Source: Methanolobus zinderi (GTDB lineage: Archaea > Halobacteriota > Methanosarcinia > Methanosarcinales > Methanosarcinaceae). From it: a stretch of 64,000 bases of DNA. Both the position numbers and the translations under genes were made by a program. Positions within the stretch are counted from its first letter, which is position 1. Each line of letters opens with the position of its first letter. Positions 1 to 64,000 of the stretch are shown here, piece by piece. The notes under the pieces are model-generated. The model made no database searches. It had not been told where the DNA came from and saw nothing but the letters and a program-made list of their open reading frames with translations. The stretch spans positions 62,001 through 126,000 of the forward strand of contig NZ_CP058215.1 of assembly GCF_013388255.1 (NCBI RefSeq), given 5' to 3'.

Positions 1-62
1 GTTAGACCATACACATTTGAATATTATATAGATAAAAAATAATTTTATTTTACCGGACATTT

Positions 63-90
63 GGGAAGGATTTTAACAGAAATTCTTCCC
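63..90. other. Hairpin-forming inverted repeat
   Basis: GGGAAG at 63-68 pairs with CTTCCC at 85-90 around a 16-base loop. It lies in non-coding sequence at the window edge. It could be a terminator or processing signal for a gene to the left that is not visible. There is no clear T-tract on either side, so the role is open. Confidence 0.3.
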
Positions 91-185
91 GAGTTACCTA
101 CACCGGAAAGCACCTGCCGGCGTTTCGATCAGCTTTTATACTAGAAAACATACTGTTGGCTGAGAAAGACTTATATCGGGAAAAA

Positions 186-328
186 GCACCTCATTGACCA
201 CCACAATTAAAGTGCCTCTCTCCTTATGAGTCTTGAACAATCCCCATCTATTCAGACCCCAAATATCTCGTTTGAGAAGTAAGATGAGGCACCTAACAAA
301 CCACCACGCTTATGGTGCCTCTCTCCTT
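186..328. repeat. Duplicated 40-bp hairpin element, 103-bp spacing
   Basis: Two 40-bp copies, 186-225 and 289-328, match at roughly 31 of 40 positions without gaps. They share an ACCACCAC core and an identical 14-base right end (GTGCCTCTCTCCTT). A further shared ATCCCCAT follows each copy after 12-14 bases. The second copy is bounded by a perfect 8-bp inverted repeat, GAGGCACC (286-293) and GGTGCCTC (314-321); the first keeps only a 4-bp core stem. The right end is a CU-rich run able to pair with Shine-Dalgarno sequences. No convincing ORF covers the copies. The element could be a tandem small RNA or the relic of a mobile element; the function is not known. Confidence 0.5.
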
Positions 329-524
329 GTGTATCGGGATATCCCCATATCCCTTTAACTCCACTCCTGTAATCTGCGGTTCATACCCCACGACCCGCAA
401 AGGTAAATATGTCATTGAGGTATATAACCCAATCCACTCTTAATAAGAATCGATACACTATATTTCATGTCAGGCCCTTTTTTTAACAGCATTGTATTTT
501 CAGTTGCCTGCTAAAAAAAGTATA

Positions 525-1310
525 TTAAATCTCTGTAAATGGCCTGGAATTTTCCAGATAATAATTGAAGAAATCCTTCCCCCATCTACGTGCATGCTGA
601 CTGCAGCACATAACCTGTTTGCTGTCAAAAGCAAGTTCTTTTTTCAGAAGCCTGAGAAATATGCAGTGATCATTCTGTGCGATAGACAAAAAAGGTATAT
701 CCAGATCTGATACAAACATATTGAGCCTTCCCTTTTTCATCAGCTCCCTGAATTCATTCCTGTAGTCAGTCATGATCTTATCTGCCAGTTCAGTGCTGAC
801 GATCAGGGAAATCTTCACTCCGTGTTTCATATAGTCAGAGAACAGGTCAAAGAAATCCGGGTAAAGGAAAGTTGTTACCATATTCATGGATTCTGATATT
901 CTGACCTTTTCACTGAATTTCCTGTTCATCTCATACAGGTCGGACATATCCGGCTCTATTATCGTGCAAGGTTCAAGTTCATAAAGTCTTTCAAGAAGGG
1001 CAGGTGGAATAAAAGCTAATTCACGGCTTCCCCAGTAGTCAATATCATTATCAAGAACCTCTGCAATTCCAAGCAGAGAAGACATACGTTTGACCACCTG
1101 CTCTCCGATGGTTGTCAGACTGCACAGGTCACCTTCTTTTGTTATCAGGTGGTGGTCCTCCAGAATCTTGATCTGGGGTAGCAGACCCTGCCTGTTCGTA
1201 TTAAGCGCATCCAGAAGTGCATCCATTCTCATGGGCCCATCCTGAAGGAGTAAAAGTACTTTTTTCCTTTTTTCAGACATGAAAATTACTTCAATCAATG
1301 ATTTCTTCAT
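525..1310 (-). CDS. Winged-helix transcriptional regulator, DUF1724 family
   Basis: This 261-residue cytosolic protein has an N-terminal winged helix-turn-helix (about residues 10-75, with DALLDALNTNRQGLLPQIK as the recognition region) and a C-terminal DUF1724 domain. The architecture is typical of COG4742 regulators in methanogens, the group that includes the methyltransferase-specific Msr regulators and MreA of Methanosarcina. A paralog of exactly the same length lies at 55573-56358, and both end in a similar GWG/RWG-(K/R)-D-x-F-x-YY tail. The gene is monocistronic and reads away from its neighbours' promoters. Its target genes cannot be read from the sequence. Family assignment is secure; ligand and regulon are unknown. 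Confidence 0.85.
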   Translation of the reverse strand: MKKSLIEVIFMSEKRKKVLLLLQDGPMRMDALLDALNTNRQGLLPQIKILEDHHLITKEGDLCSLTTIGEQVVKRMSSLLGIAEVLDNDIDYWGSRELAFIPPALLERLYELEPCTIIEPDMSDLYEMNRKFSEKVRISESMNMVTTFLYPDFFDLFSDYMKHGVKISLIVSTELADKIMTDYRNEFRELMKKGRLNMFVSDLDIPFLSIAQNDHCIFLRLLKKELAFDSKQVMCCSQHARRWGKDFFNYYLENSRPFTEI

Positions 1311-1513
1311 AAAACCTCCCGTACATGCCTGATGAATCTACCTCCCCCGGATGACAGATTCCAAAGTACGTTAATAACTTAGACTATTTCATTTTAGTAT
1401 TTAAATTTGCTTTAAAAATAGCCGGTTTGTAAGCAATTGGTAAAAATAGTAAAACAAATACAAAATCAATAGGATCTGAAAATAAATTCTGAAAAAAAGG
1501 GGACACAGGACGG

Positions 1514-2551
1514 TTAAAATACAACCATCCATCCGGTCCTGACATCATCCTTACGGTAATCCACTTCATGCATCATTACACCCATCTCATCGAAAAGGCC
1601 GATACTGCCACCATCCTTGTATAGCTGGGCACCTTTTCCTGACAGGTGTACCTTTACACCCGAGCATGCTTTTATTGTTCCTTTCAGAACTGACTTCCTG
1701 TTATTTGCATCAACTATGGTCCAGTCATCAATATTGACATCATCCGGAGATGCATTGAACAATGTGATCATTTCCAGACCCGGATCATCGGAAGCGGGAT
1801 CCACAAGAGCCGCAATGATCCTGATTGTACCTGCAGATACCACACACTGGCATGATTCAATGGATTCTGAAATATCCTTTGTATCAGATCCGGATTCGGA
1901 TTTTTCCTCTTTGCAATGACCCGTTGTCTCGTCGGTTTCAAAGCACTGTGACTGGAAGGCAAGGAAAAGTGCTACCCAGCGGTCCTTTTCCGGAAGATGT
2001 ATCAGCAGGCCGCCGTCATTGAAAGGCGCATCGTCATCCCTCCATTTCTTAAGGCTTCCCTGGTTCATATGGATATCATGGATACCGCTTCCCGGCCTGA
2101 AACCAAAGCAACTGTCCTGCAGAAACGTTTCAGGTCCCCATCTCTTTCCGAAAGCGTATACCGTGCCTTTAGTAGATATTGCTTCTTTGATATAGTCCCG
2201 GATCATCTCATTCAGGTCGTTATCCGGTCCGGGGATGTTATGATTGAGAGTTTCCATGGCAGAGAGATCAAAAAGCTCTCCGCGTACATAGTCAAGTGAC
2301 AGTTCCTTCTTGTTTTCAAGAGAATGAAAGCCCGTATCAAGGTCCTTGAGCCCTGAAAGGAGGGGGTGGTCGAAATTCTCGTCTACAAAATAAAGGAGTT
2401 CCGAAGGCGGTACCTTTGATCTGACATTAACAGCAATACGATGTTCCATCTGACCGTCATGCAAAAGTATCTGGAAATGAGGACTTCTTCCGGTTCCGTA
2501 TCGCCAGTCTTTGGGTCTGCCTTTTAATACCCCGTAGCTTTCAAGAGACAT
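1514..2551 (-). CDS. DUF2278 protein with C-terminal lamin-tail domain
   Basis: This 345-residue protein starts with a DUF2278 (YukJ-like) domain: YGVLKGRPKDW at the N-terminus, SPHFQILLHDG, then about 200 residues ending around the IHLPEKDRW segment. Residues about 250-345 look like a lamin-tail (LTD) beta-sandwich (ITLFNASPDDVNIDDWTI, followed by a conserved DDVRTGWMVVF end). DUF2278 fused to LTD occurs in bacteria and archaea, but the biochemical role is undefined. No signal peptide is visible, so it is probably cytosolic. A T-rich stretch on the coding strand after the stop (near 1495-1501) may end transcription. It is followed upstream by a DUF123 gene on the same strand. Confidence 0.75.
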   Translation of the reverse strand: MSLESYGVLKGRPKDWRYGTGRSPHFQILLHDGQMEHRIAVNVRSKVPPSELLYFVDENFDHPLLSGLKDLDTGFHSLENKKELSLDYVRGELFDLSAMETLNHNIPGPDNDLNEMIRDYIKEAISTKGTVYAFGKRWGPETFLQDSCFGFRPGSGIHDIHMNQGSLKKWRDDDAPFNDGGLLIHLPEKDRWVALFLAFQSQCFETDETTGHCKEEKSESGSDTKDISESIESCQCVVSAGTIRIIAALVDPASDDPGLEMITLFNASPDDVNIDDWTIVDANNRKSVLKGTIKACSGVKVHLSGKGAQLYKDGGSIGLFDEMGVMMHEVDYRKDDVRTGWMVVF

Positions 2552-2576
2552 ACAGGAACTTTAGTGCTACCCGGCA

Positions 2577-3038
2577 TTAAAAGTTTTCTATTGTAACCGG
2601 TGCAAAGGAGAAGATATCCGAGAATGCTTCCCCAATCTCTTTCAGCGGACTGCTCCTGCGATAGAAGAGATGAGATCGGCAATTACAATCACTACACCCG
2701 AATCCTGGAACGTTTTCAGCTCCTATCCTCTCTGCAAGCAGGCATTCCATCCTTTCAGAACTATGTGTATAGATCACGCTTACCAGATCAAAGGCAGGAT
2801 ACGTAAGAAGATAATCAATATGCCAGTGAACTTTACTTATATTTCTTTCCTGTGCGACACGGATATGGCGATTCAGTCTCTTAAGCCCTCCGGGCCCAAG
2901 GGCAGAGCCCACGTAAATATGATAGCCTGCTTCAAAATCGATCTTTCCACACCTTCCGACATTAATACTGCATGCGATGTTGCGAAGTATAAGGCAGTAG
3001 ATGCCTTTTCCCTCAATTTCAGGGATATTCCGGTCCAT
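2577..3038 (-). CDS. DUF123 (GIY-YIG-like) protein
   Basis: The 153-residue protein matches the archaeal DUF123 family, a divergent GIY-YIG nuclease-like fold. It contains GIYCLILRN followed by AGYHIYVGSALGPGGLKRL, where the G-Y-x-x-Y-x-GSA pattern replaces the second GIY-YIG strand, then NRHIRV and a HWHIDYLL motif. Cysteines near the C-terminus (FGCSDCNCRSHLFY) are typical of the family and may bind metal. In other archaea DUF123 is sometimes fused to endonuclease III, which suggests a DNA repair role; here it stands alone. It is divergent from the gene at 3097, with which it probably shares a promoter region. Confidence 0.8.
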   Translation of the reverse strand: MDRNIPEIEGKGIYCLILRNIACSINVGRCGKIDFEAGYHIYVGSALGPGGLKRLNRHIRVAQERNISKVHWHIDYLLTYPAFDLVSVIYTHSSERMECLLAERIGAENVPGFGCSDCNCRSHLFYRRSSPLKEIGEAFSDIFSFAPVTIENF

Positions 3039-3096
3039 GTACGTTCCCTGTTAAGAAAATATTAAATCATTTCCTGCCAGATATTTACTGATAACT

Positions 3097-3456
3097 ATGG
3101 CAGACGATACACAGGAAGTAAAGGACGTAAAGGGATTCCAGCCAAGGTCAGTACGTTATGCAAAGGAGCTGGATGAGGATTTTGCAGATGGGCTTTCAGG
3201 ACTTTACACCGCAGTCTGGGCCGAAAGGGAAAACGGACTTTCGAAGAAGAACAAGCATCTGCTGGTTTTCGCCATCGCCTGCTCAAATCTGAAAACAAAG
3301 AGTGCACTCAAGATACTCCAGAGGCTCAAGAAGTTCGGAGCCACCTCTCAGGAGGTCAAGGATGCCATGATGATAGCATCATGGACAGGCGGCATCCAGA
3401 ATTTCACGGATTTTACACCAAAGATACTCAAGGAAATGGAGAGACTGGGATTTTAA
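3097..3456 (+). CDS. Carboxymuconolactone decarboxylase-like protein without CxxC
   Basis: This 119-residue all-helical protein resembles the AhpD/CMD family (ALKILQRLKKFGATSQEVKDA, then MIASWTGGIQNFTDF). AhpD-type peroxidase partners carry CxxCxxxH, whereas here the equivalent place reads ACSNLKTKSALK with a single cysteine and no histidine. A thiol peroxidase role is therefore unlikely; a gamma-carboxymuconolactone decarboxylase-type or structural role is possible. The ATG at 3097 leads the family-like sequence. It converges on the DUF1294 gene with only 7 bases between stops. Confidence 0.7.
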   Translation: MADDTQEVKDVKGFQPRSVRYAKELDEDFADGLSGLYTAVWAERENGLSKKNKHLLVFAIACSNLKTKSALKILQRLKKFGATSQEVKDAMMIASWTGGIQNFTDFTPKILKEMERLGF

Positions 3457-3463
3457 TCCTGTC

Positions 3464-3751
3464 TCAGGTCAAAATATAAAGAGGGAGCAGGAAACGAATA
3501 AATACGAATATCTGAAGCAGCAGTATAAAGGGCAGGCCGATCTTAAAGGTCGGATGTTTTGTCTTGTGGCGGAAAAAATACATCCCTGCAATGGAACCCA
3601 CACTGCCACCGATCACTGCCCAGGTGAACAGGGTCTTTTCCGATATCCTGCGCTCATTTCTCTTTGCTTTTCTCTTGTCGGCACCCATAAGTGAGAATGC
3701 GACTATATTCACCAGCAGCAAATACATAAAGAATATAAGGGATGTGTCCAT
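3464..3751 (-). CDS. DUF1294 small membrane protein
   Basis: With the start at the ATG at 3751 the product is 95 residues with three predicted hydrophobic segments (SLIFFMYLLLVNIVAFSLM, TWAVIGGSVGSIAGMYFF and FILLLQIFVFIRFLLPLY). DUF1294 hallmarks are visible: M-x-x-DKRKA after the first helix, GG-S-x-G-x-x-x-GM in the second and the FRHKT-KHPTF link. A longer reading frame to 3844 exists, but the extra 31 residues are not family-like, so I chose the shorter start. The function of DUF1294 is unknown. Confidence 0.8.
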   Translation of the reverse strand: MDTSLIFFMYLLLVNIVAFSLMGADKRKAKRNERRISEKTLFTWAVIGGSVGSIAGMYFFRHKTKHPTFKIGLPFILLLQIFVFIRFLLPLYILT

Positions 3752-3859
3752 AGCTCTTATTTCACTATATTTCGTATAAATTTTTCCGAAAACACTTGCA
3801 TAACTCAGTGCTGGAAAAGCACCAATATGCATAGAATTTAGCAATAAAGGGTGGCAGAT

Positions 3860-4279
3860 ATGGAAAATAAATGGCTGGTACTGATAATAGTATTGATATT
3901 TGCCGGTGTCATGGTCAGCGGATGTACTGACAGCACCGAAGAGGTTGATAGTGGAGAAGAAGCCGGTGAAGAAGCATCAATGGAAGAGGCAACAGAAGTC
4001 TCTGATACAGTTACCGGAGAAGGGCAGGACTATGCCGTAAGAATGGAATACTACGGTATGATGAAACCTTCCGAGCTTGAAATAAACAGAGGTGACACAG
4101 TAGCCTGGAGGAACTATAAGCCACAGGGCACATATACACTGGTAAGTGATGACGGTCTTTTCGAAGATCAGGAAATGGATTCCAACGATGCGTTCGCTTA
4201 CACCTTCACTGAAAGCGGAACCTATACCTTCAGTGTAGAAGATGTACCTGAGATGACTCTCAAGGTAAATGTCAGATAA
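3860..4279 (+). CDS. Lipoprotein with cupredoxin-like domain lacking copper ligands
   Basis: The 139-residue product has an N-terminal signal and lipobox (FAGVMVSGC), an acidic linker rich in Glu, and a C-terminal domain of about 80 residues that looks like a plastocyanin/cupredoxin fold: PSELEINRGDTVAWRNYK, then ESGTYTFSVEDVPEMTLKV. The His, Cys and second His normally binding copper are absent; the domain has no His or Cys at all. It is probably anchored outside the membrane. AAAGGGTGG at about 3845-3853 supports the ATG at 3860 rather than the in-frame GTG at 3851. What it binds, if anything, is unknown. Confidence 0.65.
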   Translation: MENKWLVLIIVLIFAGVMVSGCTDSTEEVDSGEEAGEEASMEEATEVSDTVTGEGQDYAVRMEYYGMMKPSELEINRGDTVAWRNYKPQGTYTLVSDDGLFEDQEMDSNDAFAYTFTESGTYTFSVEDVPEMTLKVNVR

Positions 4280-4302
4280 GGGTGAGGGTTTCTCTCACTT
4301 AA
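4280..4302. terminator. Hairpin between convergent genes
   Basis: GTGAG (4282-4286) pairs with CTCAC (4294-4298), with two G-T wobbles extending the stem, followed by AATTTTAAT. It sits between the convergent stops of the cupredoxin-like gene and msrB and may serve as a bidirectional terminator. Confidence 0.4.
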
Positions 4303-4318
4303 TTTTAATCCTTTAGTC

Positions 4319-4717
4319 CTATTCCTCTTTTTTAAAATCCAGTGATATTGAGTTCATACAGAACCTCTCACCTGTGGGTTTGGGACCGTCGTCGAATACA
4401 TGACCCAGATGGCTGCCACACCTGCTGCACAGAACCTCAGTGCGTTGCATGAAGTAGCTATTGTCCACTTTGCGTATAACACGGTCCTCGGAAATAGGCT
4501 TTGTAAAACTCGGCCAGCCTGTACCGGAATCATATTTATCTTCCGAGCTGAAAAGCTCCTGACCGCATGCTGCACACAGGTAAGTTCCCTTTTCCTTGAG
4601 ATCATAATACTTACCTGTAAAAGCCGGTTCTGTGCCTTTTTTCCGCAGGACTAAAAACTCATCCCTTGAAAGTATCTGCTTCCACTCTTCTTCTGACTTT
4701 TCGATCTTTTCTACCAT
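4319..4717 (-). CDS. msrB: Peptide-methionine (R)-S-oxide reductase
   Basis: MsrB reduces methionine-R-sulfoxide in proteins. The 132-residue protein has the complete single-domain length. Two zinc CxxC pairs are visible (YLCAACGQELF and LCSRCGSHLGHVF), as are the GTGWPSF substrate loop and the catalytic cysteine in RFCMNSISLDF. A cysteine-based recycling partner is not adjacent. It converges with the cupredoxin-like lipoprotein gene. It fits with other oxidative-damage genes in the window (peroxiredoxin, Pcm) but is not in an operon with them. Confidence 0.95.
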   Translation of the reverse strand: MVEKIEKSEEEWKQILSRDEFLVLRKKGTEPAFTGKYYDLKEKGTYLCAACGQELFSSEDKYDSGTGWPSFTKPISEDRVIRKVDNSYFMQRTEVLCSRCGSHLGHVFDDGPKPTGERFCMNSISLDFKKEE

Positions 4718-4882
4718 AACCAGAACTCCGGAATTCGAATTGTTCCCCGTATAAAAGTGGCTTATACTCGGATAAATAAATATCGAAAAGAAAAAACCAA
4801 TTAAATAATAAGATAAATATAAATATTGAGAGGAGTAAATTTATTATTGACTGAAATCAATATTTAATCGGGAATGGTTTGA

Positions 4883-4898
4883 GATCCGAATCCGGATC
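4883..4898 (+). promoter_or_regulatory. Small hairpin in the leader of the 4917 gene
   Basis: GATCCG (4883-4888) and CGGATC (4893-4898) form a 6-bp stem with a 4-base loop, 18 bases before the ATG at 4917 and just upstream of the CGGGAGG ribosome-binding site. AT-rich TATA-like sequence lies near 4805-4820. The hairpin may influence translation, but this is only inferred. Confidence 0.3.
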
Positions 4899-4916
4899 AA
4901 ACACGGGAGGTATAAA

Positions 4917-5246
4917 ATGCCTGAATGGACTGCATATTGCGAAGAAAACCGGAACTATGCATTGAAGAGAATCAGGAACATGGCACTTTCCATCAAGTAC
5001 AGGAAAGAGCTTTCCCTGTGGATCAATAACTACCTGGATCCTTTCTATATCCGCAGGGCCGTCATTGAGAAAAAAAAGGATTTTTCCAATCCCTTTGAGC
5101 TTATACGCACGGAAGCTGAAAAAGACCTTGAGTTCACGGTGCTGAGTGCAACTAAAAGGGACAGGAGCAACATTGATGTCATCATGTTCGAAAGCAATCT
5201 CTTACTCATGTTCAATATGCTGCTGTCAAGAATAAGAGCATCGTAA
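4917..5246 (+). CDS. Conserved-looking hypothetical protein
   Basis: I do not recognise this 109-residue, helix-rich, basic protein. A strong ribosome-binding site (CGGGAGG) 6 bases before the ATG, sensible codon use and a leader hairpin argue that it is real. It has no signal peptide and no membrane helix. The sequence mixes aromatic residues (MPEWTAYCEENRNYALKRI) with an acidic/basic middle (IRTEAEKDLEFTVLSATKRD). It stands between msrB and a MATE exporter, each with its own promoter region. Confidence 0.65.
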   Translation: MPEWTAYCEENRNYALKRIRNMALSIKYRKELSLWINNYLDPFYIRRAVIEKKKDFSNPFELIRTEAEKDLEFTVLSATKRDRSNIDVIMFESNLLLMFNMLLSRIRAS

Positions 5247-5363
5247 CTCTCAGACCAGTTCGCTGCGTTCGCATCTTTCACATTCGATCATGATTAATTA
5301 GCGAAGAAAATCATATATAGCTTTGTTCTTCTAATATACCATCCTGTTTTCACAGTATCGAGG

Positions 5364-6737
5364 ATGAAAGTTTTGCATGAGCGTAGTAAGTTACTGGCCG
5401 ATGAAAGCATAGGGAAGTTGCTTTTCAGACTGTCCGCACCTGCAACCATAGGTATGATAGTGCAGGCCCTCTACAATGTCGTGGATACGGTCTTTGTCGG
5501 ACAGGCCCTGGGCGAGAACAGCATACAGGGAATCGCAGGTATCGCCATAGCATTCCCGATAATGATGATCGTAATGTCCATTGCCCTTGCAATGGGAATT
5601 GGCGGATCGTCCATAATCTCACGTGCCCTCGGGGAGAAGAATCACGAGAAGGCAGAAAGGACAATGGGAAATATCCTGTCCCTGGTCATAATATCCAGCG
5701 TACTGATAACCATACTTGGAAGCATTTTCATAGTCCCAATCCTGAAACTCTTCGGGGCCACTGAAACGATCTTACCGTATTCTCTGGACTATCTGAGTAT
5801 AATACTTCTGGGTTCTGTGTTCTTCATCTATGCTCTGGCAATGAACAACGTTGTCAGGTCCGAAGGCAATGCGAAGGTAGCAATGTACACCATGGTAGCA
5901 TCAGCAGGGCTAAATATTCTACTGGATCCCGTATTTATCTTCGGTTTTGATATGGGCATAAAGGGTGCTGCAATAGCCACGGTCCTGGCACAGGCAGTGG
6001 GAGCCTTCTATCTGGTCCACTATTTTGCGACGGGCAGAAGCATGCTGAACTTCCACATGAGATATCTCAAACCGGATATCGGTATTGTAAAAGAGATACT
6101 GGCGATTGGCTCCAGTCCACTTGCAAGGAATGCTTCCAGCAGTCTGATGATAATAGTGCTGAACAATGCACTTGCAGTATACGGAGGAGATATTGCGATC
6201 GCCATATTCGGAATAATCAACCGGCTCTTCATGTTCACTTTCATGCCCATGTTCGGTGTGATACAGGGATTGCAGCCCATTGTCGGATACAATTATGGAG
6301 CCAGAAACTTCGACAGAGTAAAACAGTCCGTCAGGCTTTCAATCGCTATCACAACCATAATGTCGGTCACGGGTTTCCTGCTTCTGTTCCTTTTCCCAGA
6401 ACAGTTGTTCAGTATTTTCAGCAGTGATCAGGAACTCATAAATTCCGGCCAGTATGCCACACGCATAATGGTAATAGCCGTGCCACTGGTTGGTTTCCAG
6501 ATAGTTGGAGCCTCCTTTTACCAGGCTATCGGAAAGGCAAAACCCTCCTTCATACTTTCAATGAGCAGGCAGTTGCTGTTCCTGATACCTTTTGTGCTGA
6601 TACTCCCGAACTTTTTCCAGTTAACAGGAGTATGGATGGCGTTCCCGCTCTCGGACGGCCTTTCATTTCTGGTCACGCTCATAATGGTAAACAGGGAATT
6701 CCGCCTGCTGAACAATCCCGTAAGCCTGGAACCATAA
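5364..6737 (+). CDS. MATE family multidrug/cation exporter
   Basis: The 457-residue membrane protein has the normal MATE length and twelve predicted helices in two six-helix bundles. The N-terminal bundle begins KLLFRLSAPATIGMIVQALYN and contains DTVFVGQALGENSI; the second begins around FGIINRLFMFTFMPMFGVIQ, with GLQPIVGYNYGARNF, a signature of NorM/DinF-type MATE proteins. These export cationic compounds or metabolites using Na+ or H+. The substrate cannot be told. A TATA-like CATATATAGC lies about 45 bases before the ATG. It is followed 38 bases later by gpmI on the same strand. Confidence 0.9.
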   Translation: MKVLHERSKLLADESIGKLLFRLSAPATIGMIVQALYNVVDTVFVGQALGENSIQGIAGIAIAFPIMMIVMSIALAMGIGGSSIISRALGEKNHEKAERTMGNILSLVIISSVLITILGSIFIVPILKLFGATETILPYSLDYLSIILLGSVFFIYALAMNNVVRSEGNAKVAMYTMVASAGLNILLDPVFIFGFDMGIKGAAIATVLAQAVGAFYLVHYFATGRSMLNFHMRYLKPDIGIVKEILAIGSSPLARNASSSLMIIVLNNALAVYGGDIAIAIFGIINRLFMFTFMPMFGVIQGLQPIVGYNYGARNFDRVKQSVRLSIAITTIMSVTGFLLLFLFPEQLFSIFSSDQELINSGQYATRIMVIAVPLVGFQIVGASFYQAIGKAKPSFILSMSRQLLFLIPFVLILPNFFQLTGVWMAFPLSDGLSFLVTLIMVNREFRLLNNPVSLEP

Positions 6738-6775
6738 CAACGCATTTATGAACCTTCAGACATATCTCAACCCAT

Positions 6776-8320
6776 ATGTCACAGGTTAAAAAGCCTCTTT
6801 TGTTAATGATACTTGACGGATGGGGCTATACAGAGGAAAAAACCGGTAATGCGATCCAGGCTGCAAAAACACCTGTATTGGACAGCCTTGTAGAGAAATA
6901 TCCTTCCTGCCTGCTGAATGCTGCAGGGAATGCCGTGGGACTTCCCGAAGGACAGATGGGAAATTCAGAGGTAGGTCACCTGAATATCGGTGCCGGAAGG
7001 ATAGTTTATCAGGATTACACCAGGATTAACAAGGCAATAGAAGATGGCTCTTTTTTTGAAAATCCTGTTCTTCTCAGGGCTATTGAGAATGTAAAGAAGA
7101 ACGCTTCCTCGCTTCATATAATGGGCCTGTTCTCCTATGGTGGAGTACACAGCCACATGAGCCACATGAGAGCTCTTGTGGAAATGGGAAAAAGAGAAGG
7201 ACTTGACAACGTCTACATCCACACATTCCTTGACGGCAGGGACGTGCCACCAAGAGCAGCACTCAAAGATATGCAGGAGCAGGAAAAGCTCATGAAAGAT
7301 ACCGGCTACGGACAGGTGGCAACTGTATCGGGCCGATACTATGCAATGGATCGTGATAAGAGATGGCAGAGGACGGAGCTAGCATACGATGCTCTCACAC
7401 TTGGAGAAGGACTTGTTGCAGGAAACCCGGTTAAAGCCATAGAACTTGCCTATGACAGGGGTGAGAACGATGAGTTCGTCAAACCCACGGTGATAGTTGA
7501 CGAAGAAGGCAATCCTGTTGCAACTGTGAAGGACGGAGATTCGGTAATTTTCTTTAACTTCCGGCCGGACAGGGCACGCCAGCTCACATATGCTTTTGTG
7601 GAGAAGGATTTTGAAGGATTTGAAAGAAAAGCAGAACCGGATGTGTTCTATGTATGCATGACCGAGTACGATGAGAAACTGGATGTCCCGGTGGCATTCC
7701 CTGCTGAGACAATAAAAAATACACTGGGCGAGGTCCTGAGCAAAGCTGGCAGAAAACAGCTCCGTATCGCTGAAACCGAGAAGTACGCCCATGTTACTTT
7801 CTTTTTCAATGGCGGAGAGGAGAAACAGAACCCCGGAGAAGAAAGATGTCTCATACCATCCCCAAAGGTCTCCACATACGACCTGAAACCTGAAATGAGT
7901 GCCTATGAGGTCACGGACGAGCTTGTAAAGCGTATCAGATCAGGCAAATATGATGCAATTATCCTCAATTTTGCGAACATGGATATGGTCGGACACTCGG
8001 GTTTCTTTGATGCCACGGTCAAAGCTGTAGAAGCGGTGGATGAGTGTGTAGGAAAGATTATCGATGCTCTGATAAATGCAGGCGGAGCGGCGTTTATCAC
8101 AGCGGATCACGGTAATGCCGAGAAGATACTGGATTATGACACAGGAGGAGCACATACCGCACACACCTGCAACCCTGTAAAATGTGTTCTTGTAAATCCG
8201 GATAAGGGCATATCTCTGAAAAACGGAAAGCTTGCCGATATAGCACCCTCAATGCTTGAGATGCTTGGCATAGAAAAGCCTGAGGATATGACAGGCGATT
8301 CACTGCTTGTCAAAAATTAG
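6776..8320 (+). CDS. gpmI: 2,3-bisphosphoglycerate-independent phosphoglycerate mutase
   Basis: This enzyme interconverts 3- and 2-phosphoglycerate in glycolysis/gluconeogenesis. At 514 residues it matches the bacterial-type, Mn-dependent iPGM, not the shorter archaeal ApgM. Key features are [10 protein letters not shown] with the first metal aspartate, the phosphorylated serine in [42 protein letters not shown], the [10 protein letters not shown] arginines and the C-terminal metal site [10 protein letters not shown] and AHTCNPV. The last bases overlap the stop of fen1 by 4 bp in convergent orientation. Confidence 0.95.
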
Positions 8321-9333
8321 AACCATTTGTCAAGGGTACTCTGGCCGCCCCCGGAAGATGCTTCCAGGCGTTCCAGTGCCTTTGTAACCCTGGCATTTGA
8401 AAAGTCATGTTCCGTGCAGAGCAGATCGATAACAGTTTCAATTTTTGGTTTGCTCCATTTCAGCTCATAATCATCTGATACCGGAGGGTCCGTGAAGAAT
8501 CCCTTAATCGATTCCAGTTTGTCGATCTCAGCTTTCTTTGCATCCAGAATATTCTCAATACTGCCATGCTCTTTTACCAGCTTGAGTGCCGTTTTAGGGC
8601 CGACCTTCTCGAGTCCGCTGTTGTAGTCGGTTCCGACACAGAGAGCAAGATCGATAAGCTGTTCATGACTTATCCCAAGTTCTGTCAGGGATTCCTCAAG
8701 ATCGATTATCTCAGGTTTCACATCCACATAGATGTTCTTTCCGGGCAGTTTCCTCCTCCCGGAGACGGTCAGGTTCCTGACCACAGACGGAGCACCAAAA
8801 AGCAGAGAATCATAGTCCTGTGAACCTATAAGATCAGCATCTCCTTTTCTGACCATATAAGCTGCCTGTGCCTCACCTTCCGAGGGTGCATCCACAAAGG
8901 GGATTCCCATTGCATCAAGCAGTTTCTTAGAATCCTCAACTATTGTGGCATCCACCTTTGAGGAAGCCTGTGCATACTTGTACGCTTCTTCGGCCAGTCC
9001 CTTTTCACGCGCTTCGGTGGCTTTTATCTTTGCACTCTCACGGATTTGGGAGCGCTTTTCAATGGTCCCGGACTTCAGTTCGGGGGGCTTGCCATCAAAA
9101 ACAAAAACAGGTTTTACTCCTGCTTCCACTAGATTTGTCATCCGGTACAGTATTCCCGACAGATGGGATGTGATATTCCCGCTGGAATCCTTAAGAGGAG
9201 TGCCATCCCTCTGGCGTATTATGCTCAGGAACTGGTACAGGGTATTGTATGCATCGATGGCGACCACTCTGGCAGTCAGATCTGGCAGTTCCACCGGCCT
9301 TTTCTTCAAGAGGTCCCCTATATCAGTACCCAT
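8317..9333 (-). CDS. fen: Flap endonuclease 1
   Basis: FEN-1 cuts 5' flaps during Okazaki fragment maturation and repair. The 338-residue protein has the usual archaeal length. Visible parts are the N-region ([25 protein letters not shown]), the acidic active site of the I-region ([24 protein letters not shown]), the helix-hairpin-helix region ([19 protein letters not shown]) and a C-terminal PCNA-binding box, QSTLDKWF. The stop overlaps that of gpmI on the opposite strand. Confidence 0.97.
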
Positions 9334-9368
9334 TTATTTTCATCCTTTTTTCAAATAGAGTCTTATAA

Positions 9369-9659
9369 TTACTCGTTGAGCCTTACGTCGATGACCGAGT
9401 CATCGTTGGCATCTATCTTCCCCACTTTTAAGATATTCCCCACCCGATCGATAATATTTGTTTTCGTAACCTGTACCTGATGAATGTCTTTATTGTCCTT
9501 ATTTCTGTGAACAATAAGAAGACTCTGTTCTGCAGGATCACTATTTCCAAGCCTTGTAGCGATATTCTTTATCAACTGCTCGAACTCGGAATAAATGAGA
9601 ACCTCAGAACATTTACCAGCTTTTTTAATTATTCCTACCGGTTCTAAGTTAATGCGCAT
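9369..9659 (-). CDS. Hypothetical small protein
   Basis: The 96-residue protein is not recognised with confidence. Its first 30 residues (MRINLEPVGIIKKAGKCSEV) faintly recall the opening beta strand of TrmO/UPF0066 proteins, but the S-adenosylmethionine-binding part is absent, so this is not a functional TrmO. The rest is rich in Asp, Lys and Ile with no membrane segment. It lies 35 bases upstream of fen on the same strand and could be cotranscribed with it. Confidence 0.55.
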   Translation of the reverse strand: MRINLEPVGIIKKAGKCSEVLIYSEFEQLIKNIATRLGNSDPAEQSLLIVHRNKDNKDIHQVQVTKTNIIDRVGNILKVGKIDANDDSVIDVRLNE

Positions 9660-9765
9660 TTACGCACCTCTCACTAGAATGGAAGACATTGAATCCCATG
9701 TACATAACATCCTGTTAATATGACTTTCGGATTAATGCTGGAATAAACTGGAAAAAGAAGAAAAT

Positions 9766-10089
9766 TCATCTGTAACGGGTCCTTTCCAGAGAGTTCATTA
9801 CGTCATCCACTCTGCCAAGAACCTCGTTCATCCTCTTGTCAAGGTTGCCCTCGACGCTCTGGACATTTATTCTCAATGAACGTTCCTTTGCCTCAAGCAT
9901 GCTGTCTATTTTTCTGAGACGCATATCTACAGACAGGATCATAGCTGCCAGAGAACCAACCATCACGATGGCGGCAAGTATGATCAGAGCGTTTGCCGGA
10001 CTGTACTTGAACCTTCCAAGCCATTCATATGTCAGAACAAACGCAGACACTACCATTACAACTGAGAATATAATATCCCGGCTTTCCAT
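9766..10089 (-). CDS. Small membrane protein with cytosolic coiled coil
   Basis: This 107-residue protein has two N-terminal membrane helices (IIFSVVMVVSAFVLTYEWL and NALIILAAIVMVGSLAAMIL) followed by about 50 charged residues predicted to form a helix or coiled coil (ERSLRINVQSVEGNLDKR). I do not recognise the family. It is divergent from the presenilin-like protease gene across a 149-bp promoter region and upstream of the 96-residue gene on the same strand. Confidence 0.6.
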   Translation of the reverse strand: MESRDIIFSVVMVVSAFVLTYEWLGRFKYSPANALIILAAIVMVGSLAAMILSVDMRLRKIDSMLEAKERSLRINVQSVEGNLDKRMNEVLGRVDDVMNSLERTRYR

Positions 10090-10238
10090 TTTCGTTCCCT
10101 CTTTTGCTTTATATGGGTATCCTATTGTACTTATAGGTTTTATATTTGACAGAGATGTGGCATAGTATTAAATATATATGCTCATAACATATTTGGAACT
10201 GATATAAATATTTGTAATAAATAACGGGAGTTTATTAA

Positions 10239-11153
10239 TTGAGTTCGGAGGAAAAAAGCTTCAAAGAATACAGGCCAATGCTCGCAATGGCAGGTATCAT
10301 TATAATCGTACAGCTGGTGGCCCTTCTACTGGCCGCACCCATGGTGGCCGAGGATATGAGGGCATTCGAAGACCCTGATGATGCCTCAAACGCCATATTC
10401 TACATTGGTGCCATACTCGTATTCACATTCCTGCTGCTGATGGCCATCAGAAGAGGTATGCAGTGGATAATACAACTGGTCATCCTGCTTGCAGTGGCTT
10501 CAACGATGTATTATGTATTCTACGCTCTGTTTGCACTTACCACAGTATCCGCTCTGATCAATAACGTGATCTCAATTTCCCTTGCCGTGATCCTGACCGT
10601 GCTCCTCTATAAGTTCCCGGAATGGTATGTGATAAACACAGTGGGACTGCTAATCGGTGCGGGAGCCAGTGCAATATTCGGCATCTCACTTTCCATAATA
10701 CCGGTGGTGGTACTCCTCGGACTTCTGGCAATATATGATGCCATCGCAGTTTACAGGACAAAACACATGATAGACCTTGCAGAAGGAGTTATGGATATGC
10801 GTCTCCCAATACTTTTCGTGATGCCAAAGCACATGAAATATTCCTTTATCGAGGACTCCTTCAAAAAAGAAGAGGGAGAGGAGAGGGAAGCGTTCTTCAT
10901 GGGTCTGGGAGACGCCATCATGCCGACCATACTTGTGGTATCGGCAAACATCTTCCTCACAGACGCATACCGGATAGCAGGATTCATAAACATCCCGGCA
11001 CTGGCAGCCATGGTAGGTACTCTAGTGGGATTCATTGCACTAACAGTACTTGTAATGAGAGGAAAACCACAGGCAGGACTACCATTTTTGAACGGTGGTG
11101 TGATCCTGGGTTACATCGTAGGCGTTCTCATAGCAGGAACACCTTTCTACTGA
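10239..11153 (+). CDS. Presenilin/signal-peptide-peptidase family intramembrane protease
   Basis: The 304-residue polytopic protein belongs to the archaeal presenilin homologs (peptidase A22-like), which cleave membrane-spanning peptides. Nine hydrophobic segments fit the family. The first catalytic aspartate is in LLAIYDAIAVYRTKHMIDLA (YD motif, about residue 167), the second in FMGLGDAIMPTIL (GxGD, about residue 227), and a PAL-like GLPFLN follows near residue 285. Archaeal PSH proteins usually carry PALP; here the place reads QAGLPFL. Translation probably starts at TTG 10239, with CGGGAG 8 bases upstream. Substrates are unknown. Confidence 0.88.
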   Translation: MSSEEKSFKEYRPMLAMAGIIIIVQLVALLLAAPMVAEDMRAFEDPDDASNAIFYIGAILVFTFLLLMAIRRGMQWIIQLVILLAVASTMYYVFYALFALTTVSALINNVISISLAVILTVLLYKFPEWYVINTVGLLIGAGASAIFGISLSIIPVVVLLGLLAIYDAIAVYRTKHMIDLAEGVMDMRLPILFVMPKHMKYSFIEDSFKKEEGEEREAFFMGLGDAIMPTILVVSANIFLTDAYRIAGFINIPALAAMVGTLVGFIALTVLVMRGKPQAGLPFLNGGVILGYIVGVLIAGTPFY

Positions 11154-11156
11154 AAA

Positions 11157-11630
11157 TTATTCTTCTTCGGGAAGCTCCGAAGCGATATTGCAGATCGTGC
11201 AGGTACCATCCCTGCTATTCTGCTTTTCGGACTCATCCTCGCTGAATTCCGAGTCCAGGGAACGTGTACCTTCAGCAAGCACGGCGGCATTGGATATCGT
11301 GGAAGCAATCAGAATAGAATCGAATATCTCTTCCTTTGATACTCCAAGTCTCTTCGCAACCCTTACATGGGTCTTCAGACAGTATTCGCACCGAAGTGCT
11401 GAGGAAACAGCAATACATATGAGTTCCACAGTTTTAGGGTCCATACGCCTGAACTCACGCATGACGCTGTTCTCGTATATCATCCTCGGGATGAACAGCT
11501 CGGGCATGTCCTTCATGAAATTCACAATATACGGAATTTCACCATAACGTTCTTCCACCTCTGTGAGAATATCTTCTACAGCCTCGTCGGTATCCTTATC
11601 AATAGTTTTCCGTATCTTTTCGATTTCCAT
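11157..11630 (-). CDS. AhpD-like carboxymuconolactone decarboxylase family protein
   Basis: The 157-residue protein has the CMD fold with a redox-type CxxCxxxH motif (LRCEYCLKTHVRVAKRLGV, near residue 82), as in AhpD-type thiol-dependent peroxidase partners. An unusual C-terminal tail adds a second CxxC (DGTCTICNIASE). The gene starts 37 bases after the mmp7 stop on the same strand and is therefore probably the last gene of the MCR activation operon. A thiol/disulfide role linked to that complex is a reasonable inference, not shown by the sequence. It converges with the presenilin gene, with only 3 bases between stops. Confidence 0.8.
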   Translation of the reverse strand: MEIEKIRKTIDKDTDEAVEDILTEVEERYGEIPYIVNFMKDMPELFIPRMIYENSVMREFRRMDPKTVELICIAVSSALRCEYCLKTHVRVAKRLGVSKEEIFDSILIASTISNAAVLAEGTRSLDSEFSEDESEKQNSRDGTCTICNIASELPEEE

Positions 11631-11667
11631 GAGAACAGCCTCGGTTCAGAGAGATGGACGATTGCTG

Positions 11668-12603
11668 TCAAATAACAAAGCCAACCTCAGATTCACGTTT
11701 GATTTTGACCAATATATAATTTTTCATTTTGGAGGGGGTTATCCTTGCAAGCTCTGAAAGCCTTATACCCTCATCGAATTCAAGGTTCTCTATCTTTTCA
11801 TGGAACTGCCCGTAGGGAAGTTTTATGCGCAGACCGTCAAGCTGCAGGGTTATCGGGGCTGGCGTGAGTACCTCGTATATCTGAGGTACCTGTTCATGCA
11901 CTTCCTTCATAACCCTCGGGGGCAGTACCGCCAGAGGATCCTTTGCAAGTTCCTCACGCATCTTTTCCACGACCTCACCGACCTTCTGGTTCATGACATC
12001 CAGTGAACTGATCTCATCCGATTTGCGCAGACGGTGGGCAACCCTTCCTATATTACCCACATACACATCGGCATGTGCAACCTCCTCGGTCTTAAGCTCC
12101 GGGCCTCCGGTCACTACCTTGGGAATCCTCACACCTTCAAGAAGCTTTGGTTTTTTGTTCTTGATACAGTCACTGAAGGTACCAAAAGAGAATACAGCCA
12201 GATCATGCTCGTTTATAAGCCTGCGCTCATAGTCAGCAGACAGCGCAACCCTTCTTCCCATACCTCTTGCAAGACCGAGCATATTCGTATTGGCACCATC
12301 CCTGCGCAGGTGCTCTGCAACGTCGCAGGCAGAGTGGGGCAGGTGATGGGATGCCAATGTAGGAGACACCACGGCGATTTCAGTGCCCGTGAGCGGAGCC
12401 TTTGTGAGTGTGCCGAGCAGTTTCTTGCCGAGCTCCTCGATCAGATGCACATCTTCCCGGGGTATCAGCATGGTAAGGGTGACTTCTGTGGCAGCCGGTA
12501 CCTTCTGTATCAGGTATCCGCCCAGATCTTCCAGAAGTTCGGTGATCAGGGTGTGCTTATGGATACCACCTTCGTAGATATACGGTTCAAGCACTGCAGC
12601 CAT
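11668..12603 (-). CDS. mmp7: Methanogenesis marker protein 7
   Basis: The 311-residue protein matches the methanogen-only marker 7 family (TIGR03274): N-terminal MAAVLEPYIYEGGIHKH, a central GLARGMGRRVALSADYERR and SFGTFSDCIKNKKP, and the C-terminal ITPSKMKNYILVKI. It is expected to be part of the assembly that activates methyl-coenzyme M reductase by reducing its nickel cofactor F430, together with A2 and other marker proteins. Its start overlaps the mmp17 stop by one base, so it is translationally coupled. It has no membrane segments. Confidence 0.93.
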   Translation of the reverse strand: MAAVLEPYIYEGGIHKHTLITELLEDLGGYLIQKVPAATEVTLTMLIPREDVHLIEELGKKLLGTLTKAPLTGTEIAVVSPTLASHHLPHSACDVAEHLRRDGANTNMLGLARGMGRRVALSADYERRLINEHDLAVFSFGTFSDCIKNKKPKLLEGVRIPKVVTGGPELKTEEVAHADVYVGNIGRVAHRLRKSDEISSLDVMNQKVGEVVEKMREELAKDPLAVLPPRVMKEVHEQVPQIYEVLTPAPITLQLDGLRIKLPYGQFHEKIENLEFDEGIRLSELARITPSKMKNYILVKIKRESEVGFVI

Positions 12604-13202
12604 TATTCCACCTCCTGTAGTTCGGCAAGTATCTTATGCCCTTCATCTATCCATTCGGGTCTGAGGCTGTCCTCACTGGCCACGAAAATAAAATAATTGT
12701 CCTTCATGGAATGATAACGCACCCTGAAACCCTCGGGAGTTGACCTTATTGCCATTTCCACAAGTCTTGAGAGCAGGGTCTGTTTCGGATCGGCAACCAC
12801 CATTTCCATCAGGAACTCTATCTCCGTTTCAAGATCACCTTTTTGTCTTACAAGAACGGTCCTTCTCTCGGGTTGTGTCACATTTCCACGGCCGTACCTT
12901 GCCCACAGTTTCTCAAGCAGGGCAGGCAGATACTTTTCCTCATTGATCGTGATTTTGACCTCTTTCTTTTCCAGTGCCCCGTATCCTGCCTCGCCAAAGT
13001 CTGAGAGTTTTACAGGGTTCTGGCTTCCTCTCAGGATAATAGCCATCTGAAAGAGCGAATCCTCGGGCCTGATGACAACCTTTATTCTACCGATGGCTCC
13101 GCCCAGTACAAGCTCCGAGATGACGTCCGAGATTATGCTCCTGTAAGCTTCACCTTCCTCAGGTACCGTGGATTCTACAATAAAGGTCTCGAGAGCTTCC
13201 AT
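12603..13202 (-). CDS. mmp17: Methanogenesis marker protein 17
   Basis: The 199-residue protein is marker 17 (TIGR03291), recognised from MEALETFIVESTVPEEG, GAIGRIKVVIRPEDSLFQMA and VADPKQTLLSRLVEMAIRST. I chose the ATG at 13202: GGAGG lies 8 bases upstream inside the end of mmp15, while the extra 17 residues of the longer frame are just mmp15 coding sequence out of frame. It ends one base into the mmp7 start codon. It belongs to the MCR activation gene set; its individual role is not settled. Confidence 0.92.
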   Translation of the reverse strand: MEALETFIVESTVPEEGEAYRSIISDVISELVLGGAIGRIKVVIRPEDSLFQMAIILRGSQNPVKLSDFGEAGYGALEKKEVKITINEEKYLPALLEKLWARYGRGNVTQPERRTVLVRQKGDLETEIEFLMEMVVADPKQTLLSRLVEMAIRSTPEGFRVRYHSMKDNYFIFVASEDSLRPEWIDEGHKILAELQEVE

Positions 13203-13206
13203 GGAG

Positions 13207-14448
13207 TTAATCCTCCACATATCCTGATGCAAGCAAGGCACTTCCCACCGCACCGATCAGATGGGAGTTCGGAGGAACAAGTACCTCAACCTTTAGCAGG
13301 TCACCAAGTGCCTTGGGAACACCCTCAATAAGTGATGATCCTCCCACAAGTATGAGAGGTTCCTTTACATCGACTTCCTGCAGTTGCTGCTCGAATATCT
13401 GTTCCACAACACTGTAACAGGCAGCAGCAGCAACGTCTTCGGGACTTGCACCCTTTGCAAGTGAGTTCACCAGGGACTGGATACCGAAAACAATACAGTA
13501 ACTGTTCATGCTCACATTTTGCTGCATGCCCTTTACTGCCAGCGCGCCCAGTTCGGTAATGTCCACACCCAGCCTCTTGGCGGTCATATCCAGGAAACGA
13601 CCTGATGCACCGGCGCAGATGCCTCCCATGGTAAACATTCCGGGGATACCATCCTCAACGGATATGGCCTTGTTATCCATACCTCCTATGTCGATGACAG
13701 TGGCCGAACCCTTCTGCTTGTCAGCAAGGTAAACCGCTCCCTTGGAGTTTACCGTGATCTCTTCCTGTATAAGCTGAGCGTTAAAGTGTTCACCAACCAG
13801 GAAACGACCATAGCCCGTGGTTCCCATTGCCTGTATGTCCTCACGTTTGACACCTGCTTCCTCAAGTGCCTGATCAAAGGCCTCTGTAGCACTCTCGATA
13901 ACCTTGATCGTGGGCACCCAGCCGGAACCGATGATCTCATCATCCTTCATAATAACGGCCTTGGTGGTGGTGGAACCAGAATCTATACCCGCTGTCAGAC
14001 CGCTCTGGTTCTCCCTTGCAAGCAGATGCCTGCGTCTTGCAATGGTCGTGAGGGCTTCCATACGGGTCATCAGGGTTGCAGCGGTTGTACGTTCCGTGAA
14101 AGAATAACTGATAACAGGAATATCCGAATATCTGTGAATATAGCGACGCACTTCATTTCTGACAATTGCAGCCTCTGCACACCTGAAACAGGAGGTGATG
14201 AATACACCGTCCACATCCGCAATGCCTTCCACAACAGCCTTTGCTCTTGCCATCATCAGGCGAAGATCGGGACTTGCAGCCTCAATACCAAAATCCTTTC
14301 CCATATTATCCAGGGAAGCAACATCGATCTCAGGATAGACAAGTTTTGCATTGACCGATTCCGCCACGGACTCAAGTTCACCATGAACCCCCGCATACTC
14401 GGAGCCGCATGATACCAGGGCTACTTTTACAACACCTTCGTCCTTCAC
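13207..14448 (-). CDS. mmp15: Methanogenesis marker protein 15, BcrAD/BadF-type ATPase
   Basis: Marker 15 (TIGR03286) is 413 residues. The first 140 residues carry a cysteine-containing domain ([32 protein letters not shown]). From about residue 150 an ASKHA ATPase of the 2-hydroxyacyl-CoA dehydratase activator type follows: [13 protein letters not shown] (phosphate 1), [12 protein letters not shown] (phosphate 2), [16 protein letters not shown] and [10 protein letters not shown] with the two cysteines that bridge a [4Fe-4S] cluster in activators, and [10 protein letters not shown] (adenosine motif). This supports ATP-driven low-potential electron transfer, consistent with MCR activation. It overlaps mmp5 by 4 bp. 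Confidence 0.95.
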
Positions 14449-14906
14449 TGTTCACCCTCCTTCTTGCCACCGGGCAGAGATTTTAAGAATTCACCTATCT
14501 CATACACGAATTCCCTGGCCTCCTCGTCCCCTGTGGGATAGTCCACTTCAAGCATTGGGATGTCACGCTCTCTTATCAGGAATTTTGTGAGCTCGTTGGT
14601 ACGTGCACAACCCATGCACCCAAAGGACATGGGCGATTCGTTCACAATGATGGCTGCTTCCGCCTCATCGATCATGGGACCCACTATCGCCATCCTTCCC
14701 CTGACACCAGCGGGCACTTCAACGGCTGCATACTTCAATCCGGTCTTTGGTTCCTCTGCCGTAATATTCAACGGAGGTGAATCCACACTCACGGTGGATA
14801 TCTTCTCCTTAATTTTTTCCATCATAGCAATGGGTGTATGCCCGAATCTCTCGACAAGGTCCGAGAGTATCAGACTGTTTGTAGGATAAATAATGACTTT
14901 TACCAT
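14445..14906 (-). CDS. mmp5: Methanogenesis marker protein 5
   Basis: The 153-residue protein is marker 5 (TIGR03271): [20 protein letters not shown] at the N-terminus, [17 protein letters not shown] and a CxxC in [18 protein letters not shown], followed by [20 protein letters not shown]. The CxxC may bind a metal or cluster. The stop overlaps the mmp15 start (ATGA-type overlap of 4 bp) and the gene begins 9 bases after mmp6, so all are translated together. Function within MCR activation is inferred from context. Confidence 0.92.
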
Positions 14907-14915
14907 GATAATGCC

Positions 14916-15356
14916 TCATAACGCGGATTCAATGATATCTTCCAGTTGTTTGACCTCAAGTTTTTTCTTTTTCCCGGTCTCTTTCAACGGGATCTTCTTC
15001 TCATAATCATCAAGTGCTTTCCCTATTGTTGGAAGCATCTGCACCTCTTCCCGCAGATAATGGAAACCGGGTCTTGGCCCCCCGCCTCTGCTTGCACGGC
15101 AGCGCCTCTCGTCGCCGGGCGGAAAACCCCTTTCCTTTACGAATATATGATTCCTGTCAAGGTCTACAACCTCTTTTACGACCCTGTTGACAGCTTCCCT
15201 CGGACCTGTGACCATGGTCCCGAAACATGTCTCCTTGATAACTATACTGGTCTCGGATTCATATATCTTCATGGCAGCATCTATCGGCAGGACACTGTCA
15301 GAGCTGATCACAACAAGCTTGGTAATAACATCATCTTCTTCTCTGTCTGACATCAC
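14916..15356 (-). CDS. mmp6: Methanogenesis marker protein 6
   Basis: The 146-residue protein is marker 6 (TIGR03272), with SDSVLPIDAAMKIYESE, IKETCFGTMVTGPREAVNRV, LDRNHIFVKERGFPPGDERR and CRASRGGGPRPGFHYLREE as hallmarks. A lysine-rich tail follows (KETGKKKKLEVKQLE). It overlaps mmp3 by 4 bp at its start and precedes mmp5 by 9 bases. It is expected to join A2, mmp3, mmp7 and mmp17 in MCR activation. Confidence 0.93.
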   Translation of the reverse strand: MMSDREEDDVITKLVVISSDSVLPIDAAMKIYESETSIVIKETCFGTMVTGPREAVNRVVKEVVDLDRNHIFVKERGFPPGDERRCRASRGGGPRPGFHYLREEVQMLPTIGKALDDYEKKIPLKETGKKKKLEVKQLEDIIESAL

Positions 15357-16915
15357 TCATCCTCCCGGCTGCTTTCTATTACATACATGATATCCCCGTC
15401 TTTCAGGGTTTTGAGCTTATCCATCTCAATAACCTTTCCGATGATATTGGTGCTTGTGAACTTCTCACCGGTAGGCCCGAAAAGATCACTATCCTCGGCT
15501 TTCACACCCACCATTCCTGCTCTCTTTGCAGCCTGGTTGGTCACACCGATCTCACCTGCACTGACAACTCCTTTGGGAATGTTCTCAGGTAATATCTCCT
15601 TGTACTTCTCAGCTTCCTTTTCCGCCTTGAAGATATAAGTGTTCTCATAGGTCATGAGCACAGGTAACACGCCCACGGGCTTATATTGCAGGTCCGTAGC
15701 GTGTCTGAAAAAGTCGAGGGTTTTCGGAGCAAGTTCATCATAGAGTTCTATCTTCACAAGATGACCGGGGTCCACACCTGTGAGGGTGACCTTGCCCGAC
15801 CTCAGTATATCAATGGTGGTTTCGGGATCCTGCCTGACAATGAAACCTTCATCCTCTGTATACCCCTTCCTGACAACCTCAACACCCACAGCCTTCATTT
15901 TCTCTTCCGCTTCCATATGACTTATTCCCGGAAGCATAATGGGCTCGGGAGATGTCTCAATGGTGATCTTCTGACCGGAAGTTGTCATTTTTGCAAGTTG
16001 TAACCCTTTGACAACATGGCCTACAACCGAATGCATGATAGTGGACGTCCTGTCATCCGTGGCAATGAACAGTTTGCCCGAACCGTAACCCACGGTCCTG
16101 ACAAAGACCGAACCTGCCGACCTTGACTCGAAATTCTCATAAGTTACGATCTCACCCAGGAAACGATGGTCTGAAATAAAAGACGATGAGACAAAATCGA
16201 CATTGAATGTCCCGTCCCTCGTGATCGCAAACAGGTGTTCTGCACCTTCCGGAGCCTCCGGGTCGATCTCGATCTCCACATAGGTGAAGACTTTCATGCC
16301 AGCTTCCAGCTTTGTGGAGAGATCCGTGGTGAAGATATGTTCTCCTACTTCCTCCCATTCCACGAAGGGTTCGATGCCCAGTATCCTGTCACTTTTTCCC
16401 AGATCCAGCAGGACATGTTTTGCACTTATCACTTTTGCGAATGTGCCTTCTTCAGGTGCACCGTATTCGGCAACATGTTTGTCCCTTGTAAAAATAAGAT
16501 GTGTGTTATCGGGATCACCGCCTCCGGCTGCGAACATAAGCTCAAAGGCCCCGAATTCCATGTTCCCCCTGACGCTGCCTGTGTCCGAGACAAACGGGCC
16601 AAAAGCAATGGCGTTCCTGCTTACCCAGCGTACCGGCAGGTCACTGTATTTATCATAATTATCCAGCCATCTTTCCGTGGATGAGGATGTGTTTTCATCC
16701 AGTTCTATCCTGAAATCGCCCTTGGATGTCCTTACCTTGTATTCCCGGGAACTTTTGGCCTTGACATCCTCTTTTTCTATTAATATCCCGACTGCCGTAC
16801 CTTTCCGGTACGGGGCATTTGACACCTTGATCGCATCTTCAAGAGTTGAACCTTCCGGCAACTTGATTTCGTAGCCATTGATCTCCACCGTAATTTCATC
16901 GCTCGTGTCAAACAC
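15353..16915 (-). CDS. mmp3: Methanogenesis marker protein 3
   Basis: The 520-residue protein is marker 3 (UPF0288, TIGR03268). It starts with a small ubiquitin-like strand pattern (ITVEINGYEIKLPEGSTLED), then has IAFGPFVSDTGSVRGNMEFG, GSGKLFIATDDRTSTIMHSV, and, in the C-terminal third, a cyclophilin-like segment (HLVKIELYDELAPKTLDFFR). The last 60 residues include GEIGVTNQAAKRAGMVGVK. The start lies 40 bases after the atwA stop and the 3' end overlaps mmp6 by 4 bp. It is a core member of the MCR activation gene set. Confidence 0.93.
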   Translation of the reverse strand: MFDTSDEITVEINGYEIKLPEGSTLEDAIKVSNAPYRKGTAVGILIEKEDVKAKSSREYKVRTSKGDFRIELDENTSSSTERWLDNYDKYSDLPVRWVSRNAIAFGPFVSDTGSVRGNMEFGAFELMFAAGGGDPDNTHLIFTRDKHVAEYGAPEEGTFAKVISAKHVLLDLGKSDRILGIEPFVEWEEVGEHIFTTDLSTKLEAGMKVFTYVEIEIDPEAPEGAEHLFAITRDGTFNVDFVSSSFISDHRFLGEIVTYENFESRSAGSVFVRTVGYGSGKLFIATDDRTSTIMHSVVGHVVKGLQLAKMTTSGQKITIETSPEPIMLPGISHMEAEEKMKAVGVEVVRKGYTEDEGFIVRQDPETTIDILRSGKVTLTGVDPGHLVKIELYDELAPKTLDFFRHATDLQYKPVGVLPVLMTYENTYIFKAEKEAEKYKEILPENIPKGVVSAGEIGVTNQAAKRAGMVGVKAEDSDLFGPTGEKFTSTNIIGKVIEMDKLKTLKDGDIMYVIESSREDE

Positions 16916-16955
16916 CTCTTATATAATCGGGGTTAAACACCCCTTAAGTTTTTCG

Positions 16956-18572
16956 TCATGATTCCGTTGCAGCTTCCAGACGTTCCTCTTCTGTAAGTTG
17001 TGAGAGGACAATATCCGGGTCGCCTACATCCACTATCTTGCCGCTTCTCATAAGAGCAACGCGATCACATATCTCCTGCAGGAAATCCATGTCATGAGAT
17101 ACTATGATAAATGTATCGCCCATCTTTTCACGTGCTGTGAGAATGGACCTTGTAACATCCTTTTTTGTGATGGGATCCATTGTACCGGTAGGCTCATCCA
17201 TTACAACTATTACCGGTTCTTTCATCAATATCTGGGCGAGGGCAACCCTGTGCCTTTCTCCTTCACTAATCTCATCTGACATCTTTGATAATATAGATTT
17301 TGCCTTCTCTTCGGTAAAACCGGTTGACATCAGAGTATTGATAGCTTTCCTGACAGCAAGCTCGTATGGAAGGTCGATACCGATTGACTCTGTCAGATTG
17401 TCAATAATGGTTCTGTGATTGTAGAGTCCGTATTCCTGATGCAGTATACCCATATACTGCAGTGCGCGTCCCCTGCATTCGGGTCCGGGTTTTTTCATAT
17501 CTATCCATTCGTCACCGACCCTGACCTGGACCTCACCGCTTGTCGGCTGAACTATACCCATAAGAATCTCGGAGGTTGTCGTCTTTCCGGCACCGCTTGT
17601 ACCTGCCAGTCCGAAGATCTCACTTTCCTTGACCTCGAAGGAGATATCATCAACAGCATATACCACACCCCTGCTGACAGATATATATTTCTTCACCAGG
17701 TTGTCCACCCTGATCAGAGGATCTCCTATCTCAACCTCGCAGCTCTTATCAACAGAGCACACACGTTGCATGAACTCCTTTGAGATATCAGCAGGATCGC
17801 CTTCACTGACAATGGCTCCGTCTTCCAGTATGATGGCCTTGTCAGCAAGGTCCTCCACAACATCGGACCAGTGGGATGTGATCACCATGGTCATATTATA
17901 ATCCCTGACAGCCTTTTCTATCACGTCGTGTACGACCTTTGCTGTACGTGGATCAAGTGTTCCTGTGGGTTCATCGGCTATCAGCAACATTGGATCCCTT
18001 ACAAGCTGACGTGCCAGCACAACTCTCTGTTTCTCACCACCACTCAGGTCACGGGCTACGTGCATCATGCGGTGGGAGAGCTGTACTTTTTCCAGCAGGT
18101 CTACGGCCTTGCTCAGTGCATCTTCACTGCTTACCCCGATCTCGGTAAGGGAATTTACCACATTGGCAATAACCCTGTCATCACCGTATAGCGCGAATGT
18201 GCGCTGGAGCATGATCGCGATCCTTTTGGTAATGTCCTTTCTCTTCGGATCGTGCAGAGGCATTTTGACAAAATCAGCATCAAATGGTTTTAAGGTGTCA
18301 CCGCCGCAGGCAGGACATTCTTCTCCTGTCTTGCTCGGAGGCTCTATATGGCCGCATTTCTCACAACGTGCCAGGTGATAGATAACCGAACCGCTTATCC
18401 CTTCATACTCTTCGACTCCACGCAGGACGTGCATAAGTACAGTCTTGCCTGAGCCACTTCTTCCCAGAATACCCAGCACTTCACCTTCATTGATACTCAG
18501 GTTGATATCTTTCAGAACTTTAACGCCGTCGAATTCCAGTGAAAGGTCTTTGACCTCAATAAATACTGCCAT
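16956..18572 (-). CDS. atwA: Methyl-coenzyme M reductase activation component A2
   Basis: Component A2 is a soluble twin ABC ATPase needed, with ATP, to reduce F430 nickel in MCR. The 538-residue product has two ABC domains: Walker A GILGRSGSGKTVLM (about residue 35), signature LSGGEKQRVVLARQL and Walker B LLIADEPTGTLDP in the first; GLAGTSGAGKTTTSE, a weakened signature ISEGERHRVALAQ and VIVVMDEPTGTMDP in the second. A four-cysteine zinc ribbon (RCEKCGHIEPP ... CPACGG) is inserted in the first domain. The ATG at 18572 follows GGCGGAGG, so the longer frame from 18599 is rejected. It leads the operon. Confidence 0.96.
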   Translation of the reverse strand: MAVFIEVKDLSLEFDGVKVLKDINLSINEGEVLGILGRSGSGKTVLMHVLRGVEEYEGISGSVIYHLARCEKCGHIEPPSKTGEECPACGGDTLKPFDADFVKMPLHDPKRKDITKRIAIMLQRTFALYGDDRVIANVVNSLTEIGVSSEDALSKAVDLLEKVQLSHRMMHVARDLSGGEKQRVVLARQLVRDPMLLIADEPTGTLDPRTAKVVHDVIEKAVRDYNMTMVITSHWSDVVEDLADKAIILEDGAIVSEGDPADISKEFMQRVCSVDKSCEVEIGDPLIRVDNLVKKYISVSRGVVYAVDDISFEVKESEIFGLAGTSGAGKTTTSEILMGIVQPTSGEVQVRVGDEWIDMKKPGPECRGRALQYMGILHQEYGLYNHRTIIDNLTESIGIDLPYELAVRKAINTLMSTGFTEEKAKSILSKMSDEISEGERHRVALAQILMKEPVIVVMDEPTGTMDPITKKDVTRSILTAREKMGDTFIIVSHDMDFLQEICDRVALMRSGKIVDVGDPDIVLSQLTEEERLEAATES

Positions 18573-18606
18573 ACGATTTCCTCCGCCTACCGGATGCATG
18601 GGGTTT

Positions 18607-18640
18607 ACTGTCCATTATATGTGTCTATGCATATATAGGC
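18607..18640 (-). promoter_or_regulatory. TATA promoter of the atwA-mmp operon
   Basis: Read leftward, the sequence contains GCCTATATATGC, a good archaeal TATA box with its core at 18632-18637. Transcription would begin near 18608, giving a leader of about 36 bases with the GGAGG ribosome-binding site before the atwA ATG. A second TATA-like motif lies at about 18613-18620. The assignment rests on motif spacing only. Confidence 0.5.
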
Positions 18641-18653
18641 AAATTACTTAATG

Positions 18654-18676
18654 GTTTTGTATTTTCAATACAAAAC
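18654..18676. promoter_or_regulatory. Perfect 23-bp palindrome upstream of the atwA promoter
   Basis: GTTTTGTATT (18654-18663) and AATACAAAAC (18667-18676) form a perfect 10-bp inverted repeat around TTC. It lies about 17-40 bp upstream of the atwA TATA box, a position suited to a dimeric activator or repressor. It has no T-tract on the leftward strand, so a terminator for the HAD gene is less likely. The binding protein is unknown. Confidence 0.5.
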
Positions 18677-18789
18677 TAATGATGCAGGAACCCTGTGATC
18701 CTGGTGACAACATTTTAATGATTTTTTAAATAAACTACACTTGGATTATTTAACTCAGTACATAAACATAACGCACATATTTAGCACTG

Positions 18790-19641
18790 TTAACTTCTAA
18801 AAACCGGCCATTGATCATGATTTTCTAATGTTTCTGAATTTAGCAAACTTTTAGCAACTGTTGCCACTTCAAGAATATTTCCGACCACCACATCCGCAGA
18901 TCTGCGCAGGACATCAGGCCTTTCATCACCCTGCTGCACCGTCAGAATACCCACATCCGCCGCCCTCAGTGCAAGTATATCGTTCATTCCATCCCCCACC
19001 ATGACCACGGAATCGTATTCTTCCTGCAATTCCCGTACAATCCTTTCCTTATCACGGGTGGTGGCAACCCCGTGTACAAAGCTCATGGGAATACCGATGG
19101 ACATTGCAAGTTTTTCCAGGTTATTGTAACCGTCTCCGGATGCTATGAAAACATCAACACCCATATCCTGCAGAGTTGCGATGGCAGCAGGAGTATCGGA
19201 GTACATTTTTCCTGCTGTGCTCAGAACATAGGGAATCATATAATCCTGGGCATCCACGATTATACCGGCAGCCAGATAGAAGATATCAGGGCAGTGTCCT
19301 CTAACATGGGATACAACATCGTTCACATCACTGACACAAACATCACTTTTTTCGATGATACCATATACCTCTTCAAGTTCAAAGGGCCGGCTTGCACAGC
19401 TTATGTCCAGTTTGATATCATATTGCTTGATCAGACCGTGGAGTGTAAGCTTCGGATCACAGTATGATACCTCTTCAAGATCGGCATTGACTATCACAAG
19501 TGCACGGTGAGGTTTCCGGGCTACCAGAAGAGTGGACTGGATATCCTCAAGTATCATACCGGTACCTGCGTCCTTTGCAACACGGTACATATGAAGCAGG
19601 GTACCTGCACTGTCAAAGACCACAGCCACTTTTTTTTGCAT
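18790..19641 (-). CDS. HAD-superfamily soluble P-type ATPase-like protein
   Basis: The 283-residue cytosolic protein resembles the phosphorylation domain of P-type ATPases without membrane parts (COG4087-like). Motif I is AVVFDSAGTLLHM, with the nucleophile Asp but Ala at the second position, as in P-type ATPases where that Asp is also replaced. Motif II is FIASGDGYNNLEKLA, a Lys is in TTRDKERIV, and motif IV is VMVGDGMNDILALRAADVGI, almost identical to the P-type hinge. Substrate and role are unknown; a phosphatase or regulatory ATPase is likely. The gene precedes the atwA operon on the same strand. The start at 19641 is preferred by similarity; a longer frame from 19698 exists. Confidence 0.78.
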   Translation of the reverse strand: MQKKVAVVFDSAGTLLHMYRVAKDAGTGMILEDIQSTLLVARKPHRALVIVNADLEEVSYCDPKLTLHGLIKQYDIKLDISCASRPFELEEVYGIIEKSDVCVSDVNDVVSHVRGHCPDIFYLAAGIIVDAQDYMIPYVLSTAGKMYSDTPAAIATLQDMGVDVFIASGDGYNNLEKLAMSIGIPMSFVHGVATTRDKERIVRELQEEYDSVVMVGDGMNDILALRAADVGILTVQQGDERPDVLRRSADVVVGNILEVATVAKSLLNSETLENHDQWPVFRS

Positions 19642-19760
19642 ACTCCCTGATTGTTCAGAACCATAATTACTTTTACGCTGGCAAAAGGATGTATCCATTA
19701 AGATCTAATTTGTATCCATAGATATATGTAGAAGCTGATAATAACCCTGTTCAGGATACA

Positions 19761-20474
19761 ATGCCATACAAGAAGCTAAAAACCGCAGTGCTGATCGGCC
19801 TGATCCTCATCTTCTTTACTACAATCTTCGCACCGGGCAGTACGGACTATCCGAAACTCAACCCCATGCCCTGGGATAATACGACGATCACGGTCTACAT
19901 AGATGATGAGAACGTTCCGGAGCACTACAGTCCAAGCTACAGGACTCAGGTGGAAAGTGCCTTGGAGTACTGGAGCAATGGCGGTAACGGCCAGCTTGAA
20001 TACACACCGGAATTTGTCATAGTCGAAGAGGACGATGCAGATATTCTCATAATGTGGGTCGAGAACCTTGAAGAGGATGCAGGAGTCCAGGATGGCGTTG
20101 CAGGTTATGCAAAACCCTATGTGATCAATGGCAGATACGAGCGAGTGGAGATCGTGCTGGAGGTGGGTAACTACCAGGGATATTCATGGAGGCAATACGG
20201 AGACACCACCATGAGAGACCTTGCCAGACATGAGATCGGACACGCCCTGGGACTTGGTCACAGCAATGACAGAGGAGATATCATGTATCCAAGCTACGAC
20301 CAGAAACTAGAAGCTGACCCGCTGCTTCTTGAATCCACACGTCCCTATCTGATAGCCGGCATGATCATAGCATCCTCGATAATACTCTATTACGGAATAG
20401 GATGGATACATTCCAGGAAGAGAAGGGAGAAGCTCGAGGAAGAGATTTTCGGTGATCAAGACGATGAAGAATAA
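19761..20474 (+). CDS. Membrane-anchored matrixin-type zinc metalloprotease
   Basis: The 237-residue protein has an N-terminal signal/anchor segment (TAVLIGLILIFFTTIFA), an extracellular metalloprotease domain and a C-terminal membrane helix (LIAGMIIASSIILYYGIGWI) followed by basic and acidic residues. The zinc site LARHEIGHALGLGHSNDRGD matches HExxHxxGxxH with a downstream methionine turn (IMYPSYD), the matrixin/M10-like pattern. TITVYIDDENVPEHY and ALEYWSNGGNGQLEY fit the N-terminal sheet. No pro-domain cysteine switch is visible. The 3' end overlaps the alkyltransferase gene by 11 bp. Confidence 0.85.
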   Translation: MPYKKLKTAVLIGLILIFFTTIFAPGSTDYPKLNPMPWDNTTITVYIDDENVPEHYSPSYRTQVESALEYWSNGGNGQLEYTPEFVIVEEDDADILIMWVENLEEDAGVQDGVAGYAKPYVINGRYERVEIVLEVGNYQGYSWRQYGDTTMRDLARHEIGHALGLGHSNDRGDIMYPSYDQKLEADPLLLESTRPYLIAGMIIASSIILYYGIGWIHSRKRREKLEEEIFGDQDDEE

Positions 20475-20832
20475 GACCGTTTTCCAGGCCATACTGCGCT
20501 ATTTTAGCGGGGAGGAAGTTGATTTTTCAGATTATGAACTAGACCTGTCAGAGCTTACGGAATTCCAGCAAAAGGTACTTACAGAGACCAGGAAGATCCC
20601 CTACGGTGAGACCATCACATACAGGGAACTGGCCTGTCGCATTGGAAAAGAAGGTGCTAGCCGGGCCGTGGGAGGAGCGCTTTCCAGAAATCCCTATCCC
20701 ATAATAATACCATGCCATAGGGTGGTCTCATCTTCAGGCACTGGCGGCTTTTGCGGGGAAAACTGCGGAGAGAAGGTCGAATTCAAGAAGAAGATGCTTG
20801 AAATGGAGAAAAAAGCCCTATCAGATAAGTGA
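20464..20832 (+). CDS. ogt: Methylated-DNA-protein cysteine methyltransferase (short form)
   Basis: This suicide enzyme removes O6-alkyl groups from guanine. The 122-residue protein consists mainly of the C-terminal catalytic domain: FQQKVLTETRKIPYGETITY, a DNA-binding helix SRAVGGALSRNPYPIIIPCH with the acceptor cysteine, then RVVSSSGTGGFCGE. The N-terminal domain of longer forms is reduced to about 30 residues. The ATG at 20464 lies inside the matrixin gene, preceded by GGTGATC; a GTG at 20452 is an alternative start. Overlap with the matrixin gene implies coupling. Confidence 0.9.
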   Translation: MKNKTVFQAILRYFSGEEVDFSDYELDLSELTEFQQKVLTETRKIPYGETITYRELACRIGKEGASRAVGGALSRNPYPIIIPCHRVVSSSGTGGFCGENCGEKVEFKKKMLEMEKKALSDK

Positions 20833-20879
20833 GATATAGTAACTATGAAGTCCTGCAGGTCAGTAAAAGAGGAGAGAAC

Positions 20880-22604
20880 ATGTTTGGGTGGACAGGAAGA
20901 ACGGTAATCGTTGATCTTGAGAACAATGCAGTTACCGAATCAAGGACAAAAAAGAAAGATGCTGAGAAGTTTTTAGGAGGCAGGGGAATTTCCTGTGCTC
21001 TGATGAGCCGGATGGCAGAGCCGGAAGTTGAACCATTAGACCCTGAGAATCCCCTCATCTTCAGCACCGGCCCGCTTACCGGAAGCGCTGCACCGCTTTC
21101 GGGACATTTCAGTATCTGCACAAGATCACCCCCTACAAAGGGTATCTTTGACTCCAACGCAGGAGGATCCTTCGGTTCGGAGATGAAATTTGCAGGCATA
21201 GATTCTCTTGTAATAAAAGGAAAGGCAGAAAATCCTGTTTATCTGCATATAGAGGATGAGGAAGTAGAGATACTGCCTGCGGACCACCTATGGGGGAAGA
21301 ATACCGCTGAAACCACCAGCCTGCTGGAACCTAAGGGAAAAGTTGCATGCATAGGCAGGGCCGGAGAGATAATGCTCCCCATGGCCAGTATGGTAAATGA
21401 CAGAATATACGGGGCCCGCGGAGGACACGGAGCTGTTGCAGGTTCAAAGAATCTCAAGGCTGTGGTTATAAAGGGAAGCAATAAACCTGAGGTCGCAGAC
21501 AGGGATGCTTTTGAAAAGTCAGTGGAAAAGGCAAACAGACTGCTGGTTGCAAATCCGCCTGCATCCAAAGGACTCGCAGAGTACGGGACACCGGTATTTG
21601 TGAACCTGCTCAACTATATGGGAATCCTGCCTGCCGAGAATTTCCGAAAGAAGGATTTCCAAGGAGCTGAAAAGATCTCCGGGGAATTCATCGCTGAAAA
21701 CTATGAGATCAACAAAACTCCATGTGATGCCTGCCCCATTGGTTGCAGGAGAACATTTACCGATGGAACACCCGTACCCGACTATGATGCCATCTGGGCT
21801 TTCGGGCCGAATCTGGGCAACAGCGACCTGAAGACGATTATCGAACTTAACAACATCTGCCTTGATTACGGCATGGACCCGGTATCATGTGGTGCTTCAA
21901 TTGCTTCATATATGGAACTGAACTCCTTTACAGTCGGGGATATCGACCTGAAAGCCACACTTACAGGAATAGGAGAGGGAAAAAGTGAGCTTTCAAGGGG
22001 CTCTCATGCTTACCTCTGCTCACAGGGTGCCACAGATATCGACATGAGTGTCATGGGACTTGAGATACCGGGATATGATCCCGGAGCTTCGGCCGGTATG
22101 GCCCTTGCATATGCAACGTCCAACAAAGGAGCCTGCCATTTGAATGCATTCATGATCGCACCCGAGGTTATGGGTAAACCCATGCTGCTCAAAAGACAGA
22201 GTTTCGATGGCAAGGCCGCACTTGTGCAGTACTTCCAGAACCTTGCAGCGGTCATCGATTCACTCGTACTCTGCCCTTTTGCATTCTTTGCCATGAGTGA
22301 GGTTGAGCTTGTATCCCTTCTTAATGCTGCAACAGGCATGGATTATTCCGCAGAGGAACTGTTGCAGGCGGGAGAGCGAATATACAACCTTGAAAGAATC
22401 CTTAACAGGACAGATGGCGCCCATGAAAAGGAAGACATTTTGCCCGGAAGGTTCTTCGGGGAGGACGGTATCGACAGGGAGCAGTTCAGGAATGCCTTAT
22501 CGGACTACTATCATTTCAGAGGATGGGATACGAACGGAGTTCCGACAGGGGAAAAACTTAAGGAGCTGGATATTGCAGTAAAAAATGAGACTGAATTTGC
22601 TTAA
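20880..22604 (+). CDS. Tungsten-containing aldehyde:ferredoxin oxidoreductase family protein
   Basis: AOR-family enzymes oxidise aldehydes with ferredoxin using a tungstopterin and a [4Fe-4S] cluster. The 574-residue protein has the full length: N-terminal FGWTGRTVIVDLENN, LGGRGISCALM, PLIFSTGPLTGSAAPLSGHF, then NDRIYGARGGHGAVAGSKNL, the cluster ligands in CDACPIGCRR and the final cysteine in IDSLVLCPFAFF. Substrate specificity (aldehyde, formaldehyde, glyceraldehyde-3-phosphate or other) cannot be told. The ATG at 20880 follows AGAGGAGAG; the longer frame from 20829 overlaps ogt and is rejected. Confidence 0.9.
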   Translation: MFGWTGRTVIVDLENNAVTESRTKKKDAEKFLGGRGISCALMSRMAEPEVEPLDPENPLIFSTGPLTGSAAPLSGHFSICTRSPPTKGIFDSNAGGSFGSEMKFAGIDSLVIKGKAENPVYLHIEDEEVEILPADHLWGKNTAETTSLLEPKGKVACIGRAGEIMLPMASMVNDRIYGARGGHGAVAGSKNLKAVVIKGSNKPEVADRDAFEKSVEKANRLLVANPPASKGLAEYGTPVFVNLLNYMGILPAENFRKKDFQGAEKISGEFIAENYEINKTPCDACPIGCRRTFTDGTPVPDYDAIWAFGPNLGNSDLKTIIELNNICLDYGMDPVSCGASIASYMELNSFTVGDIDLKATLTGIGEGKSELSRGSHAYLCSQGATDIDMSVMGLEIPGYDPGASAGMALAYATSNKGACHLNAFMIAPEVMGKPMLLKRQSFDGKAALVQYFQNLAAVIDSLVLCPFAFFAMSEVELVSLLNAATGMDYSAEELLQAGERIYNLERILNRTDGAHEKEDILPGRFFGEDGIDREQFRNALSDYYHFRGWDTNGVPTGEKLKELDIAVKNETEFA

Positions 22605-22617
22605 TGAGTACTGATAT

Positions 22618-22699
22618 AACCGGAATTGATGAAAAACAAACAATTTGATTTATATAGTTGAATGTTTAACTTAGTGCCTGCTATAAAATGGTTCCGGTT
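22618..22699. repeat. Inverted repeat around the eIF5A promoter
   Basis: AACCGGAA at 22618-22625 and TTCCGGTT at 22692-22699 are perfect 8-bp inverted copies 66 bases apart. A TATA-like TTTATATAG near 22650 lies between them, so the pair flanks the likely eIF5A promoter. It may be an operator pair or coincidence. Confidence 0.25.
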
Positions 22700-22791
22700 T
22701 CTGTATTCAGAGGTAAATTTGATATACTGAACAGGGAATTATACAGCAAAATCATTATCACTAATATATTTTCGAATCGGAGGATTACAAA

Positions 22792-23175
22792 ATGAAAGTG
22801 CAAGTTGAAGTAAAAGAGCTCAAAGAAGGAAAATACGTCATTGTGGATGATGAGCCCTGTGTGATCAAAAGCATATCCAAATCCAAGCCGGGAAAGCATG
22901 GTTCTGCAAAGGCAAGGATCGATGTCATCGGCCTTTTTGACGGACAGAAGAGATCCATTGTAGGTCCTGTTACTGATAAGGTCTACGTACCGATCGTCGA
23001 GAGAAAGACTGCACAGGTACTCAGCGTATCCGGCGACATTGCCCAGCTAATGGACATGGGAGACTTCTCCACCTTCGAGATCACCATACCAGAAGAATAC
23101 AAGGACAGGGTCAACGAAGGAGAAGAGATCACCTACCTTACAGCAATGGGCAAAATGAAGATCGATATGAGATAA
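22792..23175 (+). CDS. eif5A: Translation factor aIF5A
   Basis: The 127-residue factor stimulates peptide bond formation and elongation at difficult sequences. The hypusine/deoxyhypusine site is in SKSKPGKHGSAKARI (lysine of PGKHG), within the N-terminal SH3-like domain; the C-terminal OB domain begins around KTAQVLSVSGDIAQLMDMG. A clear ribosome-binding site (CGGAGG) lies 8 bases before the ATG. An agmatinase gene follows after 29 bases, linking the factor to polyamine supply for its own modification. Confidence 0.97.
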   Translation: MKVQVEVKELKEGKYVIVDDEPCVIKSISKSKPGKHGSAKARIDVIGLFDGQKRSIVGPVTDKVYVPIVERKTAQVLSVSGDIAQLMDMGDFSTFEITIPEEYKDRVNEGEEITYLTAMGKMKIDMR

Positions 23176-23200
23176 TCGATCTCATTTCCTCACTCTTTTT
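23168..23200 (+). terminator. Hairpin plus T-rich tract after aIF5A
   Basis: TGAGAT (23168-23173) and ATCTCA (23179-23184) form a 6-bp stem overlapping the aIF5A stop, followed by TTTCCTCACTCTTTTTT. This resembles an intrinsic terminator or attenuator between aIF5A and the agmatinase gene only 29 bases away. It might lower agmatinase transcription relative to aIF5A. Confidence 0.45.
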
Positions 23201-23204
23201 TATC

Positions 23205-24101
23205 ATGTTCCACAAGCCTGAGATGATGGATGCCCTGGCAGACTACGAATCTGCAAGGTATGTTATTTTCGGGGTTCCCTTTGACGGTACATCATCTTTC
23301 AGGTCCGGAAGCCGCTGGGCACCTGATGCCATGAGGCAGGCTTCCGAGAATTTCGAGACCTATAACCATCATTTTGATATTGACTACCAGGACCTGCTCA
23401 TACACGATGCAGGGAATCTGGAACATTATAGCACCGTGGACGATACCCTGCAGGAACTTTCCTTTGCCGTGGAGCCCATTGTTGCTGACGGGAAGATCCC
23501 CATAATGCTTGGCGGTGAGCACTCACTCACCCTTCCCTGTGTGAAAGCATGTGCAAAATACTCAGAAGAGGATATCGGCTTTGTGGTACTGGATGCACAT
23601 TTCGACCTTCGCGAGGAGTACAGCGGAGTAAAGTACAGCCATGCCTGTGTCTCCCGGCACATCCTCAACGAAGTAACGGACAAGTATGTTACCATCGGTG
23701 TTCGCAGCGGTCCCAGGGAAGAATGGACCTATGCAAGGGAAAACGGGATCAAATATTATACACCCGATAATGTCCGCGAGAAGGGAATAAAGGAAGTACT
23801 CTCAGAAATCATCGATTACCTGGGAAGCTCAAAGATATATCTTTCACTGGATATGGACGCGCTGGACCCCGCATATGCTCCGGGCCTGGGTACACCTGAA
23901 CCCTTCGGACTCAGCGATATTGAGGTAAGAGATGTCATACACAGCCTTGCACCAAGATCGATAGGATTTGATATCGTGGAGATTGCACCTGAATATGACA
24001 GTGGCCAGACTGCCCTGCTCGGCACAAAAATGCTCAGGGAATTTATTGCAGCCCATGCTTCAGACGATTCCAAAAATAGTTTAAATAAAAGAGATAAATG
24101 A
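23205..24101 (+). CDS. speB: Agmatinase (ureohydrolase family)
   Basis: The 298-residue protein belongs to the arginase/agmatinase family; agmatinase releases urea from agmatine to give putrescine. The binuclear manganese motifs are GGEHSLTLP, VLDAHFDLREEY and LSLDMDALDPAYAPGLGTPE. SSFRSGSRWAPDAMRQAS is the usual N-terminal region. Agmatinase rather than arginase is inferred from the archaeal sequence style and the aIF5A neighbour. No ribosome-binding site precedes the ATG; the upstream bases are a T-rich tract. A longer or leaderless start was not evident. Confidence 0.88.
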   Translation: MFHKPEMMDALADYESARYVIFGVPFDGTSSFRSGSRWAPDAMRQASENFETYNHHFDIDYQDLLIHDAGNLEHYSTVDDTLQELSFAVEPIVADGKIPIMLGGEHSLTLPCVKACAKYSEEDIGFVVLDAHFDLREEYSGVKYSHACVSRHILNEVTDKYVTIGVRSGPREEWTYARENGIKYYTPDNVREKGIKEVLSEIIDYLGSSKIYLSLDMDALDPAYAPGLGTPEPFGLSDIEVRDVIHSLAPRSIGFDIVEIAPEYDSGQTALLGTKMLREFIAAHASDDSKNSLNKRDK

Positions 24102-24123
24102 TGAAAGAATAGTAAGCTTTCAT
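24101..24123. terminator. Hairpin between speB and the first lipoprotein gene
   Basis: ATGAAAG (24101-24107) pairs with CTTTCAT (24117-24123) around a 9-base loop. It spans the convergent stops of speB and the lipoprotein gene and may end both transcripts. A similar but stronger hairpin ends the paralogous lipoprotein gene. Confidence 0.4.
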
Positions 24124-24905
24124 TCAGAAGTTACGTTCACAAGCTCAAATTCCTCATCTGAACCCCTTACAGCTATTTCCTTAATCAGCCCCACATTTTC
24201 TGCATAATACTTGTTAACTTCATAACCCATTTCAAGATCAGACCATTGCCTGATAAGAAGGCTGTTCTCAAAGGACCCATACGGTACTGTTACATTCTCT
24301 GTAAGGCTGACCACTGCAGCCTGATCCTCAAGTCTGTTTTCATAATATACCTGTCTGTATGCAAGTCCCGGCTGCGGATCACCAAACATTACGATACCAG
24401 GCTCCGCACCATCCACACCGGCTTCCCAGGAACCTTCGGTACTTACAACCTCACCATTATCATAATCTTTTACATCTTTTCCAAAATACCAGACATTTCC
24501 GTCTACATCCTGTGCATACCAGCTATCAGTCTCTTCAACAAGTTCTCCGTCAAATGACTCGCTTTGCCTGACAACGGTTGTGGTCACTCCCATTACATCC
24601 TTTGTCTGGTCGGTCACATATACTTCGATATCCGTATCAGTAGTTTGGACCTGTCCTTCATAAACAAAAGTCGTTCCTGGCTCCAGCGGAAAGTACCGAT
24701 TGTCCACACTTTCCACAAAATCAGCAGTATCTACCATGTCTACGGACGCTTCATCTGCACTGTTTGTTTCGTTGGCCATTCCTTCATCTGTCGTTTCCTG
24801 GACAGGTGCATCTTCAGAATCGGAATTATCAGTACAACCCGATGCAAAGATAACCAGCAATGTCAGGAAAACTAGCATTGCATTTCTTACAAGTCTTTGT
24901 TTCAA
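24120..24905 (-). CDS. Secreted lipoprotein, paralog A
   Basis: The 261-residue protein has a short basic N-terminus, a hydrophobic signal and a lipobox (FASGCTDN), an acidic linker, then a beta-rich domain: YFPLEPGTTFVYEGQ, a WYAQDVDGNVWYFGKDV segment and a C-terminal KYYAENVGLIKEI strand. The domain looks like a lipoprotein-type beta sheet seen in secreted proteins of unknown function. I placed the start at TTG 24905, which aligns with the ATG of paralog B and follows GGGGGA; the ATG-led frame from 24944 adds 13 unlike residues. Paralog B (25073-25909) lies directly upstream, so this is a tandem duplication. Confidence 0.75.
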   Translation of the reverse strand: MKQRLVRNAMLVFLTLLVIFASGCTDNSDSEDAPVQETTDEGMANETNSADEASVDMVDTADFVESVDNRYFPLEPGTTFVYEGQVQTTDTDIEVYVTDQTKDVMGVTTTVVRQSESFDGELVEETDSWYAQDVDGNVWYFGKDVKDYDNGEVVSTEGSWEAGVDGAEPGIVMFGDPQPGLAYRQVYYENRLEDQAAVVSLTENVTVPYGSFENSLLIRQWSDLEMGYEVNKYYAENVGLIKEIAVRGSDEEFELVNVTSE

Positions 24906-25048
24906 AGTACATTCCCCCTTATCCCCGGACATAAAAAATGTCATATTAAATTCAGTTATATTTTTAAATAATAGTTCTGGTAGGATAATTTCTGATACAG
25001 GTGTAAATCATCTTTAAAAATTCCATTTCCAAAAAGTGTTCTAAAAAA

Positions 25049-25080
25049 CAGAATGAAAGAAAAATAAATCTTTCATTCTG
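25049..25080 (-). terminator. Strong intrinsic-type terminator of lipoprotein B
   Basis: A perfect 12-bp stem (CAGAATGAAAGA at 25049-25060 and its complement at 25069-25080) with an 8-base loop begins at the last codons of lipoprotein B. On the coding (minus) strand it is followed immediately by TTTTTT. This is an unusually clear bacterial-style terminator for an archaeon. Confidence 0.75.
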
Positions 25081-25909
25081 TAGCTATATCTACAAGTTCC
25101 AGAGTTTCAGATCCACCCTCTACTTTTTCTTCCATGAGAAGACCAACATCCATTGCATAGTACTTGTTCTCCTCAATACCGGGTTCCAGCGGTGTCCACT
25201 CCCTTGTAACCAGAACGTTATCGAAGGAACCATAGGCAACTGTGGCTGTGTCATCAAGACCGATCACCTCGGCCATGTCCTCGGCTTCACCCTCATAGTA
25301 TTCCTGCCTGTAAACATCACCGATCTGTGGATCGGCCTGCATGATGATACCGGGCTGTGCACCGTCCACACCTGCCTCCCAGGAACCTGCAGTACTTACA
25401 ACCTCACCGTCCTCATACTCATTTGACTCTTCACCAAAGTACCATACATTTCCATCGGCATCCTGTGCAAACCAGTCATATGTATCTTCAACAAGTTCGC
25501 CGTCTTCCCATTCGGTTTCCCTGACGACAGTAGTGGTTACGCCCATCACTTCTCTTGTTTCATCGGTTACATATATTTCAACATCAATGGTTGCACCTTC
25601 TTCGTCCTCATCTTCATAAACAAAAGTCGTGCCCGGTGTAAGCGGGAAGTATGGATTGTCTATTTGCTCTACGAAATTCGCAGGATCTATCTCAGGACTA
25701 TAGCCATCCGTTGCTTCATCTTCAGTTGCTGTTTCTCCCTCAGCGGTATTACCAGTTTCATCTGTCATTTCTTCATCAGTCGTTTCCTGAGCGGGGACCT
25801 CCTGAACAGATGTGTTCTCTGATTCGGAATTGTCTGTGCACCCCGAAGCAAAAATGACCATTACCCCTAAAAGGATTAACAATGCATTTCTTAGCAATTT
25901 TCTTTTCAT
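25073..25909 (-). CDS. Secreted lipoprotein, paralog B
   Basis: The 278-residue paralog of the 24120-24905 gene shares the MKRKLLRNALL basic signal, a lipobox (FASGCTDN), a longer acidic Glu/Thr-rich linker (residues 25-75), and the same domain: NPYFPLTPGTTFVYEDE, DWFAQDADGNVWYFGEES, GSWEAGVDGAQPGIIM, and a KYYAMDVGLLMEEKV end. The conserved pattern of charged and aromatic residues suggests a common fold and export outside the membrane. Function is unknown. It ends in a strong terminator hairpin, so paralog A has its own promoter. Confidence 0.78.
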   Translation of the reverse strand: MKRKLLRNALLILLGVMVIFASGCTDNSESENTSVQEVPAQETTDEEMTDETGNTAEGETATEDEATDGYSPEIDPANFVEQIDNPYFPLTPGTTFVYEDEDEEGATIDVEIYVTDETREVMGVTTTVVRETEWEDGELVEDTYDWFAQDADGNVWYFGEESNEYEDGEVVSTAGSWEAGVDGAQPGIIMQADPQIGDVYRQEYYEGEAEDMAEVIGLDDTATVAYGSFDNVLVTREWTPLEPGIEENKYYAMDVGLLMEEKVEGGSETLELVDIATE

Positions 25910-26061
25910 ATCAAAAACTCCCTTTTATCCCCCAAGCAGATCAAAGGTCCTGTTTCAATCTTTGTTGTAACTTATATTAATGATCTGGCACGGTTTATAG
26001 GATAATTGTATAAAATTTGATTAGATGGATGATTGACATCCTGAAGCAATGTTGAAAAATC

Positions 26062-27411
26062 TTATTTTTGAGGAAGTGTAAAAGCAACGGTTGTTCCTTC
26101 CCCGACCTTGCTCTTCAGGTCAATAGTTCCACTGTGCATTTCAATAAGACTTTTTACAAGGGCAAGACCGATACCCACACCCTCATACTTGCGTGCATGA
26201 GACCAGTCAAGCTGGACGAAGGGATCGAACAGTTCTTGCTGCCTCTCTTCGGGGATTCCGATTCCGGAATCTGTAACCTGTACAAAGATATCCCCATCCT
26301 TGCGTTCAATGACCACTTTCACAAAGCCGTTGTCATTATTGAATTTTATGGAATTTCCTATCAGGTGATGAAGTATCATCTTGAATTTCGACTTGTCTGC
26401 AATTATGCTACCAATATCATTCTCAATTTGAAAATCAATTGATACGCACTTTTTAGCCGCAACTGCTCCAGTGATCTTTTTCATATCCTCAATCAATGAC
26501 GGAAGATCGAATTCACTCAATTCGATCCTACTATTACCACCTTCAATTTCTGCGATATATATCAGGGAATTAACGAGTTCCAGTAGATTTGAACCTGCGC
26601 CTTTTATACTGGCTGCAAATTTTCTCTGATCCTCATTAAGCTTTCCTGACACTTCAGACAGAAGGACATCCGAATAACCTATAACAACGTTCAACGGAGT
26701 GCGCAGTTCGTGACTGACGTTTGCAAGGAACTCGCTTTTTGAATTGGACGCATTTTCTGCAAGAATTTTTGCATCCAGCAGTATCTGTTCGGTTATGTTG
26801 CGTTCTGTAGTATCCACACAGAGTCCGATGAAAGTGTTATCATCTATCCTGACAGCCTCGACCTGCATGTAAAAACGTACTCCTCCACTTTTTACAAACA
26901 CAAATTCGCCGGAAGCATAACCTTCGGTTTTCACCCTTTTAAAATGATTTATCATTGATTCAAGTGATTCCGGATCACAGATATCAGGTATTGACATGCC
27001 TTTAAGTTCTTCCTCAGAGTATCCTGTTACTACGCCGGCCGCAGGATTTGCATCTGTGAATCTGCCGGAAGCATCCGCCACAAAAATAGGATAGGGAGAA
27101 TTATCCACATAGGCACGGTATTTCTTTTCGCTCTCTTCAAGTATCCTTTGTGATTGCTTACTTGCCGTTATGTCAAGAATATTCCCCACAAAATACAGAG
27201 GATTCTTATCTTTGTCAAATACAAGATTTGCATGAAGCAAGCCCCATACCGGATGGCCATCTTTGTGCAGATAACGTTTTTCCATCTGGATTGAATTGAT
27301 TTCCCCGGCTGCCAGTTTTTTTTGCTGTATGATATTTTCCGGAAGATCTTCGCTATAGCTAATTTCCCTCAGTGTTTTGCCAATAATTTCATCCTCATCG
27401 TATCCCAGCAT
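26062..27411 (-). CDS. PAS sensor histidine kinase, 3' part of a frameshifted gene
   Basis: The 449-residue frame encodes the end of one PAS domain, a complete PAS domain (about residues 90-205, ESEKKYRAYVDNSPYPIFVA) and a full kinase core: H-box FLANVSHELRTPLNVVIGYS (near 245), N-box MILHHLIGNSIKFNN, G1 VTDSGIGIPEERQ, G2 GVGIGLALVKSL. The reading frame stays open upstream of the ATG to about 27539 and encodes the missing beginning of the first PAS domain (ESFFRSIYESS, then VGIVKLSV). The upstream frame (27438-28373) stops in the middle of the same PAS linker. The two halves are one gene with a one-base shift near 27534-27540. Confidence 0.85.
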   Translation of the reverse strand: MLGYDEDEIIGKTLREISYSEDLPENIIQQKKLAAGEINSIQMEKRYLHKDGHPVWGLLHANLVFDKDKNPLYFVGNILDITASKQSQRILEESEKKYRAYVDNSPYPIFVADASGRFTDANPAAGVVTGYSEEELKGMSIPDICDPESLESMINHFKRVKTEGYASGEFVFVKSGGVRFYMQVEAVRIDDNTFIGLCVDTTERNITEQILLDAKILAENASNSKSEFLANVSHELRTPLNVVIGYSDVLLSEVSGKLNEDQRKFAASIKGAGSNLLELVNSLIYIAEIEGGNSRIELSEFDLPSLIEDMKKITGAVAAKKCVSIDFQIENDIGSIIADKSKFKMILHHLIGNSIKFNNDNGFVKVVIERKDGDIFVQVTDSGIGIPEERQQELFDPFVQLDWSHARKYEGVGIGLALVKSLIEMHSGTIDLKSKVGEGTTVAFTLPQK

Positions 27412-27437
27412 TCTGCAAAAGGCACCATTTGCCTGCT

Positions 27438-28373
27438 CTATCCTTTTATCAGATACGGATAACTTGACAATGCCGACAGAACTGGATTCGTATATTGACC
27501 TGAAGAATGACTCGCTTTCATGAAGTGAGCGACCCTCTTTTGCCTGGAAATGTCTGCAATTATATTAAGAGAATACTTGATGGAACCTGAGTTGTCCCTG
27601 ACTACACTGGCATATACCCTGACCCAGACCAGATGACCTTTTTTGTGGACATACCTTTTTTCAATCTCATAGGCATTGATCTCACCTGCAAGTACCCTGG
27701 ATATCAGCTCACTTTCCAATCCCCTGCTGTCGGGAAAAGTTATATCCAGGAACCTCATTGACAGGAGCTCTTCCCTGCTATAGCCGACAATTTCACAGAA
27801 CCTGTCATTGACCTTCTGATAATATCCTTCTCTGTCGATCTGAGTTATTCCTACTGCAAACTGTTCAAAGGTAGAACTGAAATGCTTTTCGTCTTTGGAG
27901 TAAAGAAATTCAGGCAGGATGGGTTTGTTTTCCGAAACCTCTTTTTTAAGCTCGTTATATTTTTCCATCAGGTGTTTGCAGCGCAGCTTCCTTTCGATAA
28001 GAGATTTTAAGCAATCAAAGGTAAGATTCCTGTCAAAAGGTTCTGCAAAATAATAATCTGCAGAGGATTCTACCAGCCTTAAACTGTCCTGCAGGGACAG
28101 AGGACGACCTGTAAAGATCACAGGAATGAAATGATATTTGTCCGAGGATTTTATCTCCTGGCATATTTCATAGGCAGAAGGATCTTTGATATCCTCTTCC
28201 AGAACAATAAGATCGGGAATCACTTTTTGCAGTGCTTCTAACGTTGCACTGCACGGACTTATTTCAACCAGATCGAAATCATCTTCGATGATATTTTGGA
28301 ATGAACTTTTGCTTTTGACTTTATTTTTAACTAAAAAAACAGTTGGTTTCAAAATCAATCCATTCCCTTTCAA
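27438..28373 (-). CDS. Receiver-like and PAS sensor, 5' part of a frameshifted gene
   Basis: The 311-residue frame has an N-terminal receiver-like domain (about residues 8-125) in which the phosphate-accepting Asp is replaced: the usual DLIxLDxxxP reads PDLIVLEEDIKDP, and the conserved KPF lysine is Glu (YFAEPFD). It is therefore a pseudo-receiver. A PAS domain follows (about 155-275: EQFAVGITQIDREGYYQKVN, FCEIVGYSREELL). After ISRQKR the frame diverges from the kinase (VAHFMKAS instead of a GRSLHESESFF-type continuation) and ends 28 residues later. This is best read as the front half of the 26062-28373 sensor kinase. Confidence 0.8.
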   Translation of the reverse strand: MKGNGLILKPTVFLVKNKVKSKSSFQNIIEDDFDLVEISPCSATLEALQKVIPDLIVLEEDIKDPSAYEICQEIKSSDKYHFIPVIFTGRPLSLQDSLRLVESSADYYFAEPFDRNLTFDCLKSLIERKLRCKHLMEKYNELKKEVSENKPILPEFLYSKDEKHFSSTFEQFAVGITQIDREGYYQKVNDRFCEIVGYSREELLSMRFLDITFPDSRGLESELISRVLAGEINAYEIEKRYVHKKGHLVWVRVYASVVRDNSGSIKYSLNIIADISRQKRVAHFMKASHSSGQYTNPVLSALSSYPYLIKG

Positions 28374-28577
28374 AGTGATCAGATATCACAGAGATTTATG
28401 CACAATATATTATATAAATTGCTTCTTAGAAACAACTGTTGAAAAGAAATATATTATGGGTACCACTGTCCATAAAATTTCATTTGTCCTTTCATGAATA
28501 ACAAAGCTATAGAAAATAAAAATCAGCTTCACTCAGTTAATTATTTACATACCCCGGACAATGGGATTATTGAGAAT

Positions 28578-29231
28578 ATGAATGATGAAGTAGAAGTTGT
28601 ATGTCCGTCATGTTCACCTAAGATAGAGGTGCCGCATGATGTATTAAAATCAGGCCAGAATGTAGTTGTGCAGTGTCAGGAATGCGGTAGCGTGCATCCC
28701 ACAACTATTGAAAAGCCGAAAAAGTTAGACGTAAAAGTAATAATAAGCAGGGAAGAGGAATCATTTACCTGCACGCACAGAATGACATCCGAGGATGCCG
28801 TTATAGTTGATGATGAAATAATAATCGATGACGAGGAGAACGATGAGGTCTATCCTATCATCGTAACAGCCATCGATACGGATGAAAAAAGAGTTAATGC
28901 CGCAATGGCATCGGATATCAATACCATCTGGGGAAGGGCCATTGACGAGGTGATAGTCAGGATATCCGTTCACAAAGGCAGAAAGACCCAGGCATTGGAA
29001 AAGCGGGTTCCCGGAGGTTACGAGTTCACGATAGGGAACAGTGAAAAAGCTGAACAGACGGATTTCAGGATCACAAAGATCAAGAAAAGGGACGGCAGCT
29101 TCCTGTCGAGCAGAGGCAGTGTAGTCGAGGCCAAGGATATCAAGAGGATATTTGCGGACGAAGCAAGACGGCAGGGATGGGGAGAAGGCAGAACGGCATG
29201 GAGTATGAAAGGAAAAAGGCAAGGCTGGTAA
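28578..29231 (+). CDS. HVO_0476-family zinc finger protein
   Basis: The 217-residue protein has an N-terminal zinc ribbon ([12 protein letters not shown] and [11 protein letters not shown]) and then a conserved euryarchaeal domain with an acidic hinge ([20 protein letters not shown]), [19 protein letters not shown] and a basic end ([21 protein letters not shown]). This matches the HVO_0476 family, of unknown function, found in archaea. I chose the ATG at 28578 because the ribbon begins just after it; an ATG at 28494 adds 28 unlike residues. The last 34 bases overlap the start of pcm. Confidence 0.75.
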
Positions 29232-29854
29232 ATTCACTCAGAGGTCAGGGAGTCAGCGAGAAAGTACTCGAAGCAATGAAAAAGGTGCCAAGACACCTTT
29301 TTGTTCCGGAGGTCCATCGTGACAGTTCCTACGTTGATACGCCCCTGCCCATAGGTTATGCACAGACGATTTCCGCACCCCATATGGTTGCCACCATGTG
29401 TAGCCTGCTTGAGCTGGAAAAAGGACTCAAGGTGCTTGAGATCGGAACCGGTTCCGGATATAATGCCGCTGTAATGGCAGAGCTTGTCGGTAAAGATGGA
29501 AAAGTATACACAGTGGAGCGGATTGAGCCTCTTGTAAACTTTGCAAAGGTCAACCTTAAGAATGCAGGATACGAGAACGTGGTAGTCATAATGGCAAACG
29601 GCAGCCTGGGCTATCCCGCTGAAGCACCCTATGACAGGATATCCGTGGCTGCATCGGCACCCGATACACCCCGGATGCTGCTTGACCAGTTAAAAAAAGG
29701 TGGACTTATGGTATTGCCCGAGGGAGACATATACCAGCACCTCTATCTGATTAAAAAGGATGAGGATGGCAATATTGTAAAAGAGGACTGGGGAGGAGTG
29801 ACCTTCGTGCCTCTTGTAGGAGAGGATGGGTTCAGGTTCCAGACAAAGCCCTGA
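29198..29854 (+). CDS. pcm: Protein-L-isoaspartate O-methyltransferase
   Basis: Pcm repairs isomerised aspartate/asparagine residues in proteins using S-adenosylmethionine. The 218-residue protein has the full family length. Motifs are [37 protein letters not shown] (isoaspartyl binding), [18 protein letters not shown] (SAM site), YTVERIEPL and [10 protein letters not shown]. The ATG at 29198 overlaps the end of the zinc-finger gene; another ATG at 29177 is in frame. Overlap suggests translational coupling of the pair. Confidence 0.93.
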
Positions 29855-29960
29855 AACCAATCAGATCTGGGAAAAACTATAATAAATATATTTTCAACTA
29901 AAACCTGTTTCCGGAAATACTGATCATTAAATATTTTTATAAATATCCCGGGGAGATAGT

Positions 29961-32900
29961 ATGCCTTCTGAGAAAAACGAGAGCTGGGAATTCTGGATCG
30001 ATCGTGGCGGAACTTTTACCGACATTGTGGCAAAATCACCGGAAGGAAAACTGTTTACACATAAACTGCTCTCGGACAACCCTGAACACTACGAAGACGC
30101 AGCCATGCACGGGGTCCGGCACATACTTGAATCCTTATCCGAAGGGTCCGTAAGATCCGAAGAGATCTCATCCATAAAGATGGGAACCACCGTGGGAACC
30201 AACGCATTGCTGGAGCGCAAAGGAGAGCCAACAGCCCTTATCACAACTGAGGGTTTCAGGGATGCACTTCGCATAGCCTATCAGAACAGACCCGACATAT
30301 TTGCACTTAACATAAGGCTGCCAGAACTACTCTATGACAGGGTGGCGGAGATACAGGAGCGCTATGCTGCCAGGGGTGAGGAGATCGTACCACTGGATAT
30401 AGAGCATTCCCGAGAAGAGCTTCAAAGGATATATGATACAGGAATCCGATCCGTTGCAATTGTGCTGATGCATGCCTACCGTTACCCGGAACATGAGCTG
30501 CAGTTAAAGGGAATAGCAGAGAAGATCGGTTTTTCTCACATATCACTTTCACACGAGGTCAGCCCGCTGATGAAATTTGTTAGCAGCGGAGAGACCACCG
30601 TTGTGGATGCGTATCTGTCACCTGTATTGAAAAGATACATTGATATGATTACAAAAAAGCTGGACGAATCAGGCGGGAAAACACAGCTCTTGTTCATGCA
30701 GTCAGGAGGAGGACTTACAGATTCCCGATATTTCAGGGGCAGGGACTGTATACTATCCGGACCTGCAGGAGGTATAGTGGGTGCTGTCAGGACTTCGGAA
30801 ATGTCAGGTTTTAAAAATATAATCACATTTGATATGGGAGGCACATCCACAGATGTTGCCCATTACAGCGGTGAATATGAGAGGAGTTTTGAGACAGAAC
30901 TTGCAGGAGTGCATCTGCGTTCTCCGATGTTACACATCCATACCGTTGCAGCTGGCGGAGGGTCAGTGCTGCATTTTGATTCTGGCAGGTTCCGCACAGG
31001 CCCGGACTCCGCAGGATCAGACCCCGGACCTGCATGCTATCGAAAAGGAGGACCGCTGACCGTCACAGACTGCAATCTCATGCTTGGAAGGATACAGCCG
31101 GACCATTTTCCCCATGTGTTCGGCCCTGAAGCAAACATGCCTCTTGACACAAATATCGTAGTCAGGAAGTTCGAAGAGCTTGCAAAAGAGGTCGCGGAGT
31201 TCACAGGTGAGGATTACTCTCCCGAAAAGGTTGCAGAGGGTTTTCTGAAAGTCGCTGTTGAGAACATGGCCAATGCCATCAAGAAGATATCCATACAGAG
31301 AGGTTACGACATCAAGAACTATACCCTGTGCTGCTTTGGTGGTGCAGGGGCACAGCATGCCTGCAGGGTTGCGGATTCGATGAGCCTTAAGACTGTTTTC
31401 ATACATCCCTTTGCAGGAGTGCTCTCAGCTTATGGCATGGGACTTGCAGACCAGAGAATACTGAAGGAACATGCAGTGGAAAAGGTGCTAAGCGATGAAC
31501 TGGTCAGAAAACTGAGTGTCGAGTTTGCCAGGATGGAAGCAGAAGGAAAAGATGAGATGCTGGCACAGGGAGTCCGGGAAGAAAATATCAGTTCGCTTCA
31601 CAAGGTGCATGTAAAGTACATGGGAACCGATACGCCCCTTATAGTTGACTCAGGAAGCAGGGAAGAGATTGCCGATGCATTCAACCGGGAACACAGAAAA
31701 CGCTTCGGGTTCATAATGGAAGACAAGGAGCTTGTTGTGGAAGCAATTTCGGTGGAGACCGTGGGTGCCGGAGAGAAGATGGTGGAAAATGAGACCTTGT
31801 TTTCCGAAAACGAGAGTGAGAAAACAAACTTTACCAGAATGTACACTCATGGAAGCTTCCACAGGATACCGACCATCAAACGCACTAGCCTGAAACCGGG
31901 AGCAGAGATAAAAGGACCATCCATAATAGCCGAAGAGAATACCACTGTTGTGATCGAGCCGGGGTGGGAGGCAGAAATCACAGAGAATAACTGCCTGGTG
32001 ATCAGGAAGGTAGAGAAAGTCTCAGAAATAAGAGATATCGGGACAGAAGCCGATCCTGTGATGCTTGAGATATTCAATAACAGGTTCATGTCCATTGCGG
32101 AGCAGATGGGTTATACCCTCCAGAATACAGCCTATTCGGTGAATATCAAAGAAAGGCTTGATTTTTCGTGTGCTGTCTTTGACAGGAAAGGCAATCTTGT
32201 TGCCAATGCTCCCCATATTCCCGTACACCTGGGTTCCATGGGAGAAAGTGTCCGCTCCATCATAGACCAGTTCAGGGATATGCAGGAAGGGGATGTCTAC
32301 ATGATAAACTCTCCTTTCAGGGGAGGCACACATCTCCCGGATATCACTGTGATCAGCCCTGTTTTCATTGAGGATCAGCCAGTCTTCTATGTCGCATCCA
32401 GGGGACACCATGCTGACATCGGAGGTATCAGTCCGGCTTCCATGCCACCCGGAAGTACACATATCGAGGAGGAAGGTGTCATGACCGACGGGATGCGTAT
32501 AGTCGAACAGGGGCATTTCCTGGAAGAAGGTGTAAACGAATGGTTGCTATACAGCAAAAATCCGGTACGTAATCCCCAACAGAATATCGCGGACCTGCGT
32601 GCACAGGTGGCTGCCAATGAGAAGGGTGCTATAGAATTAAAACGGCTTGCAGAGGCATTTTCCCTTGAAACCGTGGAGGCATATATGAGGCATGTTCAGG
32701 ACAATGCCGAGGAGGCTGTGAGGTCGGTGATCAGCCAGCTGAAGGACGGGGAGTCCGTGCAGGTCTTTGATGACGGAAGTGAGATCAGGGTAAAGGTCAG
32801 CATTGACAGGGAAAATAGAGAGGCAAAGATCGACTTCAATGGAAGCTCGGCCCAGCATCCCGGAAACTTCAATGCGCCTGTGGCTGTCTGCAGGGCGGCT

Positions 32901-33590
32901 GTGCTCTATGTGTTCAGGACACTGGTGCAGGAGAACATTCCGCTGAACGAAGGATGCCTTAAACCACTGGACATCCATATACCTGAGGGATCTATGCTCA
33001 ATCCTGAATATCCCGCGGCGGTTGTTGCAGGAAATGTGGAGACATCACAGGCGATCGTGGATGCATTGCTCACAGCGCTCGGAGTGATGGCAGGCTCCCA
33101 GGGAACCATGAACAATCTCACCTTCGGCAATGCAGAGCACCAGTACTACGAGACCATATGCGGAGGCTCAGGAGCAGGAGATGGTTTTAACGGAACAGAT
33201 ACGGTGCATACACATATGACAAACTCCAGGATTACCGATCCTGAGGTCCTTGAGTGGCGCTTTCCCGTACTGCTGGAGGAGTTCTCCATCAGGCAGGGAA
33301 GTGGTGGAAGAGGAAAATACTCCGGAGGCAACGGAGCTGTCAGGAAGATACGTTTCCTTGAGCCGATGAAAGTGGCCATATTATCCGGACACAGAGAGGT
33401 GGAACCAGCCGGATTGAATGGAGGGGAGAACGGAAAAGCCGGTCGTAACTATATAGTTAAAAGGGATGGGGTCATTCTTGAACTTGGGGGAAAAGCCGAA
33501 TGTTCTCTGAATCCGGGAGATGTCATTGTTATTGAGACCCCCGGAGGTGGAGGTTTCGGAGAGTCGGAGGGGAATTCCAGAAAATCTTAA
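29961..33590 (+). CDS. Fused hydantoinase A/B (5-oxoprolinase-type) protein
   Basis: At 1209 residues this is one polypeptide with HyuA-like and HyuB-like halves, as in eukaryotic and some bacterial 5-oxoprolinases. HydA_N spans about 10-190 (DRGGTFTDIVAKSPEGK, KMGTTVGTNALLERKGEP), the ATPase domain about 205-495 (FDMGGTSTDVAHYSG, GSDPGPACYRKGGP), and HyuB about 690-1205 (RFMSIAEQMGYTLQNTAYSV, FNAPVAVCRAAVLYVF, GSGGRGKYSGGNGAVRK). ATP-dependent cleavage of 5-oxoproline to glutamate, or of hydantoins, is likely; the true substrate is not clear. GGGGAG precedes the ATG. It stands alone, not in a two-gene hyuA-hyuB operon. Confidence 0.88.
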   Translation: MPSEKNESWEFWIDRGGTFTDIVAKSPEGKLFTHKLLSDNPEHYEDAAMHGVRHILESLSEGSVRSEEISSIKMGTTVGTNALLERKGEPTALITTEGFRDALRIAYQNRPDIFALNIRLPELLYDRVAEIQERYAARGEEIVPLDIEHSREELQRIYDTGIRSVAIVLMHAYRYPEHELQLKGIAEKIGFSHISLSHEVSPLMKFVSSGETTVVDAYLSPVLKRYIDMITKKLDESGGKTQLLFMQSGGGLTDSRYFRGRDCILSGPAGGIVGAVRTSEMSGFKNIITFDMGGTSTDVAHYSGEYERSFETELAGVHLRSPMLHIHTVAAGGGSVLHFDSGRFRTGPDSAGSDPGPACYRKGGPLTVTDCNLMLGRIQPDHFPHVFGPEANMPLDTNIVVRKFEELAKEVAEFTGEDYSPEKVAEGFLKVAVENMANAIKKISIQRGYDIKNYTLCCFGGAGAQHACRVADSMSLKTVFIHPFAGVLSAYGMGLADQRILKEHAVEKVLSDELVRKLSVEFARMEAEGKDEMLAQGVREENISSLHKVHVKYMGTDTPLIVDSGSREEIADAFNREHRKRFGFIMEDKELVVEAISVETVGAGEKMVENETLFSENESEKTNFTRMYTHGSFHRIPTIKRTSLKPGAEIKGPSIIAEENTTVVIEPGWEAEITENNCLVIRKVEKVSEIRDIGTEADPVMLEIFNNRFMSIAEQMGYTLQNTAYSVNIKERLDFSCAVFDRKGNLVANAPHIPVHLGSMGESVRSIIDQFRDMQEGDVYMINSPFRGGTHLPDITVISPVFIEDQPVFYVASRGHHADIGGISPASMPPGSTHIEEEGVMTDGMRIVEQGHFLEEGVNEWLLYSKNPVRNPQQNIADLRAQVAANEKGAIELKRLAEAFSLETVEAYMRHVQDNAEEAVRSVISQLKDGESVQVFDDGSEIRVKVSIDRENREAKIDFNGSSAQHPGNFNAPVAVCRAAVLYVFRTLVQENIPLNEGCLKPLDIHIPEGSMLNPEYPAAVVAGNVETSQAIVDALLTALGVMAGSQGTMNNLTFGNAEHQYYETICGGSGAGDGFNGTDTVHTHMTNSRITDPEVLEWRFPVLLEEFSIRQGSGGRGKYSGGNGAVRKIRFLEPMKVAILSGHREVEPAGLNGGENGKAGRNYIVKRDGVILELGGKAECSLNPGDVIVIETPGGGGFGESEGNSRKS

Positions 33591-33650
33591 GTAATGACAT
33601 TCGTAAATCTAATATGTGCATCGTGAACGAAACAAAATTCTCTGAATCAT

Positions 33651-34109
33651 ATGAACTCTGATACAAATCTAAAGGAAGTCACCATCAAGGGTGTCTTTAT
33701 GGTAAATATTCTGGGAAGATCTGTTCCCGCTGTGATGCTCGAAGACGAAGAAGGTTCCCTTATGCCAATCCATATTGGCAATGCAGAGGCACTTTCCATC
33801 AATTCGGTATTGAAGAGCGAGACAATGCCAAGACCCATGACACATGACCTGATCATTACCATGCTTGAGAGACTGGGAACGAAGATCGAAAGTGTGTTTA
33901 TAGACGAGAAGATCGACAACATCTATTACGCAAGGCTCAGGCTTGACAGGGAGGGAAGCGATATCGAGTTCGATGCCCGTCCGAGTGATTGCATCGCCAT
34001 GGCACTCAGGCAGAATGCTCCGATCCTGATCGACAGGGATATCTTTGCTGATGATTCCATAGACAAGGAAAACTTCCAGCTATCAAAATCATCTGACGAT
34101 TTTGAATAG
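33651..34109 (+). CDS. DUF151 (bifunctional nuclease-like) protein
   Basis: The 152-residue protein matches the DUF151/BFN family: VNILGRSVPAVMLEDEEGSL, MPIHIGNAEALSINSVL, PRPMTHDLIITMLERLG and FDARPSDCIAMALRQNAPI. Plant and bacterial relatives are reported to have DNase/RNase activity, but no classic nuclease motif is visible. The gene is 45 bases upstream of a DUF1614 membrane gene on the same strand. Cellular role in archaea is unknown. Confidence 0.88.
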   Translation: MNSDTNLKEVTIKGVFMVNILGRSVPAVMLEDEEGSLMPIHIGNAEALSINSVLKSETMPRPMTHDLIITMLERLGTKIESVFIDEKIDNIYYARLRLDREGSDIEFDARPSDCIAMALRQNAPILIDRDIFADDSIDKENFQLSKSSDDFE

Positions 34110-34154
34110 ACGATATTCCTGTGAGAAAAATGTCCCGGGACAAGAAGCATACCC

Positions 34155-34862
34155 ATGAGACATAGAATTTTTTATCATCCGTTGAAGTTCATTTTCACCG
34201 TCATTCTGGTGATCTTACTTGCCTTCAGCATATCCATCCTCTTTTTCGGCCTTGCCAGTACGGCATTCGCGAGGATCGGGTTCTCATGGAGTGATGCCTT
34301 TGTACTTCTCTTCCTCTCACTTCTGGGAAGCAATATCAATATCCCTCTCACGACGATAGAATCCGAGACCCCTATTGAGAACCACCGTTTTGTAAAGGTC
34401 TTCGGAGTATCCTACCGGGTTCCTTTCAAGGAAACTTTCAAGACAAAGACAACCCTGGCAATAAACGTAGGCGGAGCAATTATCCCGGCTCTGGTATCTT
34501 TCTACCTGCTGAGCCTCTTCCCGGAAGCAATCCAATACTCCATCTACGCGACCGCCATAGTCGCAGTGATATCTAAAATCATAGCCCGCCCCGTAAAAGG
34601 TGTGGGAATCGTATCTCCCGCATTCATTCCACCCATTGCAGCCGCACTCAGTTCCATGCTTGTGGTTTCCATGGCCGGAGCAAGCCGGGACATGCTTTTC
34701 ATCACAGCCTACGTGAGCGGGACCATGGGCACACTCATAGGTGCCGACCTGCTGAACCTCAGGGCAATAAGCAAGATCGGGGCGCCGGTGGCTAGTATCG
34801 GTGGCGCGGGGACATTTGATGGGGTGTTTCTGGCAGGGGTTATTGCGGTGTTGTTGTTGTGA
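34155..34862 (+). CDS. DUF1614 membrane protein
   Basis: The 235-residue protein has six or seven predicted membrane helices. DUF1614 features are LLGSNINIPLTTIE, GVSYRVPFKETFKTKTTLA, NVGGAIIPALVSFYLL and GVGIVSPAFIPPIAAALSSM, then GTMGTLIGADLLNL and a C-terminal GAPVASIGGAGTFDGVFLAG. The function is unknown; the G/P-rich helices and conserved Asp/Asn residues suggest a transporter or a membrane enzyme. It follows the DUF151 gene and may be cotranscribed. Confidence 0.87.
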   Translation: MRHRIFYHPLKFIFTVILVILLAFSISILFFGLASTAFARIGFSWSDAFVLLFLSLLGSNINIPLTTIESETPIENHRFVKVFGVSYRVPFKETFKTKTTLAINVGGAIIPALVSFYLLSLFPEAIQYSIYATAIVAVISKIIARPVKGVGIVSPAFIPPIAAALSSMLVVSMAGASRDMLFITAYVSGTMGTLIGADLLNLRAISKIGAPVASIGGAGTFDGVFLAGVIAVLLL

Positions 34863-34880
34863 GAAACTGGATTTAATCTA

Positions 34881-35064
34881 TCAATACAACACCAGCAAAA
34901 TTACAAGAACAGTTAACCTGAAAATACCTGTCAGTATATCAATCACCAAAATTTTCCTGCAATTATCCTTTTCGAGCATTCCGGCTATCCATCTCTGGAA
35001 TATAGGAGGGTTTGAGCATTGCAGCCAGTCCGAAAGCAATACCGGGTATTTTGAAATCGTTCAT
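34881..35064 (-). pseudogene. Small membrane-protein gene broken by a one-base shift
   Basis: Reading leftward from an ATG at 35064, 33 codons (MNDFKIPGIAFGLAAMLKPS, then YIPEMDSRNARKG) run to a TAA at about 34965. Shifting by one base at the AAAAGGA run gives a frame that continues for about 29 residues (DNCRKILVIDILTGIFRLTV, then LVILLVLY) to TGA at 34881-34883, with a hydrophobic C-terminus. Together they make a sensible protein of about 60 residues. It begins 9 bases after the 35074-35400 gene. It may be a decayed gene or a sequencing error; I do not recognise the family. Confidence 0.4.
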
Positions 35065-35073
35065 AGGTACTTC

Positions 35074-35400
35074 TTAGATCGCCTTTTTCAAAACGAGCTT
35101 CTCATAGGCAAACTGGATTATAATGACAAATATTACAGCAAACAGACCACCAAATATGAGAGCCAGGATTTTTAGAAGCAGGCTGCCTTCAAACCACAAT
35201 AAATGCACAAGTATCAACCATGCGGTAAAAAACACTGCAACTACTATGCTCATGAGAACTGCCACACCAAGTCCCTCTGGAATGAAGGCAACATAGGAAA
35301 AAGCAAAAAATACTGCAAGTATTCCCCACACGTAAATCCAGTACTTTCCCGGTAATGTATTGTCAGTATTCAAGTAAATCCTCCTGTCCACAATATCCAT
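35074..35400 (-). CDS. Small membrane protein
   Basis: The 108-residue protein has three predicted helices (YIYVWG region starting about residue 21, GVAVLMSIVVAVFFTAWLIL, LALIFGGLFAVIFVIIIQF) and a short basic end. I do not recognise it. Upstream bases contain no strong ribosome-binding site. It is followed by the broken small gene at 34881-35064, which may belong to the same transcript. Confidence 0.55.
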   Translation of the reverse strand: MDIVDRRIYLNTDNTLPGKYWIYVWGILAVFFAFSYVAFIPEGLGVAVLMSIVVAVFFTAWLILVHLLWFEGSLLLKILALIFGGLFAVIFVIIIQFAYEKLVLKKAI

Positions 35401-35591
35401 GCGTATTATGTATCACTGTAAAATGCCAAAAACAGTACAGGCTATTAAAATATAAGTTTTACGATTAATAGACTGGTTTTTGCAAATATAGGCTTCTAGA
35501 AAATCCTTGCGAAATTTAATCTTCATAGAGAATAAGAGAAATGGAAACTTTGGGTTGTTCCGACATCGATATCTTACACCATAAATATAGA

Positions 35592-35606
35592 TTACTTTAT
35601 ATAATA
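35592..35606 (+). promoter_or_regulatory. TATA promoter of the beta-helix surface protein
   Basis: ACTTTATATAATATG is a good archaeal TATA box. A start of transcription 25 bases later (near 35625) would leave a 30-base leader with GAGGAAGAGG just before the ATG at 35655. This spacing also argues against the longer frame that begins at 35541, upstream of the promoter. Confidence 0.5.
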
Positions 35607-35654
35607 TGTTTGAATATTTTTAGGAATCGAATTTATGATAGAGGAAGAGGTTTT

Positions 35655-38600
35655 ATGACAAAAATTACATTACGAATCCTAAAATATTCACTATTCTTAC
35701 TGCTCTTATTTTCAGTAATCGAAACAGCGTCCGCGGCCGAGATAACAGTCGGTGACGGTCAAGAATATACCAACATCACCACTGCAATTGCTAATGCAAA
35801 CAACAGTGATACAATCATAGTTTCAGACGGAACTTACACGGAAAACATAGTTGTTAATAAAAGTGTAACAATCCGCTCAGAGAATGGTCCTGACAGCACA
35901 ATAGTTCAGGCAAAATCAGTGGATGCACATATTTTCAATGTAACAGCCAGCAATGTAACTATTTCCGGATTTAATGTTACCGGTGCGACAAACTATACCG
36001 CTATCTATATGCTTTCAGCTTCCAATGGAAATATTTCAAATAATGAGATATCTGAGAATTACTGTGGAATAAACCTCGCCCGTACAAACAATACCATTTT
36101 GACAAACAATACTGTCAGTTCCAATGAATACGGAATTTATCTCTGGGAATCAATTAATGGTACCCTGCAAAATAACGTGATGACATCTGATAATAACAAT
36201 TTCGGAGTATCCGGGTCAGACCTGGAGCATTTCCTCCATGATATAGATAACAGTAATCTGGTTGACAGCAAAATACTCTATTATCTGGTAAATGAAACTG
36301 GCACTCAGGAACTCCCGGATTCCGGACAGGTTTATGTTATAAACTCAGTAGATGTCACCATAAAAGATATTTCAGTATCAAATGGATATGACGGTATAGC
36401 TTTTGCATATACGAACAATTCAAGAATCGAAAATGTCACCGCGTCGGGAAGTGATGCCGGAATATATCTTTTCAGATCACATTCGAATATAGTTGATAAC
36501 AACCATGCCAGTGAAAACTACTATGGTGTTTATATTGAGGAATCGGATGACAACACTCTAACCAGCAATGAAATTATTTCCAGTACCGCTGACGGTCTCA
36601 TCCTTGACCTGAGTAACCGTAGTATTGTGGACAACAACACAATCAACGCCAGTGGCGATGACGGAATTAATATCGATGGGTCCAGAGACAACACAATCTC
36701 CAATAACATACTCAATTCAAATGTTGATGACGGAATTGATCTCGATTATTCAGAAAGCAATACTGTAAGCAATAATATCGTAAATTCAAGCGAGGATAAT
36801 GGAATTGATCTTGGGTACTCAGGAAACAATACCCTGAGAAGTAACATTATTCTTGATAATCTGGGTTCGGGAATTAGTCTCTACCAGTCAGGAAATAACG
36901 ATCTGATCAGCAATACTGCCACTAACAATATCCTCCATGGTATTTATCTGAATATTTCAACCTATAACACCCTTATTGATAACAACGCAAGTGAAAACTC
37001 ACAGAATGGTATCTACCTTTACAATTCAAGTGATTACAATACTTTGAACGATAACGTTGCCAGTGAAAATGATTGTGGAATATACCTCAGCAGTTCAAAT
37101 AATAATTCACTGACAGAAAATACTGCAAATAACAACCCGAATGTAGAAATCGGCTCCATTGATCCAAAAGGTATTGTATCTCCTAATGAATTTAGCAGGA
37201 ACTATGGAAATGGTATTTACCTTGAAAACTCCAATGATAATACATTAGATAGTAACACAGCCAAATATAATCGATATAATGGTATCTATCTATATGAATC
37301 AAGTAATAATGACTTAGATGATAACAGTGCTAATTACCATAACCAGTATGGGATTTTCCTTCAGAGTTCAAGTAACCATAACACGTTGAATGGCAACACT
37401 GCCAATGGAAATGAACTTGGCATCTATCTATATAGTTCTGTCAATAACAGACTTATCAGCAATACCGCAAGCAGTAATTCGCAAAATTATGATATGACTT
37501 CCATAAATCCGGATCTTGTAGTATATCCCACAGCAATGGCCACTTATCCATGTGGCATTGGACTGTTATACTCTGATAACAATACTTTAACAGATAACAT
37601 TGCCAATGACAATGACCTATATGGAATCTACACCTATTACGCAGATAAGAATACTCTAACTGGAAATACTGCAAATACTAATTCCCAGGCAGGTATTGTT
37701 ATTCGCTCTTCAAAGAATAATACACTTGCCAATAATATTGCCAGCTACAGCACTGGAAATTATGAGATGCTTCGCTCAATAGAGCTGAATGCTGTCATAA
37801 ATAGAGATGCAATATCAGCTACATCTTATGGAATTGTATTCTCTGGGTCTGCCAATTCCACATCAACAGGAGATCGCTCAATTGGTAATGACTACGAATT
37901 CCATTCTGAATTTTCAAATAATATTACAGTAGATAAGGTGATATTAAATGACAAATCTGCACAGGTTTCTTTTGTGACAGATGAAAGATTAATACAGCTA
38001 AACGGAACTGAAACAAATCCATATTCTCTGTCTGGTAAGGCAAATGTCAATGGTTATATCACCATGTCAACGGAATCCATTGCCCCGGATATTGCCCTTT
38101 CATTCCCCGACAATATAATCACTAAATTCTCTTACAGCGATTCGGGAATGAGCAGCTCAGGTGAATCTTCAATTGCACTATACAGACTCAACAATAGTAG
38201 CTGGGTAAAAGTTTCTGATACCACACTCAATACCAACGGCAACTATGTCTCTGCAAATCTGACCGAATTCGGAACTTTCGGGCTCTTCAAAGACCCGGAA
38301 CCTGAAAGCTCAGGAGATGGTTCCTCCCTGATGGCAAGGATCAGATCCGAGGGAACCATAACAGACATACCGGTTGGTAATGACGGAGAAGTTACCGGTG
38401 ACACAGTCGTGAAATCATCCGACTCAACAAGCACCCTGACATTGTACAAGGGAACAAAAGCCGTAGATCCAAATGGAGATCCTGTGAACAAGATCATCGT
38501 TACCACACCGGCTTCCCTGCCTGCGGACACACCCCGTGAAGTTGTGGAATCAGGGCTTTACTTCGATTTCGGACCTGATGGAACCACTTTCAGTCAGGAT

Positions 38601-38966
38601 GTCATGATAACACTTGATTTCAATCCTGAAGAATTCGAGGGACGTTCTCCTGTGATCTATACCTACACATCAGAAGACGGGTGGATAGCACTGGAGACAA
38701 CTGTTGACTGGGAAAACGGCAGAGCAACAGCAATGATCAATCACTTCTCACTCTATGCCCTGTTCGGAGCAGATGCAGAAGAAGTGCAGGACACTTCGGT
38801 GGAACTGGCATCGGAAGATATCAGTTCACCGGCTGTTGTCGAGGAAGATACGCCTGCCGAGGATGATGATAGCAGCGGATATTTCCTTGGAATAATAGGA
38901 ATCGTGATTATCCTTGGCGCTGTGATCATATTTGTGAAAAACCAGAAAGATAAAGAAGGACTATAA
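35655..38966 (+). CDS. Large secreted beta-helix (NosD/PbH1-type) surface protein
   Basis: The 1103-residue protein has a signal peptide (ILKYSLFLLLLFSVIETASA), a right-handed parallel beta-helix made of many roughly 22-24-residue repeats (about residues 40-760) with the recurring pattern N-G-I-Y-L-x-x-S-x-x-N-x-L-x-x-N-x-A, then beta-sandwich-like C-terminal domains (LYKGTKAVDPNGDPVNKIIV, ALETTVDWENGRATAMINHF) and a final membrane helix (YFLGIIGIVIILGAVIIFV) with a basic tail. It is probably anchored at the cell surface and rich in N-glycosylation sequons. Related methanogen proteins are annotated as NosD/CASH-domain proteins; polysaccharide binding or cleavage is possible but unproven. Confidence 0.87.
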   Translation: MTKITLRILKYSLFLLLLFSVIETASAAEITVGDGQEYTNITTAIANANNSDTIIVSDGTYTENIVVNKSVTIRSENGPDSTIVQAKSVDAHIFNVTASNVTISGFNVTGATNYTAIYMLSASNGNISNNEISENYCGINLARTNNTILTNNTVSSNEYGIYLWESINGTLQNNVMTSDNNNFGVSGSDLEHFLHDIDNSNLVDSKILYYLVNETGTQELPDSGQVYVINSVDVTIKDISVSNGYDGIAFAYTNNSRIENVTASGSDAGIYLFRSHSNIVDNNHASENYYGVYIEESDDNTLTSNEIISSTADGLILDLSNRSIVDNNTINASGDDGINIDGSRDNTISNNILNSNVDDGIDLDYSESNTVSNNIVNSSEDNGIDLGYSGNNTLRSNIILDNLGSGISLYQSGNNDLISNTATNNILHGIYLNISTYNTLIDNNASENSQNGIYLYNSSDYNTLNDNVASENDCGIYLSSSNNNSLTENTANNNPNVEIGSIDPKGIVSPNEFSRNYGNGIYLENSNDNTLDSNTAKYNRYNGIYLYESSNNDLDDNSANYHNQYGIFLQSSSNHNTLNGNTANGNELGIYLYSSVNNRLISNTASSNSQNYDMTSINPDLVVYPTAMATYPCGIGLLYSDNNTLTDNIANDNDLYGIYTYYADKNTLTGNTANTNSQAGIVIRSSKNNTLANNIASYSTGNYEMLRSIELNAVINRDAISATSYGIVFSGSANSTSTGDRSIGNDYEFHSEFSNNITVDKVILNDKSAQVSFVTDERLIQLNGTETNPYSLSGKANVNGYITMSTESIAPDIALSFPDNIITKFSYSDSGMSSSGESSIALYRLNNSSWVKVSDTTLNTNGNYVSANLTEFGTFGLFKDPEPESSGDGSSLMARIRSEGTITDIPVGNDGEVTGDTVVKSSDSTSTLTLYKGTKAVDPNGDPVNKIIVTTPASLPADTPREVVESGLYFDFGPDGTTFSQDVMITLDFNPEEFEGRSPVIYTYTSEDGWIALETTVDWENGRATAMINHFSLYALFGADAEEVQDTSVELASEDISSPAVVEEDTPAEDDDSSGYFLGIIGIVIILGAVIIFVKNQKDKEGL

Positions 38967-39043
38967 GTCCTTCTTACTATTACTTTTTTTAAAAAATAAA
39001 GTTAATTAGAGTTCGTTTTCAAAGACACTCATTTTTCAATCTT
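38966..39043. terminator. T-rich region between convergent genes
   Basis: TTACTTTTTTTAAAAAATAAAG lies about 20 bases after the surface-protein stop, between it and the convergent DUF6064-like gene. The T7/A6 run could end transcription from both directions, as archaeal RNA polymerase often stops at oligo-T. Confidence 0.4.
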
Positions 39044-39688
39044 TCAGCCTATACTTTTGTACCTGTCCCGATGCCATAGTAAGATCACAGCCACAAGACC
39101 TGACACCAGCAGCAGTATATCCTCCAGGATTCCAAATGCAAAGGCTGCCGTAAATCCTACGAATGACCATAGCAGAGGAATCGCAAAGATTGATTTTGGC
39201 ACTTTGGAAGAGGTCCATAGAAGGATTCCGAAAGTAAATATCGTAGTAGGACAGGGAACACCAAAGACTGGCTGGTACGGATAGATGTGTCCTGCAAAAT
39301 AGCCGAATACAGGATAGATAAGCAATCCATAGAGGACCATTGCCAGTCCTGCCAGCCCGTAGATGTCCTTGCTGAAGCCAAAAGTGAGTTTTTTGTCAAT
39401 CACTCCGTATTTTAAGAACAGAGCAGACTGGATAATGAACAGGAAACCGAAGAGATAGGCCGGTTTGTTTATCGAGGAGAAATAAAAGATATAGTAAACC
39501 ACACCCATCCAGAGCCAGAGAAATGCTAGTATTCCTGAAATGATCCTGTCAGAGTATTCCTTCCTGCTGAATACCAGATATATCGCCACTCCCGCAAGCA
39601 GATATAACAATATCTGTGCAGGGAAAACATCCGTGTTATAACTTGCAAAATTACTCAGGAATTGCTCTTCTGTGAAAGGTATATTCAT
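39044..39688 (-). CDS. DUF6064-like polytopic membrane protein
   Basis: The 214-residue protein has six or seven predicted helices (for example FPAQILLYLLAGVAIYLVF, ILAFLWLWMGVVYYIFYF, LFGFLFIIQSALFLKYG). NIPFTEEQFLSNFASYN at the start and GVPCPTTIFTFGILLW with a conserved C-P-T-T are typical of DUF6064. The start at 39688 gives the family N-terminus; the frame from 39718 adds 10 residues. The function of the family is unknown. Confidence 0.7.
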   Translation of the reverse strand: MNIPFTEEQFLSNFASYNTDVFPAQILLYLLAGVAIYLVFSRKEYSDRIISGILAFLWLWMGVVYYIFYFSSINKPAYLFGFLFIIQSALFLKYGVIDKKLTFGFSKDIYGLAGLAMVLYGLLIYPVFGYFAGHIYPYQPVFGVPCPTTIFTFGILLWTSSKVPKSIFAIPLLWSFVGFTAAFAFGILEDILLLVSGLVAVILLWHRDRYKSIG

Positions 39689-39845
39689 AATAGCACCTTT
39701 TTGTTTCCAGAATGCCACTATGGACCCAATTAATAAATATTTAAGGATATTTTCTTACCCCCTAATAGTTTCGGGGATCAGATGTTACAGAATCATACAA
39801 CAAGTATTAAATAAAAAATAGATATCTTCTTATTAAATACACCAC

Positions 39846-39864
39846 CTGCCAGCTTAGCTGACAG
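39846..39864. promoter_or_regulatory. Near-perfect palindrome in the hisF leader
   Basis: CTGCCAGCTTAGCTGACAG is a 19-bp palindrome with one mismatched pair, about 40 bases upstream of the hisF ATG and downstream of a TATA-like AAGTATTAAATAAA (about 39800-39813). It may be an operator for histidine control or a small hairpin. Confidence 0.35.
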
Positions 39865-39903
39865 ATACGAATAATCAAATGCAGTGTAAAGGACAAAATC
39901 ATA

Positions 39904-40725
39904 ATGCTTACAAAAAGGATAATACCATGTCTTGATGTTACGCTTGATGAGGAAGGCGGAACTGTTGTCAAGGGAATAGAATTCGTAGACCTGAGAAAAG
40001 CAGGTGACCCTGTGGAACTCGCCAAACAATATAACGAACAGGGTGCGGATGAACTTGTCTTCCTGGATATCACGGCCTCCCATGAAGGACGTGCCACGAT
40101 GATAGACGTCATCGAGAGAACCGCAAATGAGGTATTCATTCCCCTGACCGTGGGAGGCGGCATAAACTCCATCGAAGTCATACGCCAGATACTGCGTGCA
40201 GGTGCCGACAAGGTATCCATAAACACGGCAGCCGTGAAGAACCCGCAGCTCATCAAGGAATCCTCAGAGATATTCGGAGCCCAGTGCATCGTCACAGCCA
40301 TCGACTGCAAAAGAAACACCAACGTGGAAGACAATCAAGACAAGATCATACTTGAACTGGAAGACGGTACTCCGGCATGGTATGAGGTCGTCATCTACGG
40401 CGGACGTCAGCCCACAGGTATCGATGCCGTTCAATGGGCGAAAAAGGTCGAGGAACTGGGATCAGGAGAGATACTACTTACCAGCATGGACAGGGACGGC
40501 ACCTATGACGGTTTCGACATCCCCATCACAAAAAAACTCTCGGAAGAGCTGGAAATACCCATCATCGCATCCGGTGGCGTGGGCAATCCCGAGCACATGT
40601 ACGAGGGCTTTACCAGGGGGAAGGCCGATGCAGCCCTTGCTGCAAGCATCTTCCACTTCGGTGAATACACAGTTAATGACACAAAGGAATACCTCAAAGA
40701 GAAAAGCATACCTGTAAGACTCTAA
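39904..40725 (+). CDS. hisF: Imidazole glycerol phosphate synthase subunit HisF
   Basis: HisF is the cyclase subunit that, with HisH, makes imidazole glycerol phosphate and AICAR in histidine synthesis. The 273-residue TIM barrel has the N-terminal catalytic Asp in [20 protein letters not shown], the second in [10 protein letters not shown], phosphate-binding [12 protein letters not shown] and [11 protein letters not shown], and [12 protein letters not shown]. Relative to bacterial HisF there is an insertion of about 15 residues around [17 protein letters not shown], common in archaeal forms. mazG follows after 13 bases; hisE lies elsewhere in the window (61662). Confidence 0.96.
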
Positions 40726-40738
40726 ACAGGTGATTACT

Positions 40739-41026
40739 ATGGAAATAGCAGAGTTCCAGCAGCTCATGTCCGATCTCTACGCGCATAACGATAAAAGACG
40801 CGGACCCAGTGCAACCATGCTCTGGCTTGTGGAAGAGGTAGGAGAGCTGGCAGAGGCCATCCGCAGAGACGACAGCGAGAATATCAGGGAGGAACTCGCA
40901 GACTGTTTTGCCTGGGTGGGAGCCCTGGCAAATCTTTATGACATTGACCTTGAAGCTGCTTTTCTGGAAAAGTACCCTGATAAGTGTCCCAGCTGTGGCA
41001 AAAAGCCCTGCATCTGTACGGACTGA
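40739..41026 (+). CDS. MazG-type nucleotide pyrophosphohydrolase with zinc-ribbon tail
   Basis: The 95-residue protein has the single-domain MazG helices: ATMLWLVEEVGELAEAIRRD with the metal-binding EExxE, then EELADCFAWVGALANLYDID with the second acidic motif (ExxD). The C-terminus adds KCPSCGKKPCICTD, four cysteines able to bind zinc. It may hydrolyse non-canonical or phosphoribosyl nucleotides; HisE-like enzymes share this fold. It starts 13 bases after hisF, preceded by AGGTGAT. Substrate unknown. Confidence 0.87.
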   Translation: MEIAEFQQLMSDLYAHNDKRRGPSATMLWLVEEVGELAEAIRRDDSENIREELADCFAWVGALANLYDIDLEAAFLEKYPDKCPSCGKKPCICTD

Positions 41027-41085
41027 GATGATCTTTCACACATCATATTTTGCTACATGATCATCTGTTTTTATAGCATGTGTGA
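41026..41085 (+). other. Two interleaved 8-bp inverted repeats
   Basis: AGATGATC (41026-41033) is complementary to GATCATCT (41059-41066), which is followed by GTTTTTATAG. TCACACAT (41036-41043) is complementary to ATGTGTGA (41078-41085). The arms alternate (first, second, first, second), so an RNA containing all four could form a pseudoknot or switch between two stems. The first stem plus T-run could end the hisF-mazG transcript. The T-run is also a TATA-like box for the next gene, so the second repeat may be an operator instead. Confidence 0.45.
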
Positions 41086-41107
41086 TTCATAGAATAGGGG
41101 GAGAACC

Positions 41108-41818
41108 ATGAGAAAATTACCTGAATGGTATTACAATGAGTTCGTTCAGACAGGTACCGATTACACCGATAAAGAAGAGGTCATGAGCTATGACCGGAAA
41201 ATGCAAAGAATCCGGAATATAGGTGAAGAAGTAAAAACAATGCTCAGGCTGGTTGATCCCCGGCCAGATGACAGAGTACTGGAGATAGGGTGTGGGACAG
41301 GAGAATTCTCCATTGAACTTTCGAGACACTGCAGAGAAGTCATTGCTCTGGATGTTTCAGAGGGAATGCTTGAATATGCCCGTGAAAAAGCAAGGTCGAG
41401 AAACAGGAACAATATCAGCTTTATCAAAGGCGGTTTTCTGACATACGAAGCTGATGATGAATTATTCGATGCAGTTGTAAGCCAGCTGGCCCTGCATCAC
41501 CTACCGGATTTCTGGAAGTTTACCGCACTCAAACGTATAAATTCAATGTTGAAAACAGCCGGGAGGTTCTATCTCAGGGATGTTGTTTTTTCATCAGGTA
41601 TTGATGATTTCGATGAGTTAATTTCAAAATTGCTGGAAAACATTCCCGAAGATGTAAAAGATGAAATGGCCAGTGAGTACATCCTGCACATAAAGGAAGA
41701 ATTCTCGACCTTTGACTGGGTGATGGAAGGACTTATCGAAAGAGCGGGTTTCAGGATAGAGGAATCCATCTACGATAACGGCTTTATTGCAAGCTACCTT
41801 TGCATTAAAGAAAAGTGA
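41108..41818 (+). CDS. Class I SAM-dependent methyltransferase
   Basis: The 236-residue protein has a methyltransferase fold: motif I VLEIGCGTGEFSIELS, motif II EVIALDVSEGMLEYAREKA, motif IV FDAVVSQLALHHLPDFWKF and FYLRDVVFSS. The N-terminal 45 residues (KLPEWYYNEFVQTGTDYTD) are not part of the core. GGGGGAG precedes the ATG. The substrate is unknown; the family includes small-molecule and quinone-type methylases. Confidence 0.8.
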   Translation: MRKLPEWYYNEFVQTGTDYTDKEEVMSYDRKMQRIRNIGEEVKTMLRLVDPRPDDRVLEIGCGTGEFSIELSRHCREVIALDVSEGMLEYAREKARSRNRNNISFIKGGFLTYEADDELFDAVVSQLALHHLPDFWKFTALKRINSMLKTAGRFYLRDVVFSSGIDDFDELISKLLENIPEDVKDEMASEYILHIKEEFSTFDWVMEGLIERAGFRIEESIYDNGFIASYLCIKEK

Positions 41819-41900
41819 GATCTTTTACCTTTCCCGAATTACCGGATCATTTTTTATAAGTTCAATCTGCATATTCTATTCATAACTAAGGGGGTTAGTT

Positions 41901-42359
41901 ATGAGCGAATTAAAGACCGGAGAAACAATCGTAGATTTCACACTCTATGACACCAAACGTAATGAAGTGAGACTTCATTACCTCAAAGGCAAGAACATAT
42001 TACTGGCTTTCCATCCACTGGCGTGGACCAAAGGATGTGCCAGGCATATGAAGATGCTCGAGGACAACTACGAAAAACTAAGTTCCATGAACACTGTGGC
42101 CTTTGGGATAAGTATCGATTCGGTACCGTCCAAGAAAGCATGGGCAAAAGAGCTCGGAGTTGAGAAAACAGTTTTCCTTTCCGACTTCTGGCCGCATGGG
42201 GAGGTTGCGAGGATGTACGGCATGTTCTATGAGGATATGGGGGTGTCAAAAAGGGCAAGCATCCTTATCGATGAAGACCTTAAGGTGAAGTTCGTTAAAG
42301 TCTACGAAGACCATAAGTTACCGGACATAAATGAGATATTTGATGCCATTGAAGTCTGA
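41901..42359 (+). CDS. Peroxiredoxin-like (AhpC/TSA family) protein
   Basis: The 152-residue protein has the thioredoxin-fold peroxiredoxin pattern. The peroxidatic cysteine is in FHPLAWTKGCARHMKMLE, matching P-x-x-x-T-x-x-C; GISIDSVPSKKAWAKELGV and FLSDFWPHGEVARMYG follow. No second (resolving) cysteine is present, so it would be a 1-Cys enzyme. The reductant is unknown. It is expected to remove peroxides in the cytosol. A TATA-like TTTTTATAAG is near 41850. Confidence 0.83.
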   Translation: MSELKTGETIVDFTLYDTKRNEVRLHYLKGKNILLAFHPLAWTKGCARHMKMLEDNYEKLSSMNTVAFGISIDSVPSKKAWAKELGVEKTVFLSDFWPHGEVARMYGMFYEDMGVSKRASILIDEDLKVKFVKVYEDHKLPDINEIFDAIEV

Positions 42360-42461
42360 AAGATTATACCTAGTGCTTCAATAGAAAATATTACCAGTAC
42401 GTCTTAAATTTTTGGAAACTCTTAAATAATATCCCTTCTGATGCATAATAGAGGAAAATGC

Positions 42462-43451
42462 ATGGAAAAAAGGGATAGGAAAAAACATTTTATTCTTATT
42501 TTACTCCTCGTTGTATCCTTCACGGTCTCAGCCGGATGCATCAAAGATTTTGAAGAGGGAAGCAACTACGGGATAACCGATATTGAGATGTCTGCCGACA
42601 GCGTCAAAAGTTCCTATGTTGACCTGAACGTGACAGCTTATATCGAGAACAGAGGAGCTGACAGCAAAGGAAATACAACCCTGTTGTTCAAAGCCTTCAG
42701 GCAACAGACAGGCCTGCTTGAAGTATCCGAGGAAAATGAAGTAGGGGTCATTGAAGAAGGTGATACTGTTACCGTAAGCCAGCAGATCAGGCTTCCAAGG
42801 GAAGGAAGCTATACCTTAAGACTTGACCTTTACGAGGATGAACAGAGAAAAGCCAGCTCATCGATAACCATTCGTAACCTGGAAGCAATGCAGACCGATC
42901 TGCAGGAGATCGGGCTGCAGATATCGGGAATGGATTTCATGGTCAAGAACGTGACATCCGGGAAAGTTCTCATCGAGAGTGATATCTACCTGAAAAATGA
43001 GGGTTCTAAAAGCACGGAGAACTACAGGATGCTTGTCAAGGCAAGGGAGATGGATGCAAGACTCCTGGCAGATAAAGAATGGACAGATACCGGAACTATT
43101 GAACCTGAAGCAACCGCAATCCGCACGGTCAGCCTGACAGTACCTGACGATTACAATTACGCGGTCGAGGTCAGTATCTGGGATGATGATGTCATTGTCA
43201 TGACAGGTGAGGATTACGTGCAACTCAATCCTGAAAAGGTTATCAGCAAGGAAGAAGAGGTCCAGAACAAGAATATCCAGACCGGTGATTTCATTGTTGA
43301 GGAAGGTTTCGAAGAGCCAATGGCTACAGAAGAGACGTCTGAGTCAGCTTCTGAGGCAGCTCCCGGACTTGGTTCATTAATGACTGCAGGTATTATTCTA
43401 TCTGCATTGCTGGTCATCAGGATAAAAAGCAGGAGGGGAAAGGATGAATGA
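42462..43451 (+). CDS. Lipoprotein with beta-sandwich repeats and C-terminal anchor
   Basis: The 329-residue protein has a lipoprotein signal (LLLVVSFTVSAGC), two similar beta-sandwich domains (about 35-125 and 130-245, with DLNVTAYIENRGADSKGNT and SDIYLKNEGSKSTENYRML), an acidic stalk and a C-terminal PGF-like anchor (APGLGSLMTAGIILSALLVI followed by RIKSRR). It resembles methanogen and haloarchaeal exported DUF7490-type proteins; the exact family is uncertain. AGAGGAAAATGC supports the ATG at 42462, not the ATG at 42441. The stop overlaps the next gene by 8 bp. Confidence 0.7.
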   Translation: MEKRDRKKHFILILLLVVSFTVSAGCIKDFEEGSNYGITDIEMSADSVKSSYVDLNVTAYIENRGADSKGNTTLLFKAFRQQTGLLEVSEENEVGVIEEGDTVTVSQQIRLPREGSYTLRLDLYEDEQRKASSSITIRNLEAMQTDLQEIGLQISGMDFMVKNVTSGKVLIESDIYLKNEGSKSTENYRMLVKAREMDARLLADKEWTDTGTIEPEATAIRTVSLTVPDDYNYAVEVSIWDDDVIVMTGEDYVQLNPEKVISKEEEVQNKNIQTGDFIVEEGFEEPMATEETSESASEAAPGLGSLMTAGIILSALLVIRIKSRRGKDE

Positions 43452-43776
43452 AGATAATACAGGCTCCCGGGAGAGCATCACTTCCGACACAGCTGTTACA
43501 GAGGAGGAAAGTATGAGCAAAGGATATATTTCGAGGGTCAGGAACACAGATAAGAAGAACAAGAGTCCTGAAGAATACTTCAGATGGGCTGTATTCGGGA
43601 TCACCATGTTACTGCTCTTTATTGCAGCGATCCAGTTCTATTTCTCCATGCAGGACGCAATCAGCACATGGTTCGAGTGGGAATATGTGTCCCTGTTCAA
43701 ATCAGTGTACAACCTCGTGATAATTGGCCTCTGTGTCTACATCATAAAACTCTTCGTGTTCAGAAAGCAGGCATAA
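43444..43776 (+). CDS. Small two-helix membrane protein
   Basis: The 110-residue protein has a charged N-terminal half (about 45 residues) and two predicted helices (WAVFGITMLLLFIAAIQFYF and VYNLVIIGLCVYIIKLFVF). I do not recognise it. It is translationally coupled to the preceding lipoprotein gene by an 8-bp overlap, and the pair probably work together at the membrane. A strong terminator follows the stop. Confidence 0.65.
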   Translation: MNEDNTGSRESITSDTAVTEEESMSKGYISRVRNTDKKNKSPEEYFRWAVFGITMLLLFIAAIQFYFSMQDAISTWFEWEYVSLFKSVYNLVIIGLCVYIIKLFVFRKQA

Positions 43777-43795
43777 CCTGCTTTTTTGTCTTTTT
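43765..43795 (+). terminator. Intrinsic-type terminator
   Basis: AAGCAGG (43765-43771) and CCTGCTT (43777-43783) form a 7-bp stem with a 5-base loop that includes the stop codon, followed by TTTTGTCTTTTT. It separates the lipoprotein/membrane pair from the U32 gene. Confidence 0.7.
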
Positions 43796-43839
43796 AGTCT
43801 TCATTTTTATATAGCTTTCATGAGTATACTGCACAGTTT

Positions 43840-46293
43840 ATGATAAGAAGAAAACCGGAACTGCTTGCCCCTGCAGGAGACATGCGGTCGCTAATCGCAG
43901 CCGTGGAGAACGGTGCCGATGCCGTATACCTTGGGATAAAGGATTTCAGTGCAAGGGCATATGCAGGTAATTTTACAATCGATGAATTCAGGGAAGCACT
44001 CGACTACGCGCACATGCGGGGAGTCAAAGTCTATGTTACCCTGAATACACTCATAAAAGATACAGAAATGGAAAAGATAGCAAAGCTCATGCAGACACTG
44101 GATGAGCTCGGCACCGATGCCATAATCGTGCAGGACATGGGACTGCTGTCACTTGCAGGAAAAATCGTACCCGAGATGAATGTGCATGCCAGCACCCAGA
44201 TGACCATTCACAATAGCGAAGGGGTACGTTTTCTACATGACATGGGTGTCAAAAGAGTGGTACTTGCAAGGGAGATGGCACTTTCAGAAATAAAGGAGAT
44301 CATACAGAATACAGACATGGAAATCGAGACTTTCGTGCATGGAGCACTCTGTATCTGTTATTCCGGGCAGTGCCTCATGAGCAGTATGATAGGCGGAAGA
44401 AGTGGAAATAGGGGATATTGTGCCCAGCCATGCAGGAAAAAATATGACCTGTACAGAAAAGGAAAAAAAGTGAGCACAAACGGCAAATTCCTGTTAAGCC
44501 CCAGGGACCTGAACAGCTCCGATATCCTGCCCGAGCTCATAGAAGCCGGTATCGGCTCTTTCAAGATCGAAGGACGTATGAAGCGTCCCGAATACGTTGC
44601 AGGCGTCGTACGTATCTACCGGCGTCTGATTGACAGATATATGGAGAATCCGGGGCGGCATTTTGTTTCCGAAGAGGAGAGACTCCAGCTCGAGCAACTC
44701 TTCAACAGAGAATTCACCACCGGATACTTCAAAGGAAATCCGGGAAATGACTTAATGAGCCGGGAGAGGCCATATAACCGGGGAGTGAGGATAGGAAAAG
44801 TTAAAGGGTTCGATAATAAACGCAGGAATCTTCTCCTGGAGCTGAGCGGTGAACTCAATGTTGGTGATGGCATTGTTTTTGAAGCTGAGCAGGAATCAGG
44901 AAGCATTGTCCGGCAGATGTATAAAAAAGGTAAACCTGTAAAAGAAGCAGGAAAAGGAGATATCGTCAGCGTATCATCGGATGTTTTACACGATACAGAA
45001 ACTGTAGTTTACAGAACACTTGACAGTTCTCTCATGAAAGAACTGGAACAATCCTTCGAATCCCCCGGGCTAAGGAAAGTGGCTGTTTTTATGAAAATCA
45101 GAGCATTTGCAGGAGAGAAGCTGGAATTGCTGGTCAGGGATGAGGATGATAATAGCACCTGTATTAGCTCAGAGTATGTCATAGAGACCGCTATCAAAAA
45201 GGCAACCACTGAGAAGGATATCAAAAAACAACTTACAAAACTCGGGAACACCGTCTTTGATGCACAGGATGTTGAAATATCCATAGAAGACGGCATATTC
45301 ATCCCCATAAAAGAGATTAATGAGCTCAGGAACAGGGCAGTCTCAGAGCTTGAAAAAATGAGAGTTGAAGGCAGAAGAAGACCTGAGCATAAACCCTTCA
45401 GAGAATCTGAAAGGTCTGCTCCGGCAAATATAAACCAAAAGCCCTTGCTTGCAGTTAGTGTCAGTGATCCGGCATCTGTAGAAACAGCAGTTTCCAGTGG
45501 TGCGGATCTGATATACTATGAAAGGAAAAACTGCATGCAGTATGATAATTCGGATCTGAGTCAGGCAACTGCGTATACAGAAGGGATGGATGTACCGATC
45601 TACCTGCACACTCCAGTTATAGTAAAGGATAGCGAGATGCCGGGAATTGAGAGGATAATGAATGCTGCAAATGAGTCAGGCTTTGAGGGAATCCTTGCTG
45701 CAAATATCGGAGTATTCAGAAAGGCCAATGAATCCGGAATCCCGGTGATCGCCGACAGCAATCTGAATATTTTCAACCGAGAAAGCGCATCAATGTTCAT
45801 GAAAAGTGGTGCCGGAACAGTGGTACTTTCTCCTGAGATGAATTATGAGCAGATCAGAGATATCAGCTCCTCAACTTATACGGAATTCATTGTTCACGGC
45901 AGCCTTCGGGTCATGATATCCGAACATGGTCTTATTCAAAACCTTACAGGACCGGACTTGGTGTCTGATCCGGGCTGCAGAGATTTTGAGCTTATAGACA
46001 AAAAAGGATTTGCCTTTCCTGTAAGGACCGATTGCTCAGGCAGGACACATATATTCAATTCAAAAGAGTTATGCCTCCTTGAGGATATGCCTAAACTGAT
46101 CGACAGTGGAGTCTCAAGATTCAGGATAGATGCAAGAATGACAGATAACTCACTTATCAAAAAGATCGTGTCCTCGTATAGGAAGACAATTGATTCATAT
46201 TTTTCCACAGAAGATGACAATGTAAGAGAAGGCAAGTGCAGGGACATCTCAAAAGAATACACCAGAGGTCACTTCCACAGAGGTGTACTATGA
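43840..46293 (+). CDS. U32 peptidase family protein (RlhA/YegQ-like)
   Basis: The 817-residue protein has an N-terminal U32 domain ([40 protein letters not shown]) with the signature [32 protein letters not shown], whose cysteines are likely iron-sulfur ligands, and a second U32-like barrel in the C-terminal third ([35 protein letters not shown]). Members such as RlhA and TrhP are RNA-hydroxylating enzymes, with earlier protease annotation. The middle insertion (about 390-480) is DUF3656-like. Its exact RNA target is unknown. It overlaps the next gene by 4 bp. Confidence 0.88.
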
Positions 46294-46721
46294 AAATATT
46301 CCTTTCAGGCTCCATTCGTGGCGGAAGGCAAATGCTTCATATCTATGTAAAAATATGCAGTTTGCTGCAAGAACAGGGACATGAGGTCCTGAGCTCTCAT
46401 GTGGCAGACCCGGAGCTTGAGGAAAGAGAATCTGTCATGTCAGAAGAGGAGATATTCAAACGTGACATGGGCTTTCTTGAAAAAAGTGAGTGTTTGATAG
46501 CCGAGGTCAGCATGCCGTCAATTGGTGTTGGCTATGAGATATGCAGTGCCCTGAGATACGGCCTTCCAGTACTATGCCTTCATACCATGCAAGCAAACGT
46601 ATCTGCAATGATACTCGGGAACACCAGTCCGGACCTTGTCATAAAACAATACGCAAACGATCAGGAGTTGCAGGAGGAAATTGCATCCTTTCTTTCAGGA
46701 ATGAAGGAAATACAGGGATAA
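46290..46721 (+). CDS. DNPH1/Rcl-like deoxynucleoside 5'-phosphate N-glycosidase
   Basis: The 143-residue protein closely follows the DNPH1 pattern: [14 protein letters not shown] (phosphate and base loop), [12 protein letters not shown], the conserved [10 protein letters not shown] with an Asp, [18 protein letters not shown] with the catalytic Glu and PVLCLHT. DNPH1 cleaves the N-glycosidic bond of 2'-deoxynucleoside 5'-monophosphates, some of them modified. It starts at an ATGA overlap with the U32 gene, so the two are translated together. Start at 46290 is clear because the SGSIRGGR motif begins at residue 5. Confidence 0.88.
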
Positions 46722-46775
46722 CTATTTTTTTAGTAATGATTAAATACTAACCAAGACAATATAATCGTGGTCACT

Positions 46776-47024
46776 ATGGTAGAAGAACTCATAATACTTG
46801 TTGTAGCCATTGTAGTTGCAGTTGTGCTGTACAAGTTATTAAAAACAGCCACAAAAATGGCAGTCAATGCAATACTTGGACTGCTTGTGCTAATTGTCGC
46901 AAACACCGTACTCGGACTTGGAATCGCATACGACTGGCTGGTTATCCTGATCTGTGCAGTTGCAGGAGTAGTCGGCGCTTTGCTGATAATCGTGCTGAAC
47001 TATACAGGCATCGCTTTTGTTTAA
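46776..47024 (+). CDS. BofA-like small membrane protein
   Basis: The 82-residue protein has three hydrophobic segments (ELIILVVAIVVAVVLYKLL, MAVNAILGLLVLIVANTVLG, WLVILICAVAGVVGALLIIV). In Bacillus, BofA inhibits the sigma-K processing protease; archaea do not sporulate, so the role here is unknown, and protease inhibition or a structural membrane role is possible. It converges with the methyltransferase gene at 47021 with overlapping stops. GTG at 46767 is an in-frame alternative start. Confidence 0.75.
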   Translation: MVEELIILVVAIVVAVVLYKLLKTATKMAVNAILGLLVLIVANTVLGLGIAYDWLVILICAVAGVVGALLIIVLNYTGIAFV

Positions 47025-47650
47025 GATTGAACAATTCCTTTTATGTGATGCCGGGTGTGGATTTCACCCCGGAATCTCTTTTCAGTCCTGGTACTTTTAA
47101 TTTCCTTTATATCAAAAACCCGGAACAGCAGTTTCAGCTCTTCTTCCGTGAAATAATGATATATCACACCATTTTTCCTGCAAAAAGTGTTTTTCTCGAG
47201 CTCTTCCCCTCCAAATCTCATATCATCGGTGCCGAAAACCTCAAAAAAAAGGAAGCCTTCAGTACGAAGCACTCTTCCGAGCTCTTTGACCGCAAGTAAT
47301 CTCTCATTTTCAAAAAGGTGTTGCAGAACGCCGTAGCATATGATAGCATCAAAGGAATTATCGGCAAAGGGCAGGTGCGTGATGGAAGAAGCTACACATC
47401 CGGCCTGAGATCCGCCTTTTTCCAGATATTGACCGGCCTTGAGAAGAGCATTTACCGAGATGTCCGTACCCACCACATCAAAATTTTTTGAAAGCGGAAG
47501 CAGATACCTGCCGTTCCCGCATCCCGCATCCAGTACAAGCGAACCGGGAGCAAGTGCCTCTTCCACTCCAGAAATGGGGCGGGGTCCGCCCCAGTTTACG
47601 TGCCTGTACTCTTCTTCCCAGGCACGACGGGACTGCTTAAGATCCTTCAT
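47021..47650 (-). CDS. Class I SAM-dependent methyltransferase
   Basis: The 209-residue protein has methyltransferase motifs: VLDAGCGNGRYLLPLSKNF, VVGTDISVNALLKAGQYLE, FDAIICYGVLQHLFENERLL and the LRTEGFLFFEVF strand. I chose the ATG at 47650 because it lies one base after the lysS stop and starts MKDLKQSRRAWEEEYRHVNW, while the longer frame from 47821 is out-of-frame lysS coding sequence. It is probably cotranscribed with lysS. Substrate unknown. Confidence 0.8.
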   Translation of the reverse strand: MKDLKQSRRAWEEEYRHVNWGGPRPISGVEEALAPGSLVLDAGCGNGRYLLPLSKNFDVVGTDISVNALLKAGQYLEKGGSQAGCVASSITHLPFADNSFDAIICYGVLQHLFENERLLAVKELGRVLRTEGFLFFEVFGTDDMRFGGEELEKNTFCRKNGVIYHYFTEEELKLLFRVFDIKEIKSTRTEKRFRGEIHTRHHIKGIVQS

Positions 47651-47651
47651 A

Positions 47652-49244
47652 TCAGGGTCTGTACTCTGCAGCTTCCCTGAAACGTGTGATAATAAAGTCC
47701 TTTTCCAGGGATGAGAGGAACCATCCTGCCTTGGGGCCTGACTGCTGTCCCAGAACCGAGGTGTAAATGGCTTTGAACAGGTCTTTGGGGTTAACTTCCA
47801 TCTCCTCTGGAGCAACATCAAGAGACTCAGCCATCATGACATGCAGTTTTGACTCCGGGTCCTTTGCGGAATACACAAGGTTATGGTAATCCTCTCCGCT
47901 CAGCTCACCACTTTCGGCAAGTATGTCTGCAAACGATGAGAGGAAAGCGCGCTGCATATCCGAAAGACTGGCCGTCTGGACAGGAAGCTCTTCCTTTACA
48001 CTGAACTTGGCAAAGGGGGGTGCATACATATCAAGCCAGTTACCGACATTATCAACAAGTTCCTTGATGCACTTCTCATTCCCCGTATCATAGCCCGCCC
48101 TTTTGACGATCTTCATGATACGATCGAAATCGCCACCTGCTGCCTGATAGATGGTTGTCATGTGCTTGAAGGGAATGTCCGTATGGCATAGCCCCGCAGC
48201 ATGTGAGAGTTCGATTATCCTGCTTTCATATGAGCCGGGTTCCTCTGCTGAATGGAGGCGTTCGAACTCATCCACGAGATTTAGCAATGGCTGAGCGGGA
48301 TCGAACCTGATATGTTTTTCCGGCTTTGTACGGATGATAAGATAACGCAGTACCTCAGGAGGTACAACCTTGAGCATATCCGAGATCGAGACTACCACGC
48401 CAGTGGAGGATGACATTGCTCCTTCCTTACCAAGCATGATCCATTCGTAAACTATAGGATAAGGTGCTTCATATCCGTATATTTCCTTTGCGATTGCCTG
48501 TCCGGTATCATATGAACCTCCCCTGGATGCATGATCCTTGCCGAAAGGTTCAACAGTGACTCCTAGTGCCTTCCATCTTGCCGGCCAGTCCACACGCCAG
48601 GTAAGTTTTCCCCCGCCTTTCATGGATACAGTACCCGAGTCTCCGCAGGAACAGGTATAATCAACGGTTTCCGCATCCGGATCAAAACCTGTCACTTTGG
48701 TCGTGTTGATCTTGCCACATACATTACAGATGGGATTGAAAGGACTCCAGTCCTCAGCAGGTGTCTTACCGGATAATTTCTGAAGTATGGATGCGATCTC
48801 ATCTCTTTTTACAAGGGCTGTTTTTATTGCATCCATGTAAAGACCCTGCTTATAGAGCTCATCTGCTCTGTAGACCTTCGGATGTATTCCAAGATGCTCA
48901 AGGGCTACCAGGAAAGGTTCGAGAAAGTGTTCGGAATAGCTTTCATGTTCCCCACAGGGACATGGAATCTCAGAAAGAGGTTTTCCCACATGCTGAGCAT
49001 AGCTCTCATCAAGGAAAGGATAGACTTTCCTTAAGGGATCGTAGGTATCTGCAATATAAATGAACTCAGCTTCAGTATCCTTGTCAAGCAGAGCCCTGTA
49101 TGCTACGTCTGCTGTTACTACCTCACGCATATTGCCTATATGAATATGTCCGGAAGGCGTGATTCCCGTTGCAACCAGGTGCTTATTTCCTCTCTTGAGG
49201 ACCTCATCTGCAACTACATCCGCCCAGTGTGTGATATCTGCCAT
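47652..49244 (-). CDS. lysS: Lysyl-tRNA synthetase, class I
   Basis: Class I LysRS charges tRNA-Lys and is typical of most euryarchaea. The 530-residue protein has the HIGH motif in [19 protein letters not shown] and the KMSKS equivalent in [17 protein letters not shown]. Zinc-binding cysteines are in [11 protein letters not shown] and [30 protein letters not shown] is a signature of class I LysRS. The methyltransferase gene at 47021 follows one base after the stop. Confidence 0.97.
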
Positions 49245-49467
49245 TCTTTCACCATTTTAAGAGTGGATAATTGTCATTTGTGATTTTTTGTTTTAAGGAT
49301 TCTTACCTTAATTATTGCTACCATTATAATCTTTGCTAAAGACAGGTGCAAAGTCTGAGAAAGCATCTCATTGAATTTCTTATCATGTAAGATAAACTGT
49401 GGACTCAATTCAAAAAACATATATTACTTGATAACTTACGGGAATTCTAGGAGTTGGAGAGATGTGA

Positions 49468-49896
49468 ATGTATCCGGAACGTACGGATGAGTATCTTGAA
49501 ACTATTTTTCTTCTGGTAAGAAGGAATGGTTCACCGGCAAGAACAAATCAGATAGCTGACGCTCTGGAGGTCTCGGCCCCGAGTGTTACCGAGATGCTGC
49601 AGAGGTTATCAGACGCAGGACTCGTAGATTACAGGCCCTACTACGGCGTGGAATTAACAGAGCAGGGGAAGATACAGGCGATAAAACTGAGACATAACAA
49701 CAGGGTTATAAGGAAATTCCTTTGTGAGGTGCTTGGCGTTGGTTCCGAAGAGGCAACAAAAGAAGCATCCCTGCTTAAACATTCTGCATCAGAGACATTT
49801 CTGGAACATATTTGCAGATACATGCGTCATTCACAGATATGCCCGAAATGTGAAGGATATATTAAAGGGAAAAAGTGTTGTAACCTTACACAGTGA
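49468..49896 (+). CDS. DtxR/MntR-type metal-dependent regulator
   Basis: The 142-residue protein has the DtxR winged helix (YLETIFLLVRRNGSPARTNQ, SAPSVTEMLQRLSDAGLVDY) and the metal-binding dimerisation domain (LRHNNRVIRKFLCEVLGV, EASLLKHSASETFLEHICRY). The C-terminus adds a cysteine pattern (ICPKCEGYIKGKKCCNL) that may bind zinc or iron; no SH3-like third domain is present. It should repress metal uptake genes in response to manganese or iron. GGAGTTGGAGAG precedes the ATG. Confidence 0.92.
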   Translation: MYPERTDEYLETIFLLVRRNGSPARTNQIADALEVSAPSVTEMLQRLSDAGLVDYRPYYGVELTEQGKIQAIKLRHNNRVIRKFLCEVLGVGSEEATKEASLLKHSASETFLEHICRYMRHSQICPKCEGYIKGKKCCNLTQ

Positions 49897-50054
49897 CTTC
49901 TTAAATTATCTAAAACGGCTTCTGATGCCGAGAAATCGCATTTAGTTTTACCGAAAAATTGCTAGCCGGCGCCATTATCATCCTCAAATAATATAGATTG
50001 TTCGTACAGATGCGAACCGGAAGGTATTAATAAGAAACAACTAGTCTAGTATTG

Positions 50055-50327
50055 ATGACCCGTATAACCACCACCCGAGAGGATATGCCATTGAGTACCT
50101 CCATGGATATCTTCCATATGAAAAACAGACGAGACCCCGTGGACGAAGAAGTACTGCCATTCCTTGCCATTCATGGCAACCACGCGACCATCAACGAGGA
50201 ATCAGTGCTGTACGACGATGAGGAAGTTGCTCACGTGTACACAAAAAACGTCTTCGGAAGTATTCCGAAGGTCACTGTTGTTCAGGAGAACGTGGTTGAA
50301 GCAGACGTCGGTACTATTTACCACTGA
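50055..50327 (+). CDS. Hypothetical small protein
   Basis: The 90-residue protein is not recognised. It has no cysteine or membrane segment. A TATA-like TATTAATAAG near 50027 puts transcription start close to 50050, so the gene may be nearly leaderless from the ATG at 50055; a GAGAGG just before an ATG at 50085 makes that an alternative start. The acidic C-terminus (ATINEESVLYDDEEVAHVYT) is distinctive. It converges with the CDIN1-like gene with a 10-bp overlap. Confidence 0.5.
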   Translation: MTRITTTREDMPLSTSMDIFHMKNRRDPVDEEVLPFLAIHGNHATINEESVLYDDEEVAHVYTKNVFGSIPKVTVVQENVVEADVGTIYH

Positions 50328-51097
50328 GTTTCGTAGTTCAGCAATTCGTCGATTATGCTCCAGTCCTTTCCGAAGAACCGGTAATCTTTGATCAGGTGCC
50401 CGTTCAGTGTGATCGTGTCAAGGAAGCCGTACCAGTATACAACCATACCGGTACCGTAGCTTTCTTCATAATCGGTGAATTGTTTTTTTACATAATACTG
50501 GTGTTCTTTTTCGTCGCCGAATAAAGCTTTACTTTCTATCCAGGATATTTTTTTACCTTCTATTTCCACATCTTCATCAAGGAAGAAATCAGGTGTTTTT
50601 GCCATTCCTATTTCCCTGAGGTCCTCCTCTGTACTGAAAGTGATTCCCTGGTCCACAAGCCATGCTTCAAGTATACTCTCTCCGAGCTGACCCTTTATGG
50701 CATGCATCTCATGGGCCCTGGGCGAGAAAAAGAAATCGGAATCAATTGCTTCCTGCACCTCTTTTTTAAGGCGTGTATCGGGAGTATCATCAAGGTTCTT
50801 TACAAAGGATTTCTTTGGGATGCCCATTTCTTTCAGGATCATGGAAACCATAAGGGTCGCTGGAATATGGTTCCTTTTTGCGATCTGGACTATCGACCTT
50901 CCTTTTTTCCAGTGCTGCAGATGGGCCTTGCTTTTGTTTTTCACCCTTGAGAAGTTCTTCTTGACCTCTTCAATTGTTTTCTGGTTAAGTATAGAATATA
51001 TTACACCAACAGGCTGGCAGAAATGCTCTGCTACCCTGACAACATCCTCCACTCCGTCAAGAGCGCCGTATATCTGTTCGTAGGTATCAATGTCCAT
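50318..51097 (-). CDS. CDIN1 (C15orf41)-like PD-(D/E)XK nuclease
   Basis: The 259-residue protein resembles human CDIN1 and its archaeal relatives (TPD domain): a helical N-terminus with a helix-turn-helix (HWKKGRSIVQIAKRNHIPAT, LMVSMILKEMGIPKKSFVKN), then a restriction-type core. Likely catalytic residues are the Glu in GQLGESILEAWLVDQGI, Asp in MAKTPDFFLDED and the E-x-K in ISWIESKALFGDEKEHQYYV; a conserved VVYWYGFLD ends the core. The gene overlaps the endonuclease III-like gene by 11 bp, so they are coupled. The start at 51097 has AAGGTG at a proper distance; ATG 51103 is also possible. Confidence 0.8.
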   Translation of the reverse strand: MDIDTYEQIYGALDGVEDVVRVAEHFCQPVGVIYSILNQKTIEEVKKNFSRVKNKSKAHLQHWKKGRSIVQIAKRNHIPATLMVSMILKEMGIPKKSFVKNLDDTPDTRLKKEVQEAIDSDFFFSPRAHEMHAIKGQLGESILEAWLVDQGITFSTEEDLREIGMAKTPDFFLDEDVEIEGKKISWIESKALFGDEKEHQYYVKKQFTDYEESYGTGMVVYWYGFLDTITLNGHLIKDYRFFGKDWSIIDELLNYETQW

Positions 51098-51734
51098 ATC
51101 CATGCACCTTATCTGTGGATATTCCTTTCAGCAAACAATCTTCACACCTTTTCTTCCCGCAGAAGGCTTTTGAATATTCAACGATCAGAGCATGGTATTC
51201 CTTATACATTTCAACATCTTCCGGAAGACATGACTCAAAAAGCCGTTGCAGTTGAATGTAGTTTCCTTCCCTGCCCAGGCATTTCATGATGCGGGTGGTG
51301 TATGCATCAATTACGAATTTCGGCCTGCCGGCAGCATAGAGGATTATACAGTCAGCGGTCTCGTTACCTACGCCTCTGATGGACAACAGGATTTCCCTGA
51401 GTTCATCAACCGGGATGGAGAAAAGCTCCTCCATATCGTTTTTCATGAAAAAGCGGGCGATATTCTTCAACCTTGAGGCTTTCTGTCTGAAAAAACCACA
51501 GCACTTTACAATTTCTTCCAGGCGGGATATATCAGCGTCCGCAAGAGAGCAGGGTTCAAGCCATCCCTCCTCCTTCAGGCCACCTATGGCCTTTTCAACA
51601 TTGGACCATTTTGTCTGCTGGGTCAGTATGGCACCCACCACAACTTCAAAAGCCGTATCAGCAGGCCACCAGTATTGTGGACCCAGCTCGTCCAGAAGAA
51701 TACGGTAGATTTCAATTAACTGATTGTTTTTCAT
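51087..51734 (-). CDS. Endonuclease III-family DNA glycosylase (MagIII-like)
   Basis: The 215-residue protein has the HhH-GPD fold: VVVGAILTQQTKWSNVEKAI, helix-hairpin-helix ILLSIRGVGNETADCIILYA and the catalytic Asp in KFVIDAYTTRI. The usual four-cysteine iron-sulfur loop is incomplete (AFCGKKRCEDCLLKGI has three cysteines), as in 3-methyladenine glycosylase MagIII-type members. It should excise damaged bases; specificity is unknown. Start at ATG 51734; TTG at 51740 is also in frame. It overlaps the CDIN1-like gene. Confidence 0.85.
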   Translation of the reverse strand: MKNNQLIEIYRILLDELGPQYWWPADTAFEVVVGAILTQQTKWSNVEKAIGGLKEEGWLEPCSLADADISRLEEIVKCCGFFRQKASRLKNIARFFMKNDMEELFSIPVDELREILLSIRGVGNETADCIILYAAGRPKFVIDAYTTRIMKCLGREGNYIQLQRLFESCLPEDVEMYKEYHALIVEYSKAFCGKKRCEDCLLKGISTDKVHGYGH

Positions 51735-51758
51735 GCTCAAATGAAGATCAAAACCTCA

Positions 51759-52271
51759 TTATTTCCAGAATTCCTCCTCATAGTTTTCAGGAAGATCAAG
51801 ATTCATAACATCATCTATTGATTTCTTCTTTTTACGCTCTGGCTGACTTTCATCCCTGCTTTCACCGGATTCGATGAGGGTCGTATTCTTGTCGCTTGAG
51901 ACTACCTTTTCATTGAAAGGATCATTCTCAGGTTCCTCATAAGCAGGAGTCTTTGCTTCCTGAAGAGGAGTTTTTTCCGGAGTTTCAGGTTTTTCCGGCC
52001 CTGCATCAGGAATTCTTGTTTCCCGGCGCGGCTGAGATGGTTCTGCCGGAGCTTCTTCCACAGGACAATCTCTTCTGATCTCACGTTTGATCCGCGTCCT
52101 CTCTGCATAGGTATCCACGACAGGTGCGGATCTTGACATCTGTTTATGTGTGGAACCATATCCTATGATACACTGTTCATCCCCTGAACGCCAGTCTATA
52201 ACATAAAGATGACAATCAGCCTTCTTGCATTGCGATACCCCGTCACGGGGGCAGACTTCAGGTAGCGTCAT
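51759..52271 (-). CDS. Hypothetical protein with N-terminal cysteines and acidic tail
   Basis: The 170-residue protein starts with a compact, cysteine-containing segment (VCPRDGVSQCKKADCHLYVI, GDEQCIIGYG), followed by a long Pro/Glu-rich disordered region and a short conserved-looking end (MNLDLPENYEEEFWK). I do not recognise it. The cysteines may bind zinc. It precedes the glycosylase gene by 24 bases and could be in the same repair operon. The ATG at 52271 has GAGG upstream; a TTG at 52286 is an alternative start. Confidence 0.6.
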   Translation of the reverse strand: MTLPEVCPRDGVSQCKKADCHLYVIDWRSGDEQCIIGYGSTHKQMSRSAPVVDTYAERTRIKREIRRDCPVEEAPAEPSQPRRETRIPDAGPEKPETPEKTPLQEAKTPAYEEPENDPFNEKVVSSDKNTTLIESGESRDESQPERKKKKSIDDVMNLDLPENYEEEFWK

Positions 52272-52309
52272 GGTAATGTGCCTCAAATTATAAGTGGTAG
52301 CTAATACTA

Positions 52310-53158
52310 TTACAGTCCTTTGATAGCATTTGCGATCAGAGGTGCAACACTTACAGAACTCTGTATCCTTTCTATGGTATCGGTGGAGATTATTTCCTTA
52401 ACTCCTGAATTATAGAGCCTCATGACTGCGTTGCGTGCCAGTACCGGGTGCACACATGCCAGGTATACATCCTTTGCACCCTGGCTTTTGAGCAGTTTTA
52501 TCGACTCGACCATTGTCCCGCCGGTTGCTATCATATCATCAAGAAGGACTATATCCCTGCCTTTGACATCCACATTCTTTGTTTTGATGGTAACAGTGTC
52601 TCCCGAAAGGCGGGTCTTTTCAAGGTAATCATAATCAAAACCAATTTCCGTTGCGGTCCTTTCCACAAAGTCAAGGGCTCCAAGGTCCGGGGAAACAAGC
52701 AGAGGGTTCTGCAGATCCAGTGATCTTAAGTGATGGCCTATAAGGTATGCCGCATCCAGGTCAAATGCGTCGGCATTGAAATAATCCAGAATGCTGGCCT
52801 CATGTACATTTACGGTAAAGACCCTGTCAGCGTTTATCGTCCTTGCGATCGCCCTGGCACTTATAGGTTCGCCGGTTTTGAATTTTTTATCCTGTCTTGC
52901 ATAGCCCATGTAAGGGATGACAACGTTGATTACAGGTGAATCCTCACATGCATCGATCAACTGCAACAGTGCCACAAAGTCCGAGTCTGTCATTGTGCTC
53001 TGTATAATGGTCACTTCATCGACGTCTTCGTCAAGTATTCGTGTATAGAGCTCACCGTCAGGGAACCTGGAAAAATCAGTTATCGTCGGTTCCAGATTAA
53101 GCTCCCTTGCAACCTGTGATGAAAGGGCCTGAGATGCTGGTCCTCCTATGATCTTCAA
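52310..53158 (-). CDS. prs: Ribose-phosphate diphosphokinase
   Basis: PRPP synthase makes 5-phosphoribosyl diphosphate for nucleotide, histidine and cofactor synthesis. The 282-residue length is that of archaeal forms. Motifs are FSRFPDGELYTRI, VVIPYMGYARQDKKFKTGEP with the flexible loop, the VNVHEASILDYFN catalytic-loop His, and the PRPP-binding VLLDDMIATGGTMVESI. It fits with hisE and hisF in the same window but is not linked to them. Confidence 0.96.
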   Translation of the reverse strand: MKIIGGPASQALSSQVARELNLEPTITDFSRFPDGELYTRILDEDVDEVTIIQSTMTDSDFVALLQLIDACEDSPVINVVIPYMGYARQDKKFKTGEPISARAIARTINADRVFTVNVHEASILDYFNADAFDLDAAYLIGHHLRSLDLQNPLLVSPDLGALDFVERTATEIGFDYDYLEKTRLSGDTVTIKTKNVDVKGRDIVLLDDMIATGGTMVESIKLLKSQGAKDVYLACVHPVLARNAVMRLYNSGVKEIISTDTIERIQSSVSVAPLIANAIKGL

Positions 53159-53214
53159 TTAATTTACCTCTTTAGAACTTCATTTTTAGTACTGGTAATG
53201 TATAATGTAATACA

Positions 53215-53691
53215 TTAGTTTTGGTCGCCTTTTATCTTCTCAACGACCTTTATATTGCGTATACAGGTATGGGGATAGTTACCCGTTTCATCCTTCTCGG
53301 CAGACTTCACCATATCCCAGATCGTGAGCAGCGCCGTGGAAACACCGGTGAGTGCTTCCATCTCAACTCCAGTCCTGCCCATTGAACGAACCTCTACAAC
53401 AGTTGATACACGTTCGTCACCGATATCAAAATCCACATCAACACTTGTGATGGGGATCTGGTGACACATGGGTATCATTTCCGGCGTTCTCTTGACGGCC
53501 AGTATGGCAGCGACCCTTGCTGTGGAAAGCACGTTTCCCTTTTCAACCGAGCCTGTCCTGATCATCTCAATTGTATCCTTGCCAAGGATGATCTCACCGG
53601 ATGCAAGAGCCTTTCTGGTAACTATGTCCTTGTTACCGATATCGACCATGACCGCCCGGTCGTCCTGGATATGTGTGAATTCCTTTTTCAA
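53215..53691 (-). CDS. moaC: Cyclic pyranopterin monophosphate synthase
   Basis: MoaC converts the MoaA product to cyclic pyranopterin monophosphate in molybdopterin (tungstopterin) synthesis. The 158-residue protein contains FTHIQDDRAVMVDIGNKD at its start, PMCHQIPITSVDVDFDI, a VEMEALTGVSTALLTIWDMV core and KSAEKDE with the catalytic Lys. The AOR-family enzyme at 20880 would use its product. A 60-codon gene and nnr lie upstream on the same strand. Confidence 0.95.
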   Translation of the reverse strand: MKKEFTHIQDDRAVMVDIGNKDIVTRKALASGEIILGKDTIEMIRTGSVEKGNVLSTARVAAILAVKRTPEMIPMCHQIPITSVDVDFDIGDERVSTVVEVRSMGRTGVEMEALTGVSTALLTIWDMVKSAEKDETGNYPHTCIRNIKVVEKIKGDQN

Positions 53692-53706
53692 CAGATCACC
53701 GTTCTA

Positions 53707-53889
53707 TCAGTCAATCCTGAGATTCTGCCGCTGGGAGTAATCCTCAATAGTGCTATTTAATTTTTCTTCCAGATCCCTTGCTTCATCAAGGCTCAATTTC
53801 AGTATCTCTTCATCTTCACCATGGCTGATGGTTATACGTACACGTTTTCTTTCTATATCCACAACTATCTTGCGTTCTTCCTTTTCCAT
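53707..53889 (-). CDS. Hypothetical 60-residue protein between moaC and nnr
   Basis: The short acidic protein (EEILKLSLDEARDLEEKLNS) follows nnr by 2 bases and precedes moaC by 15 bases, all leftward, so it is a middle gene of a small operon. It has two beta strands (KIVVDIERKRVRITISHG) then a helix. I do not recognise the family. The compact spacing supports that it is translated. Confidence 0.6.
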   Translation of the reverse strand: MEKEERKIVVDIERKRVRITISHGEDEEILKLSLDEARDLEEKLNSTIEDYSQRQNLRID

Positions 53890-53891
53890 AT

Positions 53892-55367
53892 TTACAACCC
53901 CTTCATTACTTCGGTTATCTTTTCAATGATATCACTTGCAAGCAGACCCCAGCCCTTTTGTTCAAAGGCAAGATCGCCTGCCAGTCCGTTAATAAAGCAT
54001 CCACCACAAGCAGCATCCATTGCATCGTTTACCGCAAACAGTGCCCCGACGATCCCTGCGAGTATATCCCCGGTCCCGCCAACGGTCATGCCGGCATTTC
54101 CGGTACTGTTCAGCCTTACATTTTCCCCATCGGATACTATATCGGTACTTCCCTTAAGAAGTGTAACGACCCCTTTCTGTCCGGAGAATGCATTCACTGC
54201 ATCCTTTCTTTTCTCAGTTGTATCAGGAAGGCTGTCTTCTGCAAGTCTGGAGTACTCGGCTGCATGCGGCGTGATTATAATCTCTCCACCACCCTGCACA
54301 GGTAGTTCGAGCCTGTAGAGCCCGTCGGCATCCACCACCGCTTTTCTGGATTCGGCAAGGATACTGGCTACCGCTTCCAGGGTTTCCTTCTCCCTGCCCA
54401 GGCCCGGACCGATCACCACAACATCATGGGATTCCATGAGCTCACGTATCTTCGAGAGATGGTAGGGTCTTAAGAAATCCCCGGGCATGCGGGATACTAT
54501 GAAATTGGGAGAATATGACGATACGGTGTCTGCAACGCTCTCGGGGACTGCAATTGTCACGATATCAGCACCGGTCCTCAGGGCTGCCATGGCTGTGAAT
54601 ACCGGTGCCCCGAAATAGGGGCCTCCTCCTATTACAAGCACTCTTCCCGAATCTCCTTTGTGGGAAGTCGGACTTCTTCTTCGAAGACTGATAAGGTCTC
54701 CTTTTCCGACAAAATCCTCCGCATCCCTGCAAACCCCTATATCTATCACTTTTACTTCACCTGTGAATCGCCTGAGATCGGACGAGAGGAATTCTTTTTT
54801 CATGCGATGGAAAGTGAGAGTAAGTTCAGCGCTCACGCACTTACCCGGTACCTCAGCATCGGGGTTAAGGCCAGAAGGGATATCCACGGAGATAACAAAT
54901 TTCCCGGAATTGTTTATCAGGTCGATTGCCGTTGCTTCCGGCTCCCGCACAGAACCCCGGATACCCGAACCGAGCACCGCATCAACTATGATATCAGCTT
55001 CATCCCAGCCATCATATGATTTCAATTCCGAAGAGTCGGTAATTTCCATGATCTCACTGATGCCACTGTGACGGAGCAATGAGAAATTGCTTTGTGACTC
55101 TTCGGTCCTGATCCGGGACGGGCGTCCCAGGAGAAGAACTTTCACATTGTAGTTTTTTTTAATTGCCAGGTGTCTTGCAGCCACAAAGGCATCTCCACCG
55201 TTATTACCCCTGCCTGCAAGAAAAAGCACGGTCCCTGAATCCAGTCTTGAGCTGATCTCACGTGCAATTCCTGCACCTGCATTCTCCATCAGCTGCATGG
55301 GACTGAGTCCCAGATATGCACAATTGATATCGATGGCTTTCATACGGGAAAATGTGATAGCATCCAT
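53892..55367 (-). CDS. nnr: Bifunctional NAD(P)H-hydrate repair enzyme
   Basis: This 491-residue protein repairs hydrated NADH/NADPH. The N-terminal epimerase half (YjeF_N, about 1-215) has FLAGRGNNGGDAFVAARHLA and VDAVLGSGIRGSV. The C-terminal ADP/ATP-dependent dehydratase half (about 220-491) has RVLVIGGGPYFGAPVFTAMA, VVIGPGLGREKETLEAV, AVVDADGLYRLEL, TPHAAEYSRLAED and GTGDILAGIVGALFAV. It begins a leftward operon with the 60-codon gene and moaC. Confidence 0.95.
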   Translation of the reverse strand: MDAITFSRMKAIDINCAYLGLSPMQLMENAGAGIAREISSRLDSGTVLFLAGRGNNGGDAFVAARHLAIKKNYNVKVLLLGRPSRIRTEESQSNFSLLRHSGISEIMEITDSSELKSYDGWDEADIIVDAVLGSGIRGSVREPEATAIDLINNSGKFVISVDIPSGLNPDAEVPGKCVSAELTLTFHRMKKEFLSSDLRRFTGEVKVIDIGVCRDAEDFVGKGDLISLRRRSPTSHKGDSGRVLVIGGGPYFGAPVFTAMAALRTGADIVTIAVPESVADTVSSYSPNFIVSRMPGDFLRPYHLSKIRELMESHDVVVIGPGLGREKETLEAVASILAESRKAVVDADGLYRLELPVQGGGEIIITPHAAEYSRLAEDSLPDTTEKRKDAVNAFSGQKGVVTLLKGSTDIVSDGENVRLNSTGNAGMTVGGTGDILAGIVGALFAVNDAMDAACGGCFINGLAGDLAFEQKGWGLLASDIIEKITEVMKGL

Positions 55368-55572
55368 GGTGATCTGCCCTATCCGCAGCCAATACGCCGG
55401 GAACTCACAATATCTTTACCTGAAGATCTCCGAAAACTGAGTTTCGACCTGACATTAGTGCTGCCTTGCTTTGTTTTAATCCAGTTAAACTATAAGATTG
55501 AAAACACATAAAGTTTTAGCCAGTATCCTAAATCCTGTATGATCTGAATTCACAACAAAACCAGATCTCAAT

Positions 55573-56358
55573 TCAAACCTCAGTTACGGGCACAGACTTC
55601 TGTTTATAGTACTCAAACAGGTCACGGCCCCATCCAAGAGCCTCCTCTCCGTGAAGCACAAGTACCTTGTTATCAAAATCTCCGTCTTTAGTAAATAATC
55701 GGAGTAAAAAACAGTGATCGTTCTGTGAGAAGGAGAGCACATTTATATCCCCATCATACACGAATAAGCCACCATGTCTTTCAGTCACAAATGTATGCAG
55801 ATAATTATAATTGTCTGCTCTTAGCTTCTCGAAAAGTGCTCTGGTGATAATGAGTGAGATATCCACTCCGCAGTCCTTCCACTCGGTAATAAAGGATGAA
55901 TAATTGGGAAACAGGAAAGTAGTGAACGAAGTCACAGATTCTGACTCCATGGTCTTTTCCATAAAATCTCTGTTGATCTCGTAGATCTGAGAAATATCAG
56001 GTTCAAAGACTATGGAGCATTTAAGTTCATCCAGTCTTCCCATCAGATGTGATGGTATAAAACCCAGATCATGGGTGCCCCAGTAATCAATATTATCGCT
56101 CAGGGTGTCCACAAGATCAAGCAATGGAATTATCTCGGTGACCAGCAGTTTTCCAATAACTGTCAGCTCATAGGTATCAGCGTGGTGATCGATAAGGTTG
56201 TGCTCTTCCAGTATACGCATCTGTGGAAGCAGGGCCTGCCTTGTCGTATTAAGGGAAGTGAGGATGGATTCCATCTCCTGAGGACCATCTTTTAGCAAAA
56301 TAAGCAGATTCTTCCTCTTATCCGAAGCAAATATAACATCAAGCAGTTTCTTTTTCAC
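55573..56358 (-). CDS. Winged-helix transcriptional regulator, DUF1724 family (paralog)
   Basis: This 261-residue regulator is the paralog of the 525-1310 gene: winged helix-turn-helix (LTSLNTTRQALLPQMRILEE, near 35-55), then the DUF1724 domain (HDLGFIPSHLMGRLDELKCS, FEPDISQIYEINRDFMEKTM, VLSFSQNDHCFLLRLFTKDG). Both share the GWG-x-D-x-F-x-YY end. Regulators of this family control methyltransferase and energy-metabolism genes in Methanosarcina, but the target here is unknown. The 532-bp region upstream probably holds its promoter and that of the divergent DHH gene. Confidence 0.85.
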   Translation of the reverse strand: MKKKLLDVIFASDKRKNLLILLKDGPQEMESILTSLNTTRQALLPQMRILEEHNLIDHHADTYELTVIGKLLVTEIIPLLDLVDTLSDNIDYWGTHDLGFIPSHLMGRLDELKCSIVFEPDISQIYEINRDFMEKTMESESVTSFTTFLFPNYSSFITEWKDCGVDISLIITRALFEKLRADNYNYLHTFVTERHGGLFVYDGDINVLSFSQNDHCFLLRLFTKDGDFDNKVLVLHGEEALGWGRDLFEYYKQKSVPVTEV

Positions 56359-56890
56359 CTAAATTCCATCCTGTTTAAAATAAATGATCTAAATCCGCTA
56401 CCTGATATAAGAGCTCACTGATAATTACAAGCTTATTATTTAGAATATTTAATTACAGATTAATATATTGATGCCAGATCTTTGAAGTGAGCAATTTACA
56501 AATCAGACATTTGCAGGTTCCCATATTTTGATTTAGTGTTGTTCATACCCATGATTCGCGGGGTTTGATATACACTTTTTTTATTTAACCTGAACCTTGC
56601 ATAAAATTGAATGTAAAGGTAAAAGACTGCACAAAACTAAGTTCAGCCAGGGCTCATTATTAGACCATTATTGAAATTTCAGTCGCCTTAAAAAAATAGC
56701 AATCCTTGATGAGAACATGAGCTAAAGCTAGTTTATAATGTATCAGGCACCTGAATTGCCGGACATAAGCCTGTAAGATAACTATTTATCCCTTGATAAG
56801 CATCATCCTATTTATCGAGCAAATGCCGTTTTCTTTTACCGCAATTCTTTAAATATATAAAACGGATTCTAGACAAATGGAGGTAATCTT
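56359..56890. other. Non-coding divergent promoter region
   Basis: This 532-bp AT-rich stretch has frequent stops in all frames I checked and no convincing hairpin. It separates the DUF1724 regulator (leftward) and the RCK-DHH gene (rightward). Only the TATA-like sequence near 56849-56863 was assigned. Confidence 0.4.
56849..56863 (+). promoter_or_regulatory. TATA promoter of the RCK-DHH gene
   Basis: TTTAAATATATAAAA is a strong archaeal TATA box. A transcription start 25 bases on would be near 56878-56885, almost at the ribosome-binding site GGAGGT (56879-56884), so the mRNA leader would be very short. The gene has no ATG/GTG/TTG start at the expected place. Confidence 0.5.
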
Positions 56891-58360
56891 ATTAACGCCG
56901 TTGCAAAAGAGGTCAGTGCAACAGATAGAGTAAAGATAAAACCCACATATCTCATACTTGGAAGTGGGAGTTTCGGTTTTGCGCTGGCTAAAGAGCTCAG
57001 GGAACTTGATAAGGACCTGATCATCGTCGATAAGGATTCACAAAAAGTGGAAACACTACGTGACGAAGCCTATGAAGCAATTGTTGGTGACGTAAGCGAC
57101 CCGACACTTATCGACAGAATAAACACGAAGAACCTTGCCGGCATACTGATCCTGAGTTCCGATCCCGAAGCTAACAAGGCGGCTCTCGAGAATATAAGAA
57201 AGAAGGTCCCCAGGGACGTTTATTGTGTTGCAAGAGCTCCTGATGTAATCAACATGCAGGAGATGGAGACAATGGGTGCGGACCTTGTGATCATGCCGCC
57301 GAGAATGGTTGCCAAATCCCTTTCAAGGTCGCTCGAGCGTGCAGAAGGACTTAGACGCGGTAACAAGCTCACACAGTGGTTCGAGGGCATGAGAGGCAAA
57401 AAGCTTGCCATTGTTGTCCATGATAATCCGGACCCTGATGCCATAGCTGGTGCACTGGGTCTTATGGCAATAGCTCATGCCTATGATGTTATAGCTGACA
57501 TAATATATCACGGAGAGATCGGGCACCAGGAGAACAAGGCTTTTGTGAATCTGCTGGACATCGACCTGTACAGGATAGAAGACGTCGAACTGGAAAGCTA
57601 TGAAAAGATAGCCCTTATAGACTGTGCGGTCCCGGGAGCTAACAATCCGCTACCTCAGAATACCAGTATAGGTATTATTATTGATCATCACCCTATCACA
57701 GATGCTGAAATTGATGCGGAGTTCCTCGACATACGTCCGCATGTAGGTGCATCCTCAACTATTGTCACCAAATACCTGCAGGAGCTGGACATTGATATTG
57801 ACAGCAGCCTCGCAACGGCCCTACTCTATGGTATCAGGACCGATACCCTGGACTTTAAGAGGAATACCGATTCTGCCGACCTTTCGGCTGCATCATACCT
57901 CTACCCGCTCTCAGACCATGACGTACTGGACCAGCTCGAACGGCCTTCTATGTCGATCGAGACACTGGATGTACTGGGAGAAGCTATCAATAACAGGCAG
58001 GTGACCGGAAGTTATCTGCTTTCCAACGTGGGAAGTATCCGTGACAGGGATACTCTGCCACAGGCTGCAGATTACCTGCTGAACCTCGAGGGGATCTCAA
58101 CTACACTGGTCTTCGGAGTGAGCGATGACAAGATATTCATTTCCGGCAGAAGCAACGATATCCGTGTAAACCTGGGAGATGTTATAAAACGTGCCTTCGG
58201 AGAAGATGCCGGAGGAGGACATGCCAATGCGGCTGCCGCACAGATCGACCTCGGGCTTTTCAGCTCGGCAAAGGACAGGCAAACCCTGTTGAGACTTGTC
58301 AACGAAGCTGTAGTGAAGCGATTCCTGGGTGCAGTAGGCGTGGAAGAGAACGACGAGTAG
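56891..58360 (+). CDS. RCK-N/DHH-DHHA1 phosphoesterase, probable ATT start
   Basis: The 489-residue protein starts with a TrkA/RCK nucleotide-binding domain (about residues 15-140, YLILGSGSFGFALAKELREL, DKDLIIVDKDSQKVETLRDE) and continues with DHH (VVHDNPDPDAIAGALGLMAI, LIDCAVPG, IGIIIDHHPITD) and DHHA1 (GGGHANAAAAQID). DHH-DHHA1 enzymes hydrolyse nanoRNA or cyclic dinucleotides; the RCK domain suggests ligand control, so c-di-AMP phosphodiesterase is a candidate role. The coding frame begins well before the first GTG at 57047. Between the stop at 56870 and 57047 the frame has no ATG/GTG/TTG; ATT 56891, 6 bases after GGAGGT, is the likely start. Confidence 0.85.
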   Translation: MNAVAKEVSATDRVKIKPTYLILGSGSFGFALAKELRELDKDLIIVDKDSQKVETLRDEAYEAIVGDVSDPTLIDRINTKNLAGILILSSDPEANKAALENIRKKVPRDVYCVARAPDVINMQEMETMGADLVIMPPRMVAKSLSRSLERAEGLRRGNKLTQWFEGMRGKKLAIVVHDNPDPDAIAGALGLMAIAHAYDVIADIIYHGEIGHQENKAFVNLLDIDLYRIEDVELESYEKIALIDCAVPGANNPLPQNTSIGIIIDHHPITDAEIDAEFLDIRPHVGASSTIVTKYLQELDIDIDSSLATALLYGIRTDTLDFKRNTDSADLSAASYLYPLSDHDVLDQLERPSMSIETLDVLGEAINNRQVTGSYLLSNVGSIRDRDTLPQAADYLLNLEGISTTLVFGVSDDKIFISGRSNDIRVNLGDVIKRAFGEDAGGGHANAAAAQIDLGLFSSAKDRQTLLRLVNEAVVKRFLGAVGVEENDE

Positions 58361-58776
58361 GCTCTTCCAGCAATCTTTTTTAATTCTTTTTTCTATTTTC
58401 AGCAAGCAGCGCAGATACAGTACATAATGTACATAAGATAATATCTAATTGATAATATACTACATAGAATAGCTATTTGAGGACCCAGGTCAGCAAAGAG
58501 CATATTTCAAAACGGCATCACAGGAGAGCTTGCAAAAGCAAAACCTAATGATTTTATCATATTCCTGCAGTAACCAGTATTTAAATAAAGGTAAATAAAG
58601 GTGGCAGGATCTTTTAGTAATAGGATTACACCCTGAAACCTGGATATCTTTCCCGGCTACAGGAATTGCTGAATCGCACATAAATGAACCACAGATTCAA
58701 AAACAGCAACATCCTGCAATATTATGCATTTTTATGATTGGATAATACATCACAGAGACATAAATCATACAGATTC

Positions 58777-58896
58777 ATGTACAAACATAAACGCATCGAC
58801 TGTGATCAGAATAAAGTAAGCAGTTTCATAAGAAATATGTCGCCTATGTATGAGACATATGACCAATACATAGAACTGAAACCCCCGGAAGAATAA
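58777..58896 (+). CDS. Possible 39-residue ORF or gene remnant
   Basis: An ATG at 58777 opens a 39-codon frame whose residues look protein-like (MYKHKRIDCDQNKVSSFIRN, then MSPMYETYDQYIELKPPEE) and that extends upstream without a stop to about 58738. There is no good ribosome-binding site. I do not recognise it. It is listed only because sequence composition suggests past or present coding. Confidence 0.25.
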   Translation: MYKHKRIDCDQNKVSSFIRNMSPMYETYDQYIELKPPEE

Positions 58897-58984
58897 AAGT
58901 ATGAATGCTGCATCAGAGAGGTAAAATAAGAATCAGCCATACAATAAAACCAATGCCTGCAACCCGTATTAAAGGAGCATACAA

Positions 58985-59191
58985 ATCATACTCAGAATAA
59001 TAGGAAGTACTTTTCAGATCGGAGAAAAAATCCAATTAGAAATACAAAACAGATTCAAGCTTCCAGGGAGATCATATTCTGCAAAAGCAGTGACTTTAGA
59101 CACAGTACAGACAATTCCACACAGACATATTAATGAAAAAAATCATAAGGCAATCTTTGTACTGCTCGATGATACTAAAATTGAAGCTTAA
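58985..59191 (+). CDS. Possible 68-residue ORF with a non-canonical start
   Basis: The frame is open from a TAA at 58970 to a TAA at 59189 and contains no ATG or TTG; its only GTG is internal. AAAGGAG (58971-58977) is 7 bases before an ATC at 58985 and 10 before ATA 58988. The product is well-mixed in composition (IGSTFQIGEKIQLEIQNRFK, AKAVTLDTVQTIPHRHINEK, NHKAIFVLLDDTKIEA). It could use a rare ATC/ATA start or be the 3' end of a lost gene. No family recognised. Confidence 0.35.
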   Translation: MILRIIGSTFQIGEKIQLEIQNRFKLPGRSYSAKAVTLDTVQTIPHRHINEKNHKAIFVLLDDTKIEA

Positions 59192-59414
59192 ATAATAACA
59201 CAGTCCCGGTCATGCATACTGATTAAACCGATAATATACAAAATAGAATATATTTAAAAATAATCATAATTGAATGAATTTGATAAATAATATTCGATCC
59301 GGAACAAATTTTCCCCTGCCTTATTTTACAGATAACAAACACGTTCATCCCCGATTACCTGCTGCAGAATACCGGCAATAAGTCCTTATACCAATTTCAC
59401 TTAAGAGCAGTGAA

Positions 59415-60137
59415 ATGAATACCAGACTGAAAGAACTCCTCATAAAAAGCCTTCAGGGAGAACTTGAGGCTGCAAAAAGTATAGATCCGGAGGAGATTGC
59501 ATCACAGATATGCGATATTGGATTTTCCTGTAATATGTGTGGCAAATGCTGCAGGAGAGAAGACGGAGATAATACCGTAATTGTGAATCCTGCAGAGATA
59601 GAACTCATATCTGAACACACAGGTTTTGAACAGGAAAAAGTCGCAGTGCCACTTACAGATTACCAGGGAGCCCTTCCTGACAGAAAATATCTCGAAGACA
59701 ACAGGGAACTTATTGATGCAGAAGGCAATTTCCATACATTCGGATGGAAGATATGCCAGAAGGAAAACGGAGACTGCAGCTTCATCCGGGAAAGAGGAGA
59801 TAACCGCTGTAGTATATACAAAGTGCGGCCAATGCTGTGCAGCACATACCCGTTCTACATGCAGGAGGGAGAACTGAGAATATCGGAATGTGCAGGGATA
59901 GGAAATCCCATTTCAGTCAGTAAGAGCCGCAAACTTGCGGAAGAAGTACTCTTAAGATATATCTCAGAGATAGAGGAGACTCTACTACTCTACGAAAGAT
60001 ACGAAGGATTCCGCACAGGACCTGAAAATCTTAATAAGGCATTTGAGAATATACTGGAAGGTATTATTAACTATATAGTACATGATAGCAGAGGAAGTCA
60101 CAGGACTGCCATCAGACAGGAAAAGATCATCGATTGA
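59415..60137 (+). CDS. YkgJ-family cysteine-cluster protein
   Basis: The 240-residue protein has the YkgJ (CxxCxxCC) zinc/iron-binding motif in FSCNMCGKCCRRED, a GWKICQKENGDCSFI segment and the CSIYKVRPMLCSTYPF motif. It is followed by an extended C-terminal helix (KSRKLAEEVLLRYISEIEET). Family members bind metal clusters but functions are not well defined. It precedes leuC by 36 bases on the same strand. An ATG start at 59415 is clear. Confidence 0.85.
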   Translation: MNTRLKELLIKSLQGELEAAKSIDPEEIASQICDIGFSCNMCGKCCRREDGDNTVIVNPAEIELISEHTGFEQEKVAVPLTDYQGALPDRKYLEDNRELIDAEGNFHTFGWKICQKENGDCSFIRERGDNRCSIYKVRPMLCSTYPFYMQEGELRISECAGIGNPISVSKSRKLAEEVLLRYISEIEETLLLYERYEGFRTGPENLNKAFENILEGIINYIVHDSRGSHRTAIRQEKIID

Positions 60138-60173
60138 TATAATTATACAGACTAAATTTGTAAAGTGATTACC

Positions 60174-61457
60174 ATGTCCACCACTGACCAAGCAATGACA
60201 ATCTCCGAGAAGATATTTTCGAAGGCTTCCGGAAAGACCGTAAAAGCCGGAGAATTCGTACTGGCCAACATAGACAGGGCAATGACCCATGATATCACAG
60301 GACCTCTTGCGGTCGAAGGTTTCTACGAGATCATGAGGGACAAGGAAGAGAAGAAGGTATGGGACCCCAGCAAGATAGTTATCCTCTTTGACCATCAGGT
60401 TCCCGCCGACTCACTGAATGCCGCTGCAAACCACACCATGCTCAGAAAATTTGCAAAGGAGCAGGGCATCATCAATTATGACGTGTATGAGGGAGTCTGT
60501 CACCAGGTAATGCCTGAAAAGGGTCATGTCAAACCAGGAGACCTGGTAGTGGGTTCTGATTCACACACCTGCGCCTACGGTTCACTCGGTGCATTCTCAA
60601 CAGGCATCGGTTCAACTGATATGGCTGCGGTGTTTGCATCCGGAAAGCTCTGGTTCAAGGTACCCGAGACCATCAGGTTTGAGGTCAACGGAAAGCTCCA
60701 GAAGAATGTGTACTCCAAGGACGTAATCCTCCACCTCATAGGAGATGTGGGTGCCGAGGGAGCAAGATACCAGGCAGCCGAATATGCAGGCTCGACCGTC
60801 AGGACAATGCCTATCTCCGAACGTATGACAGTTTCCAACATGGCAATCGAGATGGGAGGCAAGGCAGGAATCATCGAGGCAGACGAGGTAACAGAGAAGT
60901 ACCTGCAGGAACGCATCCCTGACTTTAAACTCGACCCGCACTGGAAATCCGATGAGGGTGCTGTCTACTCCGAGGTAAGGGAGTACGACGTCAGCAAACT
61001 CGAACCACAGGTGGCCTGCCCGCACAATGTGGACAATGTGAAGCCCGTCGGAGAGGTGGAAGGTACCAAGGTGGACCAGATATTCGTGGGTTCCTGTACC
61101 AACGGCAGGTTCGAGGATATCGAGGTCGTTGCAAAGATGATGGGTGACGAACCTGTTGCAAAGGACGTGAGACTTCTGATCATACCCGCCTCCAGGACGG
61201 AGTACATGAAGGTACTGAAGGCAGGATATATCGAGCAGTTCATGGAAGCCGGTGCGATCGTCGAATCACCATGCTGTGGTCCATGTATGGGCGGATCCTT
61301 CGGACTTCTCGGTGACGGAGAAGTGGGACTTGCAACATCCAACCGTAACTTCAAGGGACGGGAAGGAAGTCCGCAGTCCTTTGTGTATCTGAGCTCACCT
61401 GCAACAGCAGCAGCTTCAGCACTTACCGGCGAGATCACAGACCCGAGAAAGATATAA
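60174..61457 (+). CDS. leuC: 3-Isopropylmalate dehydratase large subunit (or homoaconitase-type)
   Basis: The 427-residue protein belongs to the aconitase/IPMI large subunit family; with LeuD it isomerises isopropylmalate in leucine synthesis. The iron-sulfur ligands are in [11 protein letters not shown] and [33 protein letters not shown] and [15 protein letters not shown] are active-site regions. Methanogens also have a homoaconitase for coenzyme B; the AMTHDITGP and [10 protein letters not shown] patterns fit the LeuC side better, but this is not certain. No small subunit is adjacent. The start is ATG 60174; GTG 60165 is an alternative. Confidence 0.88.
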
Positions 61458-61529
61458 GCCTCTTCTGCTTCATCTTTCTTTGAAAGGGGACCAAAACAAT
61501 TATATGATAAAATTAATATGATACTTTTA

Positions 61530-61584
61530 GACGTTGGATTACCAACACAGTCCCGTCATATTGTGTAGGATTACAGCCAACGTC
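61530..61584 (+). ncRNA. Two-stem hairpin-forming element upstream of hisE
   Basis: GACGTTGG (61530-61537) pairs perfectly with CCAACGTC (61577-61584). Inside, ACACA (61545-61549) pairs with TGTGT (61562-61566), leaving internal loops rich in GGATTAC, which occurs on both sides. A TATA-like TTATATGATA near 61499-61508 sits about 27 bases upstream, so a transcript could begin at the first stem. It may be the hisE leader or an independent small RNA. It lacks a clear kink-turn or ACA box. Confidence 0.4.
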
Positions 61585-61661
61585 ACCATACTATTTTTCG
61601 ATAATACCAGACCACAGATAAGCATAAATGAGATATGTCCGTATCTGGTCGCAGGAGAATA

Positions 61662-61964
61662 ATGATGTCTGACACAGACCTTTCTATACTTAATGAGCTA
61701 TTTGACGTAATTCTCGACCGTAAGAACAACCCAGTTGAGAGTTCCTATGTATGCTCTCTGCTGGACCACAGGAAGGGTATCGACAAGATACTCGAAAAAG
61801 TGGGAGAGGAATCCATCGAGACGATACTTGCAGTAAAGGGAAACAAAAAAGAAGAGATCATCTATGAGTCCTCAGACCTGCTTTTCCATCTTCTGGTCAT
61901 GTTTGTGGCAGAGGGCATCACCCTTGATGAAATAGCGGAAGAGCTCAGGAAAAGAAGAAAATAA
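61662..61964 (+). CDS. hisE: Phosphoribosyl-ATP diphosphatase
   Basis: HisE removes pyrophosphate from phosphoribosyl-ATP in histidine synthesis. The 100-residue protein has the MazG-like pattern: [40 protein letters not shown] and [14 protein letters not shown]. The ATG at 61662 follows CAGGAG; ATG 61665 is an equal choice. A hairpin element lies in its leader. It stands alone, apart from hisF in this window. Confidence 0.93.
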
Positions 61965-61985
61965 AAAAGATACTTTTTAAGTATC

Positions 61986-62861
61986 TCAGTAAACAGTCAG
62001 CTCGTGGAAAATATCCTTCTTGGACAGAATACCCTTTGGTACTCCCTCAAAGGCCACAAGCAAAAAGCCGATATTATGCTTATCGAATACCTTTACGGCA
62101 TCATACAGTGAAGTTTCTGAATCCACTGTGATCAGTTCCTTTGTCATTATATCCTTGACCCTTGCGGTCATCTTTCCACTCGCCACCGCATCTCCGATGT
62201 CGGTGAAGGTCACTATGCCTATTATCTCCTCATTGTCCTTCACAGGTGCGCCGTGAATGTTATTCTCCACAAGCACCCTTGCAGTTTCCTGGATCGATGC
62301 GTTCACATCAACGGAAATGATGTTCATACGCGCATAGTCCTTTACTGGTTTCTTTGGCAACGAGATCATCTCATTGATCGAGAATACAAGGGTATTGTGG
62401 GTGTCGTCACGACCGACCACTTCACCACGTACAACCAGTTTGTTGACAGGGGTGGGGCCCATCTGGACCAGGTCGCCCTGTTCAAAACTCTTTATGCTGC
62501 CCAGTACCTTGATAATACCATGACACAGGTCAGGATGCCTGACAGTTGTGAAACTTATCTCTGCCACGGTTGCGCCGTCCACAACTTCATCGTTGCGGAA
62601 AATAGGTACCTGCGCCTCATGTTCCATTGCCGTGATGCTGAGCGCCTCGTATGCCTCTCCTGTGGCCTTGTAGCCACCTTTAGGACCGGGAACTCCTTCG
62701 ACGAGCCCGAGCACTTTAAGGGATTGCATCTGGTTTCTAACAGTACCTGGATTGCGATTAATAAGTTCAGCAATTTCCTCGCCTTTTACAGCACGGTCTT
62801 TTTCTCTCTGAAGATTGATCAATGCTATGAGAATGTCTTTTTGGATAGGAGCCAGCTCCAT
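61986..62861 (-). CDS. Winged-helix/CBS-domain regulator
   Basis: The 291-residue protein has an N-terminal winged helix (QKDILIALINLQREKDRAVK, LINRNPGTVRNQMQSLKVLG), a middle segment (VRHPDLCHGIIKVLGS, QMGPTPVNKLVVRGEVVGRD) and paired CBS domains (ISVDVNASIQETARVLVENN, IHGAPVKDN, GIVTFTDIGDAV and ITVDSETSLYDAVKVFDKHN). CBS pairs bind adenosine nucleotides, so this is probably a ligand-responsive DNA-binding regulator found in methanogens. It is divergent from the NOG1 gene and converges with hisE. Target genes unknown. Confidence 0.85.
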   Translation of the reverse strand: MELAPIQKDILIALINLQREKDRAVKGEEIAELINRNPGTVRNQMQSLKVLGLVEGVPGPKGGYKATGEAYEALSITAMEHEAQVPIFRNDEVVDGATVAEISFTTVRHPDLCHGIIKVLGSIKSFEQGDLVQMGPTPVNKLVVRGEVVGRDDTHNTLVFSINEMISLPKKPVKDYARMNIISVDVNASIQETARVLVENNIHGAPVKDNEEIIGIVTFTDIGDAVASGKMTARVKDIMTKELITVDSETSLYDAVKVFDKHNIGFLLVAFEGVPKGILSKKDIFHELTVY

Positions 62862-63013
62862 CGAATCACCGTTCCCTGAATCTCTTATACAATACTCAAA
62901 AGAGATATATATATTTGTAGTATTTCAAGTACAAGATATTTAAATAATATAGTTCATTGCAGGGAATACAAATTTATACCTTCAGGTGATTGAGCCCGGC
63001 AGGTAAAGAGAAT

Positions 63014-63985
63014 ATGATATTTGAAAAGATCCATACTGTCCCCACATCAGACGAACTGGTGGACAAGGCATTCAGAAGGGCAACCAGGGCCATGGCCGGG
63101 AAGAAGATCACAGGCAGAGACACACGTCTTAAGGCTAATGAGTCCATGGTGCTGACCTCTGCGAACATACTCACGGACAATCTGGCAAATATTGTCCGCC
63201 GCTTTCCCACCTTTGAGGATCTTCCACCCTTTTACTACGAGATGGCCGACATACTGGTGGGTGTTGATGAACTGAGAAAAGCCCTTGCCAGAATAGACTG
63301 GGCCAGCTCCAAGATACATGAAGTAGCCAGGGAACACGTGGGCATGATGCGCCGCACAAAGGATCCGGTGGCCATCAGAAAACAGTGTTTCGGACGTATC
63401 GGATCCATCATGAAATCGATCGATAAGGAACTCAGGTTCCTCAATGATGCACGTAACAGACTCAGGAAACTCCCTGACGTCCATAACGAGCCGACCATTG
63501 TGGTTGCAGGCTATCCGAATATCGGAAAATCCAGTTTTGTTTCCATGGCAACCGGGGCAAGACCTGAGATCGCTTCCTATCCCTTTACCACAAAAGGCGT
63601 GTCCATCGGACATTTCATGGTGGGAAACGACAGACACCAGGTAATGGATACTCCAGGACTCCTGGACAGGCCTATGTCTGAAAGGAACGAGATAGAACTC
63701 CAGGCCATAACAGCACTCAAGCATCTCAATGCAGTGGTACTCTTCATAATAGATGCCTCGGAAACATGTGGCTATGAGATCCATGAGCAGATGCACATGC
63801 TTGAAGAGGTAAAAGAGCAGTTTCCACTTCCCCTGCTTGTTGTTGCGAACAAGTCGGACCTTCCCCAGTTCAGGGAACTTGATATTGCGGACATGCAGAT
63901 GTCCACGGCCACAGGAGAAGGAGTACATGAAGTCCTTGACAGGCTGATTGGGATGATCCAAGAAAAAGAGTTAGAAAACTCTTGA
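63014..63985 (+). CDS. NOG1-like ribosome-assembly GTPase
   Basis: The 323-residue protein is an archaeal NOG1 (Obg/OBG-HflX superfamily): a helical N-terminal part (TVPTSDELVDKAFRRATRAM, IVRRFPTFEDLPPFYYEMAD) then a GTPase with VVAGYPNIGKSSFVSMATG (G1), PFTTKGVSIGHF (G2), VMDTPGLLDRPMSERNEIEL (G3) and VVANKSDLPQFRE (G4). It acts in large-subunit assembly. Start ATG 63014 begins MIFEKIHTVPT as in relatives; TTG 62990 is an alternative. The gene ends 15 bases before the window end. Confidence 0.92.
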   Translation: MIFEKIHTVPTSDELVDKAFRRATRAMAGKKITGRDTRLKANESMVLTSANILTDNLANIVRRFPTFEDLPPFYYEMADILVGVDELRKALARIDWASSKIHEVAREHVGMMRRTKDPVAIRKQCFGRIGSIMKSIDKELRFLNDARNRLRKLPDVHNEPTIVVAGYPNIGKSSFVSMATGARPEIASYPFTTKGVSIGHFMVGNDRHQVMDTPGLLDRPMSERNEIELQAITALKHLNAVVLFIIDASETCGYEIHEQMHMLEEVKEQFPLPLLVVANKSDLPQFRELDIADMQMSTATGEGVHEVLDRLIGMIQEKELENS

Positions 63986-64000
63986 ATATATTTTGCTTAT

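Follow-up and report, generated by a model that had tools for sequence, protein, structure and literature searches.

The 64,000-nucleotide window of Methanolobus zinderi DNA analysed here carries a gene for a CDIN1-type nuclease (hereafter CDIN1) that overlaps the gene of a DNA glycosylase (hereafter GLY), and the question raised by this locus is whether the coupling tells us what the CDIN1 family does. CDIN1 is an essential human protein and lies behind congenital dyserythropoietic anaemia type I; to our knowledge, no CDIN1 has been reported to act as a nuclease, and no substrate of the human protein has come to light so far. The human protein has been broadly tested with no nuclease activity published (PMC7261414, PMC13370696), and human CDIN1-Codanin-1 preparations showed no cutting of DNA or RNA substrates (PMC7261414). 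Archaeal orthologues have already been published (PMC7092493, PMC6519365), with a BLAST E-value of 1e-34 between human and archaeal CDIN1 (PMC7092493). In the literature that we searched, mostly without subscription journals, no description of a GLY-CDIN1 operon or of its partner pattern was found.

The genes at the center of the locus are packed in an operon-like manner:

52310..53158, minus strand: ribose-phosphate pyrophosphokinase (PRS), heading the tight run PRS-P3-GLY-CDIN1
51759..52271, minus strand: P3, in which a Cys4 finger and an acidic end are conserved, from alignments
51087..51734, minus strand: GLY, HhH-GPD glycosylase of the MagIII/MpgII branch, 215 aa, from Pfam PF00730, NCBIfam and PDB matches
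50318..51097, minus strand: CDIN1/TPD-family PD-(D/E)XK protein, 259 aa, from Pfam PF14811 TPD, an AlphaFold2 model and a 62-row alignment
51087..51097, minus strand: GLY/CDIN1 reading-frame overlap of 11 bp (17 bp if the upstream CDIN1 start is used)

The CDIN1 gene comprises 259 codons, from an ATG at 51097, the start favoured by its homologues, to a stop ending at 50318; an alternative 261-codon start lies at 51103. The gaps in the run are 23, 18, and -17 bp (-11 bp with the ATG at 51097), and we infer that the four genes are co-transcribed. The 11-bp overlap that the first-pass annotation had reported (GLY at 51734-51087 against the CDIN1 ATG at 51097) was recovered, as was the third gene with cysteines preceding both, namely P3 with its four conserved Cys. 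Other Methanolobus genomes have the orthologues in identical order; the host genome is 2.70 Mb in size, and its CDIN1 is 98% identical to the counterpart in Methanolobus sp. UBA118. On the plus strand, a small conserved gene (50052-50327), retained in several Methanosarcinaceae genera, converges on CDIN1 and ends 10 bp inside its 3' end.

The assignment of the 259-residue protein to the CDIN1 type, first made by eye from its motifs, is upheld by an HMM check, in which it matches Pfam PF14811 TPD with an E-value of 2.6e-48 and 163.8 bits (cut-off 27), and by matches to viral CDIN1/TPD structures. Its parts are:

50381..50779, minus strand: TPD nuclease domain, from the Pfam match
50798..51097, minus strand: residues 1-100, an N-terminal all-helical, helix-turn-helix-like region, from helices in the AlphaFold2 model
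50678..50680, minus strand: Glu140, the fold's first acidic residue, in the helix preceding the TPD strand, invariant in 62/62
50588..50590, minus strand: Asp170 in the TPD motif, a predicted metal ligand, invariant in 62/62
50528..50536, minus strand: Glu188-Ser-Lys190, the ExK motif, with K190 in 62/62 and E188 as 61 E and 1 D
50480..50482, minus strand: Gln206, conserved, C-terminal to the ExK motif, invariant in 62/62

Among 62 archaeal homologues with identity down to 26%, the invariant positions are E140, K167-T-P-D170, S189, K190, and Q206, and little or no variation is seen in the motifs KTPD(F), WIESK, and VVYWYGF. The TPD Asp, IESK, and VVYWYGF singled out at first pass are therefore all present and conserved, but about 35 residues separate VVYWYGF from the C-terminus, so that it is not at the end as claimed. 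Since the catalytic set E140, D170, E188, K190, and Q206 is conserved, the Methanolobus protein is predicted to be an active PD-(D/E)XK nuclease.

The AlphaFold2 model of CDIN1 (pLDDT 93.2, pTM 0.88) matched viral proteins in a Foldseek search of BFVD (E-values 1e-14 to 9e-10, probability 1.0), with TMq values of 0.47 for a mimivirus “CDAN1-interacting nuclease 1”, 0.64 for a megavirus TPD protein, and 0.78 for an unnamed viral protein. In the PDB, solved PD-(D/E)XK nucleases, NucS and I-Ssp6803I among them, matched weakly, with no E-value at or below 0.001 among the best 50 of 122 fold matches, and neither sequence nor profile searches returned a solved CDIN1 relative, human chains included. 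TPD relatives were likewise absent from the phage, plasmid, and viral-contig collections searched. The N-terminal half resembles the Cbp1 helix-turn-helix below threshold (NCBIfam E 0.052; PDB 2lvs E 1.2), which we treat as a lead only. The Methanolobus protein shares the TPD domain, the PD-(D/E)XK motifs, and the helix-turn-helix-like helical N-terminal half with the CDIN1/C15orf41 family, including its archaeal and giant-virus members, and differs in the glycosylase gene alongside; we know of no Codanin-1 in archaea. The archaeal Holliday-junction resolvase Hjc also has the PD-(D/E)XK fold, and a likeness of CDIN1 to Hjc has been stated (PMC7261414), but, compared by fold, Hjc is absent among the best 50 of 122 PDB matches.

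GLY matches HhH-GPD (PF00730) with an E-value of 7.9e-16 and 58.8 bits (cut-off 26.2), and its best PDB match is Helicobacter pylori MagIII (1pu6, 4.4e-24), in agreement with the MagIII type originally proposed. The best NCBIfam match is PRK13913 (1e-34), and because its 120.3 bits fall under the cut-off of 192, GLY appears to be MagIII-like and not MagIII proper. Its diagnostic positions are:

51306..51308, minus strand: Asp143, the catalytic Asp, invariant in the GLY alignment
51360..51362, minus strand: Glu125, at the position of the endonuclease III lyase Lys, invariant in the GLY alignment
51135..51161, minus strand: C-terminal Cys192-x4-Cys197-x2-Cys200, with no fourth Cys, from the GLY alignment

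The catalytic Asp143, the Glu replacing the lyase Lys, and a WWP motif are common to GLY and the MagIII / MpgII / Mja-UDG branch (PRK13913), the Glu being the same in all three (PMC11754123), whereas GLY retains three C-terminal Cys. Endonuclease III (nth) was considered and rejected for GLY, which scores 59.7 bits against a cut-off of 211.7 for TIGR01083, has Glu for the lyase Lys, and has three Cys instead of the full 4Fe-4S Cys4 loop. GLY is predicted to be a monofunctional glycosylase acting on alkylated or deaminated bases.

P3, the usual upstream companion in Methanosarcinaceae, has an N-terminal Cys4 finger (CP..C..C..C), a low-complexity middle of variable length, and an acidic-aromatic C-terminus, DLPDNYEEEFW (conserved as DLPxxYEEEFW); it matches no Pfam or NCBIfam family and looks like an adaptor. 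It is found in 112/170 genomes of the order, in families f1 and f2, the same two as CDIN1. We rejected P3 as an explanation of the CDIN1 family despite this shared distribution, as f1 and f2 may simply be sisters.

The first-pass annotation read the coupling as a sign of a base-excision or stalled-fork repair role for the family. Under coupled DNA repair, the monofunctional GLY would excise a base damaged by alkylation or deamination, and CDIN1 would cut the DNA at the resulting abasic site, close to it, or at a stalled fork, CDIN1 being a repair nuclease throughout. Because GLY is predicted to be monofunctional, it would need an AP nuclease, which speaks for this proposal. On the other side, the host genome has genes for one ExoIII-type and three EndoIV-type proteins; no AP endonuclease is therefore missing, and we rejected CDIN1 as a substitute for one.

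The extent of the pairing bears on the proposal more directly. TPD proteins (CDIN1) occur in 118/170 genomes of the order, and a GLY-like match in 164/170, families without CDIN1 included. CDIN1 occurs together with a GLY at 50% identity or more in 74 genomes, and the two genes are adjacent in 64 of these, which span nine genera, all of family f1 (Methanosarcinaceae); in the remaining 10, which belong to family f2 (which we take to be ANME-2), they lie apart without exception (0/10 adjacent). On the CDIN1 tree, GLY adjacency takes two changes to explain, a gain and a loss. The GLY-CDIN1 linkage thus arose once, within one Methanosarcinaceae clade, and the linkage beyond one clade by which we judged a base-excision-repair operon was not found. 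The adjacency expected across archaea is real in that clade, where it includes one fusion, but confined to it.

Within the clade, the pair outlasts changes on both flanks (P3 or YhbY upstream; P5-LysS, FeoB, or Rad50-Mre11 downstream), and its retention over nine genera favours coupled repair. So does a natural in-frame GLY-CDIN1 fusion in one genome (G456, L102:7935-9344, minus strand), a single open frame because an 8-bp deletion takes out the stop; its close relatives still have two genes. A model of the fusion (pLDDT 93) has a pTM of 0.72, to be read against our own estimates of about 0.57 without domain-domain confidence and about 0.73 at 8 Å error, which suggests that the two domains may touch. 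The pair can also come apart: in one genome (G220, L137:5093-5701) PRS, P3, GLY, and LysS are all there and CDIN1 is gone, a clean single-gene loss. In Methanosarcina, a GLY profile search found no GLY remnant between P3 and CDIN1.

Two further loci deserve mention. In G446 (L065:4309-5447), a transposase-like zinc-ribbon fragment occupies the expected place of GLY, and the genome (76% complete) has no GLY. In G200 (L028, minus strand), GLY (~8722-9312) and CDIN1 (~8001-8396) are each interrupted by a single in-frame TAG but otherwise intact; the family of this genome decodes TAG as pyrrolysine, so that either readthrough or early decay is possible.

Taken together, the GLY coupling, though a real pairing with one natural fusion, does not on its own tell us the function of the CDIN1 family, because it arose in a single clade, GLY is near-universal in the order and does without CDIN1 in entire families as well as in G220, ANME-2 keeps the two genes apart, and CDIN1 was lost alone in G220. 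With the mostly translation-type neighbours of CDIN1 elsewhere also against it, we regard coupled repair as partly supported but, as a general account, rather unlikely.

Outside the paired clade, the partners of CDIN1 shift from lineage to lineage and are mostly translation and tRNA/rRNA-modification genes. In family f2, aRF1 precedes CDIN1 in 13/13 CDIN1-bearing genomes, directly in 12, on the same strand and close. The direct order aRF1 then CDIN1 is seen in four f2 genera (e.g., L020:4736-6777). In 14/29 loci, presumably all from Archaeoglobaceae, a protein with an NMD3 C-terminal domain is encoded upstream, on the same strand and close; it is small and stand-alone, with Pfam NMD3 matches of 5e-9 and 1e-9 (L085:7418-7690 and L093:8693-8962, the latter on the minus strand). 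Other Archaeoglobaceae loci have, likewise nearby on the same strand, TgtA-ArcS (L082, L087) or DHH-Pcc1 (seven loci, the Pcc1 match being barely at cut-off) upstream, and in L083 and L101 Nth lies two genes upstream, before the NMD3-like gene. In L021, CDIN1 is last in the closely spaced same-strand run L21e-Rpb4-DUF655-KsgA-methyltransferase, and in Methanosarcina and the g140/g144 genera it converges with rad50-mre11 (L042:2798-8732). The CDIN1 tree shows ten changes of upstream neighbour class. Translation or tRNA/rRNA genes make up 5 of about 8 separate contexts (p of about 1e-4 to 1e-3 at a guessed 8 to 12% translation-related background and with independence assumed); as the classes were drawn post hoc and the contexts may not be fully independent, we treat this pattern as a lead.

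CNOT1 is an RNA-decay scaffold. Codanin-1, the human partner of CDIN1, binds via its MA3 domain and is CNOT1-like, and an RNA role has been proposed (PMC7092493, PMC11911400), with which the translation-type neighbours independently agree. We tentatively favour, at somewhat less than an even chance, a general archaeal role of CDIN1 on RNA or translation, with the glycosylase operon local to one clade. CDIN1 would most likely be a metal-dependent PD-(D/E)XK phosphodiesterase with E140, D170, E188, and K190 as its active site; the N-terminal helical domain may bring it to nucleic acid, and its targets may be structured RNA or translation complexes, not abasic DNA. The glycosylase operon would then be specific to this clade, where it lets two nucleic-acid enzymes be expressed together and perhaps links them physically. 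Several points count against this. Translation operons commonly offer a stable place for genes to land, and human CDIN1-Codanin-1 cut no RNA (nor DNA) substrates (PMC7261414). The DHH protein before Pcc1 may be a DNA enzyme of the RecJ kind, which would favour DNA repair, as do the convergence with rad50-mre11 in Methanosarcina and the Nth gene two genes upstream in L083 and L101, the latter counting directly for coupled repair. The RNA/translation role is nevertheless at least as likely as the repair role and fits more of the data; we infer both, the possible repair role from one clade's gene order. A more specific version, that CDIN1 is a translation/RNA-surveillance nuclease working with aRF1, NMD3-like proteins, and tRNA/rRNA modifiers, which one clade also wired, even fused, to a glycosylase, is unlikely.

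Alternatively, there may be no coupling at all, with CDIN1 working by itself as a structure-specific nuclease (resembling Holliday-junction resolvases or of another kind) and its gene hitch-hiking in any operon where it happens to land. The ten changes of neighbour class, the patchy distribution of a gene that can be lost alone, and the weak Foldseek matches to NucS and I-Ssp6803I fit this. Yet the partners are stable per lineage (aRF1 in 13/13 CDIN1-bearing f2 genomes, GLY in 64/64 paired genomes), their frames overlap or nearly touch, and the neighbour classes look non-random, which makes hitch-hiking distinctly unlikely. That CDIN1 is a non-catalytic nucleic-acid-binding protein, as the inactivity of the human protein on many substrates might suggest (PMC7261414), is most improbable, because every catalytic position is conserved over deeply split archaea and binding alone would hardly keep them.

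If true, the RNA-surveillance version of the favoured RNA/translation role would account for the CNOT1-like scaffold of the human partner. The CDIN1 proteins of Methanosarcina and Methanolobus are short, Codanin-free, and have an intact active site, so that the substrate could be sought in archaea, and the shifting gene partners, i.e., the glycosylase, aRF1, the NMD3-domain protein, and P3, are candidate interactors.
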